64,000 nt of DNA from Geoglobus ahangari (GTDB lineage: Archaea; Halobacteriota; Archaeoglobi; Archaeoglobales; Archaeoglobaceae). Below, piece after piece: positions 1 through 64,000 of this stretch (position 1 is its first letter; every line of letters starts with the position of its first letter). The DNA is taken from NCBI RefSeq assembly GCF_001006045.1, contig NZ_CP011267.1:620001-684000 (forward strand), in the 5' to 3' direction. The translations under genes and the position numbers were made by a program. The notes below the pieces were generated by a model. That model was not told the origin of the DNA, searched no databases, and saw nothing but the letters and a program-made list of their open reading frames with translations.

Positions 1-234
1 CTCCTGATACTTCTCGTACAGCAGGACTCCGAAGCCGTAGAGGAAGACGACCATGCCTGCAACCTTTACGGATGGAGAGAACCACAGGATGAGCCCGACG
101 ACGATCAGGTCCTTCACCCGGTTTCTCCTGCTCTCCTCAAGGCTCTTTGCGGGATTCAGCACCGACAGCAGCAGGACGATTATGAATACCACGAGCAGAA
201 CTATTATCATCTCGTTTGCCCCGAAAGAGACCAC
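1..234 (-). CDS. Partial membrane protein at left window edge
   Basis: The open frame runs off the window, so only the first 78 codons are seen. Two or three hydrophobic segments are visible, one starting near MIIVLLVVFIIVLLLSVL and one near LIVVGLILWF, with a basic loop (EESRRNRVK) between them. I chose the GTG at 234 because a full GGAGGTGA ribosome binding site lies 8 nt upstream, inside the end of the preceding gene; a GTG at 243 is possible but is badly placed relative to that site. It is co-transcribed with the small membrane protein just upstream. I do not recognise the family. Confidence 0.6.
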   Translation of the reverse strand, partial: MVSFGANEMIIVLLVVFIIVLLLSVLNPAKSLEESRRNRVKDLIVVGLILWFSPSVKVAGMVVFLYGFGVLLYEKYQE

Positions 235-235
235 T

Positions 236-646
236 CTAATCACCTCCCACCGGCACAGAAGTCCCCAGAGGAACGGGCTTCACGGGCTGATAGCAGACAA
301 CAGCCTTCTTGAGGTCTCCTGCCCTGACCACAAAGACCCTCGTTTCGTTGAGGATGCTGGTGTTAATGTAGCACACCTCCTCGCTGCCCTTGCCAATGCT
401 GTCGAACCTGCAGAGCTCTTCTCCCCTTGCACTCACCACAACGTCTTTCAGGTCTTCTCTCGCGGTGATTATTATCGCGTCCTCAACGCACCTTGCCCAG
501 AGCGGCTCCTGAACTCCACCTCCCCTTTCCATGCTCTTCTTCAGCTCAAGGTAAAAGCCGATTGCAGCTATGCCTATGAGCAGAACTCCGATTGCCAATA
601 TCACCGAGCTGAGCTTGAAAAGTTCGGTTTTCCTCTCTGAGGACAT
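236..646 (-). CDS. Small single-pass membrane protein, unknown function
   Basis: 136 residues. One N-terminal membrane helix (about residues 12-32, SSVILAIGVLLIGIAAIGFYL) is followed by a soluble, probably extracytoplasmic domain with four cysteines (near 53, 79, 92 and 118), which could form disulfides. A TATA-like AAGTATTTAA at about 663-672 sits 20-27 nt before the ATG at 646, fitting a leaderless start. The gene overlaps the ribosome binding site of the next membrane protein, so the two form an operon. I recognise no family. Confidence 0.65.
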   Translation of the reverse strand: MSSERKTELFKLSSVILAIGVLLIGIAAIGFYLELKKSMERGGGVQEPLWARCVEDAIIITAREDLKDVVVSARGEELCRFDSIGKGSEEVCYINTSILNETRVFVVRAGDLKKAVVCYQPVKPVPLGTSVPVGGD

Positions 647-721
647 ACAATCAAAAATCTTGGTTAAATACTTAAAATTTCCGGTACAGATTTATTTTTG
701 TTTTTTATTTCGAGCACATCC

Positions 722-1234
722 CTAAGTCGTCGCGACGTTTATCAGGTACTTCTCTCCCTTGTACACAACACACCTCCCGTAAAGGCCGCTGAGCGCTTTG
801 ACCTCGCTGGCGTCAATCTTCACAATCTCCTTTCCAGTCGTTTCCGCCTCCTCAAGTGCCCTTTTGAGGAAAGGCATTCTCGACATGTCCTCCTCCGTCA
901 GCGTGATGCAGTTCGACTCACTCTCCACCTTCTCGACGAAGAGGTACGCGGAGTACTCGGACATGAGGGCGAAACCGAGTATTAGCGTGAACGTTGCAAT
1001 CGAAATGACAGACACAATTGCAAGCGAGGCGAGAAAGCCAGCTGAAGCGAGTCCTCTGCCGGAGGCGCGGTAGTACAGCGCGGTCAGGATTGCGCAGGTG
1101 ATGAGCAGCAAGACAATCAGCAGACCCGGGCTCCTGATGCTTTCGAGCCTTTCCATTATCGCCAGATTTGCCGTGCCGACGAGAATTCCCATCACCAGCA
1201 GTGAAGCGATGTGCTTCATTTTCGCACTGGCCAT
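722..1234 (-). CDS. Four-helix membrane protein, unknown function
   Basis: 170 residues. Hydrophobic segments are seen at about 8-28, 39-56, 64-80 and 84-102, followed by a soluble C-terminal tail (about 105-170) with charged helices and two cysteines. ATG 1234 is used; an alternative ATG lies five codons in (MKHIAS). AATATTTAGC at about 1251-1260 could be the TATA box. The next gene downstream on this strand begins at 646, past a T-rich gap, so this may be a separate unit. No family recognised. Confidence 0.6.
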   Translation of the reverse strand: MASAKMKHIASLLVMGILVGTANLAIMERLESIRSPGLLIVLLLITCAILTALYYRASGRGLASAGFLASLAIVSVISIATFTLILGFALMSEYSAYLFVEKVESESNCITLTEEDMSRMPFLKRALEEAETTGKEIVKIDASEVKALSGLYGRCVVYKGEKYLINVATT

Positions 1235-1330
1235 TGCTGAAACTTCACTTGCTAAATATTAACTTTTTCTGTCAAATAAATGGAAAGATTTTCGAAATTG
1301 GTATGGGCATTTATTGTTGCCATTGAGAAT

Positions 1331-1340
1331 AAATTAAATA
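1331..1340 (+). promoter_or_regulatory. TATA box of the RelBE-type operon
   Basis: AAATTAAATA lies 24-33 nt before the ATG at 1364, the usual archaeal TATA-to-start distance for a leaderless transcript. This supports 1364 over an in-frame start at 1280, which would lie upstream of the promoter. Confidence 0.55.
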
Positions 1341-1363
1341 GCTCTTTTGCGAAAAATGGTTTG

Positions 1364-1570
1364 ATGGCCTCTATTACTCTCAGGGAGGGCACATTTAGAA
1401 AGCTCGAGAAGCTTAGGAGGAATGATGAACCAATAGATGAAGTTATTGAGAGGTTGATTGAGTCATACGAAGAACTCCAAAATTACATTGAAGAAAAATG
1501 GGAAAAGGTGGTTAAGGATAGGGGCAAATTCATTACCATAGATGAGTACGAGGGCTCGAGAGGACTCTGA
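1364..1570 (+). CDS. Antitoxin of a RelBE/VapB-like toxin-antitoxin pair
   Basis: 68 residues. The N-terminal part (ITLREGTFRKLEKLRRNDEP, then DEVIERLIESYE) looks like the short ribbon-helix-helix-like unit of archaeal antitoxins, and the C-terminal tail (KFITIDEYEGSRG) resembles the toxin-binding strand of RelB-like proteins. Its stop codon is followed immediately by the toxin ATG with no gap, the classic antitoxin-first arrangement. A longer frame from 1280 exists but lies upstream of the TATA box. Family-level assignment is confident; the subfamily is not. Confidence 0.75.
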   Translation: MASITLREGTFRKLEKLRRNDEPIDEVIERLIESYEELQNYIEEKWEKVVKDRGKFITIDEYEGSRGL

Positions 1571-1837
1571 ATGTTTTCGGTCTCTCTTCATCCAGATGTT
1601 GTGAAGTTTCTCGATAGATTAGCTGAGCCGGATAGAAAAAGGTGTGTGGATGTTTTGAAGAAGCTAAAAGAGGATCCTTTTACTCCCCGCTCTGGCGTAG
1701 ACATCAAAAAACTGAAAGGAGAGAAGAGGGTGATGTATCGGTTGAGAATTGGAGATTACAGGTTTGAATACTTTGTTGAAGGAAATTCCGTCTACGTTGT
1801 TGAAGCATTTAAGAGGAGCAGAGGGTATAGGAAATAA
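1571..1837 (+). CDS. RelE/ParE-type mRNA interferase toxin
   Basis: 88 residues, typical for RelE toxins. The family pattern is visible: an N-terminal strand and helix (VSLHPDVVKFLDRLAEPDRKR), then the core KKLKGEKRVMYRLRIGDYRFEYFVEG and the C-terminal VVEAFKRSRGY with basic and aromatic residues used for ribosome-dependent mRNA cleavage in RelE. Its ATG directly abuts the antitoxin stop. Function is by family; activity is not shown by the sequence alone. Confidence 0.85.
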   Translation: MFSVSLHPDVVKFLDRLAEPDRKRCVDVLKKLKEDPFTPRSGVDIKKLKGEKRVMYRLRIGDYRFEYFVEGNSVYVVEAFKRSRGYRK

Positions 1838-1856
1838 AATCTCCAGACCCTATTTA

Positions 1857-2441
1857 TCAGAGGATCTCAAGCACCTCCACACTCGCCTCTGGCTCGACTG
1901 AGTAGTCTATCTCGTTCACTTTCGCCTTGGTAACCGGCCTTTTCGGAAGAAATGGGCAGGAGTACTGCTCCCTGGTTGAAATATCGTACGTGCCAATTCT
2001 TCTGGCGATTGCGATGATCTCCTCTTTATCGAACCCGATCAGGGGGCGGATGATGGGGTAGCTGACCGCCTTAGAGATCGCCAGCATGTTGTCGAGCGTC
2101 TGGGATGCCACCTGACCGAGGTTGTCGCCCATGACTATCGCCTGCATGTCCTCTCTCTCGCACAGCATCTCCGCAGTTTTGAGCATGAGTATCTTGCAGT
2201 ACACGCAGTTGTACCTTCCGAAGTCCTTCGGGAAGAGGTCAGAGTGCCTCGCCACATACACTCTCTCAACCCTGCCGTAGTCCTTCAGAACACTGACGAG
2301 CTTTTTGAGCTTCTCGAGATCGCTCTCGCTCTTGTAGAAATGGAGGAAGCTGAGTCTGACTCCCTTTCTGAGCATGAGGTAGGAGGCGACGGGGGAGTCG
2401 ATGCCTCCCGATATCAGCGAGATCGCGGAGTTGTCCGTCAA
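1857..2441 (-). CDS. ThiI-like PP-loop sulfurtransferase/ATPase without THUMP domain
   Basis: About 194 residues with the ATP pyrophosphatase P-loop SGGIDSP near the N-terminus and a CxxC (NCVYCK) in the middle. The following VMGDNLGQVASQT and PIIRPLIGFDKEEI segments match the C-terminal adenylating domain of ThiI, the 4-thiouridine tRNA sulfurtransferase. The N-terminal ferredoxin-like and THUMP tRNA-binding domains are missing, so the substrate may differ. I place the start at TTG 2441: it overlaps the stop of the upstream UPF0179 gene (TTGA) and follows GGAGGTGAGGAGG. The longer frame from 2489 would lie inside that gene. Confidence 0.75.
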   Translation of the reverse strand: MTDNSAISLISGGIDSPVASYLMLRKGVRLSFLHFYKSESDLEKLKKLVSVLKDYGRVERVYVARHSDLFPKDFGRYNCVYCKILMLKTAEMLCEREDMQAIVMGDNLGQVASQTLDNMLAISKAVSYPIIRPLIGFDKEEIIAIARRIGTYDISTREQYSCPFLPKRPVTKAKVNEIDYSVEPEASVEVLEIL

Positions 2442-2887
2442 TCCGCCCTCCTCACCTCCACGACCTTCATCGTCCTTCCGTTGGGGCACTCAAACGACTC
2501 TCCCACGCTCTCGATTATCACGCTCTCGTTGGGCAGTATCTGAGCCGGGTTGCACAGGTTGAAGAAGCTGCAGTCCACCCTCGCGCACCTGCCGTTCAGG
2601 GTGATTTTTGCCCCCTCGACGGCCGTTTTTGCATCAACTGCCAGCAGGATCGGGAGCTCCACCACCTCCACAGCAACTACGCCTTCATCATGTATGGGGC
2701 ATGGGTGCGTCTCCCCGTTTCTGAGGCCAACAATTTTGTACTTCGAACCAACTCTGAGCTTGAGACACACCTTTCTGAGCTTGCAGGACTCGCATTCCTC
2801 TTTACCACCGAGGAAAGTGAATTCGAGGCCAGTAACAGCCCAGTCCTTGCTGCAGAGAGTGATTATCTTGTTAACCTCATCGCTCAT
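2438..2887 (-). CDS. UPF0179 family protein (cysteine-rich)
   Basis: 149 residues, matching in size and pattern the archaeal UPF0179 family. Two cysteine groups stand out: CESCKLRKVCLKL (about 33-45) and a later CARVDCSFFNLCNP plus FECPNG, suggesting Zn or Fe-S binding. Function is unknown in the family. Translation probably uses GGTGA 6-7 nt before ATG 2887. It overlaps the downstream ThiI-like gene by 4 nt, so a joint sulfur or RNA-modification role is a reasonable inference but unproven. Confidence 0.8.
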   Translation of the reverse strand: MSDEVNKIITLCSKDWAVTGLEFTFLGGKEECESCKLRKVCLKLRVGSKYKIVGLRNGETHPCPIHDEGVVAVEVVELPILLAVDAKTAVEGAKITLNGRCARVDCSFFNLCNPAQILPNESVIIESVGESFECPNGRTMKVVEVRRAD

Positions 2888-2918
2888 AATTTTTCACCTT
2901 ATTGAATTAATGCATAAA

Positions 2919-2929
2919 CAATATTTAAG
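2919..2929. promoter_or_regulatory. Shared divergent TATA element
   Basis: The AT core ATATTTAAG lies 22-30 nt before the ATG at 2951 on the + strand. Read on the - strand it is CTTAAATAT, about 32-42 nt before the ATG at 2887. One AT core can therefore serve both the regulator gene and the UPF0179-ThiI-like operon. Confidence 0.5.
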
Positions 2930-2950
2930 CTTTGACTAAGTAATTATCGG

Positions 2951-3871
2951 ATGCTCGAAGAGGAGATTCTCAGGGTTCTGGAGGAGAGGAGGTTCGAGGG
3001 AATACTGCAGAGCGATCTCGTCAGACTTCTGAAGGCCTCCAAGTCGAGGGTCTCTGAGGTGCTCAGGGTTCTGGAGAAGAATGGCCTGATAGTGAGGGAA
3101 AGGGAGGCAGGGAAGAACCTGAGAATCTGGCTGGCAGAGTACTCGGCGAGGAGGGTCAAGGTGGGGATTCTGAGGGCGAGCGAGTACGCGAAGCTGATAA
3201 GTGCTGGAGAGTACAGCTTCATCGTTTACGGAAACGCCATAGACCTGACGAGAGACCTCGCCCTCGGGAAGATAGAGTTCGGGGCGAGCCCGCTTGTCAC
3301 CCAGATCATGTTCGGGGTGATGATGAAGAACATAAAGATAGTGGGCGTGGTTGCCGAGAACGGGAGCGGTGTTGTTTTTGGGGATGAAAAGAACGGAGTT
3401 TTCGCCACAACTGAGATGTCGGCCATGGAGATGAACTTAAGGGCGACAAGGGAGAAGCTGGGAGTGAGATCTTTCAGGTACTGCGACAGCCCAGAGTGCC
3501 TGCTCTCCAGCCTTGAAGGGGTGGAGGGCATAGCGATATGGGAGCCGTACTTCACCCAGATCGAGAGGGAGAAGCTTCCGTTCAGCGAAATCGTTGGAGA
3601 CTTTCCGTGCTGCACGCTCGCAGTAAATGCCGGTTTTCTGAGGGAGAATGAGGGAGAGGTGGAGAACCTCGTCAGGGGGATGAGCAGGGCGAGCGTGGAT
3701 CTCAACAAGGTGTCGCGCGTCCTCGACTTCGACAGGCAGGTGGTTGAGAGAAGCCTGAGCAGCTACAGGTTCGCTCCCAGCTACACGATCGAGGAGGTTG
3801 AGAGGTACCTGAAAAGGGGAGGGGTGGAGATATCGAGGGAGAGCCTCTCAGGTGTTTTTGAGTATCTCTGA
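2951..3871 (+). CDS. HTH regulator fused to a solute-binding-protein-like sensor domain
   Basis: 306 residues. Residues 1-65 form a winged helix (ILQSDLVRLLKASKSRVSEV recognition region, then VLEKNGLIVRERE wing). Residues about 68-275 resemble the periplasmic-binding-protein fold of the NMT1/SsuA type: VKVGILRASEYAKLISAG, then DLALGKIEFGASPLVTQI, then GIAIWEPYFTQIE. There is no signal peptide, so this is probably a cytoplasmic one-component sensor. Its ligand is unknown; thiamine-precursor or sulfonate-like molecules bind related folds. It is divergent from UPF0179/ThiI-like, and its last 24 nt overlap pyrE tail to tail. Confidence 0.7.
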   Translation: MLEEEILRVLEERRFEGILQSDLVRLLKASKSRVSEVLRVLEKNGLIVREREAGKNLRIWLAEYSARRVKVGILRASEYAKLISAGEYSFIVYGNAIDLTRDLALGKIEFGASPLVTQIMFGVMMKNIKIVGVVAENGSGVVFGDEKNGVFATTEMSAMEMNLRATREKLGVRSFRYCDSPECLLSSLEGVEGIAIWEPYFTQIEREKLPFSEIVGDFPCCTLAVNAGFLRENEGEVENLVRGMSRASVDLNKVSRVLDFDRQVVERSLSSYRFAPSYTIEEVERYLKRGGVEISRESLSGVFEYL

Positions 3872-4345
3872 CAGCTTCAGAAGTGAGATCACCTCGAGAT
3901 CACTCTCTTCTCTGTCTACAACCGCTATCACTGCCTTGACCTCCCCGCCAAGCTCCTCCACTCTTTCTATGACGCTCCTTGCAGACTTTCCGGTCGTTAT
4001 GACATCCTCGACAACAACAACCCTCTCTCCCTTCCGAATCTCTCCGATCCTGTCGTCTCCCGTTCCGTACTCCTTCCTCTTCTTCCTGAAAATCACGAGC
4101 TCTTTTCCGGTTTTTAGGGAGAGAGCAACAGCTATCGGCACGCCACCGAGCTCTATGCACGCTATCCTGTCAAACTCGACGTTTCTCAGCTTTTCGGCCA
4201 TCTGGCTGGCTATAGCCTCAAGAACCTCAGGCTTGGTGATCGCCTGCTTGACATCTATGTAAACCCTGCTCCTCTTCCCCGAGGACAGGACGAAGTCCCC
4301 GAACTTTATCGCTCCTGCATCTTTCAGCATTTCCAGCAGGCTCAT
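3848..4345 (-). CDS. pyrE: Orotate phosphoribosyltransferase
   Basis: 165 residues. Converts orotate and PRPP to orotidine 5'-phosphate in pyrimidine synthesis. The PRPP loop VVVVEDVITTGKSA is at 109-122, and the N-terminal FGDFVLSSGKRSRVYID is typical of the family. It begins 4 nt after the purD stop, so purD-pyrE form one transcript that links two PRPP-dependent nucleotide pathways. The 3' end overlaps the convergent regulator gene by 24 nt. Confidence 0.93.
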   Translation of the reverse strand: MSLLEMLKDAGAIKFGDFVLSSGKRSRVYIDVKQAITKPEVLEAIASQMAEKLRNVEFDRIACIELGGVPIAVALSLKTGKELVIFRKKRKEYGTGDDRIGEIRKGERVVVVEDVITTGKSARSVIERVEELGGEVKAVIAVVDREESDLEVISLLKLSEILKNT

Positions 4346-4349
4346 GGTG

Positions 4350-5786
4350 TCACTCCGGAACGTCGAGACCGATCGTTTTCCTGTACCTCATCCCGGGGAA
4401 GGTTATTTTCTCCATCTCGCTGTAGACCTTCTGCTTCGCCTCCTCCACACTCTCTCCAAGGGCAGTCAGGGTGAGGACTCTACCTCCGGTGGTCTCGAAG
4501 CCCCCGTCGGTCTTCGCTATTCCGTTTGCGTATATCACCGCGTCCCTGACGCTCTCTATTCCTCTGATCGGCTGGTTGGTGTAGTGGTCTGACGGGTAGC
4601 CGGGCTTGAACCCCTCTCTTCCGACCATCGGGCCCGAGACTGCACAGACCGCCACTGCATGCTTTTCGCTGAACCTCACCTCAACCTCGTCGAGGCTCTG
4701 CTCCACAACTGCCCATGAGAGCTCGAGAATGTCGCTCTCGAGCCTCGGGAGCTTCGCCTCAGCCCCGGGATCGCAGTCCCTGACGTTTATCTCGAGAACC
4801 TTTGGAACGACCTCTCCCTCTTCCTCAACAAGCATTATGACCGGGTATAGCACGCCCTTGAACTCCTTGCCCTCAAGCTCCCTGAACTTCCTGATTATGG
4901 GCTCGACGACCATCTCCATTATCCTCTTCTCAATCTCCTCGTTCACGGCCGGGTGGGGTGAGACGGCACCCATCCCTCCTGTGTTCGGGTTGATCAGCAT
5001 CCCCTTCTCGTAGAGCCTCCTCGCCTCCTCGGGAGTGATGTATTTCCCGAAGTAGCCCATGTAGAACTTCCTCATACCCTCGATGTCATCGGGGTCGAAC
5101 GCCCTCTTGTAATCCTTTGCATGTCCAAAAGGTACGACGTGCTTCCCATCGCTCAGGGCCGTGAACGCGACCTCGATCCCGTAGAGCCTCTCCTCAATCT
5201 CAATCCTGTCTCCAGCCCTGCCGAACCTCTTCTTCACCATTATTTCATCCACTGCCATCAGAGCCTCTTCCACAGAGTCGCAGACGAACACGCCCTTTCC
5301 GGCCGCAAGCCCGTCTGCCTTAACGACAAGGTTCTTTCCGGGGTTGCTGGCGTAGTAGTCCCTGACGAATGCCTTAGCTTCATCCGGATCGTCGAAGTTC
5401 CAGTAATCCGGAATGGGGACTCCGATCCTCCTCATGAAGTCCTTCGCCCAGCACTTGCTCGCCTCGAGAATCGTGGCCTCCTTCTTCGGCCCAACTGCCG
5501 GGATACCTGCCTCCTCGAGCCTGTCCACCAGCCCAAGGCTCAGCGGCTCTTCAGGCCCGATGTAGGCGATGTCCACCTCCTTCTTCACGGCAAACTTGAC
5601 GATCTCGTCAACAGCCCTTATTGATGGGATTCTCTTCCCGTCCAGCTCAGCGAGCCTGCACTTCTCAAAGAGGAGAGAGCCACCGTTTCCGGGAGCAACG
5701 TAAACCTCTTTAACGTTCCTGCTTCTTGAAAAAGCGTGGGCTATCGCATTCCCCCTGCCGCCGGCATCAACAACGAGGACTTTCAT
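4350..5786 (-). CDS. purD: Phosphoribosylamine-glycine ligase (GAR synthetase)
   Basis: 478 residues, longer than the usual 420-430. An ATP-grasp enzyme of purine synthesis that joins glycine to 5-phosphoribosylamine. Visible are the N-terminal VDAGGRGNAIAHAFSRS, the ATP-grasp lysine region VVKADGLAAGKGVFV, and the metal-binding EINVRDCDPGAEAKLPRL. The last is a variant of the common NxRxGDPE motif, with Asp-Cys replacing Phe-Gly. Extra length lies around the KRFGRAGDRIEIEERL to DPDDIEGMRKFYMGYF region and is likely an archaeal insertion. It heads the purD-pyrE operon. Confidence 0.93.
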   Translation of the reverse strand: MKVLVVDAGGRGNAIAHAFSRSRNVKEVYVAPGNGGSLLFEKCRLAELDGKRIPSIRAVDEIVKFAVKKEVDIAYIGPEEPLSLGLVDRLEEAGIPAVGPKKEATILEASKCWAKDFMRRIGVPIPDYWNFDDPDEAKAFVRDYYASNPGKNLVVKADGLAAGKGVFVCDSVEEALMAVDEIMVKKRFGRAGDRIEIEERLYGIEVAFTALSDGKHVVPFGHAKDYKRAFDPDDIEGMRKFYMGYFGKYITPEEARRLYEKGMLINPNTGGMGAVSPHPAVNEEIEKRIMEMVVEPIIRKFRELEGKEFKGVLYPVIMLVEEEGEVVPKVLEINVRDCDPGAEAKLPRLESDILELSWAVVEQSLDEVEVRFSEKHAVAVCAVSGPMVGREGFKPGYPSDHYTNQPIRGIESVRDAVIYANGIAKTDGGFETTGGRVLTLTALGESVEEAKQKVYSEMEKITFPGMRYRKTIGLDVPE

Positions 5787-5877
5787 CAGGTGTGAGTCTT
5801 GCGGGAGTAAATAAATGTTTCATCCCTTGCTGATGGAAGAGAGGTAACGTTTTAATCTCATCCCTCCCTGTGGGAGC

Positions 5878-7065
5878 ATGGGCTATCTCCGGGAGAGGTT
5901 TCAGATTCTCTTCGCCTTCACGCTCACCCTTCCATGGCTCATCTCCTACCTGCTCGGCTTTCACTACCCTCCCCACATCGAGGCCCTCCTCTCGGGGCTT
6001 GCAGTTCTCGGCTCCGCATTTCTCCTATCGTGGGCCGCTGAGACTGCCGAGATGGACGTGCCGAGGAGCGTGAGCCTCGCAGCAGTCGCCCTGCTTGCCG
6101 TGCTGCCGGAGTATGCAGTAGATGCGTACTTCGCGTGGATGGCCGGGAAGGTCGGGGGAGATTACATTCACTACGCCACGGCGAACATGACCGGGGCAAA
6201 CAGGCTGCTCATAGGCGTCGGCTGGAGCCTTATAATGCTCATCGCGATCTTCAAGAGCAGGAAGAGGGAGGTGGAGCTCGACGAGGGGCTGAGGCTCGAG
6301 ATGTTCTTCCTGCTGATCGCAACCATCTACGCGTTCATCCTGCCGCTGAAGGGAAGCATCTCGGTCTTTGACAGCCTGATTTTCGTTTCCATGTACGCTG
6401 GTTACGCTTACATGATCACCAAAGCCCCACACGAGGATTTCACGCCAGAGGGAGTTCCCGCATACCTCTGCTCCCTCCCAGCTAAGAGGAGGAGGGCTAA
6501 CGTAGTTGCCTACATGCTGTATGCCGGTGCGATGATCTTCATAAGCGTGGAGGCGTTCAGCGAGGGGTTGCTCGGGACTGCTGAAAACTTCGGGATAGAC
6601 AGCTTCCTCATGGTTCAGTGGCTCGCCCCGCTTGCCAGCGAGTCTCCGGAGTTCATAGTGGCGATGTATCTGGTCAGGAAGATGAGGGTGTCCGCGGGTC
6701 TGAACGCCCTGATCTCCTCGAAGGTCAACCAGTGGACCCTGCTAATAGGGACGATAGCCATAGTCTTCAGCATCGCGGGCATGCACGTGCAGCCCTTGCC
6801 ACTGGACGCGAGGCAGAGGGAGGAGGTGTTTCTCACAGCCGCCCAGTCCCTCTTTGCAACCGCCATAATCCTTGACAGAAAGGTTGGAGTTGTCGAGGCA
6901 CTCGCCCTTCTCTCGCTGTTCTGCCTGCAGTTCGTCTTCCCCACAGTTCACGCGAGAAACATCCTGAGCGTCATCTACCTCGCTCTCGCGCTTCCAATGC
7001 TCTACAGACACAGAAAAGAGCTGATTGAGACTGTCAGGTACGTCAGAACCTTAGCGAGGCGTTAG
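5878..7065 (+). CDS. CaCA-family sodium/calcium exchanger-like membrane protein
   Basis: 395 residues with about ten hydrophobic helices. The two inverted alpha repeats of Ca2+:cation antiporters are recognisable as LPEYAVDAYFAW...ANMTGANRLLIGVGW (about 80-120) and PLASESPEFIVAMY...LNALISSKVNQWTLLIG (about 250-290), each with the acidic (S/L)PE(Y/F) signature. The charged SRKREVELDEGLRLE loop at about 127-141 separates the halves. ATG 5878 is taken. Ion specificity cannot be read off. The gene ends 23 nt inside the convergent agmatinase gene. Confidence 0.8.
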   Translation: MGYLRERFQILFAFTLTLPWLISYLLGFHYPPHIEALLSGLAVLGSAFLLSWAAETAEMDVPRSVSLAAVALLAVLPEYAVDAYFAWMAGKVGGDYIHYATANMTGANRLLIGVGWSLIMLIAIFKSRKREVELDEGLRLEMFFLLIATIYAFILPLKGSISVFDSLIFVSMYAGYAYMITKAPHEDFTPEGVPAYLCSLPAKRRRANVVAYMLYAGAMIFISVEAFSEGLLGTAENFGIDSFLMVQWLAPLASESPEFIVAMYLVRKMRVSAGLNALISSKVNQWTLLIGTIAIVFSIAGMHVQPLPLDARQREEVFLTAAQSLFATAIILDRKVGVVEALALLSLFCLQFVFPTVHARNILSVIYLALALPMLYRHRKELIETVRYVRTLARR

Positions 7066-7873
7066 ACGCGATAAACTCGTTCACCATTTTCGCCGCGAGG
7101 GTCTGTGTGACCTTGTTCACATCGGGAATAACCTCGACGACGTCGAATGCAATTATCCTGTCCCCAATCTCGTCAAGGACTCTCAGGAAGTCGTATGGGT
7201 GGATGCCTATGGGCTCTGGGGTGGAGACTCCGGGAGCGAAGGCGGGATCGAAGACGTCCATGTCGAGGGAGAGGTAAATCCTGTCTTTCGACTCGAGGGT
7301 GTCGAGAAGGTCGTCGAATCCGTACTCGAGCAGATCCCACGAGTAGTGAACCTCTATGCCCGAGTTCTCCGCGAACTCCCTCTCCTCCTTAGTCGCACTT
7401 CTCGCTCCCGCTATTATCACCTCATCGGCAATCTCCATGACCCTTCTCGTCGTGCATGCGTGGTTGTAGGGGTTTGAGTCGAAGCCCTCCCTCAGATCGA
7501 GATGAGCATCAAAGACCACGTAGACGAAGTCCTCGAGGTTCCTCGCGACCATGTAGCTGATTGAGTGCTCCCCTCCGAGAGCTATGGGGATGCCGTTTAT
7601 CTCCTCGAAGAGCTTCGACACCCTCTCTGAGACCTCCTCGAAGTTTCCGTCGCAGTTCACGTTGCCAGCATCAGCAATCCTTGCAAAGTCGAGGTTGTAG
7701 TCAAAGTAGACAGAGTAGCTCTCGAGGTTCCAGCTCGCCTCCCTTATCGCATTTGGGGCGAACCTCGAGCCCGGCTTGAATGACTGCGTCGCATCATACG
7801 GGATTCCAAAAATCACGTAATCGGCATCGCTAACGGCAGAATTGGAGGTTGCAAAAAAATTGTCAATGTGCAT
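7043..7873 (-). CDS. speB: Agmatinase/arginase-family ureohydrolase
   Basis: 276 residues. The dimanganese site is complete: GGEHS with His103, DAHLD with Asp122, His124 and Asp126, and LSLDMDVFDPAFAPG near 200. Expected reaction: agmatine to putrescine and urea. The start lies 2 nt beyond the eIF5A stop in the same transcript, which fits a polyamine supply for hypusine formation on eIF5A. Substrate choice (agmatine rather than arginine) is inferred from that context. Confidence 0.88.
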   Translation of the reverse strand: MHIDNFFATSNSAVSDADYVIFGIPYDATQSFKPGSRFAPNAIREASWNLESYSVYFDYNLDFARIADAGNVNCDGNFEEVSERVSKLFEEINGIPIALGGEHSISYMVARNLEDFVYVVFDAHLDLREGFDSNPYNHACTTRRVMEIADEVIIAGARSATKEEREFAENSGIEVHYSWDLLEYGFDDLLDTLESKDRIYLSLDMDVFDPAFAPGVSTPEPIGIHPYDFLRVLDEIGDRIIAFDVVEVIPDVNKVTQTLAAKMVNEFIASNASLRF

Positions 7874-7875
7874 GC

Positions 7876-8259
7876 TTACTTCTCCGCGATCTTCCTCTTG
7901 CCGAGAGATTCGATGTAAACGAGCTCGTTACCGGGCTGAACCTTGTCAGCCACCTCATCTCCAAACTCAATCTCAAACGTCTCGTACGTTTCGAGATCCA
8001 TGAGCTGCGCAACGTTGCCGGTTACGCTGATCACCTGCGCCCTCTTCCTCTCGACTATGGGCACGTATATCTTCGCGGTTACGGGCTGGACGATGCTCCT
8101 CTTCTGCTTGTCGAAGATTCCTATGGCGTCAATTCTCGCCTTCGCAGCCCCGTGCTTTCCCGGCTTGCTGACAGAGATGCTCAGAATCTCGCACGGCTCG
8201 TCGTCAATTATAACGTATCCTCCCTCTCTCAGCTGCCTCACTTCAACCTGCTGCCTCAT
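7876..8259 (-). CDS. eif5a: Translation initiation factor 5A (hypusine-containing)
   Basis: 127 residues. The hypusination loop SKPGKHGAAK is intact, with the modified lysine at about residue 35, followed by an OB-fold C-terminal half. I start at ATG 8259: AGGAGGT at 8267-8273 is 7 nt away, whereas the ATG at 8265 would be only 1 nt from it. The factor relieves ribosome stalling. It is transcribed ahead of the agmatinase gene, with a TATA box AGCTTATATTG at about 8296-8306. Confidence 0.95.
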   Translation of the reverse strand: MRQQVEVRQLREGGYVIIDDEPCEILSISVSKPGKHGAAKARIDAIGIFDKQKRSIVQPVTAKIYVPIVERKRAQVISVTGNVAQLMDLETYETFEIEFGDEVADKVQPGNELVYIESLGKRKIAEK

Positions 8260-8277
8260 GAGCATTACCTCCTTCAG

Positions 8278-8331
8278 CCCACTCTCCCAAGTGGTCAATA
8301 TAAGCTTTTCCAAAGTCCAGTAAAGAGTGGG
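8278..8331. promoter_or_regulatory. eIF5A promoter flanked by an 8-bp inverted repeat
   Basis: The gap between RuBisCO and eIF5A holds a TATA box (minus-strand AGCTTATATTG, about 8296-8306). It is enclosed by a perfect inverted repeat, CCCACTCT at 8278-8285 and AGAGTGGG at 8324-8331. In the RuBisCO transcript these arms could pair into a long-looped hairpin just past the stop. In DNA they could be paired protein sites. Confidence 0.4.
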
Positions 8332-8338
8332 AAAGGAA

Positions 8339-9673
8339 TCAGATGGGCGTAACGGTTCCCCACTTCTCGAGGGCTCTCGCAAGCTCCCTGTGGGACTTGG
8401 CGTACTCTTCAAGCGGAACTCCGGACATTATTGCATCTATCGCCTGCCTGACAGCCTTGGCTCCAGCTGCCGGGCCATCCGGGTGACCCACGGTCCCTCC
8501 TCCGAGCTGCACCACTATGTCCGTTCCGAGGGCCTCGAAGACCAGCGGGAGGTTTCCCGGGTGCAGACCACCGGAGCTCGTCGGGAAAGCGGGCTTTATC
8601 CCGTAGAACTTCTGGGGCAGGTGTATCTCATCTCCCTCATCTGGCACGTACTCCTTCTCCCTCAGAATCCTCGCGTTCTGCACGACCTCCCACTTTCCGC
8701 CTTCCAGCTTTCCTGCTCCTGCCGTGCCAACGTGGAGCTGGTCTATCCCTATGAGTCTGTAGAGCTTGGCGAGGACGAACATGCTGATCCCGTGGCTCCT
8801 GTTCCTCGTGAACGCAGCGTGCATTGCCCTGTGTCCGTGAATTGCGAGCCCGTAATCCTCTGCGAGATCCCTTATGTACTCGAGTGCTCCCCATCCCGTT
8901 ATCACGACGTCAACCATCGCATGCTTGAGCCCGAGCTCCGCGAGAATCTCGAGCCTCCTCTCCATCTCTCTCACGTCAGCCGTGATGTTCGCAAACCAGG
9001 TCTTCTTCTCGCCCGTCTCGCTCTCGACCCTCTCTATTATCCTGCTGACCGTCTCAGCCCTCTCCTCAAAGCGATTGTACCACGGGCTCGCCAGATTCTC
9101 ATCGTCCTTGACGAAGTCCGCTCCAGACGACAGCAAGTCATACGCGAGCCTCTCGAACTCCTCGGCCGAGTATCCAACCTTGGGTTTGGGCACGACACCG
9201 TAGATCGGCCTGTCCTTTATTTCGAGCATCTTCCTTACTCCGTCTATTCCCTTTGACGGCCCTCCGAACTCCCTTATCAGCTTCTCCGGGAAGTAGAGGT
9301 CCTCGAGCCTGAGCCCAGCGACCCTCCTCATCCCGAAGACGTTTCCGGCTATTGACGCGAGCAGAGCCGGCAGGTTAGCCTCCTCAAACGCGTGGAGTGG
9401 GTAGGCGATCTTCACAATCCAGGAACCATCCTCGCTCTGGGAGAACTCGTATGCCTTGGCTGAGAGATCCTCCCACCTCTCCCTCTCGTACCATGGGTAG
9501 AGTGTCGTCCACGTGCCTGTTGAGCTCTCAGCAGCTACAGCCCCGGCACACTCCTCGATTGTGTAACCCTCAGCGGGAGTTATCCTGAAAACAGCCACGA
9601 TGTCCCTCTTGAAGTTGGGCTGGTAGCCCTTGTCCACGTAGTAGTCGTAAATCTCTCCAAACTGCTCCGACAT
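8339..9673 (-). CDS. rbcL: Form III ribulose bisphosphate carboxylase large chain
   Basis: 444 residues from ATG 9673, the usual archaeal length. Catalytic features are seen: GVVPKPKVG with the two active-site lysines, GADFVKDDENLASP containing the carbamylated lysine and the Asp-Glu metal ligands, HGHRAMHAAF, and the phosphate-binding GGGTVGHPDG. A TATA-like TTTTTAATG 25-30 nt before 9673 supports a leaderless start; the frame open to 9718 lies upstream of it. In archaea form III acts in AMP/nucleoside salvage to 3-phosphoglycerate. The partner enzymes (AMP phosphorylase, R15P isomerase) are not in this window. Confidence 0.95.
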   Translation of the reverse strand: MSEQFGEIYDYYVDKGYQPNFKRDIVAVFRITPAEGYTIEECAGAVAAESSTGTWTTLYPWYERERWEDLSAKAYEFSQSEDGSWIVKIAYPLHAFEEANLPALLASIAGNVFGMRRVAGLRLEDLYFPEKLIREFGGPSKGIDGVRKMLEIKDRPIYGVVPKPKVGYSAEEFERLAYDLLSSGADFVKDDENLASPWYNRFEERAETVSRIIERVESETGEKKTWFANITADVREMERRLEILAELGLKHAMVDVVITGWGALEYIRDLAEDYGLAIHGHRAMHAAFTRNRSHGISMFVLAKLYRLIGIDQLHVGTAGAGKLEGGKWEVVQNARILREKEYVPDEGDEIHLPQKFYGIKPAFPTSSGGLHPGNLPLVFEALGTDIVVQLGGGTVGHPDGPAAGAKAVRQAIDAIMSGVPLEEYAKSHRELARALEKWGTVTPI

Positions 9674-9780
9674 GGTGTATTGTAGGCGCTGCTCATTAAA
9701 AACCCTTTTGAAAATCAAAAACCAATTATAAAAACGAACGAAACAAAAACCTATTAGTAATAAAGAAAAGAAGTTGAAAC

Positions 9781-11727
9781 ATGAAAAAAATCGTGCTGAT
9801 TCTGAGTTTGATCGCAGTCATGGTGGCGGCGGGATGCATCGATTCGGAGAATCAGGTGAAGCCCACACCAACCCCCGCAGAAACCCCTACACCCCTTCCG
9901 GAGAAAAGCCCTGAGGTCGTGGGGGAGAACGTCTCCGGCCTGAGCAACCTCGCCCGCTTCAAGTCGGAGGAGGAGCTTAGGGAATACCTTGCGATGAGGG
10001 AGGTTTTCTACGGTTATCCGATGTTCGGCATCGCGGTGCAGAAGGGGATGCCAGAGACTGCGGAGATGCCGCTGCCGGCTCCAACACCCACCCCAACCCC
10101 CATACCAACGCCAACGCTGGTAGGAGATCGCGGTATCGTGGAGAAAGCTGCGGAGAGGTATTCCGAGACGAATGTGCAGGTTAAGGGCATAGACGAGCCG
10201 GACATAGTCAAGACGGACGGAAAGAACATCTACTACTCAATCGGCATGGCCAGAATCTACATGCCGCGGGTTATAATGCCCGAGTACTACGGGAAGATCC
10301 TCTCCGTCCTTGCATTCCCGCCAGACAACATGAGTGTCAGCTTCGAGATACCGAAGGACGGGAACCTGCTCCTCTACAAGGACAGGCTGGTGGTGCTGAG
10401 GTACAACGAGATCTCCGGCTACGACAAGGAGAACGGGAAGAACATGTGGAGGATTGATGTCGACGGCAACATTGTGACGGCAAGGCTCTACGGGGATTAC
10501 ATCTTCGTCATCACGAGGAGCTACCTCGACTACTACGACCCCTGCCCGATAGAGCCCGTTAGGGTTAACGGGGAGGCTCTGGAGGTCAAGTGCACGGACA
10601 TCTACTTCCCGAGGGGCATAAGCTCTGAAGTGCTCTACACGGTGATGAAGGTCAACCCGGAGAGCGGGGAGATCGAGAAGACGTTCAGCTTCATGGGCAG
10701 CTACGGTTCGACGGTTTACATGTCGGAGAACGCCATCTACATCGCCTACACCAAGAGGATGGGCGAGGACGAGATCTACTTCAAATTCCTGCAGGAGAAC
10801 AGAGACCTTCTTCCAGATGACGTGCTGAGCAGGATAGAGAAGGTAATGGGTTACGACATAAGCAATCAGGCCAAGTTCATCGAGATCCAGACCCTGATCT
10901 CAAAATACCTGCTCACCCTCGATAAGGAGGAGAGGCTGAAGTTCGAGAACGACTTCTGGAACAGGATGCAGGACTTCAGGAAGGAGCACAAGAGGGAGAT
11001 TCAGAGGACGTACATCGTCAAGGTCAGCCTGAACCTCGAGCCCCTCGCAGATGGAGAGGTGCCGGGAAGGCTGCTCAACCAGTTCTCGATGGATGAATAT
11101 AGGGGCTACCTCAGGCTTGCCACGACCTTCGGTGATGAGAACGATCTTTACGTGCTCGACGAAGATCTGAAGGTTGTTGGGAAGATTACAGGCTTTGGCG
11201 AGGACGAGAGGATTTACGCGGTCAGGTTCATAGGGGACAGGGGCTACATAGTCACGTTCCGCGAGACAGACCCCTTCTTCGTCATCGACCTGAGCAATCC
11301 GAGAAAGCCGGAGATAAAGGGCGAGCTGAAGATACCCGGCTTTTCTTCATACCTGCATCCAGTTGAGGATCACTTAATCCTCGGAGTGGGGAGAGAGGGA
11401 AGCTACGTCAAGCTCTCGCTCTTTGACGTGAGTGACGCGGCAAACCCGAAGGAGGTCAGCAAGTACACGCTGAAGGAGTACTGGAGCGAGGTGCTGTACA
11501 ACCACCACGCCTTCCTGATGGACAGCAAGCACGGGATATTCTTCCTGCCGGCCGGAAACCATGGTTACGTGTTCAGCTACAAGGACGGCCTGAAGCTCGT
11601 GAAGGCGATAGACGTGCCTGCGGTCAGGGCAATCTACATAGACGACTTCCTCTACATCCTCGGAGACTCGATCGCAGTTTACGACGAGAACACGTGGGAG
11701 AGGGTTGCGGAGCTCAAGTTCGAGTGA
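9781..11727 (+). CDS. Secreted beta-propeller lipoprotein
   Basis: 648 residues. A lipoprotein signal (MKKIVLILSLIAVMVAAGC, Cys19 in the lipobox) is followed by two Thr-Pro linkers (about 30-40 and 100-115). The rest of the chain then alternates short strands and tight turns, as in the archaeal C-terminal beta-propeller family distantly related to WD40: VKTDGKNIYYSIG, then GDYIFVITRSYLDYY, then FIGDRGYIVTF. A charged helical insert interrupts at about 335-410. Its function is unknown; it is likely surface-anchored and protein- or ligand-binding. It stands alone between two convergent neighbours. Confidence 0.85.
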   Translation: MKKIVLILSLIAVMVAAGCIDSENQVKPTPTPAETPTPLPEKSPEVVGENVSGLSNLARFKSEEELREYLAMREVFYGYPMFGIAVQKGMPETAEMPLPAPTPTPTPIPTPTLVGDRGIVEKAAERYSETNVQVKGIDEPDIVKTDGKNIYYSIGMARIYMPRVIMPEYYGKILSVLAFPPDNMSVSFEIPKDGNLLLYKDRLVVLRYNEISGYDKENGKNMWRIDVDGNIVTARLYGDYIFVITRSYLDYYDPCPIEPVRVNGEALEVKCTDIYFPRGISSEVLYTVMKVNPESGEIEKTFSFMGSYGSTVYMSENAIYIAYTKRMGEDEIYFKFLQENRDLLPDDVLSRIEKVMGYDISNQAKFIEIQTLISKYLLTLDKEERLKFENDFWNRMQDFRKEHKREIQRTYIVKVSLNLEPLADGEVPGRLLNQFSMDEYRGYLRLATTFGDENDLYVLDEDLKVVGKITGFGEDERIYAVRFIGDRGYIVTFRETDPFFVIDLSNPRKPEIKGELKIPGFSSYLHPVEDHLILGVGREGSYVKLSLFDVSDAANPKEVSKYTLKEYWSEVLYNHHAFLMDSKHGIFFLPAGNHGYVFSYKDGLKLVKAIDVPAVRAIYIDDFLYILGDSIAVYDENTWERVAELKFE

Positions 11728-11840
11728 CAAATTTCCCAGATTTTTCAATTTTTTGAGGTGCTACCATTTCGGCCTTAAAACAACATGAGGCGGGGCAGAA
11801 CACCCCTCAATCTTGTGAATTGGGAAAAGATCGAGGGGAG

Positions 11841-12983
11841 TCAGATGCTCATCAGAATCTCCATCAGCCTCAGCCCGTCGACCCTCCCCAGCTTCCCCCT
11901 TCTGCACTCCTTCTCCGTGAACCTGCTGACGTCGTCTTTTTTCCCATCCTTGATCACGAACGGCACTTCCTCAGCCACATGTGTCCTCAGCTTCACCGGC
12001 GTTGGGTGATCTGGGATGAGCATGATCTTGGTCTCGTCCAAATCCAGCCTGTCCAGCAGGTAGCCAACAATCTTCTCGTCGTACATCAGGATCGCTTCAA
12101 CCTTCTTCTCCACCTCACCCTCATGCCCGACCTCGTCTATGCCTTCTGTGTGAAGCACGACAGCGCCATGGCTTTTCAGGGCTCTGAGCGTCGCTCTCGC
12201 CAGTCCTCGATAATTGGTGTCCACGTACGCAGTGACTCCCGGCACGTCTATAACGTCCATGCCCATCGCCTTCCCCACGCCTTTGAGCAGATCAACCTCG
12301 CTGATCATCGCCCCCCTCAGGCCGTACTTCTTTGAAAACTTGGGAAACTCCGGCTTCTTCCCGCCGCTCCACGGCCATATCATGTTCGCCCTGCTCTCAA
12401 TTTCTGCAAGCACCTCAACGCTCCACTCCATCAGCTCGTTGAGCAGCTTGGCCAAAGGACCGTTCGAGGGAAGGTACTTCTCGTACCTCTCCCCCATGAT
12501 GTCGTGGGGAGGGTAGGTTTTCGGAATCTCGTCGAAATCTTTGTGAAGCGCGAGTATTCCCCTGAAGCTCACGCCGTGATGGAAGCTGACGAAGTCGTAA
12601 TTGCAGGCACTGTTGAGGACCTCGAAAGCCCTCTTCGCTTCGCTGTCGCCAATCCTGTTCCCGCTGTAGTCCACCATCACTCCCCTTTCCACGTAAACTA
12701 AATTGCACCTGAAGAAGATCTCGCCCTCAACGCCCATCGCCACTGCCTCTATCGGCCCCCTGCCGGTGTAGTACTTCCTCGGATCAACCCCGAGGATCGT
12801 CATGTTGGCTATGTCGCTCCCCGGCTCGAAGCCGTCCGGAATGGTTTTCGCCACACCACAAACTCCCTCTCTTGCGAGGTAGTTCATGTTTTCAGGATCC
12901 GCGTAGTCCAATGGCGTCCTGTTCCCGAGGCTCTCCACCTCCCAGTCTGCAAGCCCGTCGGGGATGAGGATGAGGTACTTCAT
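11841..12983 (-). CDS. apgM: Cofactor-independent phosphoglycerate mutase, archaeal type
   Basis: 380 residues. Interconverts 3- and 2-phosphoglycerate. Alkaline-phosphatase superfamily features are seen: N-terminal LIPDGLADW metal Asp, the [13 protein letters not shown] nucleophile region with Ser and Thr, the [12 protein letters not shown] metal site, and LIPDHPTP. It starts right after the DUF47 gene and is the last gene of a run that begins with prs. The 3-phosphoglycerate made by RuBisCO elsewhere in the window could feed it. Confidence 0.93.
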
Positions 12984-12986
12984 CCG

Positions 12987-13667
12987 CTACCTCCCCAGAA
13001 TCATCGACCTGAACGCGTCGGCAGCCCTTGCGGTGCTGTTGGCGATCTCTCCCAGCTTGACAACGATCTCATTGAGCAGGACGAGGTCGAGCGGGTTCTC
13101 GGGCTGGGAGTTGAATATCCTCTTGTGGATCTTTATCTGGATCTTGTCGCACTGGTGCTCCAGCTCCTCGACAATCGGAACGTGCTCGAGAGCATCCACG
13201 ATCTCCTTCTTGGAGAATGAGGAGGCAATCAGCCTCTTTATGTGGTCAACCATCTTCTCGTACTCGTTAACGGTCTCCTGAATCTTGGGGAGGAGCTCCA
13301 TTATCAGGTCCCATATCTCCTGATCCGCCTTTATGGGCCTGTAGGAGATCATGTGGGCCACGTGCTCGCAGTGGTCGATTATGTTGTCCTGCATCTTGAG
13401 GAAGTGGAGGAGGTCGTGCCGGTCAACAGGCATCAGAAGGGACTTGGTGACGTGTCCCCTAATCTCGTGCTTGATTATGTCAGCCTGATACTCGAGCGAG
13501 TCTATCTCCTTCTCCAGCTTCTTCAGCCTCTCGCAGTCGTTGTCTATGCACGCCTGAAACTGCTCGGTGAGCTTCTCAACGGCCTTTCCGCACAGCTCCG
13601 CGTGCCTGTGCAGATCCTCGAAGGGGGAGTATCCGAAAACGTCCGTAACGCTCCTGACGAACTTCAT
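12987..13667 (-). CDS. DUF47/PhoU-like phosphate transport regulator
   Basis: 226 residues, almost entirely helical, with repeated acidic helix motifs ([31 protein letters not shown]) that bind metals in PhoU-like proteins. It belongs to the TIGR00153/DUF47 family, which is nearly always beside PiT permeases. The start overlaps the end of the PiT gene by 4 nt, so it probably regulates or assembles with that permease. Confidence 0.9.
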
Positions 13668-14671
13668 ACGAACACCACCATCAGGGTGTAGAGCACTATC
13701 GCTATCCCCGCTGCTATCGGTACTGTTAGCAGCCAGGAGGCTAAAATCCTTTTCACCACAGACAGGTCAACGCTCGCAAGACCTCCAGCAAATCCCACTC
13801 CTATGACGCTGCCAACGAGCGTGTGGGTGGTGGATATGGGCATTCCGAGCGAGGAGGCGAACAGAACGGTCGTTGCGGTTGCGAACTCTGCAGAAAAGCC
13901 CCTTGTTGGTGTTAGCTCCGTGATGCGCTTTCCGACCATCTCTATGACCCTGTACCCCCACGTCGCTATACCAACCGCGATTCCAAGACCGCCTATGACG
14001 AGCACCCACGGAGGGGTCTCTGCCCCTATGTACCCCATTGCAGCGGCCATTGGACCTGTAGCGTTTGCGACGTCGTTGCTTCCGTGGGCAAAGGCCATGT
14101 AGCATGCGGTGAGGATCTGCAGGTATTTGAAGATGTGCTCTACAGCAGAGACCTCAAACCTCATGAGTATCGCGTACCTGATAACCGTGAAAATCAGGAA
14201 CGCCAGAATAGCCCCCATTATCGGGGAGAGGATCCAGCTCAGCACGATCTTGTAGAGCACACCCCACTGTATGTCTCCGATGGAGAGGTAGTTCTGGCTC
14301 ACTGCCGCGAGTCCAAAGCCCACCATTGCGCCGACGATGGAGTGGGTCGTCGAGACGGGAAGCTGGTAGTATGTCGCGACGGTTATCCAGAGGCTTGCCC
14401 CGAGAATAGCTGAAAGTGCTCCAAGGGCGACCAGGTGGGGGTCGAGGGACTCTATCGGGACGATCCCCTTCGCTATGGTGTGTGTGACCCTTTTGCCGTA
14501 GAGAACCGCTCCGGCGAACTCGAGAACCGAGGCGATGACGATTATCTGCTTGAGGGTGAGGGCTCCACTTCCGTAGGATGTGGCCATGGAGTTTGCAGCA
14601 TCATTCGCGCCGATGTTCCACGCCATGTAGAGGCCAACGGCGATCGTGAAGAGGATGAATATCTCGATCAT
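13664..14671 (-). CDS. pit: PiT-family inorganic phosphate permease
   Basis: 335 residues, about ten membrane helices. The two PiT signatures are present, GANDAANS at about 21-28 and GSNDVANA near 197, each followed later by a (V/I)STTH motif. It imports phosphate with H+ or Na+. It overlaps the DUF47 gene downstream and the thioesterase upstream by 4 nt each. The prs-thioesterase-PiT-DUF47-apgM run suggests coupling of phosphate uptake to phosphosugar metabolism, which is inference. Confidence 0.93.
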
Positions 14672-15060
14672 TCCTCATCCCTCCTCTCCGCCTCGAGCAC
14701 CTTCCTCACGTCCTCGGGAATCGGCATCTTCGTGTTGGTCCTGAGATCAACCCACACCTGAACGCTCCTCGCCCTCACGACCTCTCTCCCGCTTGCCTTG
14801 TCGGTGATCCTGTACAGGAACTCCCAGCTCGTGTTTCCTATGTTTCCGACCCACATCTCAACAACCGCAGTCTCTCCGAGGAACATCGGGACGAGGAAGT
14901 CCATCTCAAGGCGCCTGATCACGAAGGTCGGCTCGAGCTTCCCGAACTTCTCGAGGAAGAACTTCGCTCTTGCGGTTTCAAGAAACCTCGCGTACTTCAC
15001 GTTGTTCACGTGGCCGAAGGCATCGACATCCCCAAACCAGATCTCTATCTCCAGCCTCAT
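14668..15060 (-). CDS. Hotdog-fold acyl-CoA thioesterase
   Basis: 130 residues with the 4-hydroxybenzoyl-CoA thioesterase signature [22 protein letters not shown] (about 10-31), including the catalytic Asp. Hydrolyses acyl-CoA esters; the natural acyl chain cannot be read from the sequence. It overlaps PiT by 4 nt and starts 1 nt after the prs stop, so it belongs to the same transcript although its chemistry differs from its neighbours. Confidence 0.85.
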
Positions 15061-15061
15061 C

Positions 15062-15889
15062 TCACAGCACCCCTGCTATCAGCCGTGCCACGCTCAGCAC
15101 GCTCACCTGCCTCTCCACGGTATCTGTTGCGATAACTCTCGAGATTCCGGAAGAGTAGAGTCTGTTCAGCGCGTTTCCTGCAAGGACTGCATGGACGCAG
15201 GCCGCCTCAACGCTCTCAGCATCCCCCTTAAGCTGCTTCGCGGCCGTGACGACCGTCCCTCCGGTGCTTATTATGTCGTCCACGATTATCACCTTCCTGC
15301 CCGACACGTCGAGGTTCTTGGGCCTGATCTCTACAGTCTCCGCGTCAATCCTTGTCTTCTCGAGGTAGTCGAAGTCGCACCCGGCGGATTCAGCTGCCCT
15401 CCTCACCCTCTCCAGTGATCCCCTGTCGGGGGAGAGCATCACCACGTCCTCCCCCCTGTAGTGCTCACCGATGAGGCCCATGGCATCCACCTCAGCCATT
15501 TTCCTGAAGTGTCCCTTCGCCTCCTCGCTGTGTATGTTCACCGTAACGACCCTTGAGGCGTAGCTCTCCAGCAGCCTCGCTATGGCCCTGATGCTGACAG
15601 CCTCACCGTCAAGAAAAGCCCTGTCCTGCCTCGCGTACCCCATGTAGGGTATGACGAGCGTAACCTCCTTCCCGCTCAGGGCGTCCAGAACGAGCATCGT
15701 GAAGACGAGGTCGTCGTTGGAGTTCAGGCTGTTCACGACCACAAACTCGTTATCTTTTGCGTCTTCAACCCTCACGTATATCTCTCCGTCCGGAAATTTC
15801 CTGTAGGTTGTTTCTGCGATCGGTATGCCAGAAGCGTCCGAGACTCTCTTGCCGAGCAGAGGTGAAGAAGGCCCGACAATAAGCTTCAT
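15062..15889 (-). CDS. prs: Ribose-phosphate pyrophosphokinase (PRPP synthase)
   Basis: 275 residues, the short archaeal type. Makes PRPP from ribose 5-phosphate and ATP. Seen are YRKFPDGEIYVR near the N-terminus, the ATP-binding YARQDRAF, the IHSEE metal region and the PRPP loop VIIVDDIISTGGT (about 200-212). I start at ATG 15889 because GGTGG lies just upstream; a GTG two codons earlier is the alternative. It is first in a five-gene run and supplies PyrE and the purine route. Confidence 0.93.
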   Translation of the reverse strand: MKLIVGPSSPLLGKRVSDASGIPIAETTYRKFPDGEIYVRVEDAKDNEFVVVNSLNSNDDLVFTMLVLDALSGKEVTLVIPYMGYARQDRAFLDGEAVSIRAIARLLESYASRVVTVNIHSEEAKGHFRKMAEVDAMGLIGEHYRGEDVVMLSPDRGSLERVRRAAESAGCDFDYLEKTRIDAETVEIRPKNLDVSGRKVIIVDDIISTGGTVVTAAKQLKGDAESVEAACVHAVLAGNALNRLYSSGISRVIATDTVERQVSVLSVARLIAGVL

Positions 15890-15923
15890 GTCCACCGTTC
15901 TGCGAGGGGTATTATGACTTTTT

Positions 15924-16598
15924 CTATATTCTCCCCCTCCTCACAACCTCGACGTCAATCTTGCCCAAATGAAGAGCGGTCGAGATTATGGTACCGCTCA
16001 GCCCCATTTCTTTGGCCCTCTCCAGATCCTCGATGCTCCTCATCCCTCCTCCGGTGAGCACGTCGTGGCTCGTGAGCCCCAGAACCCTCTCCACGACACC
16101 GAAGTCGAAGCTCATGGTACCAACCTGATGGATTGGCAGAACGAGGATGGCGCGGATTCTGAAGGAGTTGAGGTACTCCACCACGTCCTCTACACTCTCA
16201 AACATTCCGCTCCTGTCGAGCAGCCTTTCGCGGATGTCAATGCTGACTATGTACTCTCCATCCTCAAGCTTTCTCAGGTCGAAGGTCTCGGTGCCGAGCA
16301 CGGGTATGTATCCTGCATTTTCAACCTCTCCAAGCTCCCTGAACCCTCCATCCACGATGGCCTCCTCCACAGCCCTGCAGACCTCCTCGATCTCCTTGGA
16401 GTTATCTCCCCTGCCCTCTATCCTGTCGAGGTCGGCGATGTAAACGTTCCTCGGCCCTATTTCCTCGACAAGCTTGGCGGGAACGCTCGTGGATGCGATC
16501 CTGCTGCTTCTGTGGATCTCTTCGTACTCGTCCCTCCTACCCGCTTTGCCTGCCACCACTCTCCCGCCCTTAATGTCCATCGCGAGGTACACCTTCAT
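15924..16598 (-). CDS. HisA-related TIM-barrel protein (COG1411 type)
   Basis: 224 residues from ATG 16598. It looks like HisA: Asp8 in MKVYLAMDIKGG and a second Asp at about 121 (VSIDIRERL) occupy the two catalytic positions, and phosphate-binding loops GGGMRS and ISTALHLG are present. It is shorter and more divergent than true HisA. It is divergent from mfnB across a shared TATA box, so a role beside methanofuran synthesis is plausible but unproven. A true histidine enzyme is less likely because no his genes are near. Confidence 0.7.
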   Translation of the reverse strand: MKVYLAMDIKGGRVVAGKAGRRDEYEEIHRSSRIASTSVPAKLVEEIGPRNVYIADLDRIEGRGDNSKEIEEVCRAVEEAIVDGGFRELGEVENAGYIPVLGTETFDLRKLEDGEYIVSIDIRERLLDRSGMFESVEDVVEYLNSFRIRAILVLPIHQVGTMSFDFGVVERVLGLTSHDVLTGGGMRSIEDLERAKEMGLSGTIISTALHLGKIDVEVVRRGRI

Positions 16599-16615
16599 GA
16601 GCAATTTTCAACACC

Positions 16616-16623
16616 TATATATA
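16616..16623. promoter_or_regulatory. Palindromic TATA box shared by mfnB and the HisA-like gene
   Basis: TATATATA lies 30 nt before the ATG of mfnB on the + strand and 25 nt before the ATG of the HisA-like gene on the - strand. The symmetric element sits midway in a 47-nt divergent gap, leaving almost no leader for either mRNA. Confidence 0.65.
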
Positions 16624-16645
16624 CAGGTTTGCGCAACGCGGTGTG

Positions 16646-17350
16646 ATGAAGGTGCTCGTCTCCCCCATGAGCATTGAGGAAGCCGTGGAATCTCTGAAGG
16701 GCGGAGCGGATATTATCGATGTTAAAAATCCTGCCGAGGGCTCGCTCGGGGCAAATTTCCCGTGGGTGATAAGGCAGGTTAAGGAACTTGTGGAGAAGGA
16801 GGGTAAGCTCCTCAGCGCGACTGTCGGGGATCTGGACTTCAAGCCCGGAACCGCAAGCCTCGCTGCTCTCGGAGCAGCATATGCCGGAGCGGACTACATA
16901 AAGGTCGGGCTTTATGGCGTGAAGACTGCAGAGCAGGTTTACGAGATGATGAGCAAGGTGGTCAGGGCTGTGAAGGACTTCAACCCCTCTGCGATGGTCG
17001 TTGCCGCTGCCTATGCCGACCACTCGAGGGTTGGTGCGGTCTCACCTCTCGAGATCGCCGAGCCTGCCTACAGGGCCGGGTGTGACGGGATAATGGTGGA
17101 CACGGCCATAAAGGACGGGAAGAACCTCTTCGAGTTCATGGATGCCGAGGCGCTTGAGAGGTTCATCTCATCTGCCCATGAGAGGGGGATGTTCTGCGCT
17201 CTCGCAGGCTCGCTCTCGTGGAATCACATGGACATCCTGAAGTCCCTCGAGCCGGACATAATAGGCGTTAGAACGATGGTCTGCGAAAACGGAAGAAACT
17301 CGATGATCAGGAGCGAGCTCGTGGCTAAGCTAATGGCTTCCGTGCGATAG
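16646..17350 (+). CDS. mfnB: (5-formylfuran-3-yl)methyl phosphate synthase
   Basis: 234 residues. A member of the DUF556/UPF0264 TIM-barrel family that condenses two glyceraldehyde 3-phosphates to the furan precursor of methanofuran. Characteristic segments are LVSPMSIEEAVESLKGGADIIDVKNPAEGSLGANFPW, the Lys in ADYIKVGLYG, and GCDGIMVDTAIKDGKNLF. ATG 16646 fits a leaderless transcript; a GTG one codon earlier is possible. Methanofuran is used by Archaeoglobales for C1 transfer without methanogenesis. Confidence 0.92.
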   Translation: MKVLVSPMSIEEAVESLKGGADIIDVKNPAEGSLGANFPWVIRQVKELVEKEGKLLSATVGDLDFKPGTASLAALGAAYAGADYIKVGLYGVKTAEQVYEMMSKVVRAVKDFNPSAMVVAAAYADHSRVGAVSPLEIAEPAYRAGCDGIMVDTAIKDGKNLFEFMDAEALERFISSAHERGMFCALAGSLSWNHMDILKSLEPDIIGVRTMVCENGRNSMIRSELVAKLMASVR

Positions 17351-18521
17351 TGCACATCTTTCTCAGCAGCTTTTCTCCCTCTCTCGTTCCCTTCGCGAAG
17401 AGCAGGTCTCCAGCCTGAACCCTCGTCGTCGCCTTCGGCTTGGTTATCCACCTGTTACCCCTCTTGATGGCTATGACGTGCATTCCGGTGTTCGTCTCAA
17501 CTCTCGCCTCTCCGAGCGTTTTTCCGTCGAGCTCGCACATCTCGCTGACCTCTATCACCGTCAGGATCTCGTCGCTCTCCATCATCGCGCTCCTGAAGAC
17601 CGGGTGAATCTCGAGCTTCTTTATGACTATCCCTGCCATCTCCTTTGCAGCGTCTGCGATTATCTCGGAGGAATAGGCAATGTCTATGAGGGACATCAGA
17701 ACCTTGTAGCTCTCATCGTCGCTGACGTTCTTCCCCGCCTGAAGCACCCACTTGACGAGCTCGATCTTCAGGTTGTCTATCTTCTCCTCGAGGTAGTAGA
17801 CCTCCTGGGCTATGTCCTCGTTGTAGTAGATGATCGACGAGTACCCGAGATCGACTGAAAGCTCCGAGAGATCCTTGATCTCTATCAGGATGTCCACCGA
17901 CTTCTCAAGCTTCTTGTCCTTTATCTCCGTGCTCTCCATCTTGACCTCCTTGTTGGAAACGATCCTGAAGAACTCCTGAACGCCGGTTATGTCTCCTCTG
18001 GCGAAGAGCACGTCATTTCTCAAAATCTTCGTGTCTCTGTCCGGGTCGAATATCCAGTCGAAGCCTCGCTTTATAGCAATCACCCTCATGCCCGTCCTCG
18101 TGTGCAGCCTGACCTCTCCGAGCGTCTTGCCCACAATCTCCGAGTCCTCCGCAACCTCCGCCCTGACGAGGGTGACCTCGCTCTCCAGCAGAATCTCGTT
18201 CACCATCTCCCTCGGAAGCTTGAAGCCCCTGAGGACGAGCGTGGCTATGTCTCCAGCAGCCTCACCAATCTTCTGTGCAGCGGAGGCAATCTGCAGAATG
18301 GAGGATACCATCTCGGCCTCTTCCACCCTCCTTCCGGCGAGAATGGAGACGACTCTGAGCTGCCTTATGAGCTCCTCCGTCTTCTCTTCGAGGTCGAGCA
18401 CCTCCTCGGCTATATCCTCGTTGTCGAAGAGGATTGCAGAATAGGCGAGATCCACCATCAGCTCAGTCGTATCTTTGATTTCGACGAGCAAATCCTTGAC
18501 GGTACGAGGCATCTCGTCCAT
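17325..18521 (-). CDS. Tandem PhoU-RCK_C protein, potassium-channel associated
   Basis: 398 residues in two similar halves. Each has a PhoU-like helical domain (about 8-100 and 210-305, each with ...DIAEEV/DIAQEV and YLEEK motifs) followed by a TrkA-C/RCK_C domain (GKTLGEVRLHTRTGMRVIAIKRG near 138 and GKTLGEARVETNTGMHVIAIKRG near 338). Such proteins sense ligands for potassium channels. A TATA box CCTTAAATATG is at about 18537-18547. RCK_C domains are known c-di-AMP receptors, and a DacZ-type synthase is 5.4 kb away. The 3' end overlaps mfnB by 26 nt. Confidence 0.85.
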   Translation of the reverse strand: MDEMPRTVKDLLVEIKDTTELMVDLAYSAILFDNEDIAEEVLDLEEKTEELIRQLRVVSILAGRRVEEAEMVSSILQIASAAQKIGEAAGDIATLVLRGFKLPREMVNEILLESEVTLVRAEVAEDSEIVGKTLGEVRLHTRTGMRVIAIKRGFDWIFDPDRDTKILRNDVLFARGDITGVQEFFRIVSNKEVKMESTEIKDKKLEKSVDILIEIKDLSELSVDLGYSSIIYYNEDIAQEVYYLEEKIDNLKIELVKWVLQAGKNVSDDESYKVLMSLIDIAYSSEIIADAAKEMAGIVIKKLEIHPVFRSAMMESDEILTVIEVSEMCELDGKTLGEARVETNTGMHVIAIKRGNRWITKPKATTRVQAGDLLFAKGTREGEKLLRKMCTIARKPLA

Positions 18522-18589
18522 ACATTTCTCCGAACATATTTAAGGTTTTTGCGGGATGCAGCTACAAACTCCTCGCTGAAATCGGAGCG

Positions 18590-18850
18590 TCAGTCTCCGT
18601 CATCGTCCCAGTCGAAGTCGTCGTCATCCTCGAAGTACTCCTCCCTCTCACCACTTCCGCTCGTCACCTCGATGTTCCACCCCTGCCCGCTGAGCACCTT
18701 TACGCTGACGACCAGCCCCACTGCCAAGAACAGCCAGCCCACGCTGGCGGAATGCTCCGGGGCAATCTTGTCTCCCACAAGCACGCCGGTGGCCCAGAAC
18801 AGCACCGAGACCATCACGATTACTAGGAGTGCAGATATCACCCTCTTCAT
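18590..18850 (-). CDS. Small two-helix membrane protein with acidic tail
   Basis: 86 residues. Hydrophobic helices at about 4-22 and 37-56 are followed by a soluble tail ending in an Asp-rich run (FEDDDDFDWDDDGD). I place the start at ATG 18850, which has GGTGG 5 nt upstream; the frame stays open to 18904 but those residues are not membrane-like. The family is unknown. The acidic tail could bind cations or a basic partner. Confidence 0.6.
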   Translation of the reverse strand: MKRVISALLVIVMVSVLFWATGVLVGDKIAPEHSASVGWLFLAVGLVVSVKVLSGQGWNIEVTSGSGEREEYFEDDDDFDWDDDGD

Positions 18851-19012
18851 GCTCCACCTCTGCGAATCGAAACTCACGTCACACCAGCGCAAAACCATCC
18901 GCAAAACAGCGCGACAGCTCTGCAGTTCAGAATCTGTTTGACGGGTATTTGTACCTTTCCCTCTTCAGCTCATCAGCGCCAGAGTGCATGCTCTCCGAAT
19001 CATTTGAGAAAC

Positions 19013-19020
19013 ATTAAATA
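19013..19020 (+). promoter_or_regulatory. TATA box for the HTH gene at 19053
   Basis: ATTAAATA lies 33-40 nt before ATG 19053 in an otherwise empty gap of 202 nt (18851-19052). I see no other structure in that gap. Confidence 0.4.
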
Positions 19021-19052
19021 GACTTAACAACGTAGGATTAAACGGTGCTAAT

Positions 19053-19361
19053 ATGAAGTCTCCGTGCGAGGTAATAGCTTCGAAGGTGATCCCTGTAATC
19101 AGGGGGGAGATCGCAAGGGAGCTCGTGGCGAGAGGACACTCCAAGAAGGAGGTAGCCGAGATTCTCGGCATAACCGTTGCTGCGGTCAGCCAGTACACTC
19201 ACGGGAAGAGAGGTGTCAGCGACAACCAGCTCCTTAAAGAGAAGGTCAAGGAGGTCGTGGACGAGATTGAGAGCGGAAAGCTGAAGGACGACGATCTGGT
19301 CGCCAAGCTCTGCGAGCTCTGTTCCTTCGTAAGAAGGGAACTGGATGTTAAGCAGATTTAA
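19053..19361 (+). CDS. HTH transcriptional regulator (COG2522 type)
   Basis: 102 residues. A Cro/sigma-like helix-turn-helix is clear at about 20-50 (ARELVARGHSKKEVAEILGITVAAVSQYTHG). Cysteines at position 5 and in the C-terminal CELC (about 87-90) could hold a metal or Fe-S cluster, suggesting redox or metal sensing. The last 17 nt overlap the phosphatidyltransferase gene, so the two are translated together. Its target is unknown. Confidence 0.8.
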   Translation: MKSPCEVIASKVIPVIRGEIARELVARGHSKKEVAEILGITVAAVSQYTHGKRGVSDNQLLKEKVKEVVDEIESGKLKDDDLVAKLCELCSFVRRELDVKQI

Positions 19362-19899
19362 ACTCACAGTCTCTGAACAGCTCGTTCCGGTTACCTCCCT
19401 TCTCGGGAAGCTTGGTGTGAGGCCAAACCACGTTACCTTTCTTGCCCTTCTGAGCGGGTTTCTGGCAGCCTACCTGATATCCTCCGGGAGGCCATACGCT
19501 GGTGCCCTGTTCCTCGCCGTAAGCGCGGCCTTCGACGCACTCGATGGGGCTCTCGCGAGGAATGAGGGAATGAAGTCCGACTTCGGTGGCTTCCTCGACT
19601 CGGTTCTCGACAGGTACGTGGATGTGGCGGTGATTCTTGCAGTCGGCATCTACACCGAAAGCCTGCTGGTCTCCTCGATTGCGATGGCGGGGGCGCTGCT
19701 GGTCAGCTACACGAGGGCGAGGGCCGAGCACATAATCGAGAAGTGCGACGTTGGCATAGCCGAGAGGGGCGAGAGAACACTGATCCTGATAGCAGGCCTT
19801 CTGAGCGGATACGTCTACTACTCTCTCGTTATCATCGCCGTAATCTCGCACCTCACGGCCCTACACAGGATCTACCACACATACTCTCAGAGCAGGTAG
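19345..19899 (+). CDS. CDP-alcohol phosphatidyltransferase (archaeal lipid head group)
   Basis: 184 residues, six helices. The full active-site signature is present: DALDGALARNEG followed by GGFLDSVLDRYVD, the D-x2-DG-x2-AR-x8-G-x3-D-x3-D pattern. It transfers a phospho-alcohol from a CDP-archaeol lipid; archaetidylinositol phosphate synthase is the most likely identity given size and N-terminal GVRPNHVTF, but head-group specificity is inference. It overlaps the upstream regulator and converges on the EamA gene with a 12-nt overlap. Confidence 0.83.
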   Translation: MLSRFKLTVSEQLVPVTSLLGKLGVRPNHVTFLALLSGFLAAYLISSGRPYAGALFLAVSAAFDALDGALARNEGMKSDFGGFLDSVLDRYVDVAVILAVGIYTESLLVSSIAMAGALLVSYTRARAEHIIEKCDVGIAERGERTLILIAGLLSGYVYYSLVIIAVISHLTALHRIYHTYSQSR

Positions 19900-20693
19900 T
19901 AGCTCTCAACGCCGGCTATTATCAGAATCGACCCTATGGCTATGTTCCTCGTCACGTTCTCCACGCTTCTGAAGACGAATGCTGTGAGAATCAGCGTGAA
20001 GAGGGGGTATATGCTGAGGAACGGCTCCACAACGCTCACAGGGTAGCTTATGAGCGCCCTGTACCTCAGGAAGTGGCCGAGCCCCACGAAGATCCCGGCC
20101 GGGATGAAGAACCTCTCCCCACCCTTCCTCTCGTATTTAAAGAAGAGGGGGAAGAGGAGGGTGGAGGTGACGTACCCGATGGCGCTCCCGAAGACAGGGT
20201 CTGCGTGAACCTCCATGCCCATCTTCACTACTCCAGAGGACGCCGCGGTGATGAGGCCTGTGAAGAGGGCCAGCACTATGCCCTTCCAGTCACCAGCACC
20301 GCTCGGCGATGAGATCAGGTAGATGCCAAGGAAGATGAGCAGGGCCATAACGAGGACGTTTATCCCAACCCTCTCCCCAAGCATGAGGCCTATGATCACG
20401 GCAAAGAACACCCTCGTCGCAGATATGCTCCCGGCAGAGTTTGCGCCTATCCTGCTTATGGCGTTGTAGAATGCAGTCCTCGCGAGCAGGAAGTGCATGA
20501 TTCCGGCGATCACCATCAGCGCGAGAAATTTCGGCTCGAAATGAGCCCTCCCAATCGAGAGGACGGAGAAGATCACGGAGGTGGTCAGCAGGCTAACGAA
20601 GGCGCCGTAGTTCGCATCACCGTACTCCACTCCCTTTCTTATGAATATCTGGTGGAGGCTGAAGAAGAGGGCGATCAGAACAAGGTCTATCAT
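19887..20693 (-). CDS. EamA/DMT-family transporter
   Basis: 268 residues from ATG 20693, ten hydrophobic helices in two EamA halves ([20 protein letters not shown] in the first and [24 protein letters not shown] in the second). The upstream residues in this open frame are charged and lie inside nikR, so I exclude them. ATG overlaps the nikR stop (ATGA). The substrate is unknown; coupling to nikR raises the possibility of nickel- or cobalt-linked export, which is inference. Confidence 0.85.
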
Positions 20694-21103
20694 TCTTTCA
20701 TCGCTGTTATCAGCTTGACGTTTATGACTCCCCTCGTCGATGAGATCCTGTCCACCAGCTTCTTTATCACGCTCATCTCCCCCCTTACGAGGATCATCTC
20801 CAGACACATCTCCTCGTTCAGGTGGATGTGGAGGGTGGTGGTTATCACGTCGTGGAAGTCGTGCTGCAGGCTTATGATCGCGTCATTTATCCCCTTCACG
20901 CTGTGGTTGTAGAGCACGTTGACGACTCCAACCACCTCACCCTCCTCCCTCTCCATCCACTTGTACTCGAGGATGTAGTTCCTGATCGCATCTCTAATTG
21001 CCTCGCTCCTTGAAGAGTAACCCCTGTTGAGAATTATCGAGTCGAACTCCTCGAGCAGGTTTTTTGGAAGGCTCACGCCAATTCTGGTGACGTGCTCGTC
21101 CAT
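20690..21103 (-). CDS. nikR: Nickel-responsive regulator NikR
   Basis: 137 residues from ATG 21103 ([10 protein letters not shown]). The ribbon-helix-helix is at 1-45 and the ACT-like metal domain follows. All four nickel ligands are present with the E. coli spacing: His81, His92, His94 and Cys100 in [25 protein letters not shown]-like TTTTTATATTG lies just upstream of about 21127. It probably controls nickel uptake and the overlapping transporter. I see no GTATGA-type operator in the window. Confidence 0.93.
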
Positions 21104-21170
21104 GAAAATAGGATAAAATGGCAATATAAAAAACTAACCGAGCTTTTCTCCTGAGTCTTTTCTCCAGACT

Positions 21171-21431
21171 TCAGGCTTTTCTGTACGCATCAAGGACGGC
21201 GTTCACGATCTTGTCTCTCGCCTCTCTGCTGGTTGGATGGAATATGTCCTGGTAGCTCCCATCCTTTGCCTTCCTGCTCGGCATGCTGACCCAGAGCCCG
21301 TTCTCGTTCTCGAGAACCTTAAGGCCCTTCACAACGAACTCACCATCAAGGCTGACAGAAGCATACGCCTTGACGGCACCCTCGCCCTTCGACTTGTATA
21401 TCCTAACTTCCGTAATTTCTACCAACTTCAA
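21171..21431 (-). CDS. spoVG: SpoVG-family nucleic-acid-binding protein
   Basis: 86 residues matching the SpoVG fold: EITEVRIYKSKGEGAVKAYASVSLDGEFVVKGLKVLENENGLWVSMPSRK, then YQDIFHPTSREARDKI. In bacteria SpoVG binds DNA and RNA and affects sporulation or virulence genes. It is rare in archaea. The ATG overlaps the stop of the Fe-S protein gene by 4 nt, so it is translated from the lactate-oxidation-like operon. Its function here is unknown. Confidence 0.88.
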   Translation of the reverse strand: MKLVEITEVRIYKSKGEGAVKAYASVSLDGEFVVKGLKVLENENGLWVSMPSRKAKDGSYQDIFHPTSREARDKIVNAVLDAYRKA

Positions 21432-22603
21432 CTCCTCCTGTCTGTCTGTTCTCCCGCCTTTGTTCCGGGATTATTTAAAACTTTTGCCCTGCTGTTGACG
21501 AGCTCAATCAGGTCTATTACCTCCATCTCCCCCTCGCTGGCCTGCTTGAGGTGGAGCTTGCAGAACGGACAGCATGAGACGAGGTACTTCGCTTTCGTCT
21601 CCTTCGCCTCCTCTATCCTCCTCTTTCCCATGTCCATCGCAAGCTCCTTGAACTGGGACTTCACCCCTCCACCTGCACCACAGCACAGCGCGTTCTCTCT
21701 GCTGTGCTCCATCTCCACGATCTCCGCTCCCATCTTCTCAAGAACGACCCTCGGCTCCTCGTAAACGCCCATGTGCCTTCCGAGGTGGCACGGGTCGTGG
21801 TAGGTCACCCTCTCGCTCCACTCCTCGAACTCGACCTTCCCCTCCTCAACGAGCTGGTGGATCAGCTGGGAGGTGTGCACGACCTCGAAGTCCCACTCGA
21901 GGCCGAACTCCTCTGAAATCTCCGGGTAGTCCTTGGCTATCGTCCTGAAGCATCCTGAGCAGGTTGTGAGGATCCTCCTGACCCCTCTCCTCTTCCACTC
22001 CTCGTAGTTCTTCAGGAAAAACTTCTTGGCTATGTCCCTCTGCCCTGTCCTCAGGAACGGGGAGCCGCAGCAGTACTCGTCCTCACCGGCGTAGGTGTAG
22101 TCTATTCCGGCCTTGTTCAGGAACTCCACGGTGTTTCTGGCGAGCTCGTACATTCTGTAGCTTGCTGTGCATCCCGCGAAGTAGATCGTCTCGGCTTTAT
22201 CCTTGAACTGGAAGCCCTCGGCCCACCTGCTCCTCTCTCCCCTCTTCTCACCGTACGGATTCCCGTTCTTCTCCGCAACCTCCCTCATCTTCCTGTGGGC
22301 CGGCAGCGGTGCCTTCCCGGCCTCAACGAACTCTGCTCTCGCCCTCTCCCACACCTCTATGAGGGGGATGGACGTCTGGCAGACCACCTCGCATGCGCCG
22401 CATGTGGTGCACTTGTAAAAGTCCTCAACCGCAATCGAGTCTGGCTCTATCTGGCCCTTGGCTATTCCCTTCAGCAGGTACATCCTGCCCCTCGGCGAAA
22501 CGCTCTCCCACTTGAGGGACTGGAACGCCGGACAGACCCTGCAGTAGTGGCACTGCACGCACACGAAAGCCTCATCCTCTATGAACTTGCTTGAAAGCTT
22601 CAT
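21428..22603 (-). CDS. Fe-S subunit with two CCG domains, lactate/glycolate dehydrogenase type
   Basis: 391 residues from ATG 22603. The N-terminus has two 4Fe-4S motifs (CVQCHYCRVCPAF and CTTCGACEVVCQTS). The C-terminal part has two cysteine-rich CCG domains (...EYCCGSPFLR and ...ALCCGAGGGVKSQF) as in GlcF, LdpD and heterodisulfide reductase D/B. It passes electrons from the FAD subunit encoded upstream, with a 4-nt overlap. The likely complex is a membrane-associated D-lactate or 2-hydroxyacid dehydrogenase; the acceptor is not evident. Confidence 0.88.
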   Translation of the reverse strand: MKLSSKFIEDEAFVCVQCHYCRVCPAFQSLKWESVSPRGRMYLLKGIAKGQIEPDSIAVEDFYKCTTCGACEVVCQTSIPLIEVWERARAEFVEAGKAPLPAHRKMREVAEKNGNPYGEKRGERSRWAEGFQFKDKAETIYFAGCTASYRMYELARNTVEFLNKAGIDYTYAGEDEYCCGSPFLRTGQRDIAKKFFLKNYEEWKRRGVRRILTTCSGCFRTIAKDYPEISEEFGLEWDFEVVHTSQLIHQLVEEGKVEFEEWSERVTYHDPCHLGRHMGVYEEPRVVLEKMGAEIVEMEHSRENALCCGAGGGVKSQFKELAMDMGKRRIEEAKETKAKYLVSCCPFCKLHLKQASEGEMEVIDLIELVNSRAKVLNNPGTKAGEQTDRRS

Positions 22604-23832
22604 GCGAACACCTCCGCGACGCGCATGAGCCATGGGATGATGCCGGAAGGGAACACCTTCCCGGGGTTCAGGAGGTTGTGGGGGTCAACCTCCCTCTTGA
22701 ACCTGAGAAGCTCCTCGTAGTTCTCAAGCAGCCTCCTTGACTCCTTGCTCAGGTAGAGGCCGGATGAGTAGCTCCTCCCTCCCAGCCTCTTTGCAAGCTT
22801 CAGAGCTTTCATGCTGAGCCTCCATGCGAGGGCGTAGCTGAACCTCCTCTCATCCTGCGGTAGGAAGGAGAGGACTGAGCACTCGTTTCTGGAGAACCAG
22901 ACCTCACTTCCCATCCCCGTGCCCGACAGCCCCTTCAGGTACTCTGGCAGCACGTCTCTACCCACTACCACCTCTGCGGGCACAATCCCGGGCCCCAGTC
23001 TCTTGATCTTCATCGGGTAGAACCTGCTCTCCCAGATCTCCTCTCCGAGAGAATCGTCTCCGTCCAGCCTCTCTGATGTTGCGATGACGAGCGTGTCCTT
23101 CTCCGGAATCTGGTGGTCAAAAACTCTGTTCTTCATCTCCACGTAACTCTTGTCTAGGTAGAGTGCGGAGTAGTGGTCTCCGGAGTAGACGAGCTTCACA
23201 GCCTTTTCGGGAGAAACGTGGAACGCGTAGTACTTCATCTCCTCAAGCTCCTTCAGCCTGACCCATGCCCTCGTTATTATCCCCGTCGTCCCCTCCATTC
23301 CCACGTAGTACCCAACCTCTTCCGTCTCCCTGATGCCAGAAAAGTCCGCAACCCTCAGCCTCTCTACATTGTCTCCTATGCTCCCGTACCTCAGGCTCCC
23401 GACCCCGTAGCCCCCCTGAGCGATCCACCCGCCGACGGTTGAGGACGGGGCGCTCGTTGGATACACTCTGAGCGACAGCCCGAGCCTGTTGATCCTCTCC
23501 TCCACCTCCCACCAAACTGCCCCCGGCTCAGCTATTAGCACCTTCCTGTCCTCATCCACCTCGAACCCGTCCATCCTCGTGAAGTCAACCACGTACCCTC
23601 CCTTGACCGGGATGACACCACCATACCCGGAAGTTGCGGCCCCTCTGGGAATCACGGGCCTCCTTTCCCTCCTCGCGAGCTCAAGGATCTCGAGAACCTG
23701 ATCCTCACTTTCCGGCTGAAACACTCCGTCTGCGAGCCTGAAGAATCGGGAGATGATGGGGGGCGAGGATATGTCGTGGGAGTACAGAAACCTCTGAACC
23801 GGGTCGTCTCTGAAGGGGATGCCCGAGCTCAT
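22600..23832 (-). CDS. FAD-linked D-lactate/2-hydroxyacid dehydrogenase
   Basis: 410 residues. The PCMH-type FAD domain is seen: VIPRGAATSGYGG near 60-72, then SAPSSTVGGWIAQGGYGVGSLRYGSIGDNV; the C-terminus has the LLNPGKVFP motif of GlcD/Dld proteins. ATG 23832 has a TATA-like CTTAATAATTTT about 25 nt upstream, so the frame extending to 23883 is not used. Operon: this gene, the Fe-S protein, then spoVG. Oxidation of D-lactate is the best guess; glycolate is possible. Confidence 0.87.
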   Translation of the reverse strand: MSSGIPFRDDPVQRFLYSHDISSPPIISRFFRLADGVFQPESEDQVLEILELARRERRPVIPRGAATSGYGGVIPVKGGYVVDFTRMDGFEVDEDRKVLIAEPGAVWWEVEERINRLGLSLRVYPTSAPSSTVGGWIAQGGYGVGSLRYGSIGDNVERLRVADFSGIRETEEVGYYVGMEGTTGIITRAWVRLKELEEMKYYAFHVSPEKAVKLVYSGDHYSALYLDKSYVEMKNRVFDHQIPEKDTLVIATSERLDGDDSLGEEIWESRFYPMKIKRLGPGIVPAEVVVGRDVLPEYLKGLSGTGMGSEVWFSRNECSVLSFLPQDERRFSYALAWRLSMKALKLAKRLGGRSYSSGLYLSKESRRLLENYEELLRFKREVDPHNLLNPGKVFPSGIIPWLMRVAEVFA

Positions 23833-23884
23833 GGGTGGAATTTGTCCGGAAAAATTATTAAGGGTTTTGAGGTTTCTTCCCACC

Positions 23885-24691
23885 TCACATCAGCGAGACC
23901 GGTATCTCTATGACCGCCTCCCCGTCCTTGAAAATCGTTATGTCCCCACCGCTGCTGGAGACGACGATCGCAACGCTCTTCGTGCTCTTCGTTATTGAGG
24001 CGCACGCGATGTGCCTCCCTCCGAGCCCGTACTTGAGCACTATCTCCCCCTCAATGTCCAGATACCTGCCTGCGGAGAGGATGTATCCCTCCGAGTCGAG
24101 GATGAACACCCCGTCAAGCTGGGCGAACTCCCTCACGCTCTCCCAGTTGTTGGGATCCTTGATGTCTCTCTTCTCTCTCGGATGCCCCTCGTATGGGTTC
24201 AGTATCGCCTGCCTCGATTTTTTAAGCACGTTCTCGGCATCGCCAATAACGAAGGCGGTTCCTATGCTCTTGCCCTCCCTCCCCTTGTAGGCTATGGAGA
24301 GCGCGACCGCAAGGGTGGCTCGCAAAGCCTCGGGGTTCACGTACTCCGAGCACTCCTTGAGAACCCTACTCAGCCTGCTCTCACCGTCGATCATGAACAC
24401 TCCCTTGAGGTTTGGCAGGTAAACGCACACGAGAGCTTTTCCTTCAACTCCAGAAACCTCGAGGTACGCTTCGACAAACTCAGCTATTCCGGGGATCGAC
24501 ATTATGCTCTCTGTGAGCCCGCAGGATCCGGTTATCGCGAAGGTGTTCTTCACAGTCTCTATGTAGTTCCTCGGGGCCTTGATGACCTCGAGGTTGTCGA
24601 ACTCAAGATCAACGTCAGAGACGAGGATTACCCTCTCTATCCCGTATTTTTCCGCGAGAGTGGTGATAAAATCGATCATGAGGTTTATCAT
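23885..24691 (-). CDS. dacZ: Archaeal diadenylate cyclase (c-di-AMP synthase)
   Basis: 268 residues. The DAC domain occupies about 143-265: GTAFVIGD opens it, LDGVFILDSEGYILSAGRYL carries the DGA-type motif (DGVF) and GLGGRHIACASITKST the RHR-type motif (GGRH). Residues 1-140 form an N-terminal domain like that of DacZ proteins. Makes c-di-AMP from two ATP. A TATA box AATATTTAATTCC lies at about 24714-24726. Expected targets are RCK_C and CBS proteins; one RCK_C protein is at 17325-18521. Confidence 0.88.
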   Translation of the reverse strand: MINLMIDFITTLAEKYGIERVILVSDVDLEFDNLEVIKAPRNYIETVKNTFAITGSCGLTESIMSIPGIAEFVEAYLEVSGVEGKALVCVYLPNLKGVFMIDGESRLSRVLKECSEYVNPEALRATLAVALSIAYKGREGKSIGTAFVIGDAENVLKKSRQAILNPYEGHPREKRDIKDPNNWESVREFAQLDGVFILDSEGYILSAGRYLDIEGEIVLKYGLGGRHIACASITKSTKSVAIVVSSSGGDITIFKDGEAVIEIPVSLM

Positions 24692-24779
24692 GTTCTCATA
24701 TATGTTGGAGCGGAATTAAATATTTTAGGTCTGAAGAATAAAATTGTCCGTAAAATGGAAAAGGTGGGAAAGGTAAGGA

Positions 24780-25268
24780 TCACTCAATCCTGTAACCGAG
24801 CTTCTCCACCAGCTCTCTCCTTTCCCTCTTCTCCTCCTCGGTCTCTATTCTCTCGACCTTCTGTCCGTCAACAGCTCCGAGAACTGCCCTTCCGAGCTCG
24901 GTCTCGGCGACTATTATCTCAATGGGGTTGGCAGAGGCGACGTAAATGCTGCAGACAGCCGGGTGGGACTTTATGGCGTTGAGCACGTTGATCGGGAAGG
25001 CGTTCTCCACCATCACAACAAAAACGTGGCTTGCGGCTATGCTGAGGGCGTTTTTGGCAGCGATCTCCTTCAGGTTCTCGTCATTTCCCGTGACCCTCGT
25101 GAGCTTTGGTGCCGCCTCGTTCATCGCTACGGCACACTTTATCCCCGGGACTGTGGTCAGAAGCGTTTTGAATATGTCGTCGCACGTGAAAATCGTGAAG
25201 TTCGCCTGCCCGACGATCACCTGATATCTGTTCTCCGGGTTCTCGATCTTTACGACCTCCAGCTTCAT
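24780..25268 (-). CDS. Adenosine-specific kinase-like protein (COG1839)
   Basis: 162 residues. Matches the DUF355 family, structurally characterised as an adenosine-binding protein in Pyrobaculum: IENPENRYQVIVGQANFTIFTCDDIF, then GIKCAVAMNEAAPKLTRVTGND and ASANPIEIIVAETELGRAVLGAVDG. It lies 88 nt upstream of dacZ on the same strand and could share its transcript, although dacZ has its own TATA. True kinase activity in this family is thinly documented. Confidence 0.83.
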   Translation of the reverse strand: MKLEVVKIENPENRYQVIVGQANFTIFTCDDIFKTLLTTVPGIKCAVAMNEAAPKLTRVTGNDENLKEIAAKNALSIAASHVFVVMVENAFPINVLNAIKSHPAVCSIYVASANPIEIIVAETELGRAVLGAVDGQKVERIETEEEKRERRELVEKLGYRIE

Positions 25269-25354
25269 GCTATTAATGTACGGGGCGAGAAAATAACACT
25301 TTCGAATTCGAAAGATTTATTTGATACTAAATGTCAAGCATGGCGGGGGGTAGG

Positions 25355-26233
25355 ATGGAGGAGCTTCTGGTCTACATGAACGGAGAGTTCGTTCCCGAGA
25401 GCCAGGCGAAGATAAGCATATTCGATCACGGATTCCTCTACGGCGACGGAGTCTTCGAGGGGATAAGGGCATACAATGGCAGGGTTTTCAAGCTGTACGA
25501 GCACATAGACAGGCTCTACGACTGCGCGAAGGTCATCGATCTGGAAATTCCTCTCAGCAAGGAGGAGTTCGCTGAGGCGATTCTCGAGACTCTCAGGAGG
25601 AACAGGCTGAGGGATGCTTACATAAGGCCGATAGTCACGAGGGGGATTGGGGATCTGGGCCTCGACCCGAGAAAGTGCTCGAATCCGGCTGTAATCATCA
25701 TAACCAAGCCCTGGGGCAGGCTTTACGGCGATCTTTACGAGAAGGGCCTCAGGGCGGTCACCGTCACGGTCAGGAGGAACGCGATAGACTCCCTCCCTCC
25801 CAACATAAAGTCTCTAAACTACCTGAACAACATTCTGGCCAAGATCGAGGCCAATGCCAAGGGAGGGGACGAGGCGATATTCCTCGACCACAACGGCTAC
25901 GTCTCCGAGGGCAGCGGGGACAACATCTTCGTCGTCAAGAACGGCGAGATAACGACGCCTCCAACGATAAACAACCTCAAGGGCATCACGAGGGCGGTGG
26001 TCATAGACATAATAAGGGAGCTCGGAATCCCGTTCAAAGAGGCGAACATCGGCCTTTTCGACCTGTATTCTGCTGACGAGATCTTTGTCACCGGGACTGC
26101 GGCGGAGATTGCCCCCGTCACATACATAGACGGCAGGACTGTTGGAGACGGAAAGCCGGGAGAGGTGACGAAGAGGCTGATTGAGAAGTTCAACGAGATA
26201 ACCGCAAGGGAGGGCGTGGAGATATACAAGTGA
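25355..26233 (+). CDS. ilvE: Branched-chain amino acid aminotransferase
   Basis: 292 residues. Fold-type IV PLP enzyme: [20 protein letters not shown] at the N-terminus, the PLP lysine in [17 protein letters not shown], and [16 protein letters not shown]. Starts at 25331, 25340 and 25355 are all open. I use 25355 because the protein then begins two or three residues before the conserved [10 protein letters not shown] and a G-rich stretch precedes it; the TATA-like TTTATTTG at 25315-25322 would also allow 25340. First gene of an ilvE-ACT-hom run. Confidence 0.93.
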
Positions 26234-26239
26234 TGGCAG

Positions 26240-26746
26240 ATGATCGTAACGCTCGTGGTTGAGCTCGAGGACAAGCCCGGACAGCTTCTGAAGGTCATAG
26301 AGCCGATATCCAAAATGGGAGGAAACATCATAAGCGTCGTCCACGACAGGCACAAGACCACGCCGATGAAGAGAATCCCCGTTGAGTTTGTTGTGGACAT
26401 AGACTCAGAGAAACTCCTTCAGCTTGTTGAGAGGATAAGGGATGCGGGAATCCACATCAGGAGCTACAATGAGGTCAGGCTGCTCGCGACAGCAAGCTTC
26501 CTGCTCATCGGCCACATAATCCACACAGATTTGAGCGACACCGTGAACAGGATTGACGAGACCGGGTTTGCTGAGGTGGTCGAGCTCCACATAACCATGC
26601 CGAAGCTCAACGAGCCCTCGACAGCTCTCATCACGATCTCCGCAAAAGGAAAGGATGAGCTGAGGAAGGCTGTCGGGATTCTGAGGGAGGTCTGCGAGAA
26701 AAAGGACATTCTCGTCATAGAGCCGCTGAACGAGGATCTGCTATGA
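26240..26746 (+). CDS. ACT-domain amino-acid-binding regulator
   Basis: 168 residues. Two ACT-like halves: residues 1-75 (VTLVVELEDKPGQLLKVIEPISKMGGNIISVVHDR) and about 80-165. It corresponds to COG2061-type proteins found next to homoserine dehydrogenase. It probably binds threonine or a related amino acid and gives feedback control to the enzyme encoded next, which here lacks its own ACT domain. It overlaps hom by 4 nt. Confidence 0.87.
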   Translation: MIVTLVVELEDKPGQLLKVIEPISKMGGNIISVVHDRHKTTPMKRIPVEFVVDIDSEKLLQLVERIRDAGIHIRSYNEVRLLATASFLLIGHIIHTDLSDTVNRIDETGFAEVVELHITMPKLNEPSTALITISAKGKDELRKAVGILREVCEKKDILVIEPLNEDLL

Positions 26747-27741
26747 TAAGGATAGCAATTTTCGGGTTCGGCACGGTTGGGATGGGGGTTGCTGAGACTC
26801 TCGAGCTCAAGCGACCCCAGATTGAGAGAGAGGTTGGAGAGTACAGGATCGTGGCAGTAGCAGACTCAAGGAGCTCCATTTACGGCGATTTTGATGTTCT
26901 GGATGCGATAAGGGAGAAGAGCGAGAGAGGAAGGCTGCCCAGAGATGTGAGAGCGGAGGAGCTCTTCGACGCCGTGGACTTCGACCTTCTGATCGACACA
27001 ACCCCCACGAACGTCTTCACCGGAGAGCCGGGGCTGGGCAACATCAAAGAGGCGATAAGGAGGGGAATTGACGTCATAACCTCGAACAAGGGCCCGCTCG
27101 TGGTTGCTTTCAGGGAGATCATGGAGATGGCGGAGAGGCATGGGGTGAAAGTCGGCTACGAGGCGACTGTGGGCGGAGCGATGCCGGTGATAAAGCTGGT
27201 GAGGAAGGATCTCGCAGGAAACAGGGTGAAGAGGGTTAGGGGGATACTGAACGGAACGACCAACTACATCCTCTCGAGGATGGAGAAGGAGAGGATGCCA
27301 TACTCTCAGATTCTGAGCGAGGCTCAGGAGCTGGGGATTGCGGAAGCTGACCCGAGCTACGACGTGAAGGGCATTGATGTCGGGGCGAAGCTCGTGATTC
27401 TGGCCAACTCGGTCTTCGGAATGGACGCGAGGTTCGAGGACGTCAGGATAATGGGCATAGAGGGGATCACCCCTGAAGCCTTCGAGGTGGCCGGTGAGAG
27501 GGGGTACACGATAAGGCTGATCGCAGAGGCAGACGAGAACGGAAAGCTCGAGGTATCCCCACGCCTCGTCAAGCTCACCCATCCGCTGGCGATCTACGGA
27601 ACGCTGAACGCCCTGCTGGTTGAGACTGATCTGGCCGGCGAGGTCTTCGTCATCGGCAGAGGTGCCGGGAGGAGCGAGACGGCGAGCGCCATAATATCGG
27701 ACTTCGTTGATATCTATGGAGGGGGAAGTAGCGGTAACTAA
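26743..27741 (+). CDS. hom: Homoserine dehydrogenase
   Basis: 332 residues, the short form without a C-terminal ACT domain. NAD(P)-binding GFGTVGMGVAE at the N-terminus, SNKGPLVV, the catalytic-region VGYEATVGGAMPVI and the family signature ILNGTTNYILSRM, then GIAEADPSYDVKGIDVGAKLVIL. Reduces aspartate semialdehyde to homoserine for threonine and methionine. The ACT protein encoded upstream probably replaces the missing regulatory domain. Confidence 0.95.
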   Translation: MIRIAIFGFGTVGMGVAETLELKRPQIEREVGEYRIVAVADSRSSIYGDFDVLDAIREKSERGRLPRDVRAEELFDAVDFDLLIDTTPTNVFTGEPGLGNIKEAIRRGIDVITSNKGPLVVAFREIMEMAERHGVKVGYEATVGGAMPVIKLVRKDLAGNRVKRVRGILNGTTNYILSRMEKERMPYSQILSEAQELGIAEADPSYDVKGIDVGAKLVILANSVFGMDARFEDVRIMGIEGITPEAFEVAGERGYTIRLIAEADENGKLEVSPRLVKLTHPLAIYGTLNALLVETDLAGEVFVIGRGAGRSETASAIISDFVDIYGGGSSGN

Positions 27742-28456
27742 GTTCCTGATTGGCCTTCTGTTTCTCTTATGGGCCAGCAGGATGGATCTGAGGAGCAGGA
27801 TCATTCCCAACAGAGTGTGGAAGCTCATGTTTCTCGCGCTTCTTCCCTTCACCTTGGCTGAGCTCCTGCTCTTTCCCCACTCGACCCTCGAACTTTACCT
27901 CGCCCTGTTTCAGGCCGTGTTCGTGATATCACTCGCGTTCATCTTCTACTACCTCGGCCTCTACGGTGGGGCTGATGCCAAGGCGCTGATGGTTCTCGCG
28001 CTCACGTTCCCCTTCTACCCTTCCTTCCCACCCTTTCCGATCCTCATGAGGGGCTTCTCGTTCGCCTTCTCAACCCTCGCGAATGCGGTCATATTCGCCC
28101 CTTTATTCGCGGCCTACTTCTTCCTCACAAACCTCCTGCGGGAGGGGGTGTCGGAGTTCAGGAGATCCAAGCTCTACTTCTTCATCGGCAGGAGGGTTGA
28201 CGCCTCCTCCATCCCCCCTCACCACTCCCTCCTCGAGTATGTTGACGAGAGGGGCGGCATCGTCAGGCTTAAGAGGGGCGTTGAGCCCGACAGCAAGATG
28301 CTGGAAAGGCTGAAAAAGGCGAAGAAGGGGGGAAAGGTCGAGAGGGTCTGGGTGACCCCCCAGATACCCTTCATAGTCTTCATGACTCTTGGCTATGCGA
28401 TGGCCTTCCTCCTCGGCGACGTGCTGAGCTACGCGGTAACCCTCCTCTTACCTTAA
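27716..28456 (+). CDS. A24-family prepilin/preflagellin peptidase
   Basis: 246 residues, about six membrane helices. The two catalytic aspartates are seen in SRMDLRSRIIPN and GLYGGADAKALM, the paired D...GxGD-like motifs of type IV prepilin peptidases (FlaK/EppA class). A soluble basic insert at about 150-210 interrupts the membrane part. ATG 27716 is inside the end of hom (26-nt overlap). Whether the substrates are archaellins, pilins or sugar-binding proteins cannot be told here; none is encoded nearby. Confidence 0.82.
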   Translation: MEGEVAVTKFLIGLLFLLWASRMDLRSRIIPNRVWKLMFLALLPFTLAELLLFPHSTLELYLALFQAVFVISLAFIFYYLGLYGGADAKALMVLALTFPFYPSFPPFPILMRGFSFAFSTLANAVIFAPLFAAYFFLTNLLREGVSEFRRSKLYFFIGRRVDASSIPPHHSLLEYVDERGGIVRLKRGVEPDSKMLERLKKAKKGGKVERVWVTPQIPFIVFMTLGYAMAFLLGDVLSYAVTLLLP

Positions 28457-29395
28457 ACCGAAAACGCTCTCCCTGCTGAAGTCAAAGAACGTCTCCTCCA
28501 CCTCATCCATTCTCAGCCTCATCCTCTTGGAACCATCCACCTCCCCTACAACCTCAGCCTCAAGTCCTCTCTCCCTGAACACCTCGAGAACCTCCTCTTC
28601 ATTGCGCGTCGTCACAGCAAAACCGCAGGCAGGGTACGTTTTGAGCCACTGCACCAGACCAACTCCTTTCGGCCTCGGAACTCTGTTCACGTCCATCCAC
28701 CCTCCTGCCCCGCTTGTTTCGAGCAGCATAGCCACCGTGCCTGCAATGCCGGCGTTGCTCAGATCCTTTCCCGCACTCAGGATGCCCCTCTCAGCCAGCT
28801 CCACCATCGACTCGAACTGGGAGATAAGCTGATCCGGGTCTTTGTTCGTGGAGTCGAAGTTGTGGACAAGCTTCTCATGCGGCCTTCCGTCCGTGTCCAC
28901 GGCAATGATTATCCTGTCCCCCGGCTTGGCAGTGGACGATCTGATCACCCTCCCCCTGCTCGCTATCCCGACCATCGCCACATCTATGGTGTTTGTGGGG
29001 CTGTCGGGGTGGATGTGCCCCTTGACCATCCTAACCCTGAAGAGCCTGAGGGCGTCCTCCATTCCCCTCTTCATCTCTTCAAGCTCCTCAGCGCTCCTTG
29101 CAGAGATGACGTTGACCGCCATCAAAGGCCTCGCACCCATCGCGTAAACATCGTGAGCGTTAACGAGGATTGAGACAAAGCCTCCCCAGTAGAGGTCTGC
29201 TTCAAGAACCCTGTGCCAAACACCGTCAGAGGTCAGAACGATCTCACAGTCCTGAAGGCTGTGAAAGCCCGCATCCTCACCGAAAAACTCTCCGACAAGA
29301 TCTCTGAAGATTCCGGCGTACCTCTTCCTCGTCAGGCCGGGATAGCTTTTGAGCTCGGCAACAATGCCTATCAGGTCGGTTTCATCATCTGCCAT
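28448..29395 (-). CDS. AIR-synthase-like protein, methanogenesis marker 2 type
   Basis: 315 residues. PurM/ThiL/SelD superfamily: LTSDGVWHRVLEADLYWGGFVSILVNAHDVYAMGARPLMAVNV, then KGHIHPDSP and LSAGKDLSNAGIAGTVAMLLE. It matches the COG2144/TIGR03267 group (methanogenesis marker protein 2), an ATP-dependent enzyme of unknown product conserved in methanogens and relatives. I use ATG 29395 with GAGGT upstream. Its 3' end overlaps the peptidase gene by 9 nt, tail to tail. Confidence 0.82.
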   Translation of the reverse strand: MADDETDLIGIVAELKSYPGLTRKRYAGIFRDLVGEFFGEDAGFHSLQDCEIVLTSDGVWHRVLEADLYWGGFVSILVNAHDVYAMGARPLMAVNVISARSAEELEEMKRGMEDALRLFRVRMVKGHIHPDSPTNTIDVAMVGIASRGRVIRSSTAKPGDRIIIAVDTDGRPHEKLVHNFDSTNKDPDQLISQFESMVELAERGILSAGKDLSNAGIAGTVAMLLETSGAGGWMDVNRVPRPKGVGLVQWLKTYPACGFAVTTRNEEEVLEVFRERGLEAEVVGEVDGSKRMRLRMDEVEETFFDFSRESVFGLR

Positions 29396-29441
29396 CAAAA
29401 CCTCTCTCCCCTTTTATTCAAATAGAGTTTTCGGGCTCTCC

Positions 29442-29672
29442 ATGAAGTACAGGGTCGAGTTTGACGCGAGAAGGTGCGGTGGTGCCGGAGAGTGCATAGA
29501 TGTCTGCGACAAGGGAGTGTGGGAGTGGAAGATGGTGGAGTTCGAGTTCTTCGGCAGGAGGTTCAGGAGACCGATGCCCTTTCCGACGCATCAGGAGAAG
29601 TGCGTTGGCTGCAAGAAGTGCGAGAGGATCTGCCCGACTGGCTGCATAAGTGTGGTGAAGGCGGAGGCGTAA
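29442..29672 (+). CDS. 4Fe-4S ferredoxin-like protein
   Basis: 76 residues. The N-terminal cluster CGGAGECIDVC and the C-terminal CVGCKKCERICPTGC give two likely cluster sites. A 25-residue aromatic and basic segment (VWEWKMVEFEFFGRRFRRP) lies between them and is longer than in classical 2[4Fe-4S] ferredoxins. ATG 29442 follows a TATA-like TTTTATTCAAATA at about 29413-29425. It is divergent from the MMP2-like gene. Redox partner unknown. Confidence 0.85.
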   Translation: MKYRVEFDARRCGGAGECIDVCDKGVWEWKMVEFEFFGRRFRRPMPFPTHQEKCVGCKKCERICPTGCISVVKAEA

Positions 29673-29703
29673 CTCTTTTTACCTTCCTTTCCACCCCATC
29701 TCG

Positions 29704-30348
29704 ATGAGGTTCGTTTTCCTCGAAGCATCGCTTGAGACAATCCCTCCCGAGATCGCAGACCACGAGGTTGTGAGGAGGGATGCCAAGAGGAGGGGGAAGA
29801 GACCGGAGGAGATCCTTCTGGACGACTCTAAACATCACAGGGCAATGGAGGGCCTTGAGAACAGGGAGAAGAGGGGAAGGCCCGACATAGTCCACCAGTG
29901 CCTGCTCGCCCTCCTCGACTCCTCCCTCGAGGACTTTGAGGTTTACGTCCACACGGTGGCTGGGAAGGTGATACGCGTTAATAGAAAAACGAGGCTGCCG
30001 AGGAACTACAACAGGTTTGTTGGCCTCATGGAGGATCTGTTCAGGAAGGGGAAGATCTCGGCGGGAGGAGATGTGCTGCTGGAGATTGTGGATGTGGGGA
30101 TTGATGAGCTGATCTCACGAAACGCCGTGGTAATGCACGAGGGGTATGACGTCAGGCCACTGCTCGAAGCTGCAGGGAGTGAGGGTCTCGTGGTCTGCAT
30201 AGGTGCATTCCCCCACGGGGATTTTGACGACGAGCTCTGGAGAATTTTTGAGGAGAAAGGCGTCAGGTTCGCCGGGTTTGGTGATAGGCCAAGAACAAGC
30301 CTTTACGTCACGTATAAAACGGTCTGCATTCTCGAGGGATTCAGTTAG
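29704..30348 (+). CDS. nep1: Nep1/Emg1 16S rRNA pseudouridine N1-methyltransferase
   Basis: 214 residues. SPOUT-class methyltransferase of small-subunit ribosome assembly. Recognisable are the N-terminal VFLEASLETIP, HHRAMEGLENREKRGRPDIVHQCLLALLDS, RLPRNYNRFVGLMEDLF and the C-terminal SAM knot GAFPHGDFDDELWRIF...LYVTYKTVCILE. Its substrate in archaea is the pseudouridine of helix 35 of 16S rRNA. It stands alone after a T-rich gap that ends the ferredoxin transcript. Confidence 0.93.
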   Translation: MRFVFLEASLETIPPEIADHEVVRRDAKRRGKRPEEILLDDSKHHRAMEGLENREKRGRPDIVHQCLLALLDSSLEDFEVYVHTVAGKVIRVNRKTRLPRNYNRFVGLMEDLFRKGKISAGGDVLLEIVDVGIDELISRNAVVMHEGYDVRPLLEAAGSEGLVVCIGAFPHGDFDDELWRIFEEKGVRFAGFGDRPRTSLYVTYKTVCILEGFS

Positions 30349-30378
30349 CTTTTTATTTCACCCGAACAAGGTTCCTTC

Positions 30379-30843
30379 ATGAGGTTCATCGCCTTCTCGG
30401 ACTCGCACGACAATGTTCAGGCGATAAGGGATCTGCTGCAGGAGATCAGCAGGGAGAAGGTGGACTTTTACGTTCACGCTGGCGACGTGATCTCGCCTTT
30501 CGCTTTAAAGGAGTTTCTGGAGCTCGACAGCCTTTACCTCGCGTTCGGCAACAACGATGGTGACAGGCAGAAGCTGATGGAGATAGCTGTGTCCAAGGGC
30601 TGGGTGTTTGGGGACGTGCTGAGGGTTGAAGGCATAGCAGTTTACCACGGCACGAGTCAGGAGGTGCTCAGGGCTTTGAGCAGCAGGTTCGAGCTTGTCG
30701 TGTGCGGGCACACCCACAGGGCTGAGGTCAGAAAAGAGGGGAGGGCAAGGCTGCTCAACCCCGGGGAGGTGTGCGGGTACCTGACAGGCAGGAGAACATA
30801 CGCGATCTACGAGGATGGTGAGATCAGTATTGTGGAGTTCTGA
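30379..30843 (+). CDS. Calcineurin-like phosphodiesterase (YfcE/MJ0936 type)
   Basis: 154 residues with all five metallophosphoesterase motifs: FSDSHDN, HAGDVIS, GNNDGD, CGHTHR and the histidine in YHGTS. MJ0936-like enzymes hydrolyse phosphodiesters with Mn or Ni. The cellular substrate is not known; cyclic dinucleotides or 2',3'-cyclic nucleotides are possibilities only. Single gene between nep1 and sufC. Confidence 0.88.
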   Translation: MRFIAFSDSHDNVQAIRDLLQEISREKVDFYVHAGDVISPFALKEFLELDSLYLAFGNNDGDRQKLMEIAVSKGWVFGDVLRVEGIAVYHGTSQEVLRALSSRFELVVCGHTHRAEVRKEGRARLLNPGEVCGYLTGRRTYAIYEDGEISIVEF

Positions 30844-30896
30844 CACAACTCCACTGGTTTTTAATCGCCGTTAACCGAGTTAGGAGTGTGGTGAGT

Positions 30897-31676
30897 ATGG
30901 AGGAGGACATGCTGAGGGTTGTGAACCTTGGAGTGAGGGTCGCTGGCAAGAAGGTGCTGGAGAACATCAACCTGTACATCAAGAGGGGCGAAACCCTCGC
31001 CCTGTTCGGCCCGAACGGGAGCGGGAAGAGCACGCTGATGAACACACTCATCGGCAACCCGAACTATCAGGTTTACGACGGCAGGATAATCTTCAAGGGG
31101 GTTGACATAACCGACAAGGACGCGGACTTCAGGGCAAACCTCGGGATGGGGATAGCCTTTCAGACACCTCCGGCAATAAGCGGGGTGAAGCTGATAGACG
31201 TGCTCAGGAAAATCGCGGAGAAGCGTGGCGTTCCGGAGGAGAAGATCTACGAGTACGCGGAGTTCCTGAACATGACCGACTTTCTCGGCAGAGAGATAAA
31301 CAAGGGCTTCTCGGGTGGAGAGGTGAAGAGGAGCGAGCTCTTGCAGCTGCTCGTCATGAACCCGGACTTCGTCATGCTCGACGAGCCGGACAGCGGAGTG
31401 GACATCGAAAACGTGGCTCTGGTGGGCGAGGCGATAAGCAAGCTTCTTGAGAGGGACAGGTCGAAGGAGGAGAGGAGGAAGTCGGGGGTCATAATCACCC
31501 ACACAGGCAACATTCTGGATTACGTGGATGCAGACTACGGAGTTATCCTCTACAAGGGCAGGCTGGCCTGCATCGGGAATCCGTACGAGATTTTGGAGGA
31601 TGTTAGGAAATATGGTTATGAGGGGTGTGTTAAGAAATGCCTGAGAGAATTCCAGAATTTGAATCAGAGGAAGTGA
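30897..31676 (+). CDS. sufC: SufC (SmsC) Fe-S assembly ATPase
   Basis: About 259 residues. ABC ATPase with Walker A GPNGSGKST, Q-loop AFQTPPAISG, signature SGGEVKRSE and Walker B VMLDEPDSGVD. Works with SufB as the minimal archaeal SUF/SMS scaffold. The start is between GTG 30888 and ATG 30897; TTTTTAATC at about 30856-30864 is the likely TATA box. It overlaps sufB by 40 nt, so the two products are tightly coupled. Confidence 0.93.
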   Translation: MEEDMLRVVNLGVRVAGKKVLENINLYIKRGETLALFGPNGSGKSTLMNTLIGNPNYQVYDGRIIFKGVDITDKDADFRANLGMGIAFQTPPAISGVKLIDVLRKIAEKRGVPEEKIYEYAEFLNMTDFLGREINKGFSGGEVKRSELLQLLVMNPDFVMLDEPDSGVDIENVALVGEAISKLLERDRSKEERRKSGVIITHTGNILDYVDADYGVILYKGRLACIGNPYEILEDVRKYGYEGCVKKCLREFQNLNQRK

Positions 31677-32749
31677 GGAAAAGGCTCGAGAGCGTCGGCA
31701 TAGAGCTGGACGAGAGCAGGAGGAGCGCGACTTTCGTTCAGGTTGATCAGGACGCTGTTGCTGCCGAGAGCTTCTACGAGGGCGTAGAGGTGATGAGCAT
31801 AAAGCAGGCCCTCGAGAAGTACGACTGGCTTCAGGACTACTTCTGGAAGGCCGTGAAGAAGGAGCAGGACGACTACACGAGGGAAGCGGACTCTCCGGAC
31901 GTGAACGGGTACTTCATCAGGGCAAAGAAGGGAGCGAAGGTTCAGTTTCCGGTCGAGGCCTGCCTGTATCTGAGAACTCAAGGCCACAGGCAGAGGGTTC
32001 ACAACATAATCATCGCTGAGGAGGGGAGTGAGCTCAACATAATCTCCGGCTGCACATCCCATCCCGGCGTCGCGGCGGGCATGCACATCGGAATATCAGA
32101 GTTCTTCGTGAAGAGGGATGCGAAGCTCACCTTCACCATGATCCACAGCTGGGAGAGCGACATAGAGGTCAGACCGAGGAGCGCTGCGATAGTGGAGGAC
32201 AACGGCGTCTTCATCAGCAACTATGTCCTCATGAACCCCGTCAAGCTCGTGCAGATGTATCCCACGGCTCACCTGAACGGTAAGAACTCCCGCGCGGTTT
32301 TCAGCAGCATAATCGTCGGGCTCGAGGGGAGCAACGTGGATGTCGGCAGCAGGGCGATCCTCAACGGCGAGAACAGCAGTGCTGAGATAGTGTCGAGGAC
32401 TATAAGCAGGGGTGGAAGGATAGTCGCGAGGGGACATCTTGTCGGCAACGCGCCTGAAGTCAAGGGGCACCTGGAGTGCAGGGGGCTGATGCTCTCCGAC
32501 AACGGGAGCATAATCGCCGTTCCTGAGCTTGAGGCCAACTACCCCAACGTGGACCTCAGCCACGAGGCCGCGATAGGGAAGATAGCGGAGGAGGAGATAT
32601 TCTACCTCATGGCGAGGGGCTTCTCGAGGGATGAGGCCACGGCGGCGATCATAAGGGGTTTCCTCGACCTCGAAATAAAGGGCATCCCGGATGTCCTGAA
32701 GGCGGAGATAGATAAGGCTATAAGCTTAGTTGAAAAGGACCTGTTATGA
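31637..32749 (+). CDS. sufB: SufB (SmsB) Fe-S scaffold protein
   Basis: 370 residues, shorter than bacterial SufB (about 480). The right-handed beta-helix core is seen (ISGCTSHPGVAAGMHIGISEFFVKR, then GHLECRGLMLSDNGSIIAVPELEANYPNVDLSHEAAIGKI), including the conserved Cys-Ile-like and Glu/His residues near the C-terminus. With SufC alone it forms the SmsCB minimal system; no sufD, sufS or sufE is nearby, so cysteine desulfurase may be absent or distant. It overlaps the metalloprotease gene by 4 nt. Confidence 0.93.
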   Translation: MPERIPEFESEEVRKRLESVGIELDESRRSATFVQVDQDAVAAESFYEGVEVMSIKQALEKYDWLQDYFWKAVKKEQDDYTREADSPDVNGYFIRAKKGAKVQFPVEACLYLRTQGHRQRVHNIIIAEEGSELNIISGCTSHPGVAAGMHIGISEFFVKRDAKLTFTMIHSWESDIEVRPRSAAIVEDNGVFISNYVLMNPVKLVQMYPTAHLNGKNSRAVFSSIIVGLEGSNVDVGSRAILNGENSSAEIVSRTISRGGRIVARGHLVGNAPEVKGHLECRGLMLSDNGSIIAVPELEANYPNVDLSHEAAIGKIAEEEIFYLMARGFSRDEATAAIIRGFLDLEIKGIPDVLKAEIDKAISLVEKDLL

Positions 32750-33792
32750 GGAAGTGGCTTGCAGTTTTTTTCCTCCTGATCCTTGTCATCTCGCTGTCGG
32801 GCTGCACTTTCCTCGACGGGGACAGGGAGATAAAGCAGGCCTACGAGGATGCCCTCAAGACGTTCAACGAGTTCAGAGGTACGGATCTGAACCCGCCTCT
32901 CGAGGTGGTTGACACCAAGTGGGTGGTGGAGAGGTGGGGCAGCTACCAGCCAAAGGAGGAGCTTTTCTACAAGGCCATGCTTTTGCTTCCAGCAAACTAC
33001 ACGTTTGAGAAGGCGAAGGAGCACGATCTGGCGAGCTTCGTGGCGTTCACTTGGGAGGGTAAGATCTACGTGGTCAGGGACAACTACGACCCAAAGACCT
33101 TCAAGAGGACGATCTACCACGAACTCGAACATTTGTATCAGGAGAGGTTCAACATAACCTCCGATGGCACGTTCGATGGTGAGAAGGCCAAGGCATCAAC
33201 GATAGAGGGAGATGCGAAGCTGATCTCCAGAATCATCGCGGGTGAGAGTTACGAGAAGGAGAGGCAGAGCGAGGTGAGCGAAGAGAACGCCTACTTCCTT
33301 CTGGGCTACGCCCCCTACCTTTACGGCTTCAACCTCGCCATAGAGGTCTACAACAGAACTGGTGACACCAAGGAGATGCTTGAGAACCCTCCGGTGAGCA
33401 TGGAGCAGGTCATGCACCCGGAGAAGTACTTCGCCCACGAGGGCTTCGAGCAGGTCAGCCTGAACGTTCCGGGAGACAAGAACAGGCTCGGAGAGCTCTT
33501 CCTGTTCTTCTTCCTTGCGGCACACGTGGATGACGTCATAGCGAGGGTTGCGGCGGAGGGCTGGAACGGAGATGCCTATGTTCTGAACGAGACGGGGTGG
33601 GCGTGGAAGATCGCCTTCGACAGCGAGAAGGATGCAAACGAGTTCACCTACGCCTGCATAAACATGCTCGACAAGCTCGGCGGTAAAGAGGACGGCTATT
33701 ACGTGCTCGAGGGGAAGTACCTTCCGCAAAAAATAAAGGTTGTGAGGGAAGGGAATACTGTAATGCTCATTTCCCACTTTCTGGAGGTATGA
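32746..33792 (+). CDS. Secreted HEXXH metalloprotease-like lipoprotein
   Basis: 348 residues. Lipoprotein signal with Cys20 in ISLSGC. A zinc motif HELEH (125-129) is followed 25 residues later by Glu154 in STIEGDAKL, the arrangement of gluzincins. The C-terminal part has no recognised domain. It lies between sufB and serS with 4-nt overlaps on both sides, an odd place for an exported protease. The substrate is unknown. Confidence 0.8.
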   Translation: MRKWLAVFFLLILVISLSGCTFLDGDREIKQAYEDALKTFNEFRGTDLNPPLEVVDTKWVVERWGSYQPKEELFYKAMLLLPANYTFEKAKEHDLASFVAFTWEGKIYVVRDNYDPKTFKRTIYHELEHLYQERFNITSDGTFDGEKAKASTIEGDAKLISRIIAGESYEKERQSEVSEENAYFLLGYAPYLYGFNLAIEVYNRTGDTKEMLENPPVSMEQVMHPEKYFAHEGFEQVSLNVPGDKNRLGELFLFFFLAAHVDDVIARVAAEGWNGDAYVLNETGWAWKIAFDSEKDANEFTYACINMLDKLGGKEDGYYVLEGKYLPQKIKVVREGNTVMLISHFLEV

Positions 33793-33794
33793 AG

Positions 33795-35150
33795 ATGTGG
33801 AGCATCCTTAAGGCATTGAGGGAGAACCCGGAGATTCTCATAGAGTCCCAGAGGAGGAGAGGGGAGGACGTTGAAGTGGTTTACAGAGCCATAGAGCTTG
33901 ACAAAAGGTGGAGGGAGGAGCTTTTCAAGCTCAACCAGCTCAGGAGAGAGAGAAATCAGCTTTCCGAGATGGTGAAGAAGGCCAAGGGTGAGGAGAAGAG
34001 GAAGCTGATAGAAAAGGCCAAGGAGATCTCGGAGATGGTCAAGAAGGGGGAGGAGGAGCTCAGGAAGCTTGAGGAGGAGCTGAACTCAACCCTCCTCTCC
34101 ATCCCGAACATAATTCACGAGAGCGTGCCTGTCGGTAAGGATGACAGCGAGAACGTCCCGATCAGGTTCTGGGGGAAGGCGAGGGTTTACAAGGAGCACC
34201 TCGAGTCTTTTCTGGAGCAGAGTGAGGGCAAGGCGAGTTACGAGGTAATTGACAGGCCGGTTATAGGCCACGCAGATGCCGTTGAGAAGTTCGGGTGGGC
34301 CGACATCGAGAGGGCTGCAAAGGTCGCGGGATCGAGGTTCTACTACCTGCTCGACGACCTCGTGTGGCTGGACTTTGCCTTAGCAATGTACGCACTCGAT
34401 TTCCTGAAAAAGAAGGGCTTCACGATTCTCTCCCCCCCGTACATGATGAACTCGAGGGCCTATTCTGGAGTTACCGCCTTCAGCGACTTTGAGGAGGTTC
34501 TCTACAAGATAGAGGACGAGGATCTCTACCTGATCGCAACCTCCGAGCATCCAATAGCCGGAATGCACATGAACGAGACGCTTGGGGAGGATGAGCTCCC
34601 ATTGCTCTATGCTGGCGTCTCCCCATGCTTCAGGAAGGAGGCAGGAGCACATGGAAAAGATACGAAGGGCATATTCAGGGTTCACCAGTTCAACAAGGTG
34701 GAGCAGTTCATCTACTGCCTGCCCGAGGAGAGCTGGGACTGGCATGAAAGACTTATAGCCAACGTGGAGGAGCTGTGGCAGGGCCTCGGCATTCCGTACA
34801 GGATCGTGAACATCTGCACGGGAGATCTGGGGATTGTCGCAGCCAAGAAGTACGACCTCGAGGCCTGGATGCCGGCTCAGGGCAGATACAGAGAGATGGT
34901 GTCGTGCTCCAACTGCACCGACTGGCAGAGCTACAGGCTGAACATAAGATATGCGGAGAAGAGGGGAATGCCGTCGAAGGGCTTCGTCCACACTCTGAAC
35001 TCAACAGCAATAGCAACGACCAGAGCGATAACGGCCATAATCGAGAACTTCCAGCTCGAAGATGGCAGGGTGGAGATTCCCAGGGTGCTCAGAAGGTATT
35101 TAGAGCCGATAGAGAGCGCGCCCAAGGAGTACATCGAGCCGAGAAAGTAA
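33795..35150 (+). CDS. serS: Seryl-tRNA synthetase, common (bacterial/eukaryal-like) type
   Basis: About 451 residues. An N-terminal tRNA-binding coiled coil spans about 30-105 (RRERNQLSEMVKKAKGEEKRKL). The class II core has motif 2 PCFRKEAGAHGKDTKG and motif 3 NSTAIATTRAITAIIENFQ. I start at ATG 33795 because GGAGGT ends 6 nt before it; ATG 33789 touches that site. It is the common SerRS, not the rare methanogen type. Confidence 0.95.
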   Translation: MWSILKALRENPEILIESQRRRGEDVEVVYRAIELDKRWREELFKLNQLRRERNQLSEMVKKAKGEEKRKLIEKAKEISEMVKKGEEELRKLEEELNSTLLSIPNIIHESVPVGKDDSENVPIRFWGKARVYKEHLESFLEQSEGKASYEVIDRPVIGHADAVEKFGWADIERAAKVAGSRFYYLLDDLVWLDFALAMYALDFLKKKGFTILSPPYMMNSRAYSGVTAFSDFEEVLYKIEDEDLYLIATSEHPIAGMHMNETLGEDELPLLYAGVSPCFRKEAGAHGKDTKGIFRVHQFNKVEQFIYCLPEESWDWHERLIANVEELWQGLGIPYRIVNICTGDLGIVAAKKYDLEAWMPAQGRYREMVSCSNCTDWQSYRLNIRYAEKRGMPSKGFVHTLNSTAIATTRAITAIIENFQLEDGRVEIPRVLRRYLEPIESAPKEYIEPRK

Positions 35151-35155
35151 CATTC

Positions 35156-35163
35156 TTTTTTTT
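35156..35163 (+). terminator. Oligo-T terminator after serS
   Basis: Eight consecutive T residues begin 6 nt after the serS stop; archaeal RNA polymerase ends transcripts at such runs. It closes the sufC-sufB-lipoprotein-serS unit. Confidence 0.6.
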
Positions 35164-35249
35164 CTGGTAACATCTCTTTTACAAACCGCACGGCTCTGCC
35201 CCACAGAGCTTCTTCCGGGTATATATAGCATGAGCCACCAGTCTTTAAC

Positions 35250-35843
35250 ATGGAGCAGCCGGAAGAGCTCAGGGAGGTTCTCGAAAGGGTCGAGAGGAAG
35301 ATCCTTGCCGCCGGAAAGATCTACTCTGCGATGAACTTCGCCTACTGGCTCGCGGTCATGAGCCTGTTCTACACGATACTCGCGTTCTTCGGCCCTTCAG
35401 GCCTCGTGTCCATCACCTACTGGATAGGGGCGATGGTGGTGGGCGTTATAGTCTCAGGAGCCCTATTCAGGAAGATAATGGTTATAGCGAGGCTGAGAGG
35501 TGAGAAGGAGTGGAGGAAGGGTGTGGGAATCGCAATAGCGGCATCGTGGATCGCCGGAGCGATAATCGGCTTTTACGCGATTCCTGCTCTGCTGACCCAG
35601 AACTTCGGCGTGGCCCTGCTCAGCTTCATAGCAGTGTCCATCTTCGGCATGTGGCTCTCGCTCGGATTCTCTGAGAGGTTCGATCTGGAAATGATCCCCG
35701 CGTTTGCGATACCTTCCCTTGGATCTCTTGCAGCACTCCAGCTTGAAGATGCAACGGTCTGGGCGGGCTTCGTGATTGCAGCGGCATTCTCGATTACGAT
35801 ACTGCTTTACCTCTACAGCGCGTTCAGAACAATCGGTGATTGA
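35250..35843 (+). CDS. Five/six-helix membrane protein paired with a wHTH regulator
   Basis: 197 residues. After an N-terminal amphipathic helix there are hydrophobic segments at about 30-48, 53-72, 90-110, 118-138 and 150-190. No family recognised. Its stop (TGA) touches the ATG of the winged-helix gene, so the two proteins are made together. Pairs of a small membrane protein and a MarR/ArsR-like regulator are common in archaea and may form a membrane-linked switch, which is inference. Confidence 0.7.
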   Translation: MEQPEELREVLERVERKILAAGKIYSAMNFAYWLAVMSLFYTILAFFGPSGLVSITYWIGAMVVGVIVSGALFRKIMVIARLRGEKEWRKGVGIAIAASWIAGAIIGFYAIPALLTQNFGVALLSFIAVSIFGMWLSLGFSERFDLEMIPAFAIPSLGSLAALQLEDATVWAGFVIAAAFSITILLYLYSAFRTIGD

Positions 35844-36137
35844 ATGGAGCCTCTCAGCAGGCTCAGGCACGAAATCCTCGGAAATCCCGTAAGGTTAGGA
35901 GTCATGCTGTACCTCCTCTCGAGGAGGAGGGCAGCCTTCAGCGAGATCCAGAAGGTTCTCGAGCTAACACCCGGAAACCTCGACTCTCACCTCAGGGTGC
36001 TTGAAAGGGCCGGAATGGTTAAGGTGGGCAAGGTCATTGCCGACAGGCCGAGGACTGTGGTCGAGATAACTGAGAAGGGCGTGGATGAAACTCGAGATTA
36101 CGTTAGAAGGCTGAAGGAGGTGTTGGAAGGGTTGTGA
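35844..36137 (+). CDS. Winged-helix transcriptional regulator (HTH_34-like)
   Basis: 97 residues: a helical start (HEILGNPVRLGVMLYLLSRRRAAFSEIQKVLELTPGNLDSHLRVLERAGMVKVG) and a wing (VIADRPRTVVEITEKG), as in small archaeal ArsR/MarR-type repressors. It directly follows the membrane protein gene with no gap. It is the last GC-rich gene before the AT-rich island. Confidence 0.85.
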   Translation: MEPLSRLRHEILGNPVRLGVMLYLLSRRRAAFSEIQKVLELTPGNLDSHLRVLERAGMVKVGKVIADRPRTVVEITEKGVDETRDYVRRLKEVLEGL

Positions 36138-36149
36138 GCTTTTATAGGG

Positions 36150-36162
36150 TTTTTATTTTTTT
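36150..36162 (+). terminator. T-rich terminator after the winged-helix gene
   Basis: Runs of five and seven T residues separated by one A lie 13-25 nt after the stop at 36137, at the edge of the AT-rich island. This is compatible with archaeal intrinsic termination. Confidence 0.45.
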
Positions 36163-36224
36163 GGGATATGTCATTTATCTAAAAGTTTTAGAAATTTATT
36201 CTTCTATAATATAATAAAAATTCT

Positions 36225-37430
36225 TTAAATAAATTTATCAAGTGTTATGTCGTGTTTATTCGATTTGGGTTTATTTTTTAAGATTTTTTTGGCAAGTTCG
36301 TTTGCTTTCAGTGTAACCTCTTTATTTAATATTTGCTCCTCCAATACTTCCAATTCAGATTTCCATATTTTTTCTGAAATTTGTAAAAATTCTTTATTTA
36401 GTGAATAAAAATTATATTGTCTCACATATTTATTAACTGTGCTTTTAACTTCTTTTAGATTTACGTTAAATTCTAAGAACTGTTGAAGCCAATTCTCCAA
36501 AAGTAACCTTTTATCTTTTTCGGAAAGGGGATGGTATTTGTAATCTGTATTTTGGAATATTTTGTTTAGGTGATCCCATGTTCTTGGTGAGAATGCCAAT
36601 TTAATCTTCTTGTTTTTATAAGGTGCCCCTACAGCGTTAAATCCTGATTCGATTAACATTATTTCTTCAGATAATGGTGTTTGTTCACCTTTCTTGTAAG
36701 GTTTAACATTAAATCCATATATAAAGTATTTTTCGTTGTTATTTTCTAAAAAATAGCTGTTGATTGTAGGTATTATTCCTATTCTGCTTGGATCGGTTGC
36801 TCTTTGGTATGCAAAGTCCACTACTATGAATGTGGGCTCTTTGTTTTCGATTTCATATAATGAAAACAAGCTGTCAAGTCTTCTTCTTGGGTAGTATGAT
36901 GGTATGGAAATAGCTATTCTGAGGTTCGGGTTTACTGTATTTTTTTCTTTCAGCAATTCTTCCACAAATTTGTTGTATATTTGCACTCGAGTGGGTTTAT
37001 CTATTTCACCTTCAAATTCGAGTATTGGAACAACATAGATGTCATTTAGTTGATATAATAATAATGAATTGATATACTCCAAATCTTTTTTCTCAATTTT
37101 TTCATTCTTTTTAATTATTATTTTTAATAGAAAAATATTAATTAATTTTTTATAATCTAAAAAACGAACATTTCTATAAATAAATTTCTTCTGTTCATCA
37201 GGATCGTTGTCTATTTTTCTTAAAGTTTCTAAATCCATTCGAATATGAATTTCGTTAATTAACGAGTCAAACTCACGTAAAGAACATTCTAATGTTTTTT
37301 TGTAAGTATATCTGTCGACAGATCTTGTGAAATTTTCTATTTTTTTATCAAAAACTTCAAGTTTAGCTACTTTTAAAAAAACCGGGTCATCTACGATCTC
37401 GACTTTCTTAATACTATAACTTCTACTCAT
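36225..37430 (-). CDS. Large protein of the AT-rich cassette, no recognised family
   Basis: 401 residues from ATG 37430, which has GGAGTGAT 5 nt upstream; ten earlier codons are open but poorly placed. The first 100 residues are helical and charged. About 125-290 alternates strands and helices (YVVPILEFEG, LRIAISIPSYYPRRRLDSLFSLYE, FIVVDFAYQRATDPSRIG, YFIYGFNVKPYKKG, FNAVGAPYKNKK), which could be a TIM-barrel-like or nuclease-like alpha/beta core. The C-terminal third is helical. It overlaps the upstream small ORF by 8 nt. I do not recognise it; effector of a defence or toxin-antitoxin cassette is a hypothesis only. Confidence 0.7.
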   Translation of the reverse strand: MSRSYSIKKVEIVDDPVFLKVAKLEVFDKKIENFTRSVDRYTYKKTLECSLREFDSLINEIHIRMDLETLRKIDNDPDEQKKFIYRNVRFLDYKKLINIFLLKIIIKKNEKIEKKDLEYINSLLLYQLNDIYVVPILEFEGEIDKPTRVQIYNKFVEELLKEKNTVNPNLRIAISIPSYYPRRRLDSLFSLYEIENKEPTFIVVDFAYQRATDPSRIGIIPTINSYFLENNNEKYFIYGFNVKPYKKGEQTPLSEEIMLIESGFNAVGAPYKNKKIKLAFSPRTWDHLNKIFQNTDYKYHPLSEKDKRLLLENWLQQFLEFNVNLKEVKSTVNKYVRQYNFYSLNKEFLQISEKIWKSELEVLEEQILNKEVTLKANELAKKILKNKPKSNKHDITLDKFI

Positions 37431-37650
37431 TTTTATCACTCCTGTAAATTTCTGCTCCACTATCTAGATCTATTACAATTATTCTTTCGTCTGTTGTATA
37501 TGCGACTAATAGTATTCTTCTTTTTATTAAACTTCCTCCTTTAACAATCCTTATACTTCCGGGTGTCATATCTTTTTTTATCTTTTCGAATTCTAGATCT
37601 ATCGTAGATGCTGGATCAAATTTTAGCCTCTTTTTATCTCTTTCAGTCAA
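37423..37650 (-). CDS. Small protein of the AT-rich cassette
   Basis: 75 residues from TTG 37650, which follows AGGAGG by 7 nt; TTG 37656 is too close to that site. A basic start (TERDKKRLKF) precedes a probably all-beta small domain (GSIRIVKGGSLIKRRILLVAYTTDERIIVIDLDSGAEIYRS). It is flanked by the YwgA-like gene (36-nt gap) and the large gene (8-nt overlap). No family recognised. Its size would suit an adaptor or a toxin. Confidence 0.65.
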   Translation of the reverse strand: MTERDKKRLKFDPASTIDLEFEKIKKDMTPGSIRIVKGGSLIKRRILLVAYTTDERIIVIDLDSGAEIYRSDKNE

Positions 37651-37686
37651 TACCAATCCTCCTGAATTATTGATTTCAGATGGACG

Positions 37687-38226
37687 TTATTTTTTCTTTA
37701 CGTCTTCAATGTATATTTTAAAACTTTTAAACTTTCCACTTTCTAAAATCTTTTCTATCTCTTCTTTAATCAGTGAGTTTTTAGCCAACTCTGGAAAGAG
37801 CAAATATGTAAGTGTTACTAAATCTCTGTCATTTAGTTTTTTAAGCGGTGGTGTGATATCCTCCACTATCTCTTTTAATTTTTTGTAGTCATCATCTAAT
37901 TTTTTTTCTAGATATTCAAGTATTTTTCTACCATATTCTGTTAAAGCATATTCTCCATTTTCAATTTTTATCATACCTGATTCAAGAAGATAATTAAGAG
38001 ATTCCTCGATATCGTCTGAAAACCCACCATAGAAATACGGACCGTGTGAACTAGGCGTTTTACCTTCTTTGATAGCATTGATAATCAATCCCAATTTCTG
38101 GATTCTCGTGGCTCTGCTTTTTCCACCTTCGCTTTTTATTGTTATTAGTGTGAGTTTGTCATAATATGACATCTCTTCAGCATCCTCTTTTATGAAATCC
38201 TCGTAGTTGTTCTTTTTGGTTCTCAT
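37687..38226 (-). CDS. YwgA/SocA(Panacea)-like winged-helix protein
   Basis: 179 residues. The stretch RATRIQKLGLIINAI...SSHGPYFYGGFSDDIEESLNYLLESGMIKIENGEYALTEYGRKILEYLEKKL resembles the YwgA and SocA/DUF4065 pattern, where a (H/Y)GPY motif is followed by a winged-helix unit. Such proteins include antitoxins. First gene of the cassette, with AT-rich AATAAATTTATT at about 38253-38264 as a probable TATA region. Family assignment is by eye and weak. Confidence 0.6.
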   Translation of the reverse strand: MRTKKNNYEDFIKEDAEEMSYYDKLTLITIKSEGGKSRATRIQKLGLIINAIKEGKTPSSHGPYFYGGFSDDIEESLNYLLESGMIKIENGEYALTEYGRKILEYLEKKLDDDYKKLKEIVEDITPPLKKLNDRDLVTLTYLLFPELAKNSLIKEEIEKILESGKFKSFKIYIEDVKKK

Positions 38227-38402
38227 GTACTCATAGTTATGATAGATTGTAGAATAAATTTATTTCGAGATTTGTTAATGAGCACCATGCTAAATTGCCT
38301 TATTAGTCTCATTGCAACCCAAGCATTGGGGGGCATGTATTTTGGTTATATAATTAATTATTATGAATAATAAAGTACTGATATTATCTTCAGCTCCTAA
38401 AC

Positions 38403-38488
38403 ATGTCGCAGATTGCCGAAAATGCTATTTTAGAGGAGGCAAAAAGGAGAATCGAGGTATTCGAGAAAGCATATCTGTTGGATGAGAG
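38403..38488 (+). pseudogene. Truncated antitoxin-like ORF ending at tRNA-Gln
   Basis: From ATG 38403 the frame reads about 28 antitoxin-like residues (SQIAENAILEEAKRRIEVFE, then KAYLLDE), resembling archaeal VapB-type proteins that begin with a long charged helix. It then runs into the reverse complement of the tRNA gene. The rest of the protein and any toxin are missing, so this looks like a gene cut off by integration or deletion at the tRNA. TTATATAATTAA near 38344-38355 could be its old promoter. Confidence 0.45.
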
Positions 38489-38561
38489 TAGCCCCGCCCG
38501 GATTCGAACCGGGGTCGCGGGATCCAGAGTCCCGCAGGATTGACCACTACCCTACGGGGCT
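38489..38561 (-). tRNA. tRNA-Gln (anticodon CUG)
   Basis: 73 nt. Acceptor AGCCCCG pairs with CGGGGCT plus discriminator A; the anticodon stem CGGGA/TCCCG encloses the loop CTCTGGA giving CUG; the T arm is CCCGG TTCGAAT CCGGG. CCA is not encoded. A TATA-like CATAAATCGA lies at 38581-38590. The AT-rich island abuts its 3' end. Confidence 0.93.
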
Positions 38562-38580
38562 TCATGGCTCATTTTGACAT

Positions 38581-38590
38581 TCGATTTATG
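38581..38590 (-). promoter_or_regulatory. TATA box of tRNA-Gln
   Basis: CATAAATCGA on the minus strand lies 20-29 nt before the 5' end of the tRNA, the expected archaeal position. Confidence 0.45.
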
Positions 38591-38616
38591 AAGGTTGCGG
38601 TGCTGGACTGGCGCCT

Positions 38617-39291
38617 CTAACTCACGTCAGGAAACTCTACAGGCAGGTAGCGCTCGAATCCTATCGTCAGGCAGTCCCCCTGCACCTCGGGGCGGAGCAG
38701 CGCAGCCCTCACGTCCACACCGCTCTCGTAAGCCTCTCTCAGAACTTTCGCAAATTCTGGGTGTGTCTCGTGATTTGGCATGAATATCCTCGCATCGCTC
38801 CTCATGACGAGGAAGAGTATCATTCCTCCTCTCTCAGCAATCTCCCTGACGTGCTTCACTCCCCTCTCTGTCGGAGCGTCCGGAAAGAGGGCGACGCCAT
38901 CTCGAACAAGCGTGCATCCCTTGACCTCGACGAGCTTTGCAGCACCATCTCTGCTGACAAGAAGGTCTATCCTGCTACTGCCGACCTTCACCTCCCTGCC
39001 CTCGATCCTGTAACCCTCTCCTCCAAGTATCTCGGCCGCAATGTCCGAGTGGAGGGAGGAGTTAACAACTACCGGAACGTGGACGTCGTATATCACGAAA
39101 ACCTCGTGGCTCGTCCTCTCTCTTTTCTTCGGCCTCATGAGCACCCTGTTTCCGGGCTTCATCAGCTCTGTCAGTCTTCCAGAGTCCCTCAGGTGTGCTC
39201 TCTCGACTCTCCCGTTCACCTCGACCTCGAGAACGAACCTGTTGAGCCTCCTGACAAGCCTGCCCTCCACCAGATTGCAGATTTCCACCAT
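38617..39291 (-). CDS. sfsA: SfsA family nucleic-acid-binding/nuclease-like protein
   Basis: 224 residues. An OB-like N-terminus (EGRLVRRLNRFVLEVEVNGRVERAHLRDSGRLTELM) is followed by a PD-(D/E)XK-type core: SRIDLLV then LVEVKGCTLV with the Asp, Glu and Lys of a nuclease site, and FPDAPTERGVKHV. SfsA was named for maltose-gene stimulation in E. coli, but the archaeal role is unknown. ATG 39291 is used; a TTG one codon earlier is open. It follows the flavodoxin-like gene on the same strand. Confidence 0.9.
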   Translation of the reverse strand: MVEICNLVEGRLVRRLNRFVLEVEVNGRVERAHLRDSGRLTELMKPGNRVLMRPKKRERTSHEVFVIYDVHVPVVVNSSLHSDIAAEILGGEGYRIEGREVKVGSSRIDLLVSRDGAAKLVEVKGCTLVRDGVALFPDAPTERGVKHVREIAERGGMILFLVMRSDARIFMPNHETHPEFAKVLREAYESGVDVRAALLRPEVQGDCLTIGFERYLPVEFPDVS

Positions 39292-39308
39292 CAACCTTCT
39301 GTCAGGGC

Positions 39309-39776
39309 TTACTTAACCCTTTGCCCTAAAAACTTCTCGAGGTCATCGAAAAAACCGCCGTCGGACAGAACGTCCTCGACCTCAGACCTTTTCACCAGCC
39401 GCATTCCTTCCACTTTTGCCCCTCTTCTCTCCAGCATCTTCGCATAGCCCCTCAGATACTGCTCGCCCCTCCACCCGCCGTAGGTGGTGATCAGGAACAC
39501 CCTCCTACCCCTCAGCGTGCCGGACTTTATGAGGGATGTAACGGGCGGGCAGTTGAACGTCCACTTCGGGAAGCAGAGAACAACTCTGTCCGACCTCACC
39601 TCGACCTCCTTAACCGGAACGCCGAGGTTGGGTATGAACGAGAGGAGGAGCCACGCAGGATATGGCAGACTGAGTTTCGGGACTATCTCCCGGACTTTCA
39701 GGTTAAACCTCTCAGCAATAGCATCGGCAATTCGCTTGGAGTTCCCGGTGTACGAGAAAAAGAGAACCTCCGCCAT
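39309..39776 (-). CDS. Flavodoxin-like protein
   Basis: 155 residues. The FMN phosphate loop FSYTGNSKRIADAI is at the N-terminus and FPKWTFNCPPV...TTYGGWRGEQYL give the other flavin-contact loops. It carries electrons or acts as a small flavoenzyme. Its start touches the stop of the radical SAM gene, so the flavodoxin could supply the electron that the radical SAM cluster needs, which is inference. Confidence 0.85.
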   Translation of the reverse strand: MAEVLFFSYTGNSKRIADAIAERFNLKVREIVPKLSLPYPAWLLLSFIPNLGVPVKEVEVRSDRVVLCFPKWTFNCPPVTSLIKSGTLRGRRVFLITTYGGWRGEQYLRGYAKMLERRGAKVEGMRLVKRSEVEDVLSDGGFFDDLEKFLGQRVK

Positions 39777-40600
39777 CACAGGACGAACTTCCTTTCCCTC
39801 TTCATCTCCGGAACTTCAGCCAGCGCGTTCCTCCTTATGAGCTTCAGGTACTCTCTTCCGAACTCCCTCTCAATCCTTCTCACGTTGACTATGAAGCATC
39901 CCGGGATTCTGACGTCCGCAATCTCCCTGAGCCTCTCGGTCACATCGAGAAACTCCACAATGTCCTCAGTCCTCTCCATGTCGAGCCTGTGGCTCTCCAT
40001 AAGCTCTCTGTCGTAGACTGAAAGGGGCTGGAGGAACATCTCCATGTCCAGCTTGTTAGCGAGATCCGCAAGCTCAAAAACGTCCTTATCGTTGATTCCG
40101 GGCATGTAAATCGTCCTGATAACGCCCCTGATCGAGGATCTGCTCAGCGCTCTGAGGTTCTCCATCAGGATGTCGAACCCGTCGAAGCCCGTTATTCTCG
40201 CGTACTTCTCTCTTGAGGAGACGTCCAGGCTCACCATCGCAAGCTCGAAGTACTTCTCGAGCCTCTCTATCGCCTTCTCGTTCAGGAAGATTCCGTTGGT
40301 CTGCAGATCGAGCCTCGCCTGCGGGAACATGTTCTTCAGCTCTCTCGCTATCCTCTCCACCTCGTCTATTCCCGCAACAAGCGGCTCTCCGTACTGGGAG
40401 AGTGTTATCGACCTCACGTCCTCAGTGTCGCCATAGTACCCGGGCAGCGGAGCTTTTCCCTTCTTCAGGGCCACGTTGGAGTAGCAGTAGATGCAGTTCA
40501 GGTTGCATCTGGGCGTGACCTCGTAGGTCGGGTGGTGTACCGGGTTGGGTATGCTCTCGTCGCTTCCCTGACAGTGGGTGCAGTGAGTCGCTGGAAACAT
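39776..40600 (-). CDS. Radical SAM protein
   Basis: 274 residues. An N-terminal CTHCQG pair precedes the radical SAM motif CNLNCIYC (about 33-40), then SQYGEPL as the GGEP-like motif and DLQTNGIF. A CFIVNV and basic tail complete it. The extra N-terminal cysteines may bind an auxiliary metal. TATA-like CATTTTAAACC lies about 20-30 nt upstream of ATG 40600. The product is unknown; coupling to the flavodoxin gene suggests an in-house reductant. Confidence 0.87.
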   Translation of the reverse strand: MFPATHCTHCQGSDESIPNPVHHPTYEVTPRCNLNCIYCYSNVALKKGKAPLPGYYGDTEDVRSITLSQYGEPLVAGIDEVERIARELKNMFPQARLDLQTNGIFLNEKAIERLEKYFELAMVSLDVSSREKYARITGFDGFDILMENLRALSRSSIRGVIRTIYMPGINDKDVFELADLANKLDMEMFLQPLSVYDRELMESHRLDMERTEDIVEFLDVTERLREIADVRIPGCFIVNVRRIEREFGREYLKLIRRNALAEVPEMKRERKFVL

Positions 40601-40747
40601 AAAACGGTGTTAAGATGGGGGGTTTAAAATGGTTGCTGGCTACTGCCTATCAGAAAAGTGATGATTTCCAATAAACTTTCGATTTAATCTTTCTCAGACA
40701 GGGCAGCAGAGTTTTTTATAAAAATTTCGAGAACGTCAAACGAATTT

Positions 40748-41038
40748 TTGACTAAATCGGTGTTTTTAAATTATTTGGCACATTCTCACATACTGGTAGC
40801 AACAGTAGTTGATGCGGGGGGTGAGAATCTGATCCTCGATTTAATTTTTTACATTCTGGGCAAGGTTTACGCTTACATGTTCTGGGGAGCAATTCCAACG
40901 GCGATTGCCGGATGGGTGCTGAGAAAAAAGAGAGTGGGTAAAGCTCTTTTTTTAATAGGCATGACGATAATAATAGCAACCCTCGTATGGCTCATGATCT
41001 TTCAGATTACCAGCCCTGGGATGAGGACGCCGCATTAA
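40748..41038 (+). CDS. Small membrane protein, unknown
   Basis: Up to 96 residues with hydrophobic segments at about 25-55 and 65-88 (FWGAIPTAIAGWVL and ALFLIGMTIIIATLVWLMIF). The start is uncertain: TTG 40748 or GTG 40760. TTTTTTATAAAAATT at about 40711-40725 is well placed as TATA box for either. It converges on the ArsR-type membrane regulator with a 4-nt overlap. No family recognised. Confidence 0.5.
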   Translation: MTKSVFLNYLAHSHILVATVVDAGGENLILDLIFYILGKVYAYMFWGAIPTAIAGWVLRKKRVGKALFLIGMTIIIATLVWLMIFQITSPGMRTPH

Positions 41039-41499
41039 ATCTCTCTGCGCCACCACAGTGCAAGGAAGTGCATCAAAACTGCAACAGCCAGCATCAGCAG
41101 AATTGCTGTGAAAATGATCGAGAAGATGTCATGGCCACCGAGAGGTTTGGGCTCGAGATCATTTTTCAGAGCCTCTTTCAGAAGTACAGTGAATGCTGTG
41201 TATGCAGCAAGGAATGAAAGAATTATTCTGATCTTCCATGAAGCCAGAATTTTACGGCTCAGATCGGTTAGTTCGTAATATACCCACTTTCTCCCGTTTT
41301 CAACTCTTTTTACCAGTCCAGAGCTTTCCAGTACTTTCATGTGGTAATTGATAAGCTGTTTTTTAACGTCCAAAATCTTGGAGAGCTCCGAAACAGTATA
41401 TCTCCTGTTTGACAGATTCTTCAGTATCTCAATTCTTGTATCGTTGCTCAGAACCTTTAGATGTTCCACTGAAACTTCGCCCTCTTTTGGGTCACTCAT
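41035..41499 (-). CDS. Membrane-anchored ArsR-type regulator
   Basis: 154 residues. A typical ArsR winged helix occupies about 10-85 (LKVLSNDTRIEILKNLSNRRYTVSELSKILDVKKQLINYHMKVLESSGLVKR), followed by two membrane helices (about 91-107 and 124-146). DNA binding from the membrane is therefore likely. No metal-binding CxC motif is seen. The target is probably its own promoter or a nearby gene. Nothing else is recognisable in the 118 nt (41500-41617) between this gene and sdhD. Confidence 0.83.
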   Translation of the reverse strand: MSDPKEGEVSVEHLKVLSNDTRIEILKNLSNRRYTVSELSKILDVKKQLINYHMKVLESSGLVKRVENGRKWVYYELTDLSRKILASWKIRIILSFLAAYTAFTVLLKEALKNDLEPKPLGGHDIFSIIFTAILLMLAVAVLMHFLALWWRREI

Positions 41500-41617
41500 C
41501 CTTGAATAAACTTACGTGACAATTATGTTAAATTTTGCTCTTAATTAGATGGCCAAAATCCTCTTGCTTCTAGCCTGTACTGCGGCTAAAAATAAGGGTC
41601 AAGTAAAATAATTGCCC

Positions 41618-41968
41618 TCAAAAGGTAATCAAAAGCAACCCACCGTAAACCACAGCAATCAGGAACAGCAGCATCGTCATCGCATTTACTGCTCTCTCGT
41701 TTCTCCCTCCAAAATCCGTGTCCAGCAGTATAGCCCTCAGCCCGTTGAAGGCGTGGAATGATGCTGAGGCCAAGAACAGCCAGTAAAATGCCTTTATCGC
41801 CGGGTTGGACAGCCTCTCCACGACCTTAGCATACTCCAAAGCGTCGTGGGACGTGAGGTGGGTGATGTACAGGTGGAATATGACGAAGGCAAAGAGCAAA
41901 AGTCCTGTGATCATCTGGAATATCCAGCCGAACGGCTCCAGAACCCTTCTCGTGTGGGACTCACTCAT
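41618..41968 (-). CDS. sdhD: Succinate dehydrogenase membrane subunit SdhD
   Basis: 116 residues from ATG 41968, preceded by GGGGTGATAGA. Three helices: about 12-32, 62-80 and 92-114. The ASASFHAFNGLRAIL segment, with a histidine, matches the haem/quinone region of SdhC/D proteins and is echoed in SdhC. Last gene of the sucCD-sdhABCD run. Confidence 0.87.
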   Translation of the reverse strand: MSESHTRRVLEPFGWIFQMITGLLLFAFVIFHLYITHLTSHDALEYAKVVERLSNPAIKAFYWLFLASASFHAFNGLRAILLDTDFGGRNERAVNAMTMLLFLIAVVYGGLLLITF

Positions 41969-41972
41969 TCTA

Positions 41973-42347
41973 TCACCCCGTGAGGAACACATACATCATG
42001 TACGTGCTGTACAGCCAGAACAGCAGCGCAAGCAAGGTCATCAGGTATATCAGCACCTTTCTCGCCTCATACAGCAGTCCGAACTCGTTCAGCACAACCC
42101 TCAGGCCGTTGAACGCATGATAGAAGGTCGCCAGAAACAGCAGAGAGTCCAAGGGTAAAGTCTCAGGTCTAACGGTTATGGATATGAATGCCGTGTAAGT
42201 CTCTTCTCCAATCCTGAGGCTCGTCAGGAAGCTGAGGTGAGCTATGAGGTAGAGCAAAAGCACTATGCCCGTGAGCCTATGGAATGAGTAAGCTATGCTG
42301 TTAACGGACTTTCCCTTCAGCGTAAACCATCCCGAAACTCCCTTCAT
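41973..42347 (-). CDS. sdhC: Succinate dehydrogenase cytochrome b subunit SdhC
   Basis: 124 residues from ATG 42347, 5 nt after AGGTGA; the GTG three codons earlier is too close to that site. Features SIAYSFHRLTGIVLLLYLIAHLS (typical SRPxxxH-like haem region) and FYHAFNGLRVVLNEFG. Anchors the flavoprotein and Fe-S subunits and passes electrons to quinone. It is similar in pattern to SdhD, suggesting old duplication. Confidence 0.88.
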   Translation of the reverse strand: MKGVSGWFTLKGKSVNSIAYSFHRLTGIVLLLYLIAHLSFLTSLRIGEETYTAFISITVRPETLPLDSLLFLATFYHAFNGLRVVLNEFGLLYEARKVLIYLMTLLALLFWLYSTYMMYVFLTG

Positions 42348-42352
42348 CTCAA

Positions 42353-43069
42353 TCACCTGAAGATGCTCTTAATCATGTGGATCGCGCTCATCAGCCTCAT
42401 CTTCTGAATTGCCTTTGCCGGCTCTATGCTCTTCGGACAGACCTCGCTGCACTCCGCGTTGAAGTGACACCTCCACACACCCTCGGAGCCTGAGACGAGA
42501 GCAAGTCTGTCCTCCCTGCCCTCATCCCTGCTGTCAGCGCAGAATCTGTAGGCTGCAGTTATTGCAGCAGGCCCGAGGTAGTCGCTCCTCGTCGCACTTG
42601 CGGGACAGGCTGAATAGCACGCTCCGCATTTAATGCAGAGCGAGAAGTCGTAGTAAGCGTGCAACTCCTTTGGAGTCTGGAGAAGCTCCTTCGGATTCTC
42701 GTAGTCGTCATCCTTCCTGATCAGGTAGGGCTTCACAGCTTCATGCTTCCTGAAGAACCCGTCCATGTCTACGATCAGATCCTTCAGGACGGGCATGTTA
42801 TCGAGCGGCTCGATTTCAAGAACATCGCCAACATCGAATATCTGCGTCTCGCAGGCAAGCCTCGGTTTGCCGTTGATCTTGACCGCACAGCTCCCGCATA
42901 TCCCCATTCTGCACGAGGCTCTGAAGGCCAAGGAACCGTCAAGGTTCTCTTTTATGAAGTAGAGTCCCTCCAGCACGGTCATTCCCTTTCTGGCCGTGAA
43001 GCGGAAATCCTGCCAGTATTCTTTTTCTCCATCAAACCTCCTTATCCTGAAGAGGACCTCCCTCTCCAT
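42353..43069 (-). CDS. sdhB: Succinate dehydrogenase Fe-S subunit SdhB
   Basis: 238 residues. The 2Fe-2S domain has CRMGICGSCAVKINGKPRLAC. The C-terminal helical domain has CIKCGACYSACP and a second group CHFNAECSEVCPKSIEP for the 4Fe-4S and 3Fe-4S clusters. It begins 9 nt after the sdhA stop, with GGTGAGG upstream of ATG 43069. Confidence 0.93.
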   Translation of the reverse strand: MEREVLFRIRRFDGEKEYWQDFRFTARKGMTVLEGLYFIKENLDGSLAFRASCRMGICGSCAVKINGKPRLACETQIFDVGDVLEIEPLDNMPVLKDLIVDMDGFFRKHEAVKPYLIRKDDDYENPKELLQTPKELHAYYDFSLCIKCGACYSACPASATRSDYLGPAAITAAYRFCADSRDEGREDRLALVSGSEGVWRCHFNAECSEVCPKSIEPAKAIQKMRLMSAIHMIKSIFR

Positions 43070-43078
43070 GCCCTCACC

Positions 43079-44791
43079 TCAGTACTTCCTCTCAACAGGC
43101 TGCCACTTGGTTATCGTCACCGGAATGTACTCCAGCTTTGGTCCCTCTGGGGTGTAGTACGCGAGGGTGTGCTTCAGCCAGTTCTCGTCGTCCCTCTTCG
43201 GATAGTCGAGCCTGTAATGCGCTCCTCTGCTCTCCATCCTCGCGTACGCGCCAACAGCGACAGCTTCGGCCAGATCTAACATGAATCCAATCTCCATGGC
43301 CTGCATCAAGTCCGTGTTGAACCCCCTCTTCTTGTCCACGATCTCTATGTTCTCATATCTTCTCTTCAGCTCCTGAATCTTCTTTATTCCTTCCTTCATC
43401 TCCTCTCCGGTTCTGAATATCCAGAAGTTCTTGTCCATCGTCTCGTTCAGCTCTTTCTTAATCTCGTACGGGTTCTCATCTCCACTCCTGCCGAGGAACT
43501 CGTCGAAGAGCCTCTTCTCCTCTGCGAGCATCTCTTCCTTGGTTATCTCCGAGAAACTCTTCCCCTGCACGAATTCCACGGCCTTCTCTCCAGCAACCCT
43601 GCCGAAAACTAAGCATTCTGCTGTAGAGTTGCTTCCGAGCCTGTTTGCTCCGTGGATGCTCACTGCAGCTACCTCTCCTGCCGCGTAAAGGCCCTTTACA
43701 GGTGTTTCAGTCCACATGTTTGTGTGAACTCCACCCATCGTGTAGTGCGCCACCGGCTTTACCGGAATCGGCTCCTCGACCGGGTCAATTCCTGCAAACT
43801 TCCTTGCAGCATCCCTTATTAAAGGAAGTCTCTCCTCAATCTTCTCCTCTCCGAGGTGGGTTAAGTCCAGAGCAATGTACGGGCCGTAGGGCCCCTCGAA
43901 ACCTCTCCCTTCGATTATCTCGGTCCACATCGCCCTCGCAACCACATCTCTCGGGGCGAGCTCCATCCTCTCGGGCGCGTATTTCTCCATGAACCTCTCG
44001 CCGTTCCTGTTCCTCAGGTAGCCTCCCTCACCCCTGCACGCCTCGGTCATCAGAATTCCCGACGGAATCAGGCCGGTTGGGTGGAACTGGACGAACTCCA
44101 TGTCCTTCAGGGGCACGCCAGCCCTGTAGGCTATCGCCAGCCCGTCTCCCGTGACCTGATGGCTGTAGGTTGTGAAGCCGTACAGCCTCCCGGCCCCTCC
44201 GGTTGCGAGAATAACAGCCTTCGCGTTGAAGAACACAAGGTCTCCGGTCTTGAGGTGGATTGCCGAGACTCCCTTGACCGCGTTGTCCTCGATGAACAGG
44301 TTGGTGACGAAGTACTCGTCGTAGCGGACGATGTTTGGATACATCAGGCTCCTCTCGTAGAGGGTATGTACTTCATGGAAGCCTGTTCTGTCTGCTGCAA
44401 AGACGGTTCTGTTGAAGCTCTGCCCTCCAAATGCCCTCTGAGCTATCTTCCCATCCTCCCTCCTGCTCCAGGGGCACCCCCAGTTGTCCAGCCTGAGAAT
44501 CTCCTTCGGAATCTCCCTGACGAAGAACTCCACGGCATCCTGATCTGCGAGAAAGTCAGCCCCCTTTATCGTGTCCCATGCGTGCAGGTCGAAGCTGTCC
44601 CCCTCATCCTCTCTGAGCACAGCCGCAGTACCACCCTCAGCGCAGACGGAGTGGCACCTTATTGGGTAGGTTTTGGAGATCAGGGCTATGCTGACCTCCT
44701 TGCTTTTCTCAGCCGCGGCTATCGCAGCCCTCAGGCCAGCGAGCCCTGCACCGATTATGACGATATCGTGCCTGATTACCTCCATAATCAT
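43079..44791 (-). CDS. sdhA: Succinate dehydrogenase/fumarate reductase flavoprotein SdhA
   Basis: 570 residues. FAD-binding [15 protein letters not shown] at the N-terminus, the covalent-FAD region [28 protein letters not shown], the active-site Arg/His region [11 protein letters not shown], and [10 protein letters not shown] then [23 protein letters not shown]. The preceding Arg-Cys-His context differs slightly from the usual Ser-His-Thr. It overlaps sucD by 4 nt. Confidence 0.95.
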
Positions 44792-45660
44792 CCCTTCAGC
44801 TTCTTTTTAACCAGCTCGGCAACCTCCATTGGTGTCCTGCCTACCTCGACTCCAACCTCGTTCAGCGCCTTGATCTTCGACTCTGCAGTGCCCTTTCCGC
44901 CCTCGATTATCGCTCCCGCATGCCCCATCCTCTTGCCCGGAGGTGCTGTGATGCCTGCTATGTACCCAACGACGGGCTTTGACATGTGCTTCTCAATGAA
45001 CTTCGCCGCCTCCTCCTCGTCCGTGCCTCCGATCTCTCCGATGAGCACGACCAAGTCAGTCTGATCGTCCTTCTCGAACATCTCCAGCACTTCAACAAAG
45101 CTTGTGCCGATTATCCTGTCCCCTCCGATGCCAACTACCGTTGACTGGCCTATTCCGAGCTTCGTCAGGTTGTATGCCACCTGATACGTCAGGGTTCCGC
45201 TCCTCGAGACAATTCCAACATTGCCTTCGCTGAATATCTGGGGCGGCATTATGCCGAGGTGTGATTTCCCAACGCTCATAACTCCGGGGCAGTTGGGGCC
45301 GATGAGGATTCTTCCTTCAGCTTTCACCTTCTTGTAGACCTTCAGCTCGTCGTAAACCGGAATTCCCTCAGTTATGGCCACTATCACCTCTATTCCGGCA
45401 TCAACGGCCTCCATTATCGCGTCTCCCGCAAAGGCTGCGGGAACAAATATCACGCTCGCGTTGGCATCTGTTTCCTCAACAGCCTCCTTCACAGTGTCGA
45501 AAACAGGAACTCCAAGAACCTCGCTGCCCCCTTTGCCGGGAGTAACTCCGCCAACAATCTTTGTTCCGTAGGCCATCATCCTCTCTGCGTGAAATCTCCC
45601 CTGTGAGCCGGTAATGCCCTGAACTATCGCCTTGGTGTTCTCGTCAATAATTATCGCCAT
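44788..45660 (-). CDS. sucD: Succinyl-CoA synthetase alpha subunit
   Basis: 290 residues. CoA-binding [24 protein letters not shown] and the phosphohistidine loop [21 protein letters not shown] with the catalytic His near 247. Interconverts succinyl-CoA and succinate with SucB-type subunit SucC encoded just upstream (3-nt gap). The succinate made here is the substrate of the Sdh complex encoded downstream. Confidence 0.95.
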
Positions 45661-45663
45661 ACA

Positions 45664-46821
45664 TCACACCCCCTTTGCAAGTTCAACCGCCTTCTTGGCT
45701 CCTTCCTCCATCGTCTCTACCAGAAAGATGCTCTCGATGCCCTTCTCCCTGATGAACTCCTCTATGAGCTTCCTGCCCTCTTCCTCGTTTGTGCCGGCAA
45801 GCCTGAGAACCACAGGCACGGGAATCTCCATCTCCGAGAATGCCGTGATCAGGCCTCTCGCAACCTCATCGCACCTCGTTATCCCTCCAAAGATGTTCAT
45901 GAAGATGACCTTCACGTTCTCATCCATCAGAATGATGCTCACTGCCTCCTTCACAACCTCGCTGCTCGCTCCACCGCCAACGTCGAGGAAGTTGGCCGGC
46001 TTCCCGCCTTCCAGGTAGATCAGATCCATCGTTGCCATGCTCATCCCTGCGCCGTTTGCTATCACGCCTATGTTGCCATCAAGCTTGACGAAGTTCAACC
46101 CCTTCTCCTCAGCTATTCTCTCAGTCTGATCGACCTCGGTGTAGTCCTTCAGCTCCTTAAGCTCTGGATGCCTGTAGAGGGCGTTGTCGTCTATGTTCAG
46201 CCTTGCGTCTGCGGCGATAATCTTGCCATCCTTCGTGACGACAAGTGGGTTGATCTCTGTCAGCTCCGCTTCATTGTGTACGAGGATGCTGTAGAGGGTT
46301 TTGATTATTCTCGTGACCTCCCTGTGGTACTCCTTGGGCATGTTGGACTTGTACAGCACCTCCCTTATCTGGTAGTCCCACAGCCCGTAGATGGGGTCGA
46401 CGGTGACTCTTGCGATCCTGTCCGGGTGCTTTGCGGCTATCTCCTCGATATCCATCCCGCCCACGCTGCTCACGATCAGGGCAAAGCCCTTGCTTGCCCT
46501 GTCTATGGTGAAGCCAACGTACATCTCCCTCTCAATCTCAAGCTGCTCCTCGACGTACAGCTTTTCCACTTTATGCCCTTTAATGACCATCCCGAACATC
46601 TGCTTCGCAAGCTCGTAGGCTTCGTCAGCACTGTTGGCCAGCTTTATCCCACCGGCCTTCCCTCTCCCACCAACGAGGACCTGCGACTTCAGCACGACCT
46701 TTCCTCCGAGCTTTTCTGCGATTTCTTTAACCTGCTCTGGAGTTAGCGCGAGCTCCCCTCTTGCCGTCGGAATCCCGTGCTGCCTGAAAATCTGTTTAGC
46801 CTGATACTCGTGCAGCCTCAA
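45664..46821 (-). CDS. sucC: Succinyl-CoA synthetase beta subunit
   Basis: 385 residues, the usual length, if TTG 46821 is the start: GGTGGTAGA lies just upstream and the protein then begins LRLHEYQAKQIFRQHGIP, the family's normal N-terminus. The frame stays open to 46854 but would add an unusual stretch. ATP-grasp domain, with VLKSQVLVGGRGKAGGIK and GIVTNGAG-like GVIANGAGMSMATMD. First gene of the sucCD-sdhABCD run. Confidence 0.94.
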   Translation of the reverse strand: MRLHEYQAKQIFRQHGIPTARGELALTPEQVKEIAEKLGGKVVLKSQVLVGGRGKAGGIKLANSADEAYELAKQMFGMVIKGHKVEKLYVEEQLEIEREMYVGFTIDRASKGFALIVSSVGGMDIEEIAAKHPDRIARVTVDPIYGLWDYQIREVLYKSNMPKEYHREVTRIIKTLYSILVHNEAELTEINPLVVTKDGKIIAADARLNIDDNALYRHPELKELKDYTEVDQTERIAEEKGLNFVKLDGNIGVIANGAGMSMATMDLIYLEGGKPANFLDVGGGASSEVVKEAVSIILMDENVKVIFMNIFGGITRCDEVARGLITAFSEMEIPVPVVLRLAGTNEEEGRKLIEEFIREKGIESIFLVETMEEGAKKAVELAKGV

Positions 46822-46838
46822 TCTACCACCTTCCGTAA

Positions 46839-46855
46839 AATGTTTTTCCAACATT
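46839..46855. promoter_or_regulatory. Inverted repeat in front of the sucC-sdh operon
   Basis: AATGTT and AACATT are separated by 5 nt and lie 18-34 nt upstream of the sucC TTG, near the expected transcription start; a T-rich TTTTTTATC about 15 nt further upstream may be the TATA box. A repressor there would block initiation. The rest of the 46822-47034 gap holds no gene I can support. Confidence 0.4.
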
Positions 46856-47034
46856 CATTATTATTGATAAAAAAGTTTCCGCTTTTTCGTGCAATGGCCT
46901 TATTCAGCCTTAAGAAATGTTATTACCGGTTGTTACTGAAAAAGAGGCGGTGGAGGAGGGTTTGAGCGTGACAGGATTTTTGGTTCTGAGAAAAGGGGAA
47001 CAGTTTGCCCAAAAAAGACAAAAAATTGGAAAGG

Positions 47035-48228
47035 TTACATGAACGGGTGTTTTCTCACGTTTCCGAGCACGGACGGAACCTTTCCGGTGAGGGATCTTGC
47101 GATGACCTCGAGCTCCACCTCTCGCGTACCCTCGTAGATCTCGAGGATCCTCGCGTCCCTGTACATCCTTGAGATTGCCTGCTCGCCCATGAAGCCATAT
47201 CCGCCGTATATCTGCAGCGCCTCGTGCACGATCTCCTGAGCCACCCTTGCGGTGTAGTACTTCGCCATTGCCGTGAGCCCGGGGTCGGGCATGCCTACCT
47301 TGTCCTGGAAGTATGCGGCCTGATACGCCAGCAGCCTCGCAGCCTCAAGCTCCGTCCTCATCTTTGCAAGCTTCTCCTGCGTGACCTGAAAGTCTATCAG
47401 CTTCCTCTCGAAAAGCTCCCTGTTCTTCGCGTAGTTAAACGCGAGCTCAAATGCTCCGGTTGCAAGACCCACGGCCTGAAACGCGACGGGAATTCTGGTG
47501 ACGTTGAAGAACATCATCGTCTGGTAGAATCCCTGACCCTCCTGACCGATGAGGTTCTCCTTCGGCACCCTCACGTTCTTGAAAACAACTTCAGCAGTAT
47601 CGCTCGCCCTGATTCCGAGCTTGTTGGTGAGCTTCTTGGCCTCAACTCCCGGAGTGTCCTTCTCCACAAGGAATACGCTCATGCCGAGGTGCCTCTTCGG
47701 CGGGTTTGGATCGGTTCTGGCGAGGACTATGTAGTAGTCCGCGATCGTTCCGTTGGTTATGAACATCTTGGTTCCGTTTATCACATACTCGTCCCCATCC
47801 CTGTCGGCCCTCGTTCTTATTCCAGCGACGTCACTCCCCGCGTAGGGCTCTGTATAGCACGCAGCGCAAATCGCCTTGCCCTGAGCGAGGGGCGGGAGGT
47901 ACTTCTTCTTCTGCTCCTCGTTGCCGAACATCAGGATCTGCTCTGAGCCGAAGGTGGAGGCCATTATCATTCCCAGACCGCCGTCTACCCTCCAGAACTC
48001 CTCCACGACGAGGCAGGTGTCGAGGATGCCCATCCCCTGTCCGCCGTACTCCTCGGGAATGCTCATTCCGATGAAGCCGAGCTCTGCGGCCTTCTTCCAC
48101 AGCTCGAAGGGGAACTTCTCCTCCCTGTCGCATTCCTCGGAATAATTGGGAAACTCCTTTTCCGCGAACTCTCTTGCAGCTTCCTTAATTGCCTTCTGTT
48201 CGTCAGTTAGAAGATTTTCAGCCAGCAT
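47035..48228 (-). CDS. Acyl-CoA dehydrogenase
   Basis: 397 residues, the complete family fold. FAD/substrate loops CYTEPYAGSDVAGI and MFITNGTIADYYIV, then LRTELEAARLLAYQAA and the C-terminal QIYGGYGFMGE and IYEGTREVELEVIAR containing the catalytic glutamate. It oxidises a short- or branched-chain acyl-CoA; the chain length is not evident. ATG 48228 lies about 23-32 nt after AGGTTTATAC. The SCP2 gene upstream on the same strand may be functionally linked. Confidence 0.93.
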   Translation of the reverse strand: MLAENLLTDEQKAIKEAAREFAEKEFPNYSEECDREEKFPFELWKKAAELGFIGMSIPEEYGGQGMGILDTCLVVEEFWRVDGGLGMIMASTFGSEQILMFGNEEQKKKYLPPLAQGKAICAACYTEPYAGSDVAGIRTRADRDGDEYVINGTKMFITNGTIADYYIVLARTDPNPPKRHLGMSVFLVEKDTPGVEAKKLTNKLGIRASDTAEVVFKNVRVPKENLIGQEGQGFYQTMMFFNVTRIPVAFQAVGLATGAFELAFNYAKNRELFERKLIDFQVTQEKLAKMRTELEAARLLAYQAAYFQDKVGMPDPGLTAMAKYYTARVAQEIVHEALQIYGGYGFMGEQAISRMYRDARILEIYEGTREVELEVIARSLTGKVPSVLGNVRKHPFM

Positions 48229-48250
48229 ATTTGATTATAGTTAAAAAAAT

Positions 48251-48260
48251 GTATAAACCT
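48251..48260 (-). promoter_or_regulatory. Proximal TATA box of the acyl-CoA dehydrogenase gene
   Basis: Minus-strand AGGTTTATAC lies 23-32 nt before ATG 48228, giving a leaderless transcript. Confidence 0.5.
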
Positions 48261-48323
48261 TTCGGTTTTCCCGGTAAATTCCATCCTCATCTCCCTGTTC
48301 CCAAATAGAAACCGTTATAAGGG

Positions 48324-48357
48324 ATTTTCAAAATTGAAATGTTCAATCGTTATATAT
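48324..48357 (-). promoter_or_regulatory. Distal promoter with two overlapping inverted repeats
   Basis: A second minus-strand TATA (AAATATATAAC, about 48349-48357) is followed by two overlapping palindromes. ATTGAA/TTCAAT has a 3-nt gap (48333-48347) and TTTCAA/TTGAAA has a 2-nt gap (48326-48339). They occupy the space between this TATA and its expected start site, about 100 nt upstream of the dehydrogenase. Confidence 0.45.
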
Positions 48358-48373
48358 TTCTGGCAAAAAATAA

Positions 48374-48718
48374 TTAGAGTTTTCCTGCAAACTTCTTCAG
48401 AATGCCGGCAAGCCTCTGCGCCTCCATTATGTTGCCCTCGATCCTGTACTTCTGCATCATGAACCCCATGATGGGGTCCTCCTGCCCTTTGAGCACGGAG
48501 ACCCAGTATTCCGGAGACGCTATGACTGTGAAGTTTGGAGAGTCGTGCACACCCTCGCCGAACTCACACGACCCGTCCTCCCTGTACACGACGTAGAACT
48601 CCTCGTCACCGAGCCTGTACTGAACCACTCCGCTCCAGCCAGCGAGCTCCTTCTTTATGTCCTCCGAGCTGTTCTGGAGCTCGCACATCTTTATTATAAG
48701 CTCTTTCGCCTCGCTCAC
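48374..48718 (-). CDS. SCP2-domain (sterol-carrier-like) protein
   Basis: 114 residues from GTG 48718, which follows GGTGAT by 4 nt; upstream codons up to 48799 are open but look unlike the family. The SCP2 pattern is seen: WSGVVQYRLGDEEFYVVYREDGSCEFGEG, SPNFTVIASPEYWVSVLKGQEDPIMGFMMQKYRIEGNIMEAQRLAGIL. It binds hydrophobic acyl or lipid ligands, consistent with the acyl-CoA dehydrogenase gene downstream. Confidence 0.83.
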   Translation of the reverse strand: MSEAKELIIKMCELQNSSEDIKKELAGWSGVVQYRLGDEEFYVVYREDGSCEFGEGVHDSPNFTVIASPEYWVSVLKGQEDPIMGFMMQKYRIEGNIMEAQRLAGILKKFAGKL

Positions 48719-48828
48719 CTTATCACCACTACTCCTCTTGACCCGAAACCTTAAAAATTTTGCAGTTTTGGTCGCTCTTTCTCGCTCAGTCGAGCACACT
48801 CCTTTCAGGAGCTTCTCAGGGCAAAAGT

Positions 48829-48838
48829 ATTATAAACT
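48829..48838 (+). promoter_or_regulatory. TATA box of tRNA-Glu
   Basis: ATTATAAACT-type sequence lies 24-33 nt before the 5' end of the tRNA. Confidence 0.5.
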
Positions 48839-48861
48839 GAATTTAAACTGGCTATGATTAG

Positions 48862-48936
48862 GCTCCGGTGGTGTAGCCCGGCCAATCATTCCGGCCTTTC
48901 GAGCCGGCGACCCGGGTTCAAATCCCGGCCGGAGCA
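48862..48936 (+). tRNA. tRNA-Glu (anticodon UUC)
   Basis: 75 nt. Acceptor GCTCCGG pairs with CCGGAGC plus discriminator A; anticodon stem CCGGC/GCCGG holds loop CTTTCGA (anticodon UUC); the T arm contains GGTTCAAATCC. CCA is not encoded. It is followed after 65 nt by the frameshifted permease gene. Confidence 0.94.
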
Positions 48937-49001
48937 TGATTTAACTTTTCTGGGTTTTCGGTTCGGGAAACAAATATATCTCACAACCGCTACCACTTAA
49001 C

Positions 49002-50053
49002 GTGAACAGGGTTGGACGGAACGCCCCTCTCGTGGTGTTTGTGTTCCTGCTTGCGGTCATAAGCATCGCTTTCCCGGAGAAGGTCAGGGAGTACCCGGGA
49101 TTTGTTGACTGGAGAGCAGTTTCCGGTCTTGCTGGACTTCTGGTCATTACGACCGGCCTCAGGGAGAGCGACTATCTGTCCGAGATAGCCGAGAAGCTTG
49201 CGAAGAGCTCGGGAACCGAGAGGGGCATAGTGCTGAGGCTGTGCCTTCTTTCAGCACTTCTGGGGGCGACGGTCACAAATGACGCAGCAATCCTCGTCGT
49301 TGTCCCGATCACCGTAAGTCTTAGCGGAGTGGTTGATGTCAGAAGGGCGGTTACGCTCGAAGCGATATCTGCCAACGCCGGCTCGACTCTCACACCAATC
49401 GGAAACCCTCAGAACCTCCTGCTCTGGCACCAGTGGGGCGTCTCATTTACGGAGTTCGTGGCATCTATGCTCCTGCCGTTTCTGATTCAGATGCTCGTTC
49501 TTCTGGCTCTCGTGACCTCTGTGAGCGGGAGGAGTGTTGTGGTCAGGGATGGGGAGTTCACGGTTGACAGACGGCTGGCGGCATCGTCTTTCATCCTCCT
49601 GATCCTTTTTGTGGCATCTCTTGAGCTGAGAATGCACCACTCGCTCGCTCTTGTTGTTCTGTTCTACGCCATCTTCTTCAGGCGCGTTCTCAGACCTCCG
49701 ACTGGCCTCTCATACTCATGTTCGCGGTGATGTTCATCGACTTCAGGGCCATAACGAGCGTGTTCCAGCTCGACGTGAGTGTTTCGGGTGGTGAAGCGTT
49801 TCTGGCCTCCGTGCTGCTGTCCCAGATCGTGAACAACGTTCCTGCAGCGATACTGATGTCTGACGTGAGTGGTGACTACGCCGCGATTGCGGCCGGAGTT
49901 GACGTTGGAGGGAGCGGTCTGCTCATAGCCTCTTTCGCGAACCTGATCGCATACCGGATGGTTGGTGACGGGAGGTTTCTCAGGGTTTACCACAGCTACT
50001 CCATTCCCTTTGTGCTGGTGTCAAGTTTGTTGATCTACCATTTCGTCTTTTAG
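49002..50053 (+). pseudogene. Frameshifted ArsB/SLC13-type ion permease
   Basis: Two frames together make one permease of about 349 residues. The first (GTG 49002 to a stop at 49730) carries GATVTNDAAILVVVPITVS and AISANAGSTLTPIGNPQNLLLW. The second frame carries DWPLILMFAVMFIDFRA..., then LLSQIVNNVPAAILMSD and FANLIAYRM, the second half of the ArsB/NhaD/SLC13 pattern. The switch lies between about 49687 and 49700 and needs one base added or two removed. CAAATATATC at about 48970-48979 is a plausible TATA. It is either a real pseudogene, a programmed frameshift or a sequencing error. Homopolymers at the switch are short. Confidence 0.8.
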
Positions 50054-50150
50054 TGAATGCAGATCTCCTGACATTCTCTTTCAACGTTGTTTATTAGCAA
50101 TGGTAATTTTTGAAAAGTTTTAAATTATTTCTTTCAGATGTTTTAGTTGT

Positions 50151-50630
50151 ATGGGTGGAGAGGTGAACAGGAAGATGGTAATAAATGAGGAGGTTCTGGC
50201 CCACCTTATAGAGAAAGCAATAAAAATTGAGGAGAGCAACGTGAACATGTTGCTGAAACTTTTTATGGCTGAAGACGATGAAAATGGTAGGAGAATTCTG
50301 TACGACCTGCTCAGGGATTCCGAGCTGCACAAGACGAAGCTGATTGAGTGTTTGAAGGGGCTCAAGGGCAGCAAGATCCCTGAGCCAGATCTTACAAAGC
50401 ACTACGATTTTGAGGAGATGTTCTACGCGGAGAAGGCGGCAATTCTCCGCAAGATCAAGGTCGTTCTCAGGGATTACTACAGGTACCTGCTGGAGGATCT
50501 GAAGCGTGCGGATGTTGAGAAGGAGATCGATCCAGCAGTGACCAAGAGAGTAATTCCGTGCCTCGAGTTTCTCGTGGAAGAAAAGGAGAGGCACGTCAGG
50601 CTCGTATCGGAAGTCTGGAAGGCCTACTAA
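50151..50630 (+). CDS. Four-helix ferritin-like protein, function unknown
   Basis: 159 residues, almost all helix, with regular acid/basic spacing as in ferritin-like bundles ([67 protein letters not shown]). Acidic residues and one histidine appear in the right helices, but the pair spacing is E-x-H rather than the diiron E-x-x-H, so metal binding is doubtful. ATG 50151 follows TTTTAAATTAT by about 25 nt. It converges on aroC with a 4-nt overlap. Confidence 0.75.
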
Positions 50631-51718
50631 CCGAAAAATCTCGGAACGACTCCCTGAATCATCATCAGGTCGAGCACAGCCATGGCCACCATTGCCTCGC
50701 AGACGACAACAGCCCTTGGCACTATGCAGGGGTCGTGCCTCCCCCTCACGCTGATCTCAACGTTTTCCAGCGTTTTCAGGTTTACGGTTCTCTGCTTTTT
50801 GGAAATGCTGGGCGTGGGCTTCACAGCAACTCTCACGACTATGTCCTGCCCGGTGGTGATTCCACCCAGAATTCCTCCTGCGTTGTTCGAGTAGAACCCT
50901 ATCCGACCCTTCTCTGCATACATCTCATCGTTCATTTCGCTGCCCTTCATCCTCGCAGCCTCGAAGCCCGCTCCAACCTCAACACCTTTCACCGCAGGAA
51001 TGCCCATGAGGGCGTAGGCGAGGTACGCATCGGTCTTCATGAAAACCGGCTCTCCAATCCCGGCCGGAACACCTCTGACAACTACCTCGACAACCCCGCC
51101 AACGCTATCTCCCTCTCTGATGGCTGACTCTATCCTCTCTATGACCTCTCCCTCCCTTTCAGTGTCCGGAAACCTCACTTCACTCCTCTCTGCCCTCTCG
51201 AACACCTCCTCAATGTCCCCTTCAACCTCAGCCCTTATTCCCGCTATCTCTCTCGCAAACCCGTACACTCTCACTCCGAGCTTGGAGAGCACCTTCTTGG
51301 CTATCGCACCTGCGGCAACCCTCGCCACGGTCTCCCTTCCGGAGGCTCTCCCTCCGCCCCTCCAGTCTCTAACCCCAAACTTGGCGAAGTACGTGTAGTC
51401 CGCGTGTCCCGGCCTTGCGAGATCCCTTATGCTCTCGTAGGCCTTTGGATTCGCATCCTTATTCTCGACCATCATTGCTATAGGCGTTCCGAGAGTCACT
51501 CCCTCAAAGACCCCCGAGAGGATCCTGACCTCGTCCCTCTCCTTTCTTGGAGAAGCGAGCCTCCCTCCCGGTCTCCTTCTCCTGAGTTCTTTGTTTATGT
51601 CCTCCTCGCTCAGCTCCACGCCCGCAGGACACCCGTCAACGACGCAGCCAACCGCATACCCGTGACTTTCCCCAAACGTGGTTACCCTGAAGACTCTCCC
51701 GAATGTGTTTCCCGTCAT
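50627..51718 (-). CDS. aroC: Chorismate synthase
   Basis: 363 residues. Converts EPSP to chorismate with reduced FMN. Signatures [48 protein letters not shown] and the C-terminal [18 protein letters not shown]. It begins 4 nt inside aroA (ATGA overlap), so both last steps of the shikimate pathway come from one transcript. Confidence 0.95.
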
Positions 51719-52950
51719 AGCACCTCAACCCTCGCCTCTATTCTCATCAAATCCCTAAAGAAGGATGGATATGAGATGCCAACGCACTCCGCGTCTCTGA
51801 TCACAACCTCCCCCACAAGGCCAAGCAGCGAGAACGCCATCGCGATTCTGTGATCTCCGAAGCTGTCAATGGTGCCGGGTTCAATCCTGCCACCCCTTAT
51901 GATCATGCCATCTCTCGTTTCCCTCGCATCCACTCCCAACCTCTTCAGGTTCTCCACGACAGTCCGAATTCTGTCGGTCTCCTTTATCCTCAGATGCTCC
52001 GCGTTCCTTATCCTCGTCTCCCCTTTCGCCAGCGCAGCAAGCACGGCTATTGTTGGTACGAGATCCGGGGTGTCGCGGGCGTCGAACTCTATGCCCTCAA
52101 GCTCCGATTTCCTTGCCACAACCACATCTCCTTTCCAGCTGACCTCGCCCCCCATCTCCCTCACGACATCCAGAAACACCTTGTCTCCCTGTCTGGAGTC
52201 CACAACCCCGTTGACCTTCACCTCTCCTGCGATGACTCCCGCCGAGACTATGTAGCTGAGGGACGAGAAGTCAGGCGGCACCTGAAACTCCCTCAGGTCG
52301 AACTCGGATGGGTGGATGTGGTACTCTTTCCCGTCAGCCTCTACCTTCATACCACTCCTCTCAAGCACGTCGAGCGTCACGTCTATGTACGGCCGGGACT
52401 TCGTCTCCTCAACTATCACCGTGGACTCCTCGTCGAGCAGCGGTAGGGCGAAGAGTAGTGATGTGACGAACTGGGAGCTGCTCGCTGCAATCCTAACAAC
52501 ACCTCCGCGAATTGGGCCTCTGACTGAGAGAGGGGCTGTGAACCTGTCACCACCAGAGATTTTTGCCCCGAGCTTCATTAAAGCCTCTGCGAGCTCCAGA
52601 TTGGGCCTCTTCCTCAGGGACTCGTCACCATCCACCAGCGACGCCCTCTCGCTGAGGCTCAGCAGCGAGATAAGGATCCTAAGGGTCGTGCCCGAGTTGC
52701 CGGCGTAGTAGTACCCCGGCCTTATCTCCTCAGTCCCCCTGAAGTAGAGGTTGCCGGCCTTTCTCGACACTCTCGCCCCCATCCCTATGCATGACCAGAG
52801 CGTTGAGAGGGTGTCGTCTGAGATGAGGGGGTTCTTAACCACGCTCTTCTTCGAGAGGGCCGAGGCGAAGAACGCCCTGTGGGTGTAGCTTTTTGAGGGT
52901 GGAGCCACCAGCTCTCCTTTGACCTCACTTTTCGATATTCTCACGTCCAC
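51715..52950 (-). CDS. aroA: 5-enolpyruvylshikimate-3-phosphate synthase
   Basis: 411 residues. PEP/shikimate-binding [16 protein letters not shown] near the N-terminus, [35 protein letters not shown], and the C-terminal [17 protein letters not shown] and [16 protein letters not shown]. First gene of aroA-aroC; the start region overlaps the open frame of the MBL gene on the other strand, but that protein starts at 53039. Confidence 0.95.
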
Positions 52951-53038
52951 ATCCCTTTTCTACACTTTCTGGAATATTACAGTTTCCACCGCTGGCAAAA
53001 ATCACAAAGCTTTTCATGGTTTTCGGGAGAGCTTCTTT

Positions 53039-53938
53039 ATGAACATATACAGGTTCGGGGACGACCTGTATCTCATCGATCTCCCTCAAAAAATAGAGGG
53101 GTTCAGGAAGTTCATAAGCTCATGGGTTTACACCGGGGAGTTCACTGCTGTTGTGGATCCGGGGCCGAAAAGTACCATAGAGGTGCTCGTAAACTCCCTC
53201 AGGGAGATTGGTGTGCGGAACGTGGACTACGTGCTCCTTACCCACATTCACATAGACCATGCTGGGGGAGTTGGAGAGTTTCTGAAATACTTCGAAGGTG
53301 CAAAGCTCGTTGTGAGCGAGAGGGGAAAGGAACACCTTGTTAACCCGGAGAGGCTGTGGAAGGGCAGCCTCAAGGTTCTCGGGGACATCGCGAAGGCGTA
53401 CGGGGAGATCGTCCCGGTTGACGAGTCGAGGTTCGCTGACGGTGTGGAAGGAGTGGAGGTAATCCCGACCCCGGGACATGCTGTGCACCACCAGAGTTAC
53501 CTGATTGGAGACTACTTGTTTGTGGGGGAGGCTCTGGGCGTCTTCCACGCGATAAAGGAGGACATCTATCAGAGGCCCGCAACTCCGCCGAGATTCATTT
53601 ACGAGGTTGCAGATGAGTCCATCAGAAAGCTGAAGAAGCTTGGAAACAAAACCGCCTGCTTCGGACACTTCGGCGTTTACGAGAATTCCGGAGATGTGGC
53701 GAAGTATGCGGAGAGGCAGCTCAGAATGTGGGTTGACGCGGTCACGGATGCCATCTGCTGCACGTCCGACGAGAGCTTCGACAGCATCAGGGATAGGGTG
53801 GTGAGGGATCTGCTGGAAAGGGATGCGAGGTTCGCGGGCTACCTGAAGCTGGATAGGGACATCAGAAAGAGGGAGGACTACTTCATAGGGAACACGATAA
53901 GGGGGATTTACGAGTACGTTAAAGAAAACAGAATTTGA
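53039..53938 (+). CDS. Metallo-beta-lactamase-fold hydrolase
   Basis: 299 residues from ATG 53039. The zinc motif HIHIDH is in LLTHIHIDHAGGVGEF (about 83), with further ligands in PTPGHAVHHQSY, and an Asp/Glu position in LFVGEALGVFH. The C-terminal third is helical. Such enzymes hydrolyse thioesters or other esters; the substrate is unknown. The frame stays open upstream to 52919, overlapping aroA, but those residues do not look like protein-coding sequence. Confidence 0.87.
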   Translation: MNIYRFGDDLYLIDLPQKIEGFRKFISSWVYTGEFTAVVDPGPKSTIEVLVNSLREIGVRNVDYVLLTHIHIDHAGGVGEFLKYFEGAKLVVSERGKEHLVNPERLWKGSLKVLGDIAKAYGEIVPVDESRFADGVEGVEVIPTPGHAVHHQSYLIGDYLFVGEALGVFHAIKEDIYQRPATPPRFIYEVADESIRKLKKLGNKTACFGHFGVYENSGDVAKYAERQLRMWVDAVTDAICCTSDESFDSIRDRVVRDLLERDARFAGYLKLDRDIRKREDYFIGNTIRGIYEYVKENRI

Positions 53939-54088
53939 TTACTTGCCTCTCCTCTCCTTTGACTTCGGCCTCAGGCCCTTGTAGCCGCACTTCCTGCAGA
54001 CCTTTGCCTTGATGGGGTTCCTTGCGTTGCACCTCATGCATATCTTGACGTTGAAAAGCCTCGCTTCAGCCTCTGGGAATCTTGCCAT
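53939..54088 (-). CDS. rpl40e: Ribosomal protein L40e
   Basis: 49 residues from ATG 54088. A compact zinc ribbon, with [19 protein letters not shown] giving the four cysteines, and the basic tail [12 protein letters not shown]. The same frame stays open far upstream because it shadows the CAP-domain gene; that part is not coding. It is tail to tail with the MBL gene. Confidence 0.95.
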
Positions 54089-54136
54089 AGTGGCTGCAAT
54101 CAGGTGAGTGTATTTAATACTTGCGATGGTGGTCTG

Positions 54137-54988
54137 ATGAGGATCTGCTTCAGAGTTCGGGAAAACGGAAACCCGCTGAGAGGCTACGTTCTCTCTGGAG
54201 GCAGGAAGTTTTACGTCGATGGGTGTGCTGATATCCCTGAGAAGTTTCTCAAAAGCGGTTTCGTATTCGTTGGTGAGTACTTGGGCCATGAGTTCGAGTA
54301 CAGGTTTGACGAGCCGTTTTCCGAGGTTCTGATATCCGAGGGGGAGCTGCTTTACGACACCTCCTCGCTCGACCTGAAGCTCATCGAGCAGCTTGTTTTT
54401 TCCGGGATTAACAGGTTCAGGGAGGAGAAGGGGCTTGAGAGTATTAGGTGGAGCGAGAGGCTGGCAAAAATCGCGAGAGAGAAGAGCGCTCTCCTTGAAA
54501 AAGAGTTCAGTCACAACGCAGGCGGAAAGAACGCATACAGGCTGCTCAGGGAGAGAGGTATTTACTTCGTTGCCGTTGGGGAGAACATCTACAGGATTGC
54601 AGGGCTTAAGTCGAGCGTTGGAGAGGAGGCGATTGCGGAGAGGTGCGTTGAGGGGTGGAAGCGAAGCAGGGGACACAGAAAGGTTATGCTCTCCGAGTTC
54701 ACCCACTGCGGGGTTGGAGTTTACGCAAGGCAGAAGGACGTTTACATAACGCTGATTGCAACGCTGAACAGAGTCGTGGTGGAGTCCAAATTCACCAAGG
54801 GCCAGACGCTCCTCCTTCAGCCCGTGGACGAGGAGTTTGACGGAAAGGCAAGGATTGCTGTGAGAGCACACCCGGACAGGTGCTTTTCCCTGACGTATCC
54901 AGAATACGCCGGTAGGGAGGACTTCGTAGAGGTCAGGGTGCTGGAGAGCTGCAGGGGAAGGGTGGTTATTGAGTATCTGGACGTGTAA
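54137..54988 (+). CDS. CAP/SCP-domain protein without signal peptide
   Basis: 283 residues from ATG 54137, 20-27 nt after TATTTAATAC. Residues 1-80 form an unknown beta-rich domain; about 85-230 is a CAP (SCP/PR-1) domain with the four family marks: KEFSHNAGG with the first His, [20 protein letters not shown] with the second His, and GVGVYARQ. The last 50 residues are another strand-rich segment. Bacterial CAP proteins are usually secreted; here no signal is seen. Confidence 0.8.
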
Positions 54989-55032
54989 TTGTGAAAGAAG
55001 AGTTTATTTGTTTTTAAACCTGAGTGGTTATA

Positions 55033-55605
55033 ATGGGCATTCTCGAAAAGTTCGAGCAGTTTGAGGGAGAGGGTGCGAGGAGGTACGACAGAGCTGTGAG
55101 CAGGTTCTCGTTCATTCTTTACTGGCACGCTCTCAGGGATCTGAAGAGGATCGGCGTTAAGGGGAAATACCTGGAAGCAGGATGCGGGCCCGGGATTCTC
55201 GCAGTCAGGGTTGCGAAGGAGCTTGGAGTCGAGGTTGTTGCCTTCGACATCTCGGGGAGCATGGTGGAGATCGCAAGGAAAAGGGCGAGAGATGCGGGCG
55301 TGAGTGTTCGGTTCGTGGTTGGGGATGTGGAGAGAGACTACTTTGGCGAGTTTGACGTCGTCTATTCCACGTTCTCACTCCACCACTGGGAAAACCCGGA
55401 AAAGGGGCTGGAGAATCTGTGGAGGATGGTGAAAGCGGGAGGGGTGCTTTACATTCTCGATGCGAGAAGGGAGGGTTTTGTGGGGCACGGTCTGAGTTTC
55501 TACGAGTTTAAATCGTTTTTTGAAAACCTCGAGAACGCTGGTAAAATTGAGGTCAGGAGGAGGTTCCCACTGATGGTTTCTGGGATTGCTGTGAAGGAGG
55601 TTTGA
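55033..55605 (+). CDS. SAM-dependent methyltransferase, class I
   Basis: 190 residues from ATG 55033. SAM motif I LEAGCGPGILAVRVAKELG, then VVAFDISGSMVEIARKR and VRFVVGDVERDYFGEFDVVYSTFSLHHWENP. The N-terminus (FEGEGARRYDRA) resembles ubiquinone/menaquinone and tocopherol-type enzymes. Substrate unknown. A TTTTTAAACC element at about 55010-55019 could be the promoter. Confidence 0.85.
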   Translation: MGILEKFEQFEGEGARRYDRAVSRFSFILYWHALRDLKRIGVKGKYLEAGCGPGILAVRVAKELGVEVVAFDISGSMVEIARKRARDAGVSVRFVVGDVERDYFGEFDVVYSTFSLHHWENPEKGLENLWRMVKAGGVLYILDARREGFVGHGLSFYEFKSFFENLENAGKIEVRRRFPLMVSGIAVKEV

Positions 55606-55649
55606 ACGTTTTGTTTGTGTGGTTTTTGCGTAATTATCGTATTCTATTG

Positions 55650-55686
55650 ACCTATTCTCTGGAGAATAATTCCGAGGGGAATAGGT
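55650..55686. promoter_or_regulatory. Hairpin-forming element upstream of L10e
   Basis: ACCTATTC at 55650-55657 and GAATAGGT at 55679-55686 form a perfect 8-bp stem, and the intervening GGA/TCC allows a further inner stem. It lies between the methyltransferase gene and the L10e promoter in a 185-nt gap and could be a terminator, an attenuator or an operator. It is not covered by any ORF I support. Confidence 0.45.
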
Positions 55687-55758
55687 AAAATCTATGTACC
55701 TGCTCTTTCAGGGACTTCTTGAATCCCGAATTCGTCCGGTTTTGCACGGGTCAGGTTA

Positions 55759-55769
55759 AACTTAAATAC
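55759..55769 (+). promoter_or_regulatory. TATA box of L10e
   Basis: AACTTAAATAC lies 22-32 nt before ATG 55791, consistent with a leaderless ribosomal-protein mRNA. Confidence 0.6.
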
Positions 55770-55790
55770 CCTTCCACCACCCTCACCACT

Positions 55791-56315
55791 ATGGCGAGGA
55801 GACCAGCGAGGATGTGGAGGAGGCTCGAGAGACCCTACACGAGAAAGGAGTACATTGATGGTGCACCGGGTACAAGGCTCAGGCAGTTCGAGATGGGCAA
55901 TAAAAAGGCCGAATTCCCCGTCATGCTCACCCTTGTCGCAAAAGAGGCTGTTCAGGTTAGGGATACCGCTCTGGAAGCCGCGAGAATTGCTGCGAACAAG
56001 TACATAGCAAGGAGAGCCGGTTCGAGCAACTACTTCCTGAAGGTCAGGATCTACCCGCACCACGTTCTGAGGGAGCACAGGATGGCTACGGGAGCTGGAG
56101 CGGACAGAATTTCGCAGGGAATGAGGAAGGCCTTCGGAAAGCCTGTGGGGCTTGCGGCGAGGGTGAAGCCGGGAACGAAGATAATGAGCATCTGGACGAA
56201 GCCCGAGCACTTTGAAGTCGCAAAGGAGGCGCTGAAGAGGGCCGGGCAGAAGATGCCGACCCCGGTCAGCATAGTTGTTGAAAAGGGAAGGGAGCTTCTG
56301 AAGGGAAAGGTTTAA
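55791..56315 (+). CDS. rpl10e: Ribosomal protein L10e (uL16)
   Basis: 174 residues from ATG 55791, starting MARRPARMWRRLERPYTRKEY as in archaeal L10e. Further family segments are AARIAANKYIARRAGSSNYFLKVRIYPHHVLREHRMATGAGADRISQGMR and GTKIMSIWTKPEHFEVAKEALKRAGQKMP. The open frame upstream of 55791 lies across the TATA box. It converges on ribB with a 4-nt overlap. Confidence 0.96.
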   Translation: MARRPARMWRRLERPYTRKEYIDGAPGTRLRQFEMGNKKAEFPVMLTLVAKEAVQVRDTALEAARIAANKYIARRAGSSNYFLKVRIYPHHVLREHRMATGAGADRISQGMRKAFGKPVGLAARVKPGTKIMSIWTKPEHFEVAKEALKRAGQKMPTPVSIVVEKGRELLKGKV

Positions 56316-57013
56316 ACCCTTATTTTAAGCTCCTCCGCTCTCTTTTTGTAGTACTCGACCACCTCTCTGCCCTCTACAAACGGAATGTCGTATTCGGCGG
56401 CATACTTCATCGCATCCTCCTTCGACAGCGCCCTCCCACTCTTGTCGTCGAGCATCTCGCATATCGCGACAGCTGGTGTGATGCCGGCAAGCTCCGCTAT
56501 GGCTATGCTCAGCTCGGTCTGCCCGACTCTCTCGTAAACGAGCTTCTGAGACGCTTTCAGAATTGCCACGTGTCCCGGGCTTCTGAACTCCCTGCCGAAG
56601 TCGAAGTCCTCACCGCTCAGAACGCTTTTAACAGCTTCACCAACCTTCCTTATTGTCAGGCTCCTGTCCACGTCGGTTATGCCCGTGTACGTGTCGCGGT
56701 GGTTGACCCAGAGGCTGAAAGACGAGCGGGAGTCGTAGCTTATGTCGAAGTGAGCGATCCTCTCAAGCTGAGGAAACATTCTGGCCGAGAAGCTCAGGAT
56801 GTCGTGCATGAACGGCAGTCCGAGCTTTTCCGCGGCGCTGAACGGGATCGACACGCAGATAAGCCCACCGCCATCTATCCTCATCATCGCCACATCTTCG
56901 GGCTCAACGCTCAGGGCGGGGATGGCTATGTCCGTCTCCCCTTCCCTGTCGTCGAAATCGTAAATCAGAACGGGCTTGCCCTTCCTGAACGCCTTTATCG
57001 CATCTTCAATCAT
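56312..57013 (-). CDS. ribB: 3,4-dihydroxy-2-butanone-4-phosphate synthase
   Basis: 233 residues. Makes the four-carbon unit of riboflavin from ribulose 5-phosphate. Acidic metal loop FDDREGETDIAIPALSVEP, DRSLTIRKVG, FRSPGHVAILKAS, VGQTELSIAIAELAGITPAVAICEMLD and GRALSKEDAMKYA are all characteristic. It starts 4 nt inside rbkR, so it shares that operon and its control. Confidence 0.95.
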   Translation of the reverse strand: MIEDAIKAFRKGKPVLIYDFDDREGETDIAIPALSVEPEDVAMMRIDGGGLICVSIPFSAAEKLGLPFMHDILSFSARMFPQLERIAHFDISYDSRSSFSLWVNHRDTYTGITDVDRSLTIRKVGEAVKSVLSGEDFDFGREFRSPGHVAILKASQKLVYERVGQTELSIAIAELAGITPAVAICEMLDDKSGRALSKEDAMKYAAEYDIPFVEGREVVEYYKKRAEELKIRV

Positions 57014-57657
57014 AGCAGCACCTCAACCTCCACCTCATCACCATCTTTAAGGCCCAGCCTGTCCCGCAGGCTGACCGGGGCGATAACCTCGAGCACGTCC
57101 TTGCTGTAGTGCGTCCTCTTCGGCATTATGACCGCGCCCTCAACTCCGTCAATCCTGCACCTGAACGCTTTAACTTCTCCGAACGTCCTGTCCTCAGTCT
57201 TGAATCCCTCAATCAGAATTCCCTCCTCCTCGTCAAGCATCCTCCTGAAGTACATCTGCTCCTTCGGGATCTTCAGGTTCAGGGTGCCGGGGTAGGGCGT
57301 GAAGCCGAGCTTCTCCTCGAACTGCCTCCTGTACCCATCGAGGCTGACGTAGTACTTCCCCTCCCCAACACCGCTGATGACTCTCCCCTTGATGCAGACC
57401 TTGTCCTCTCCCTCGAAGATCTTCTTCAGGTCGAGGTACTCCCTGTAGAGCATCTCCTTTCCCTTCTCGGTTATGACTATGTACTGTCCGTCCTTGTCGA
57501 GTATCCTCTCGATGAGCCCGTTGTCTTCAAGCTCCTTCAGCTTTCTCGCGGCAGTCTGAAGGCTCTGGTCTATCTTCTCGGCGAACTCCTTTGAGCTGAG
57601 CTTGACGACCTTTCTTGTCGCGTTCATCAGTGCGAGCTTCTTGAGCGCATCGATCAT
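57010..57657 (-). CDS. rbkR: Bifunctional CTP-dependent riboflavin kinase / regulator RbkR
   Basis: 215 residues. Residues 1-85 are a winged helix (LALMNATRKVVKLSSKEFAEKIDQSLQTAARKLKELEDNGLIERI); about 88-215 is the DUF120 CTP-dependent riboflavin kinase (GRVISGVGEGKYYVSLDGYRRQFEEKLGFTPYPGTLNLKI, then RTHYSKDVLEVIAPVSLRDRLGLKDGDEVEVE). Fusions of this kind are the known archaeal riboflavin-pathway regulators named RbkR. A palindrome immediately upstream is the probable operator. Confidence 0.93.
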   Translation of the reverse strand: MIDALKKLALMNATRKVVKLSSKEFAEKIDQSLQTAARKLKELEDNGLIERILDKDGQYIVITEKGKEMLYREYLDLKKIFEGEDKVCIKGRVISGVGEGKYYVSLDGYRRQFEEKLGFTPYPGTLNLKIPKEQMYFRRMLDEEEGILIEGFKTEDRTFGEVKAFRCRIDGVEGAVIMPKRTHYSKDVLEVIAPVSLRDRLGLKDGDEVEVEVLL

Positions 57658-57675
57658 CTTCTCAAAAATGAGAAG
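57658..57675. promoter_or_regulatory. Palindromic operator at the rbkR start
   Basis: CTTCTCA and TGAGAAG are separated by AAAA and directly abut the rbkR ATG at 57657; a third half-site CTTCTCG follows at 57676-57682. With the TATA (minus-strand GATTTATAAC, about 57682-57691) only 7-16 nt away, the palindrome covers the expected transcription start, an ideal place for self-repression by RbkR. Confidence 0.6.
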
Positions 57676-57729
57676 CTTCTCGTTATAAATCTGTTGGTTT
57701 GTTGCGGGGGGTGTGCAAAAATAGTGGGG

Positions 57730-58479
57730 TCAGGAATGCCTTTTGAAGGCGGAGATAACCTCCTCAAAAACGTCCTCCCTCGATCCGGAGCTGAGGAGAA
57801 CGATCTTCTTGCCCGGAATTGAGAGGAAGGCCTTTATCATCTCTTCCAGAGCCTCACCATCGAGGTTCCCCTCCGAGTACTCCCTAACATGCAGATCTTG
57901 GCCAAGGTACCACACGACAACATCCGGATTTGCCTTGGCTATGCCCTCAACGACCTCCTTGAACCTGCTCAGGTACTTTTCAGGCTCAGAGCTGCGGGAG
58001 ATCCTGCACTTCATGTCCACAACGTCTTTGCACTTATTCTCCCCGGAGATGCAGAAGAATCTGGCGTCGCAAACCCTGTAGGACTCACTGTGGTGGGTGT
58101 CGGTCTCGAGAACGGCAATCTTCTCGAACCCCTTCTCCTTCAGCCTCTCGATGAGTATCGCGAGGTCGTTGAAGAAGCTGTACCCCCTCCACCTGTCCCT
58201 TTCCGCGTGATGACCCGTGCCAACCGTCGGGACTATCACGACCTCATGCTCCTCCACCTCATCCGCCGACTTGAGCACGCATTTTATGGACTCGTAGGCT
58301 GGCCTGAAGAAGGGGGTGTTCTTAACCCTCTCAAAGTATTCTGGGGTGTGGAATCTGAGAATGTAATCGTCTGGTGTGATTTCCGAGGAAATGTGCCTTT
58401 CTCTGAATCCGGAAAACCTTTTTGACGCGCCGAGCCACTCTGACGCCATATCTTTATTATAAATTATTGCAATTCCCAT
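57730..58479 (-). CDS. Histone-deacetylase-superfamily protein
   Basis: 249 residues from ATG 58479. Class II HDAC-like pattern: HTPEYFERVKN, PTVGTGHHAERDRWRGYSFFNDLAILIERLKEKG with the active-site His pair, VLETDTHHSES with metal ligands, and WYLGQDLHVREYSEGNLDGEALEEM with the distal Asp. It probably deacetylates a small amide or a protein lysine. TTATTTATTAATTTT about 25 nt upstream of 58479 fits a promoter. It is divergent from the RACo-like gene. Confidence 0.83.
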   Translation of the reverse strand: MGIAIIYNKDMASEWLGASKRFSGFRERHISSEITPDDYILRFHTPEYFERVKNTPFFRPAYESIKCVLKSADEVEEHEVVIVPTVGTGHHAERDRWRGYSFFNDLAILIERLKEKGFEKIAVLETDTHHSESYRVCDARFFCISGENKCKDVVDMKCRISRSSEPEKYLSRFKEVVEGIAKANPDVVVWYLGQDLHVREYSEGNLDGEALEEMIKAFLSIPGKKIVLLSSGSREDVFEEVISAFKRHS

Positions 58480-58531
58480 ACTATCCTTTTCGGGAAAATT
58501 AATAAATAATTTTTGCGGATTTCTCTGATTG

Positions 58532-60310
58532 ATGGTAAAGGTCGTTTTTCTCCCTTCAGGAAAAAGAGCGGAGGCTGAAAAGGGGAAATCCATTCTCGAA
58601 ATCGCTCAGAGTGTTGGTGAGGGTATAAGGAGTCTGTGCGGTGGCAAGGGAAGCTGCGGGAAGTGCAAGGTCATCGTCAGGAACGGTGAGTACGAGATAA
58701 ACCCTGAGCCGCACGAGAAGTTCGTCTCCAAGAAGGAGAGGGAGAAGGGTGTCGTTCTGGCGTGTCAGACTTATTTGATGAGCGATGCTGAGATATACAT
58801 CCCGCTCGAGTCGAGACTTGAAAAGCAGCAGATTCTGAAGGACTTCATCGTGTCGGGGAAGGAGCTTCAGCCCGACGTCAGAAAGGAGTTTTACGCTGAC
58901 GCGTTCTTGCCTGAAGTTCTCTCGAAGAACGGTTACAGGCTGTCCTGCTCCCCTGAGGTGGAGGACGGGGATCTGACCCTCGTTCTGAGGGGAAATGAGG
59001 TTATAGCGGTTGAGGAGGGGGACACGAGGAACGAGTTTTACGGACTGGCGATAGACATAGGCACAACCACACTCGTCACGGCGCTTGTTGATCTCAATAC
59101 TGGTAACGTGGTGAACATAGCCTCGGACTACAACGGCCAGATCATATACGGCGAGGAGGTGCTCTCGAGAGTTGAGTTCGTCTTCAGCCGGAAGGACGGG
59201 CTGGAGATACTGCAGAAGGCAGTTGTGGAGTCGATAAACAAGCTTGTGGACAGGCTTCTTGAGGGTTACTCTTCCCCCGAGAAGATATACGATGTGGTTG
59301 CGGCAGGAAACACTCTGATGACCCACTTCTTCCTCGGCATGGACATCAACTACCTCTTCAAGTCGTCGAACGTGAGGGTGGAGAAGAAGGGCTACACCGC
59401 CCTTGCCTCACAGCTCGGGCTGAAGGTTAATGAAAACGCTCTCGTCTTCGCTCTACCTCCGGTTGGCAGGTATGTGGGTGGTGACATAGTCGGAGATGTG
59501 CTCGCGAGCGGCGTGGTTGACTCTCCATACCTCTCGCTGATGGTCGACCTCGGCACGAACGGAGAGATTGTGCTCGGCAGTGAGGGCTGGGCGATATCCA
59601 CGAGCGTCGCGAGCGGCCCGGCGTTTGAGGGTTATGAGATAAAGCACGGCAGCAGGGCTGTGGAGGGCGCGATAGATCATGTGGAGATCGTGGATGGGGA
59701 GGTGAAGTACACCGTCATAGGCAACAAGAAGCCGAGGAGCATATGCGGCAGCGGGCTCATAGATCTGCTGGCTGAGCTGCTCAAAAACGGCATCGTGGAC
59801 TTTCAGGGCAACCTCGACACCAAGCACCCGAGGGTCAGGAGGGGTGAGGACGGCTACGAGTTTGTTGTGGTGGAGGGAAGCGAGACGGAAACGGGAGAGG
59901 ACATCGTCTTCACCCAGAACGACATAGACACGCTGATAAAGTCGAAAGCTGCAGTCTGCGCGGGAATAGCGGTGCTGATAAAGAAGGCCGGCATAACTCC
60001 GGCTGATGTTGACAGGTTTTACATCGCTGGCGGCTTCGGCTACTACATAAACTTCGAAAACGCGGTGATCATAGGGCTTTTCCCCGAGCTTCCTAACGCC
60101 GAGGTCAGGCAGATAGGAAACGGCTCCCTCGCCGGAGCTTACCTCGCCCTAACGTCCAGGAAGAAGAGGCAGCTCGCGGAGACTATGGCGAAGCTGATGA
60201 CATACTTCGACCTGAGCACGGATGCGAACTTCATGGAGGAGTACAACGCCGCTCTCGCCCTGCCCGGTAAATACGAGCTTTTCCCGACGATCTACTCAAA
60301 GTACGTCTGA
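58532..60310 (+). CDS. RACo/RamA-like ASKHA ATPase with N-terminal ferredoxin domain
   Basis: 592 residues. The N-terminal 2Fe-2S domain has Cys36, Cys42, Cys45 and Cys78 (CGGKGSCGKCK and LACQTY). A linker is followed by the DUF4445 ASKHA fold from about 170: LAIDIGTTTLVTALVDL, VVAAGNTLMTHFFLG, MVDLGTNGEIVLG and FYIAGGFGYYINFENAVIIGLFP. These proteins reductively reactivate cobalt in corrinoid methyltransferases using ATP. No corrinoid protein is encoded in the window. ATG 58532 is used. Confidence 0.9.
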   Translation: MVKVVFLPSGKRAEAEKGKSILEIAQSVGEGIRSLCGGKGSCGKCKVIVRNGEYEINPEPHEKFVSKKEREKGVVLACQTYLMSDAEIYIPLESRLEKQQILKDFIVSGKELQPDVRKEFYADAFLPEVLSKNGYRLSCSPEVEDGDLTLVLRGNEVIAVEEGDTRNEFYGLAIDIGTTTLVTALVDLNTGNVVNIASDYNGQIIYGEEVLSRVEFVFSRKDGLEILQKAVVESINKLVDRLLEGYSSPEKIYDVVAAGNTLMTHFFLGMDINYLFKSSNVRVEKKGYTALASQLGLKVNENALVFALPPVGRYVGGDIVGDVLASGVVDSPYLSLMVDLGTNGEIVLGSEGWAISTSVASGPAFEGYEIKHGSRAVEGAIDHVEIVDGEVKYTVIGNKKPRSICGSGLIDLLAELLKNGIVDFQGNLDTKHPRVRRGEDGYEFVVVEGSETETGEDIVFTQNDIDTLIKSKAAVCAGIAVLIKKAGITPADVDRFYIAGGFGYYINFENAVIIGLFPELPNAEVRQIGNGSLAGAYLALTSRKKRQLAETMAKLMTYFDLSTDANFMEEYNAALALPGKYELFPTIYSKYV

Positions 60311-60349
60311 AAGACAAAACTTTTTCTATTCTCCTTGTCAACAACCTGC

Positions 60350-61003
60350 ATGGCTGTTGATGTCGTCACATTCAGCAGGCCCGAGAAGCACAACGCTCTC
60401 AACCTCGACCACCTGAAGGAGGTTTACAAGCGCTTCAGGTCCTGTGAGAATCCCGTGGTCATATACGGGGAGCCGAGCTTTTGCTCGGGCATAGATGTTG
60501 ACTATGTGGGTGTTGCAGGCAAGGACGAGATCCTCGAGTTTGCCGAGCTCGCTAACAATTTCATTCTCGACATATGCCGCTATCCAAAGCCAGTCGTGGC
60601 GTTCGTCAAGGGCTATGCTCTTGGCGCGGGCTTCAGCATTGCCCTCGCATGCGATGCAATAATAGCTGAGGAGAGTGCGGTGTTCTCAACGGGCTTCGCA
60701 AAGCTCGGAATCGCCCCGGATATGGGCGTGTCCTACCTTCTGCCGAGAGCTGTGGGGCTTAAGAGGGCGCTGAAGCTACTCTTTTCCGCGGAGAGATTTG
60801 ACGCAAGGAAAGCGCTCGAGCTCGGAATCGTGTCAGAGTTCGGAACGCTTGAGGATGCGAAGAGGATGGCGGAAGAGCTTAATGGCCCTTCGGTGAGGTA
60901 CATAAAGGAGCTCGTCTACAGGGATATGGCCGAGCACGTGGAGCATGAGAAGGAGCTTGCCCTCAGATCCATTATGGAGCTGAGGGGATTCGAGCAGGGG
61001 TGA
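60350..61003 (+). CDS. Enoyl-CoA hydratase/isomerase family protein
   Basis: 217 residues from ATG 60350 (MAVDVVTFSRPEKHNALNLDHL), shorter than typical crotonases (about 260). Oxyanion-hole segments PSFCSGIDVDYV and KGYALGAGFSIALACDAI are intact. The usual catalytic Glu pair region is FSTGFAKLGIAPDMGVSYLLPRAVG, where Asp follows the Pro rather than Gly-Gly; isomerase or hydratase cannot be decided. The stop is 5 nt before the argC start. Confidence 0.87.
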   Translation: MAVDVVTFSRPEKHNALNLDHLKEVYKRFRSCENPVVIYGEPSFCSGIDVDYVGVAGKDEILEFAELANNFILDICRYPKPVVAFVKGYALGAGFSIALACDAIIAEESAVFSTGFAKLGIAPDMGVSYLLPRAVGLKRALKLLFSAERFDARKALELGIVSEFGTLEDAKRMAEELNGPSVRYIKELVYRDMAEHVEHEKELALRSIMELRGFEQG

Positions 61004-61008
61004 GGTGC

Positions 61009-62010
61009 ATGGTCAGGGTTGGGATAATTGGAGGCACGGGATATACTGGATCTGAGCTCCTCAGAATCCTCGCGAGGCATCCTGAAGCTGAGATTGCGGC
61101 CGTTAGTTCAAGAAAGGAGAAGGGGAAGAAGCTGTGGGAGGTGCACCCGCACCTCAAAGGATTTTACGACCTCGAGTTTGTGGAGCCAGACTTTGCGGTA
61201 TTTTCGGAGTGTGATGTTGTTTTCACGGCCGTTCCCCATGGAGAGGCGATGAAGTATGTTCCCGAGCTGTACGAGGCTGGAGTTAGGGTTGTGGATCTCT
61301 CCGCAGACTACAGGCTCTCAAAGGAGAAGTACGAGGAGGTTTACGGGAAGGAGCACGAGGCGTACATAGATGCAGTTTACGGGCTGACCGAGCTCCACAG
61401 GGACGAGATAAGGGGTGCAAAGCTCGTCGCAAACCCCGGATGCTATCCCACAGGTGCGATACTCGCCGTCGCACCCCTCGCAGACCTCGAGCTCGTTGAG
61501 AGGGTGGTCTTCGACTCAAAGAGCGGAATAACCGGGGCTGGGGCGAGTCCGACGGAGTTCACACACTACCCGAACCTCCACGAGGCCATTGTGCCCTACA
61601 AGATTACCGAGCACAGGCACTACCACGAGATGGAGCAGGAGCTCAGGAGGTTTCAGGAGGATATTCGCGTATCCTTCACCCCTCAGGTCTTCCCCGGGTC
61701 GAGGGGCATACTGACCAACGCTCACGTCTTCCTCAGGGGGGAGCTCGAGCAGGACGAGCTTGAAGAGATCTACAGGAAATTCTACGACGGCTGCTACTTC
61801 ATCAGGATGCAGAGGAGTGTGAGACTGAGCTACGTCAGGGGGAGCAACTTCGTGGACATCTCTGTGCATAAGGGCAGGGACAGGGTGGTTGTGGTCTCAG
61901 CAATAGACAACCTCGTGAAAGGGGCCAGCGGACAGGCCGTGCAGAACATGAACGTGATGCTCGGACTGGACGAGAGGCTGGGACTGGACTACCCGCCGCT
62001 GTTTCCTTAG
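61009..62010 (+). CDS. argC: N-acetyl-gamma-glutamyl-phosphate/aminoadipyl reductase
   Basis: 333 residues from ATG 61009, which has GGTGA 5 nt upstream; a GTG three codons earlier is the alternative. Rossmann start VGIIGGTGYTGSELLRIL, ADYRLSKEKYEEVYGKEH, the catalytic cysteine in NPGCYPTGAIL and the C-terminal VKGASGQAVQNMNVMLG. Works in arginine (and possibly lysine) synthesis. No other arg gene is in the window. Confidence 0.94.
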   Translation: MVRVGIIGGTGYTGSELLRILARHPEAEIAAVSSRKEKGKKLWEVHPHLKGFYDLEFVEPDFAVFSECDVVFTAVPHGEAMKYVPELYEAGVRVVDLSADYRLSKEKYEEVYGKEHEAYIDAVYGLTELHRDEIRGAKLVANPGCYPTGAILAVAPLADLELVERVVFDSKSGITGAGASPTEFTHYPNLHEAIVPYKITEHRHYHEMEQELRRFQEDIRVSFTPQVFPGSRGILTNAHVFLRGELEQDELEEIYRKFYDGCYFIRMQRSVRLSYVRGSNFVDISVHKGRDRVVVVSAIDNLVKGASGQAVQNMNVMLGLDERLGLDYPPLFP

Positions 62011-62011
62011 G

Positions 62012-62028
62012 TTTTTTAATGGTTTTTT
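62012..62028 (+). terminator. Double oligo-T terminator after argC
   Basis: Two runs of six T residues (62012-62017 and 62023-62028) immediately follow the argC stop, an archaeal-type terminator. Confidence 0.55.
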
Positions 62029-62246
62029 GGCGAGTCTGTCAAATTCTTTTTTAGCTGTTTTATATCCATAATTTTTCGAAGAGTGGCCTGTCAGGCTTGC
62101 TGATGTTTACAAGTTTGCATGTCTCTCTCAGGATTTTTCCGCGCACCTTTATATACTCCATGCATCACTTAACTTTCGCTGCAGTATTTAAACTGAAAAA
62201 AGCAGGAGAAAGCGTTTTATAGGGATTGGGAGGAATATTATCGGTT
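62029..62246 (+). promoter_or_regulatory. CRISPR leader with TATA elements
   Basis: AT-rich, without a gene. TATA-like TTTATATAC at 62148-62156 and TTTTATAG at about 62215-62222; the second is about 25 nt before the first repeat, so transcription could start at the array edge. The leader side is also supported by the perfect repeats next to it and the degenerate repeat at the far end. Confidence 0.6.
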
Positions 62247-62949
62247 GTTAAAATCAGACTAAAATAGGATTGAAAGAAGGTCAGGGTGAAGTACTTCGGG
62301 ATACCGGACGAGGGCGTTAAAATCAGACTAAAATAGGATTGAAAGGAGTAATAGGACACGTAAAGGGGCACCCTCATATGACGTTAAAATCAGACTAAAA
62401 TAGGATTGAAAGCGATTCCTCCAGAGCAGAACTCACTCTCCTGAATGTGTTAAAATCAGACTAAAATAGGATTGAAAGGTACCAATCTGGAACCAGTAGT
62501 GCTAGTCTTCTGCTGAAGTTAAAATCAGACTAAAATAGGATTGAAAGCTATTATTTAAAACAGCATTTTTAATAATTTTAGCATGTTAAAATCAGACTAA
62601 AATAGGATTGAAAGCGAGTTTTTCAATCTCCTCCATACTTGCCGTGGAGAAGTTAAAATCAGACTAAAATAGGATTGAAAGCCTAACAGATAACCTACTA
62701 GTAGAAACATACGCTACAGTTAAAATCAGACTAAAATAGGATTGAAAGATAATTGATTTTGGTGGTGCGGCATATCAATTCATACGTTAAAATCAGACTA
62801 AAATAGGATTGAAAGATATTCAGTATGGCAAACTCGGAAGAATGCTTGAAAGTTAAAATCAGACTAAAATAGGATTGAAAGTATATCTGTTGCGACGAAG
62901 TTCACGTACATGTCCACAGGTTAAAATCAAACTAAAATAGAATTGGAAG
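62247..62949 (+). CRISPR. CRISPR array, 11 repeats and 10 spacers
   Basis: Thirty-base repeats, beginning GTTAAAATCAG and ending GGATTGAAAG, start at 62247, 62316, 62383, 62449, 62518, 62585, 62652, 62719, 62786, 62852 and 62920. The first ten are identical; the last has three changes, marking the old end. Spacers are 36-39 bases and all different. The ATTGAAAG 3' end gives the crRNA 5' handle. The repeat resembles those of Archaeoglobus type I arrays, as I recall them. No cas gene lies in the window. Array orientation is + with the leader at the left. Confidence 0.97.
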
Positions 62950-63075
62950 ATGGTCACGCATATTAGACTGGACTGCCGGGCAAAATTGAACCCCTTCACC
63001 GTTCTTTTCATCATATCTCTCGAAAAACAATCGCCCCTCTAAATCTCCAGCACTTATCTCTAACGTAACCATCAC

Positions 63076-63084
63076 TTTTATATA
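63076..63084 (+). promoter_or_regulatory. TATA box of the PadR-SdpI operon
   Basis: TTTTATATA lies 32-40 nt before ATG 63116, with the transcription start expected near 63105-63110, inside the palindrome next listed. Confidence 0.6.
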
Positions 63085-63096
63085 CCTCGAACTCCG

Positions 63097-63117
63097 ATAC
63101 CTCTAAGTAAGAGGTAT
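63097..63117. promoter_or_regulatory. Perfect palindrome over the padR start
   Basis: ATACCTCT and AGAGGTAT are separated by 5 nt. The right arm includes the first two bases of the padR ATG (63116) and the left arm begins 13 nt after the TATA box. This is a good self-repression operator for the PadR protein. Confidence 0.65.
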
Positions 63118-63457
63118 GTTCGACAAGAAGAGCAAAGCACTGAAGAAGCTCAGGAAGGCCATAAGGTCTGGTATATACTCCTACCTGATCCTTTCCATGC
63201 TGAGGGACGGGGAGATGCATGGGTACTTTATCAGAAAGCGGCTCGAGGAGATGGGGTTTGCTCCGAGCGAGGGGGCGATGTACGACATGCTCAAAAGCTT
63301 GGAGAAGCTCGGTCTGGTGGAGGGGTTCTGGGTGATGGATAACAGGCCGAGAAAGTGCTACAGGCTCACGGACCTTGGCAGGGAGGTTCTGACTGAGCTT
63401 GAGTCTGATGTGCGGTCAATTTTGAGGGTTCTCGGAGGTGGTGAGGGTGGGGATTGA
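63116..63457 (+). CDS. PadR-family transcriptional regulator
   Basis: 113 residues. Winged helix with the PadR hallmark YLILSMLRDGEMHGYFIRKRLEEMGFAPSEGAMYDMLKSLEKLGLVEG and the wing DNRPRKCYRLTDLGREVL. It overlaps the start of the SdpI-like gene, so it probably controls that gene and itself through the palindrome at its start. It follows a gap (62950-63115) in which I see only this promoter. Confidence 0.92.
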   Translation: MFDKKSKALKKLRKAIRSGIYSYLILSMLRDGEMHGYFIRKRLEEMGFAPSEGAMYDMLKSLEKLGLVEGFWVMDNRPRKCYRLTDLGREVLTELESDVRSILRVLGGGEGGD

Positions 63458-64000
63458 GATGTTCCTTTCTCCGCTGCTGGTTTTTATGGGGATAGTCACG
63501 CTGCTTGTGAGGGACAGGCCGAACCCATACGTGGGAGTGAGAATGGGATACACCTACCTCTCGAGGGAGGCGTGGAGGAAAGCCAACACGTTTGCCGGTG
63601 TTTACAGCGTGCTCGTCGGAGCGGTCATGCTGCTTGCTGTCCTACTGCTCAACCCCCCTATCCACGTTTTCATCGTCGTCTATTTTCTCTCCTTGTTTCC
63701 CCTGGTGTACGTCAGCTACCGGATAGCCAAGAAGACGTACGAGATGGAGGACATGTCCTCGCCTCCAAGGGAAATGAAGCCCTTCACTGCAGGAAGTGTG
63801 AGGAAGCCAGTCCTGCTTCAGGCTATCCCGCTGCTCGCATATCTGCTCATCGCGGCCCTCTCCTGGAACTCCCTTCCGGATGTTGTCGCGATTCACTTTG
63901 CCATGGATGGAACGCCAGACGGGTTTGCAGGCAAGGTCGTCGGGATTCTGGTGATTCCCACCGCCATGATGCTTGCGATGGTGGTTCTGACAGCATTCTC
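63447..64000 (+). CDS. SdpI-family (DUF1648) membrane protein, partial
   Basis: The frame runs off the right edge. GTG 63447 follows GGAGGTG by 6 nt and overlaps padR. SdpI-like features: N-terminal RDRPNPYVGVRMGYTYLSREAWRKANTF, helices at about 4-18, 47-65 and 70-83, then a DUF1648-like segment with IHFAMDGTPDGFAGK near 148. SdpI proteins give immunity to peptide toxins in bacteria; in archaea the role is unknown. Forms an operon with padR. Confidence 0.85.
   Translation, partial: MGIEMFLSPLLVFMGIVTLLVRDRPNPYVGVRMGYTYLSREAWRKANTFAGVYSVLVGAVMLLAVLLLNPPIHVFIVVYFLSLFPLVYVSYRIAKKTYEMEDMSSPPREMKPFTAGSVRKPVLLQAIPLLAYLLIAALSWNSLPDVVAIHFAMDGTPDGFAGKVVGILVIPTAMMLAMVVLTAF

Follow-up and report, generated by a model that had tools for sequence, protein, structure and literature searches.

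The promoter of rbkR in the Geoglobus ahangari genome was found to carry three 7-bp half-sites between its TATA box and its start codon, and the dyad formed by two of them was found again at the promoter of a gene encoding a GTP cyclohydrolase II fusion protein. We consider it likely, judging from sequence, that the element is the operator of RbkR at both promoters, that of rbkR-ribB and that of GTP cyclohydrolase II. An operator of this kind had been proposed at rbkR by an earlier sequence-only reading, and the reading is supported by the family assignment of the gene, by the conservation of the site among rbkR orthologues and by the dyad at the second promoter.

The rbkR-ribB operon and its promoter

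The window, i.e. the whole stretch of 64,000 nucleotides that was analysed, belongs to a complete archaeal genome of 1,770,093 bases. On its minus strand, rbkR (57010..57657) encodes a 215-aa protein with a winged helix-turn-helix (HTH) and a CTP-dependent riboflavin kinase, as assigned by family, domain and structure matches, and ribB (56312..57013), assigned by domain and family matches, follows directly downstream with an overlap of 4 nt. The rbkR product scored 295.1 bits against NF010762 (HTH plus riboflavin kinase; cut-off 279) and 169.5 bits against PF01982 (cut-off 25). Its N-terminus matched Pfam HTH families at E<0.001 but below their own cut-offs, with the exception of HemN_C (26.8 over 24). 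The nearest solved structures were T. acidophilum 3cta and 5trd, and the alignment to T. acidophilum RbkR spanned residues 6-213 with GTLN and EGFKTEDRTFG among the stretches kept, whereas PDB 2p3m (M. jannaschii RibK) aligned to the kinase half only. These matches supported the proposed RbkR identity of the gene, and the placement of ribB next in the operon was borne out by the shared strand and the overlap; in all 50 orthologue loci read, ribB was the next gene after rbkR and had the same orientation. Upstream of rbkR, a histone-deacetylase-family gene was found on the same strand (57730-58593), and divergent from the latter a gene for a RACo-type protein with a 2Fe-2S domain (58529-60310).

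Read on the minus strand, the promoter consists of a TATA box, the three-half-site element and the ATG of rbkR, in that order. The TATA box (TTATAAAT at 57683-57690, ATTTATAA on the minus strand) adjoins the third half-site, and its core TTTATAAC begins 32 nt 5' of the ATG. The proposed palindrome of 7-bp arms with a 4-nt gap, CTTCTCA-AAAA-TGAGAAG, was recovered at 57658-57675 with 0 mismatches and the third half-site, CTTCTCG, at 57676-57682, which confirmed the placement of both between TATA box and ATG. In gene direction, the predicted tripartite operator (57658..57682, minus strand) reads A/B-N4-C, CGAGAAG/CTTCTCA-TTTT-TGAGAAG, and is delimited by sequence and orthologue conservation; the slash marks abutting half-sites. 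The 5-bp TGAGA recurs in it every 9 bp with alternating orientation (TGAGA-N4-TCTCA-N4-TGAGA). The originally described palindrome is the second pair of half-sites, B-N4-C. The 14-bp A/B dyad CGAGAAGCTTCTCA (57669..57682, minus strand), identified by dyad searches as the unit common to the rbkR and GTP cyclohydrolase II promoters, is the better core because it recurs elsewhere, and half-site C (TGAGAAG, 57658..57664, minus strand) was largely specific to the rbkR promoter. The site had been described as overlapping the start codon region; the ATG of the ORF 57657..57010 directly abuts half-site C and is not overlapped by it.

The rbkR mRNA is probably leaderless, since the TATA core lies 32 nt before the ATG. 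Among the 36 ORFs of the window with upstream room, a good TATA box was found for 17, and for 10 of these it was 27-33 nt before the ATG. This geometry bears on an RNA-level explanation, in which the rbkR leader would act as a hairpin or riboswitch through the inverted repeat. Once transcribed, the dyad would fold into a stem, but the site falls between the TATA box and the ATG, where the mRNA is probably leaderless; moreover, at GTP cyclohydrolase II the dyad precedes the TATA box, outside that promoter's transcript, and no Rfam family reached its gathering score within 56200-58700 of the window in a test for the FMN riboswitch. We regard an RNA element as very improbable.

Conservation of the site among rbkR orthologues

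We compared the occurrence of the motif with chance levels. In the window we counted 4 inverted repeats with perfect 7-bp arms and a 4-nt gap, where 30 dinucleotide shuffles averaged 4.9, and the 18-bp palindrome at up to 3 mismatches gave 6 window matches, against 6.18 expected; taken by itself, the palindrome is at chance level there. The three-half-site arrangement occurred once in the window and once in 30 whole-window shuffles combined. In the whole genome, the 25-bp tripartite pattern at up to 3 mismatches gave five matches, of which that at rbkR had 1 mismatch and the remaining four 3 each, and the reversed-pattern control gave 0.

In 60 genomes including that of G. ahangari, an RbkR-family match was found in 58, one of which (G034) was weak and covered the HTH only. 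We read 50 rbkR loci, leaving out those of G034, G047, G049 and G054-G058, and 34 of the 50 had at least 54% identity to the RbkR of the window. The consensus in gene direction, TGAGAWG/CWTCTCA-N4-TGAGAWG, was present at up to 3 mismatches in all 34, where it occupies the stretch from TATA box to start, with 0 mismatches in 16, 1 in 10, 2 in 5 and 3 in 3. In shuffled upstream sequences (100 each, 3400 in total) no match at up to 4 mismatches was obtained, the best having 5; as the pattern came from the very sequences under study, this comparison is a contrast and not an independent p-value. Among the 16 more distant orthologues, the consensus was found at up to 3 mismatches in four (L010, L011, L053 and L057, 2 mismatches each); G037, a genome of the same order with 53.5% identity, had an rbkR site with 5 mismatches, and the remaining 11 loci had 5 to 9. 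The palindrome had been expected before orthologous rbkR genes, and this held throughout the closer orthologues and in a quarter of the more distant ones. Its absence before orthologous rbkR genes and other rib genes, which would have spoken against an operator, was not what we found: orthologues carry the site and one other rib gene carries its core. Because the site is conserved among orthologues, with the palindrome alone at chance level, we take it to be a real, conserved element on this sequence comparison.

The position of the start codon relative to half-site C varied among the 34 closer orthologues. The ATG lay within C (TGAG-ATG) in 17 and adjoined it in 11, including that of the window. 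In L033, L045 and L022, the ATG was 9-31 nt further downstream and C still read TGAGAAG; therefore, C is not merely a start codon. The spacing from TATA box to dyad at rbkR ranged from -2 to +7 nt, which allows steric blocking.

We also inspected 23 of the 30 loci from a search with the T. acidophilum chain. An operator was present at one of them, L282 (Archaeoglobaceae), and none was recognised by eye at the other 22 (Thermoplasmata and others), where some starts were uncertain. Second, kinase-only RbkR-family matches beside RbkR were seen at G004:C20:2039-2428, G036:C224:4470-4814 and G037:C6:74388-74801.

The GTP cyclohydrolase II promoter and the extent of the putative regulon

GTP cyclohydrolase III had no match in 36 of 37 genomes searched, including all 25 of the order, and the lack of matches in the order directed us to GTP cyclohydrolase II. 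In a scan of 37 genomes, sites emerged before the gene of a fusion protein in which a DHBP-synthase-like half is joined to a GTP cyclohydrolase II half. The fusion was present in 23 of the 25 order genomes searched and was not found in G005 and G007. In the G. ahangari genome, the dyad TGAGAAACTTCTCA is located at 407628-407641, directly upstream of the TATA box and followed by AAAA-TTATATA, with the likely ATG of the fusion 32 nt after the dyad. Only two perfect matches to TGAGAWRCWTCTCA were found in this genome, at 407628 in the GTP cyclohydrolase II promoter and at 674238 (window 54238) within a coding ORF, the R in the dyad pattern having been chosen with the GTP cyclohydrolase II site already seen.

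A dyad score of at least 14 was obtained at this promoter in 20 of the 23 order genomes, that of G. ahangari included. The exceptions were G011 (8.7), G022 (7.8) and G009, which was without the dyad despite having rbkR; the one fusion match outside the order, in G048, was also without a dyad at the GTP cyclohydrolase II gene. By a simple scorer, the TATA box followed the dyad at a distance of 3 nt in 16 of the 20, 5 nt in three and 16 nt in one. In G. ahangari, 4 nt separate the end of the dyad from the TTATATA core, and the dyad shares about 2 nt with the likely BRE. Between dyad and likely ATG we measured 30 to 36 nt in 19 of the 20 promoters, the exception being G018 with 43 nt. The steps between genera were not multiples of three, so that the reading frame differs and the conservation of the dyad is not that of coding sequence. 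In G. ahangari, the fusion frame is open upstream through the dyad to an ATG at 407617, and a longer fusion protein is conceivable there. Of the 23 order promoters, 2 have a mirror-oriented third half-site next to the dyad that matches at least 6 of 7 positions; in another three, the match is 5 of 7. The same dyad is thus upstream of the TATA box at GTP cyclohydrolase II and downstream of it at rbkR. In the six fusions aligned, the DHBP-synthase-like half was without the acidic loop seen in ribB, because of which it probably cannot replace ribB.

Two deviating cases were seen among the order genomes. The G009 promoter (L186) has TGAATCA in the place of the dyad of the same-genus G020, before the same AAAT-TTATATG, and its rbkR and rbkR operator are intact. 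In G022 and G003, no CTP-dependent riboflavin kinase was found, with a weak GTP cyclohydrolase II dyad in the former, an intact one in the latter and assembly gaps possible. The latter case touches on the alternative that the site is the operator of another regulator controlling rbkR-ribB and GTP cyclohydrolase II. RbkR binding is itself deduced from sequence, and G003 keeps its dyad with no riboflavin kinase found in the assembly; that assembly, however, comprises 30 contigs and may have a gap, the dyad of G022 is weak where no kinase was found, and strong sites next to a TATA box were seen at rbkR as well as at a single riboflavin entry gene, a footprint to be expected of an autoregulator. 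We consider another regulator unlikely and RbkR the better candidate.

The other riboflavin genes examined showed no such site. No dyad was found within -200 to +45 nt of arfC, ribH or ribC in G. ahangari or in the relatives' loci examined, a range that would not reach a promoter located higher up an operon; the best scores were 10.7 for arfC (30 loci), 6.5 for ribH (30) and 12.1 for ribC (21), whereas scores at the promoter of GTP cyclohydrolase II were at least 14. The expectation that the motif would precede other rib genes was therefore realised for the GTP cyclohydrolase II fusion, as the dyad core, and not for these three. The search motif originally suggested, CTTCTCA-N4-TGAGAAG, was too loose to define a regulon, with 206 genome matches per strand at up to 3 mismatches (72 for the reversed control); among the matches listed, one was inside the GTP cyclohydrolase II gene (407862) and none in its promoter. 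What recurs is not this exact motif but the abutting dyad TGAGAAG/CTTCTCA (57669-57682).

At up to 2 mismatches, the dyad gave 84 and 97 matches in the genome (24 and 24 for the control), and because of these numbers we weighed perfect and one-mismatch sites only. The other perfect dyad of the genome, at window 54238-54251, falls within an ORF that encodes a CAP domain, and the one-mismatch dyads inspected besides rbkR were all in ORFs, two of them (L200 and L202) only in short ORFs of 91 and 77 aa without an adjacent TATA box. In the relatives, all 13 perfect dyads inspected outside rbkR and GTP cyclohydrolase II were inside coding ORFs, those at G006:C440, G006:C498 and G039:C99 being left out of this count. 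Two operator-like sites with 1 mismatch were seen away from the riboflavin genes seen: L123/L263 (G013:C22:47336-47360), in short ORFs only, and L125 (G022:C49:32978-33013), with a fourth half-site. No Pfam family match was obtained for the neighbouring proteins tested.

Proposed direction of control and comparison with known regulators

RbkR is reportedly an archaeal riboflavin kinase and regulator, described with its operators by Rodionova et al. in 2017, where CTP is said to favour and FMN to weaken its binding to DNA; the T. acidophilum protein has reportedly been studied in vitro. In G. ahangari, an RbkR dimer would bind the A/B dyad, and half-site C at rbkR may add a contact that tightens binding to its own promoter. 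On rbkR-ribB, the bound protein would cover the start-site region and block RNA polymerase. Autorepression is the natural reading because the site lies between TATA box and start, and we hold it to be likely; the closed feedback loop of the sequence-only reading is likewise a prediction.

At GTP cyclohydrolase II, RbkR would bind beside the BRE, and the direction of control is harder to call. By analogy, activation has about an even chance and repression through TFB exclusion somewhat less, activation being slightly more likely because archaeal sites directly upstream of the BRE activate in the cases compared, as far as the passages available describe them. Low FMN would then leave RbkR on DNA, with GTP cyclohydrolase II on and rbkR-ribB held down, and the reported weakening of RbkR binding by FMN fits biosynthesis being activated at low FMN. 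Against activation, the overlap of the dyad with the BRE favours TFB exclusion, and opposite control of the two entry enzymes (GTP cyclohydrolase II on, ribB off) would be physiologically odd, the more so because the DHBP-synthase-like half of the fusion probably cannot replace ribB.

In a second model, RbkR represses both promoters, by start-site occlusion at rbkR-ribB and by TFB exclusion at GTP cyclohydrolase II, so that both entry enzymes are lowered together. The dyad reaches into the BRE and to within 4 nt of the TTATATA core, both enzymes are needed together and the DHBP-synthase half of the fusion is degenerate, all of which suit dual repression. However, homeostasis would then need FMN to strengthen DNA binding, opposite to what is reported for other RbkRs. 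In addition, the archaeal sites directly upstream of the BRE in the cases compared activate, according to the passages available (PMC4158304, PMC7830388). We regard dual repression as a serious possibility that falls short of probable. The model with opposite signs, in which one operator core turns rbkR-ribB off from after the TATA box and GTP cyclohydrolase II on from before the BRE, and the third half-site tunes RbkR to its own promoter first, is put forward as a tentative proposal that is less likely than not.

The opposite placement of the dyad at the two promoters bears directly on whether RbkR activates or represses, and on whether FMN brings it onto DNA or off it. The predicted two-promoter regulon has exact coordinates in a complete genome and is small enough for in vitro work.

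The feedback circuit is of an already known kind, and RbkR itself has reportedly been published. As in known RbkR systems, a winged HTH is fused to a CTP-dependent riboflavin kinase, the predicted operator precedes both the regulator gene itself and a gene of riboflavin biosynthesis, and ribB is in the operon. What differs here is the operator, which is tripartite, repeats every 9 bp and has one half-site adjoining or including the start codon, and the second target, a GTP cyclohydrolase II fusion; the passages on RbkR in the literature available contained no operators of this lineage. M. jannaschii RibK (MJ0056) has the same kinase domain as the rbkR product but, in the part available of PMC8305020, is listed as an enzyme only and without the HTH present here, and the neighbouring number MJ0055 is listed there as ribB, the gene that adjoins rbkR in G. 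ahangari.

Both placements of the site have counterparts among other archaeal regulators, as described in the passages available. PMC4158304 cites A. fulgidus MDR1 as a case of start-site blocking; CopR sites are directly upstream of the BRE at most up-regulated promoters, and CopR at its own promoter blocks TBP/TFB (PMC7830388). A parallel in arrangement is TrmBL1/Tgr of Thermococcales, which represses from sites downstream of the BRE/TATA and activates from upstream sites (PMC4158304). There, as here, one palindrome lies downstream of the TATA box or upstream of the BRE depending on the gene, but the protein family and the ligands differ, and the sign of control, which is described for TrmBL1/Tgr, is for RbkR in G. 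ahangari a prediction.
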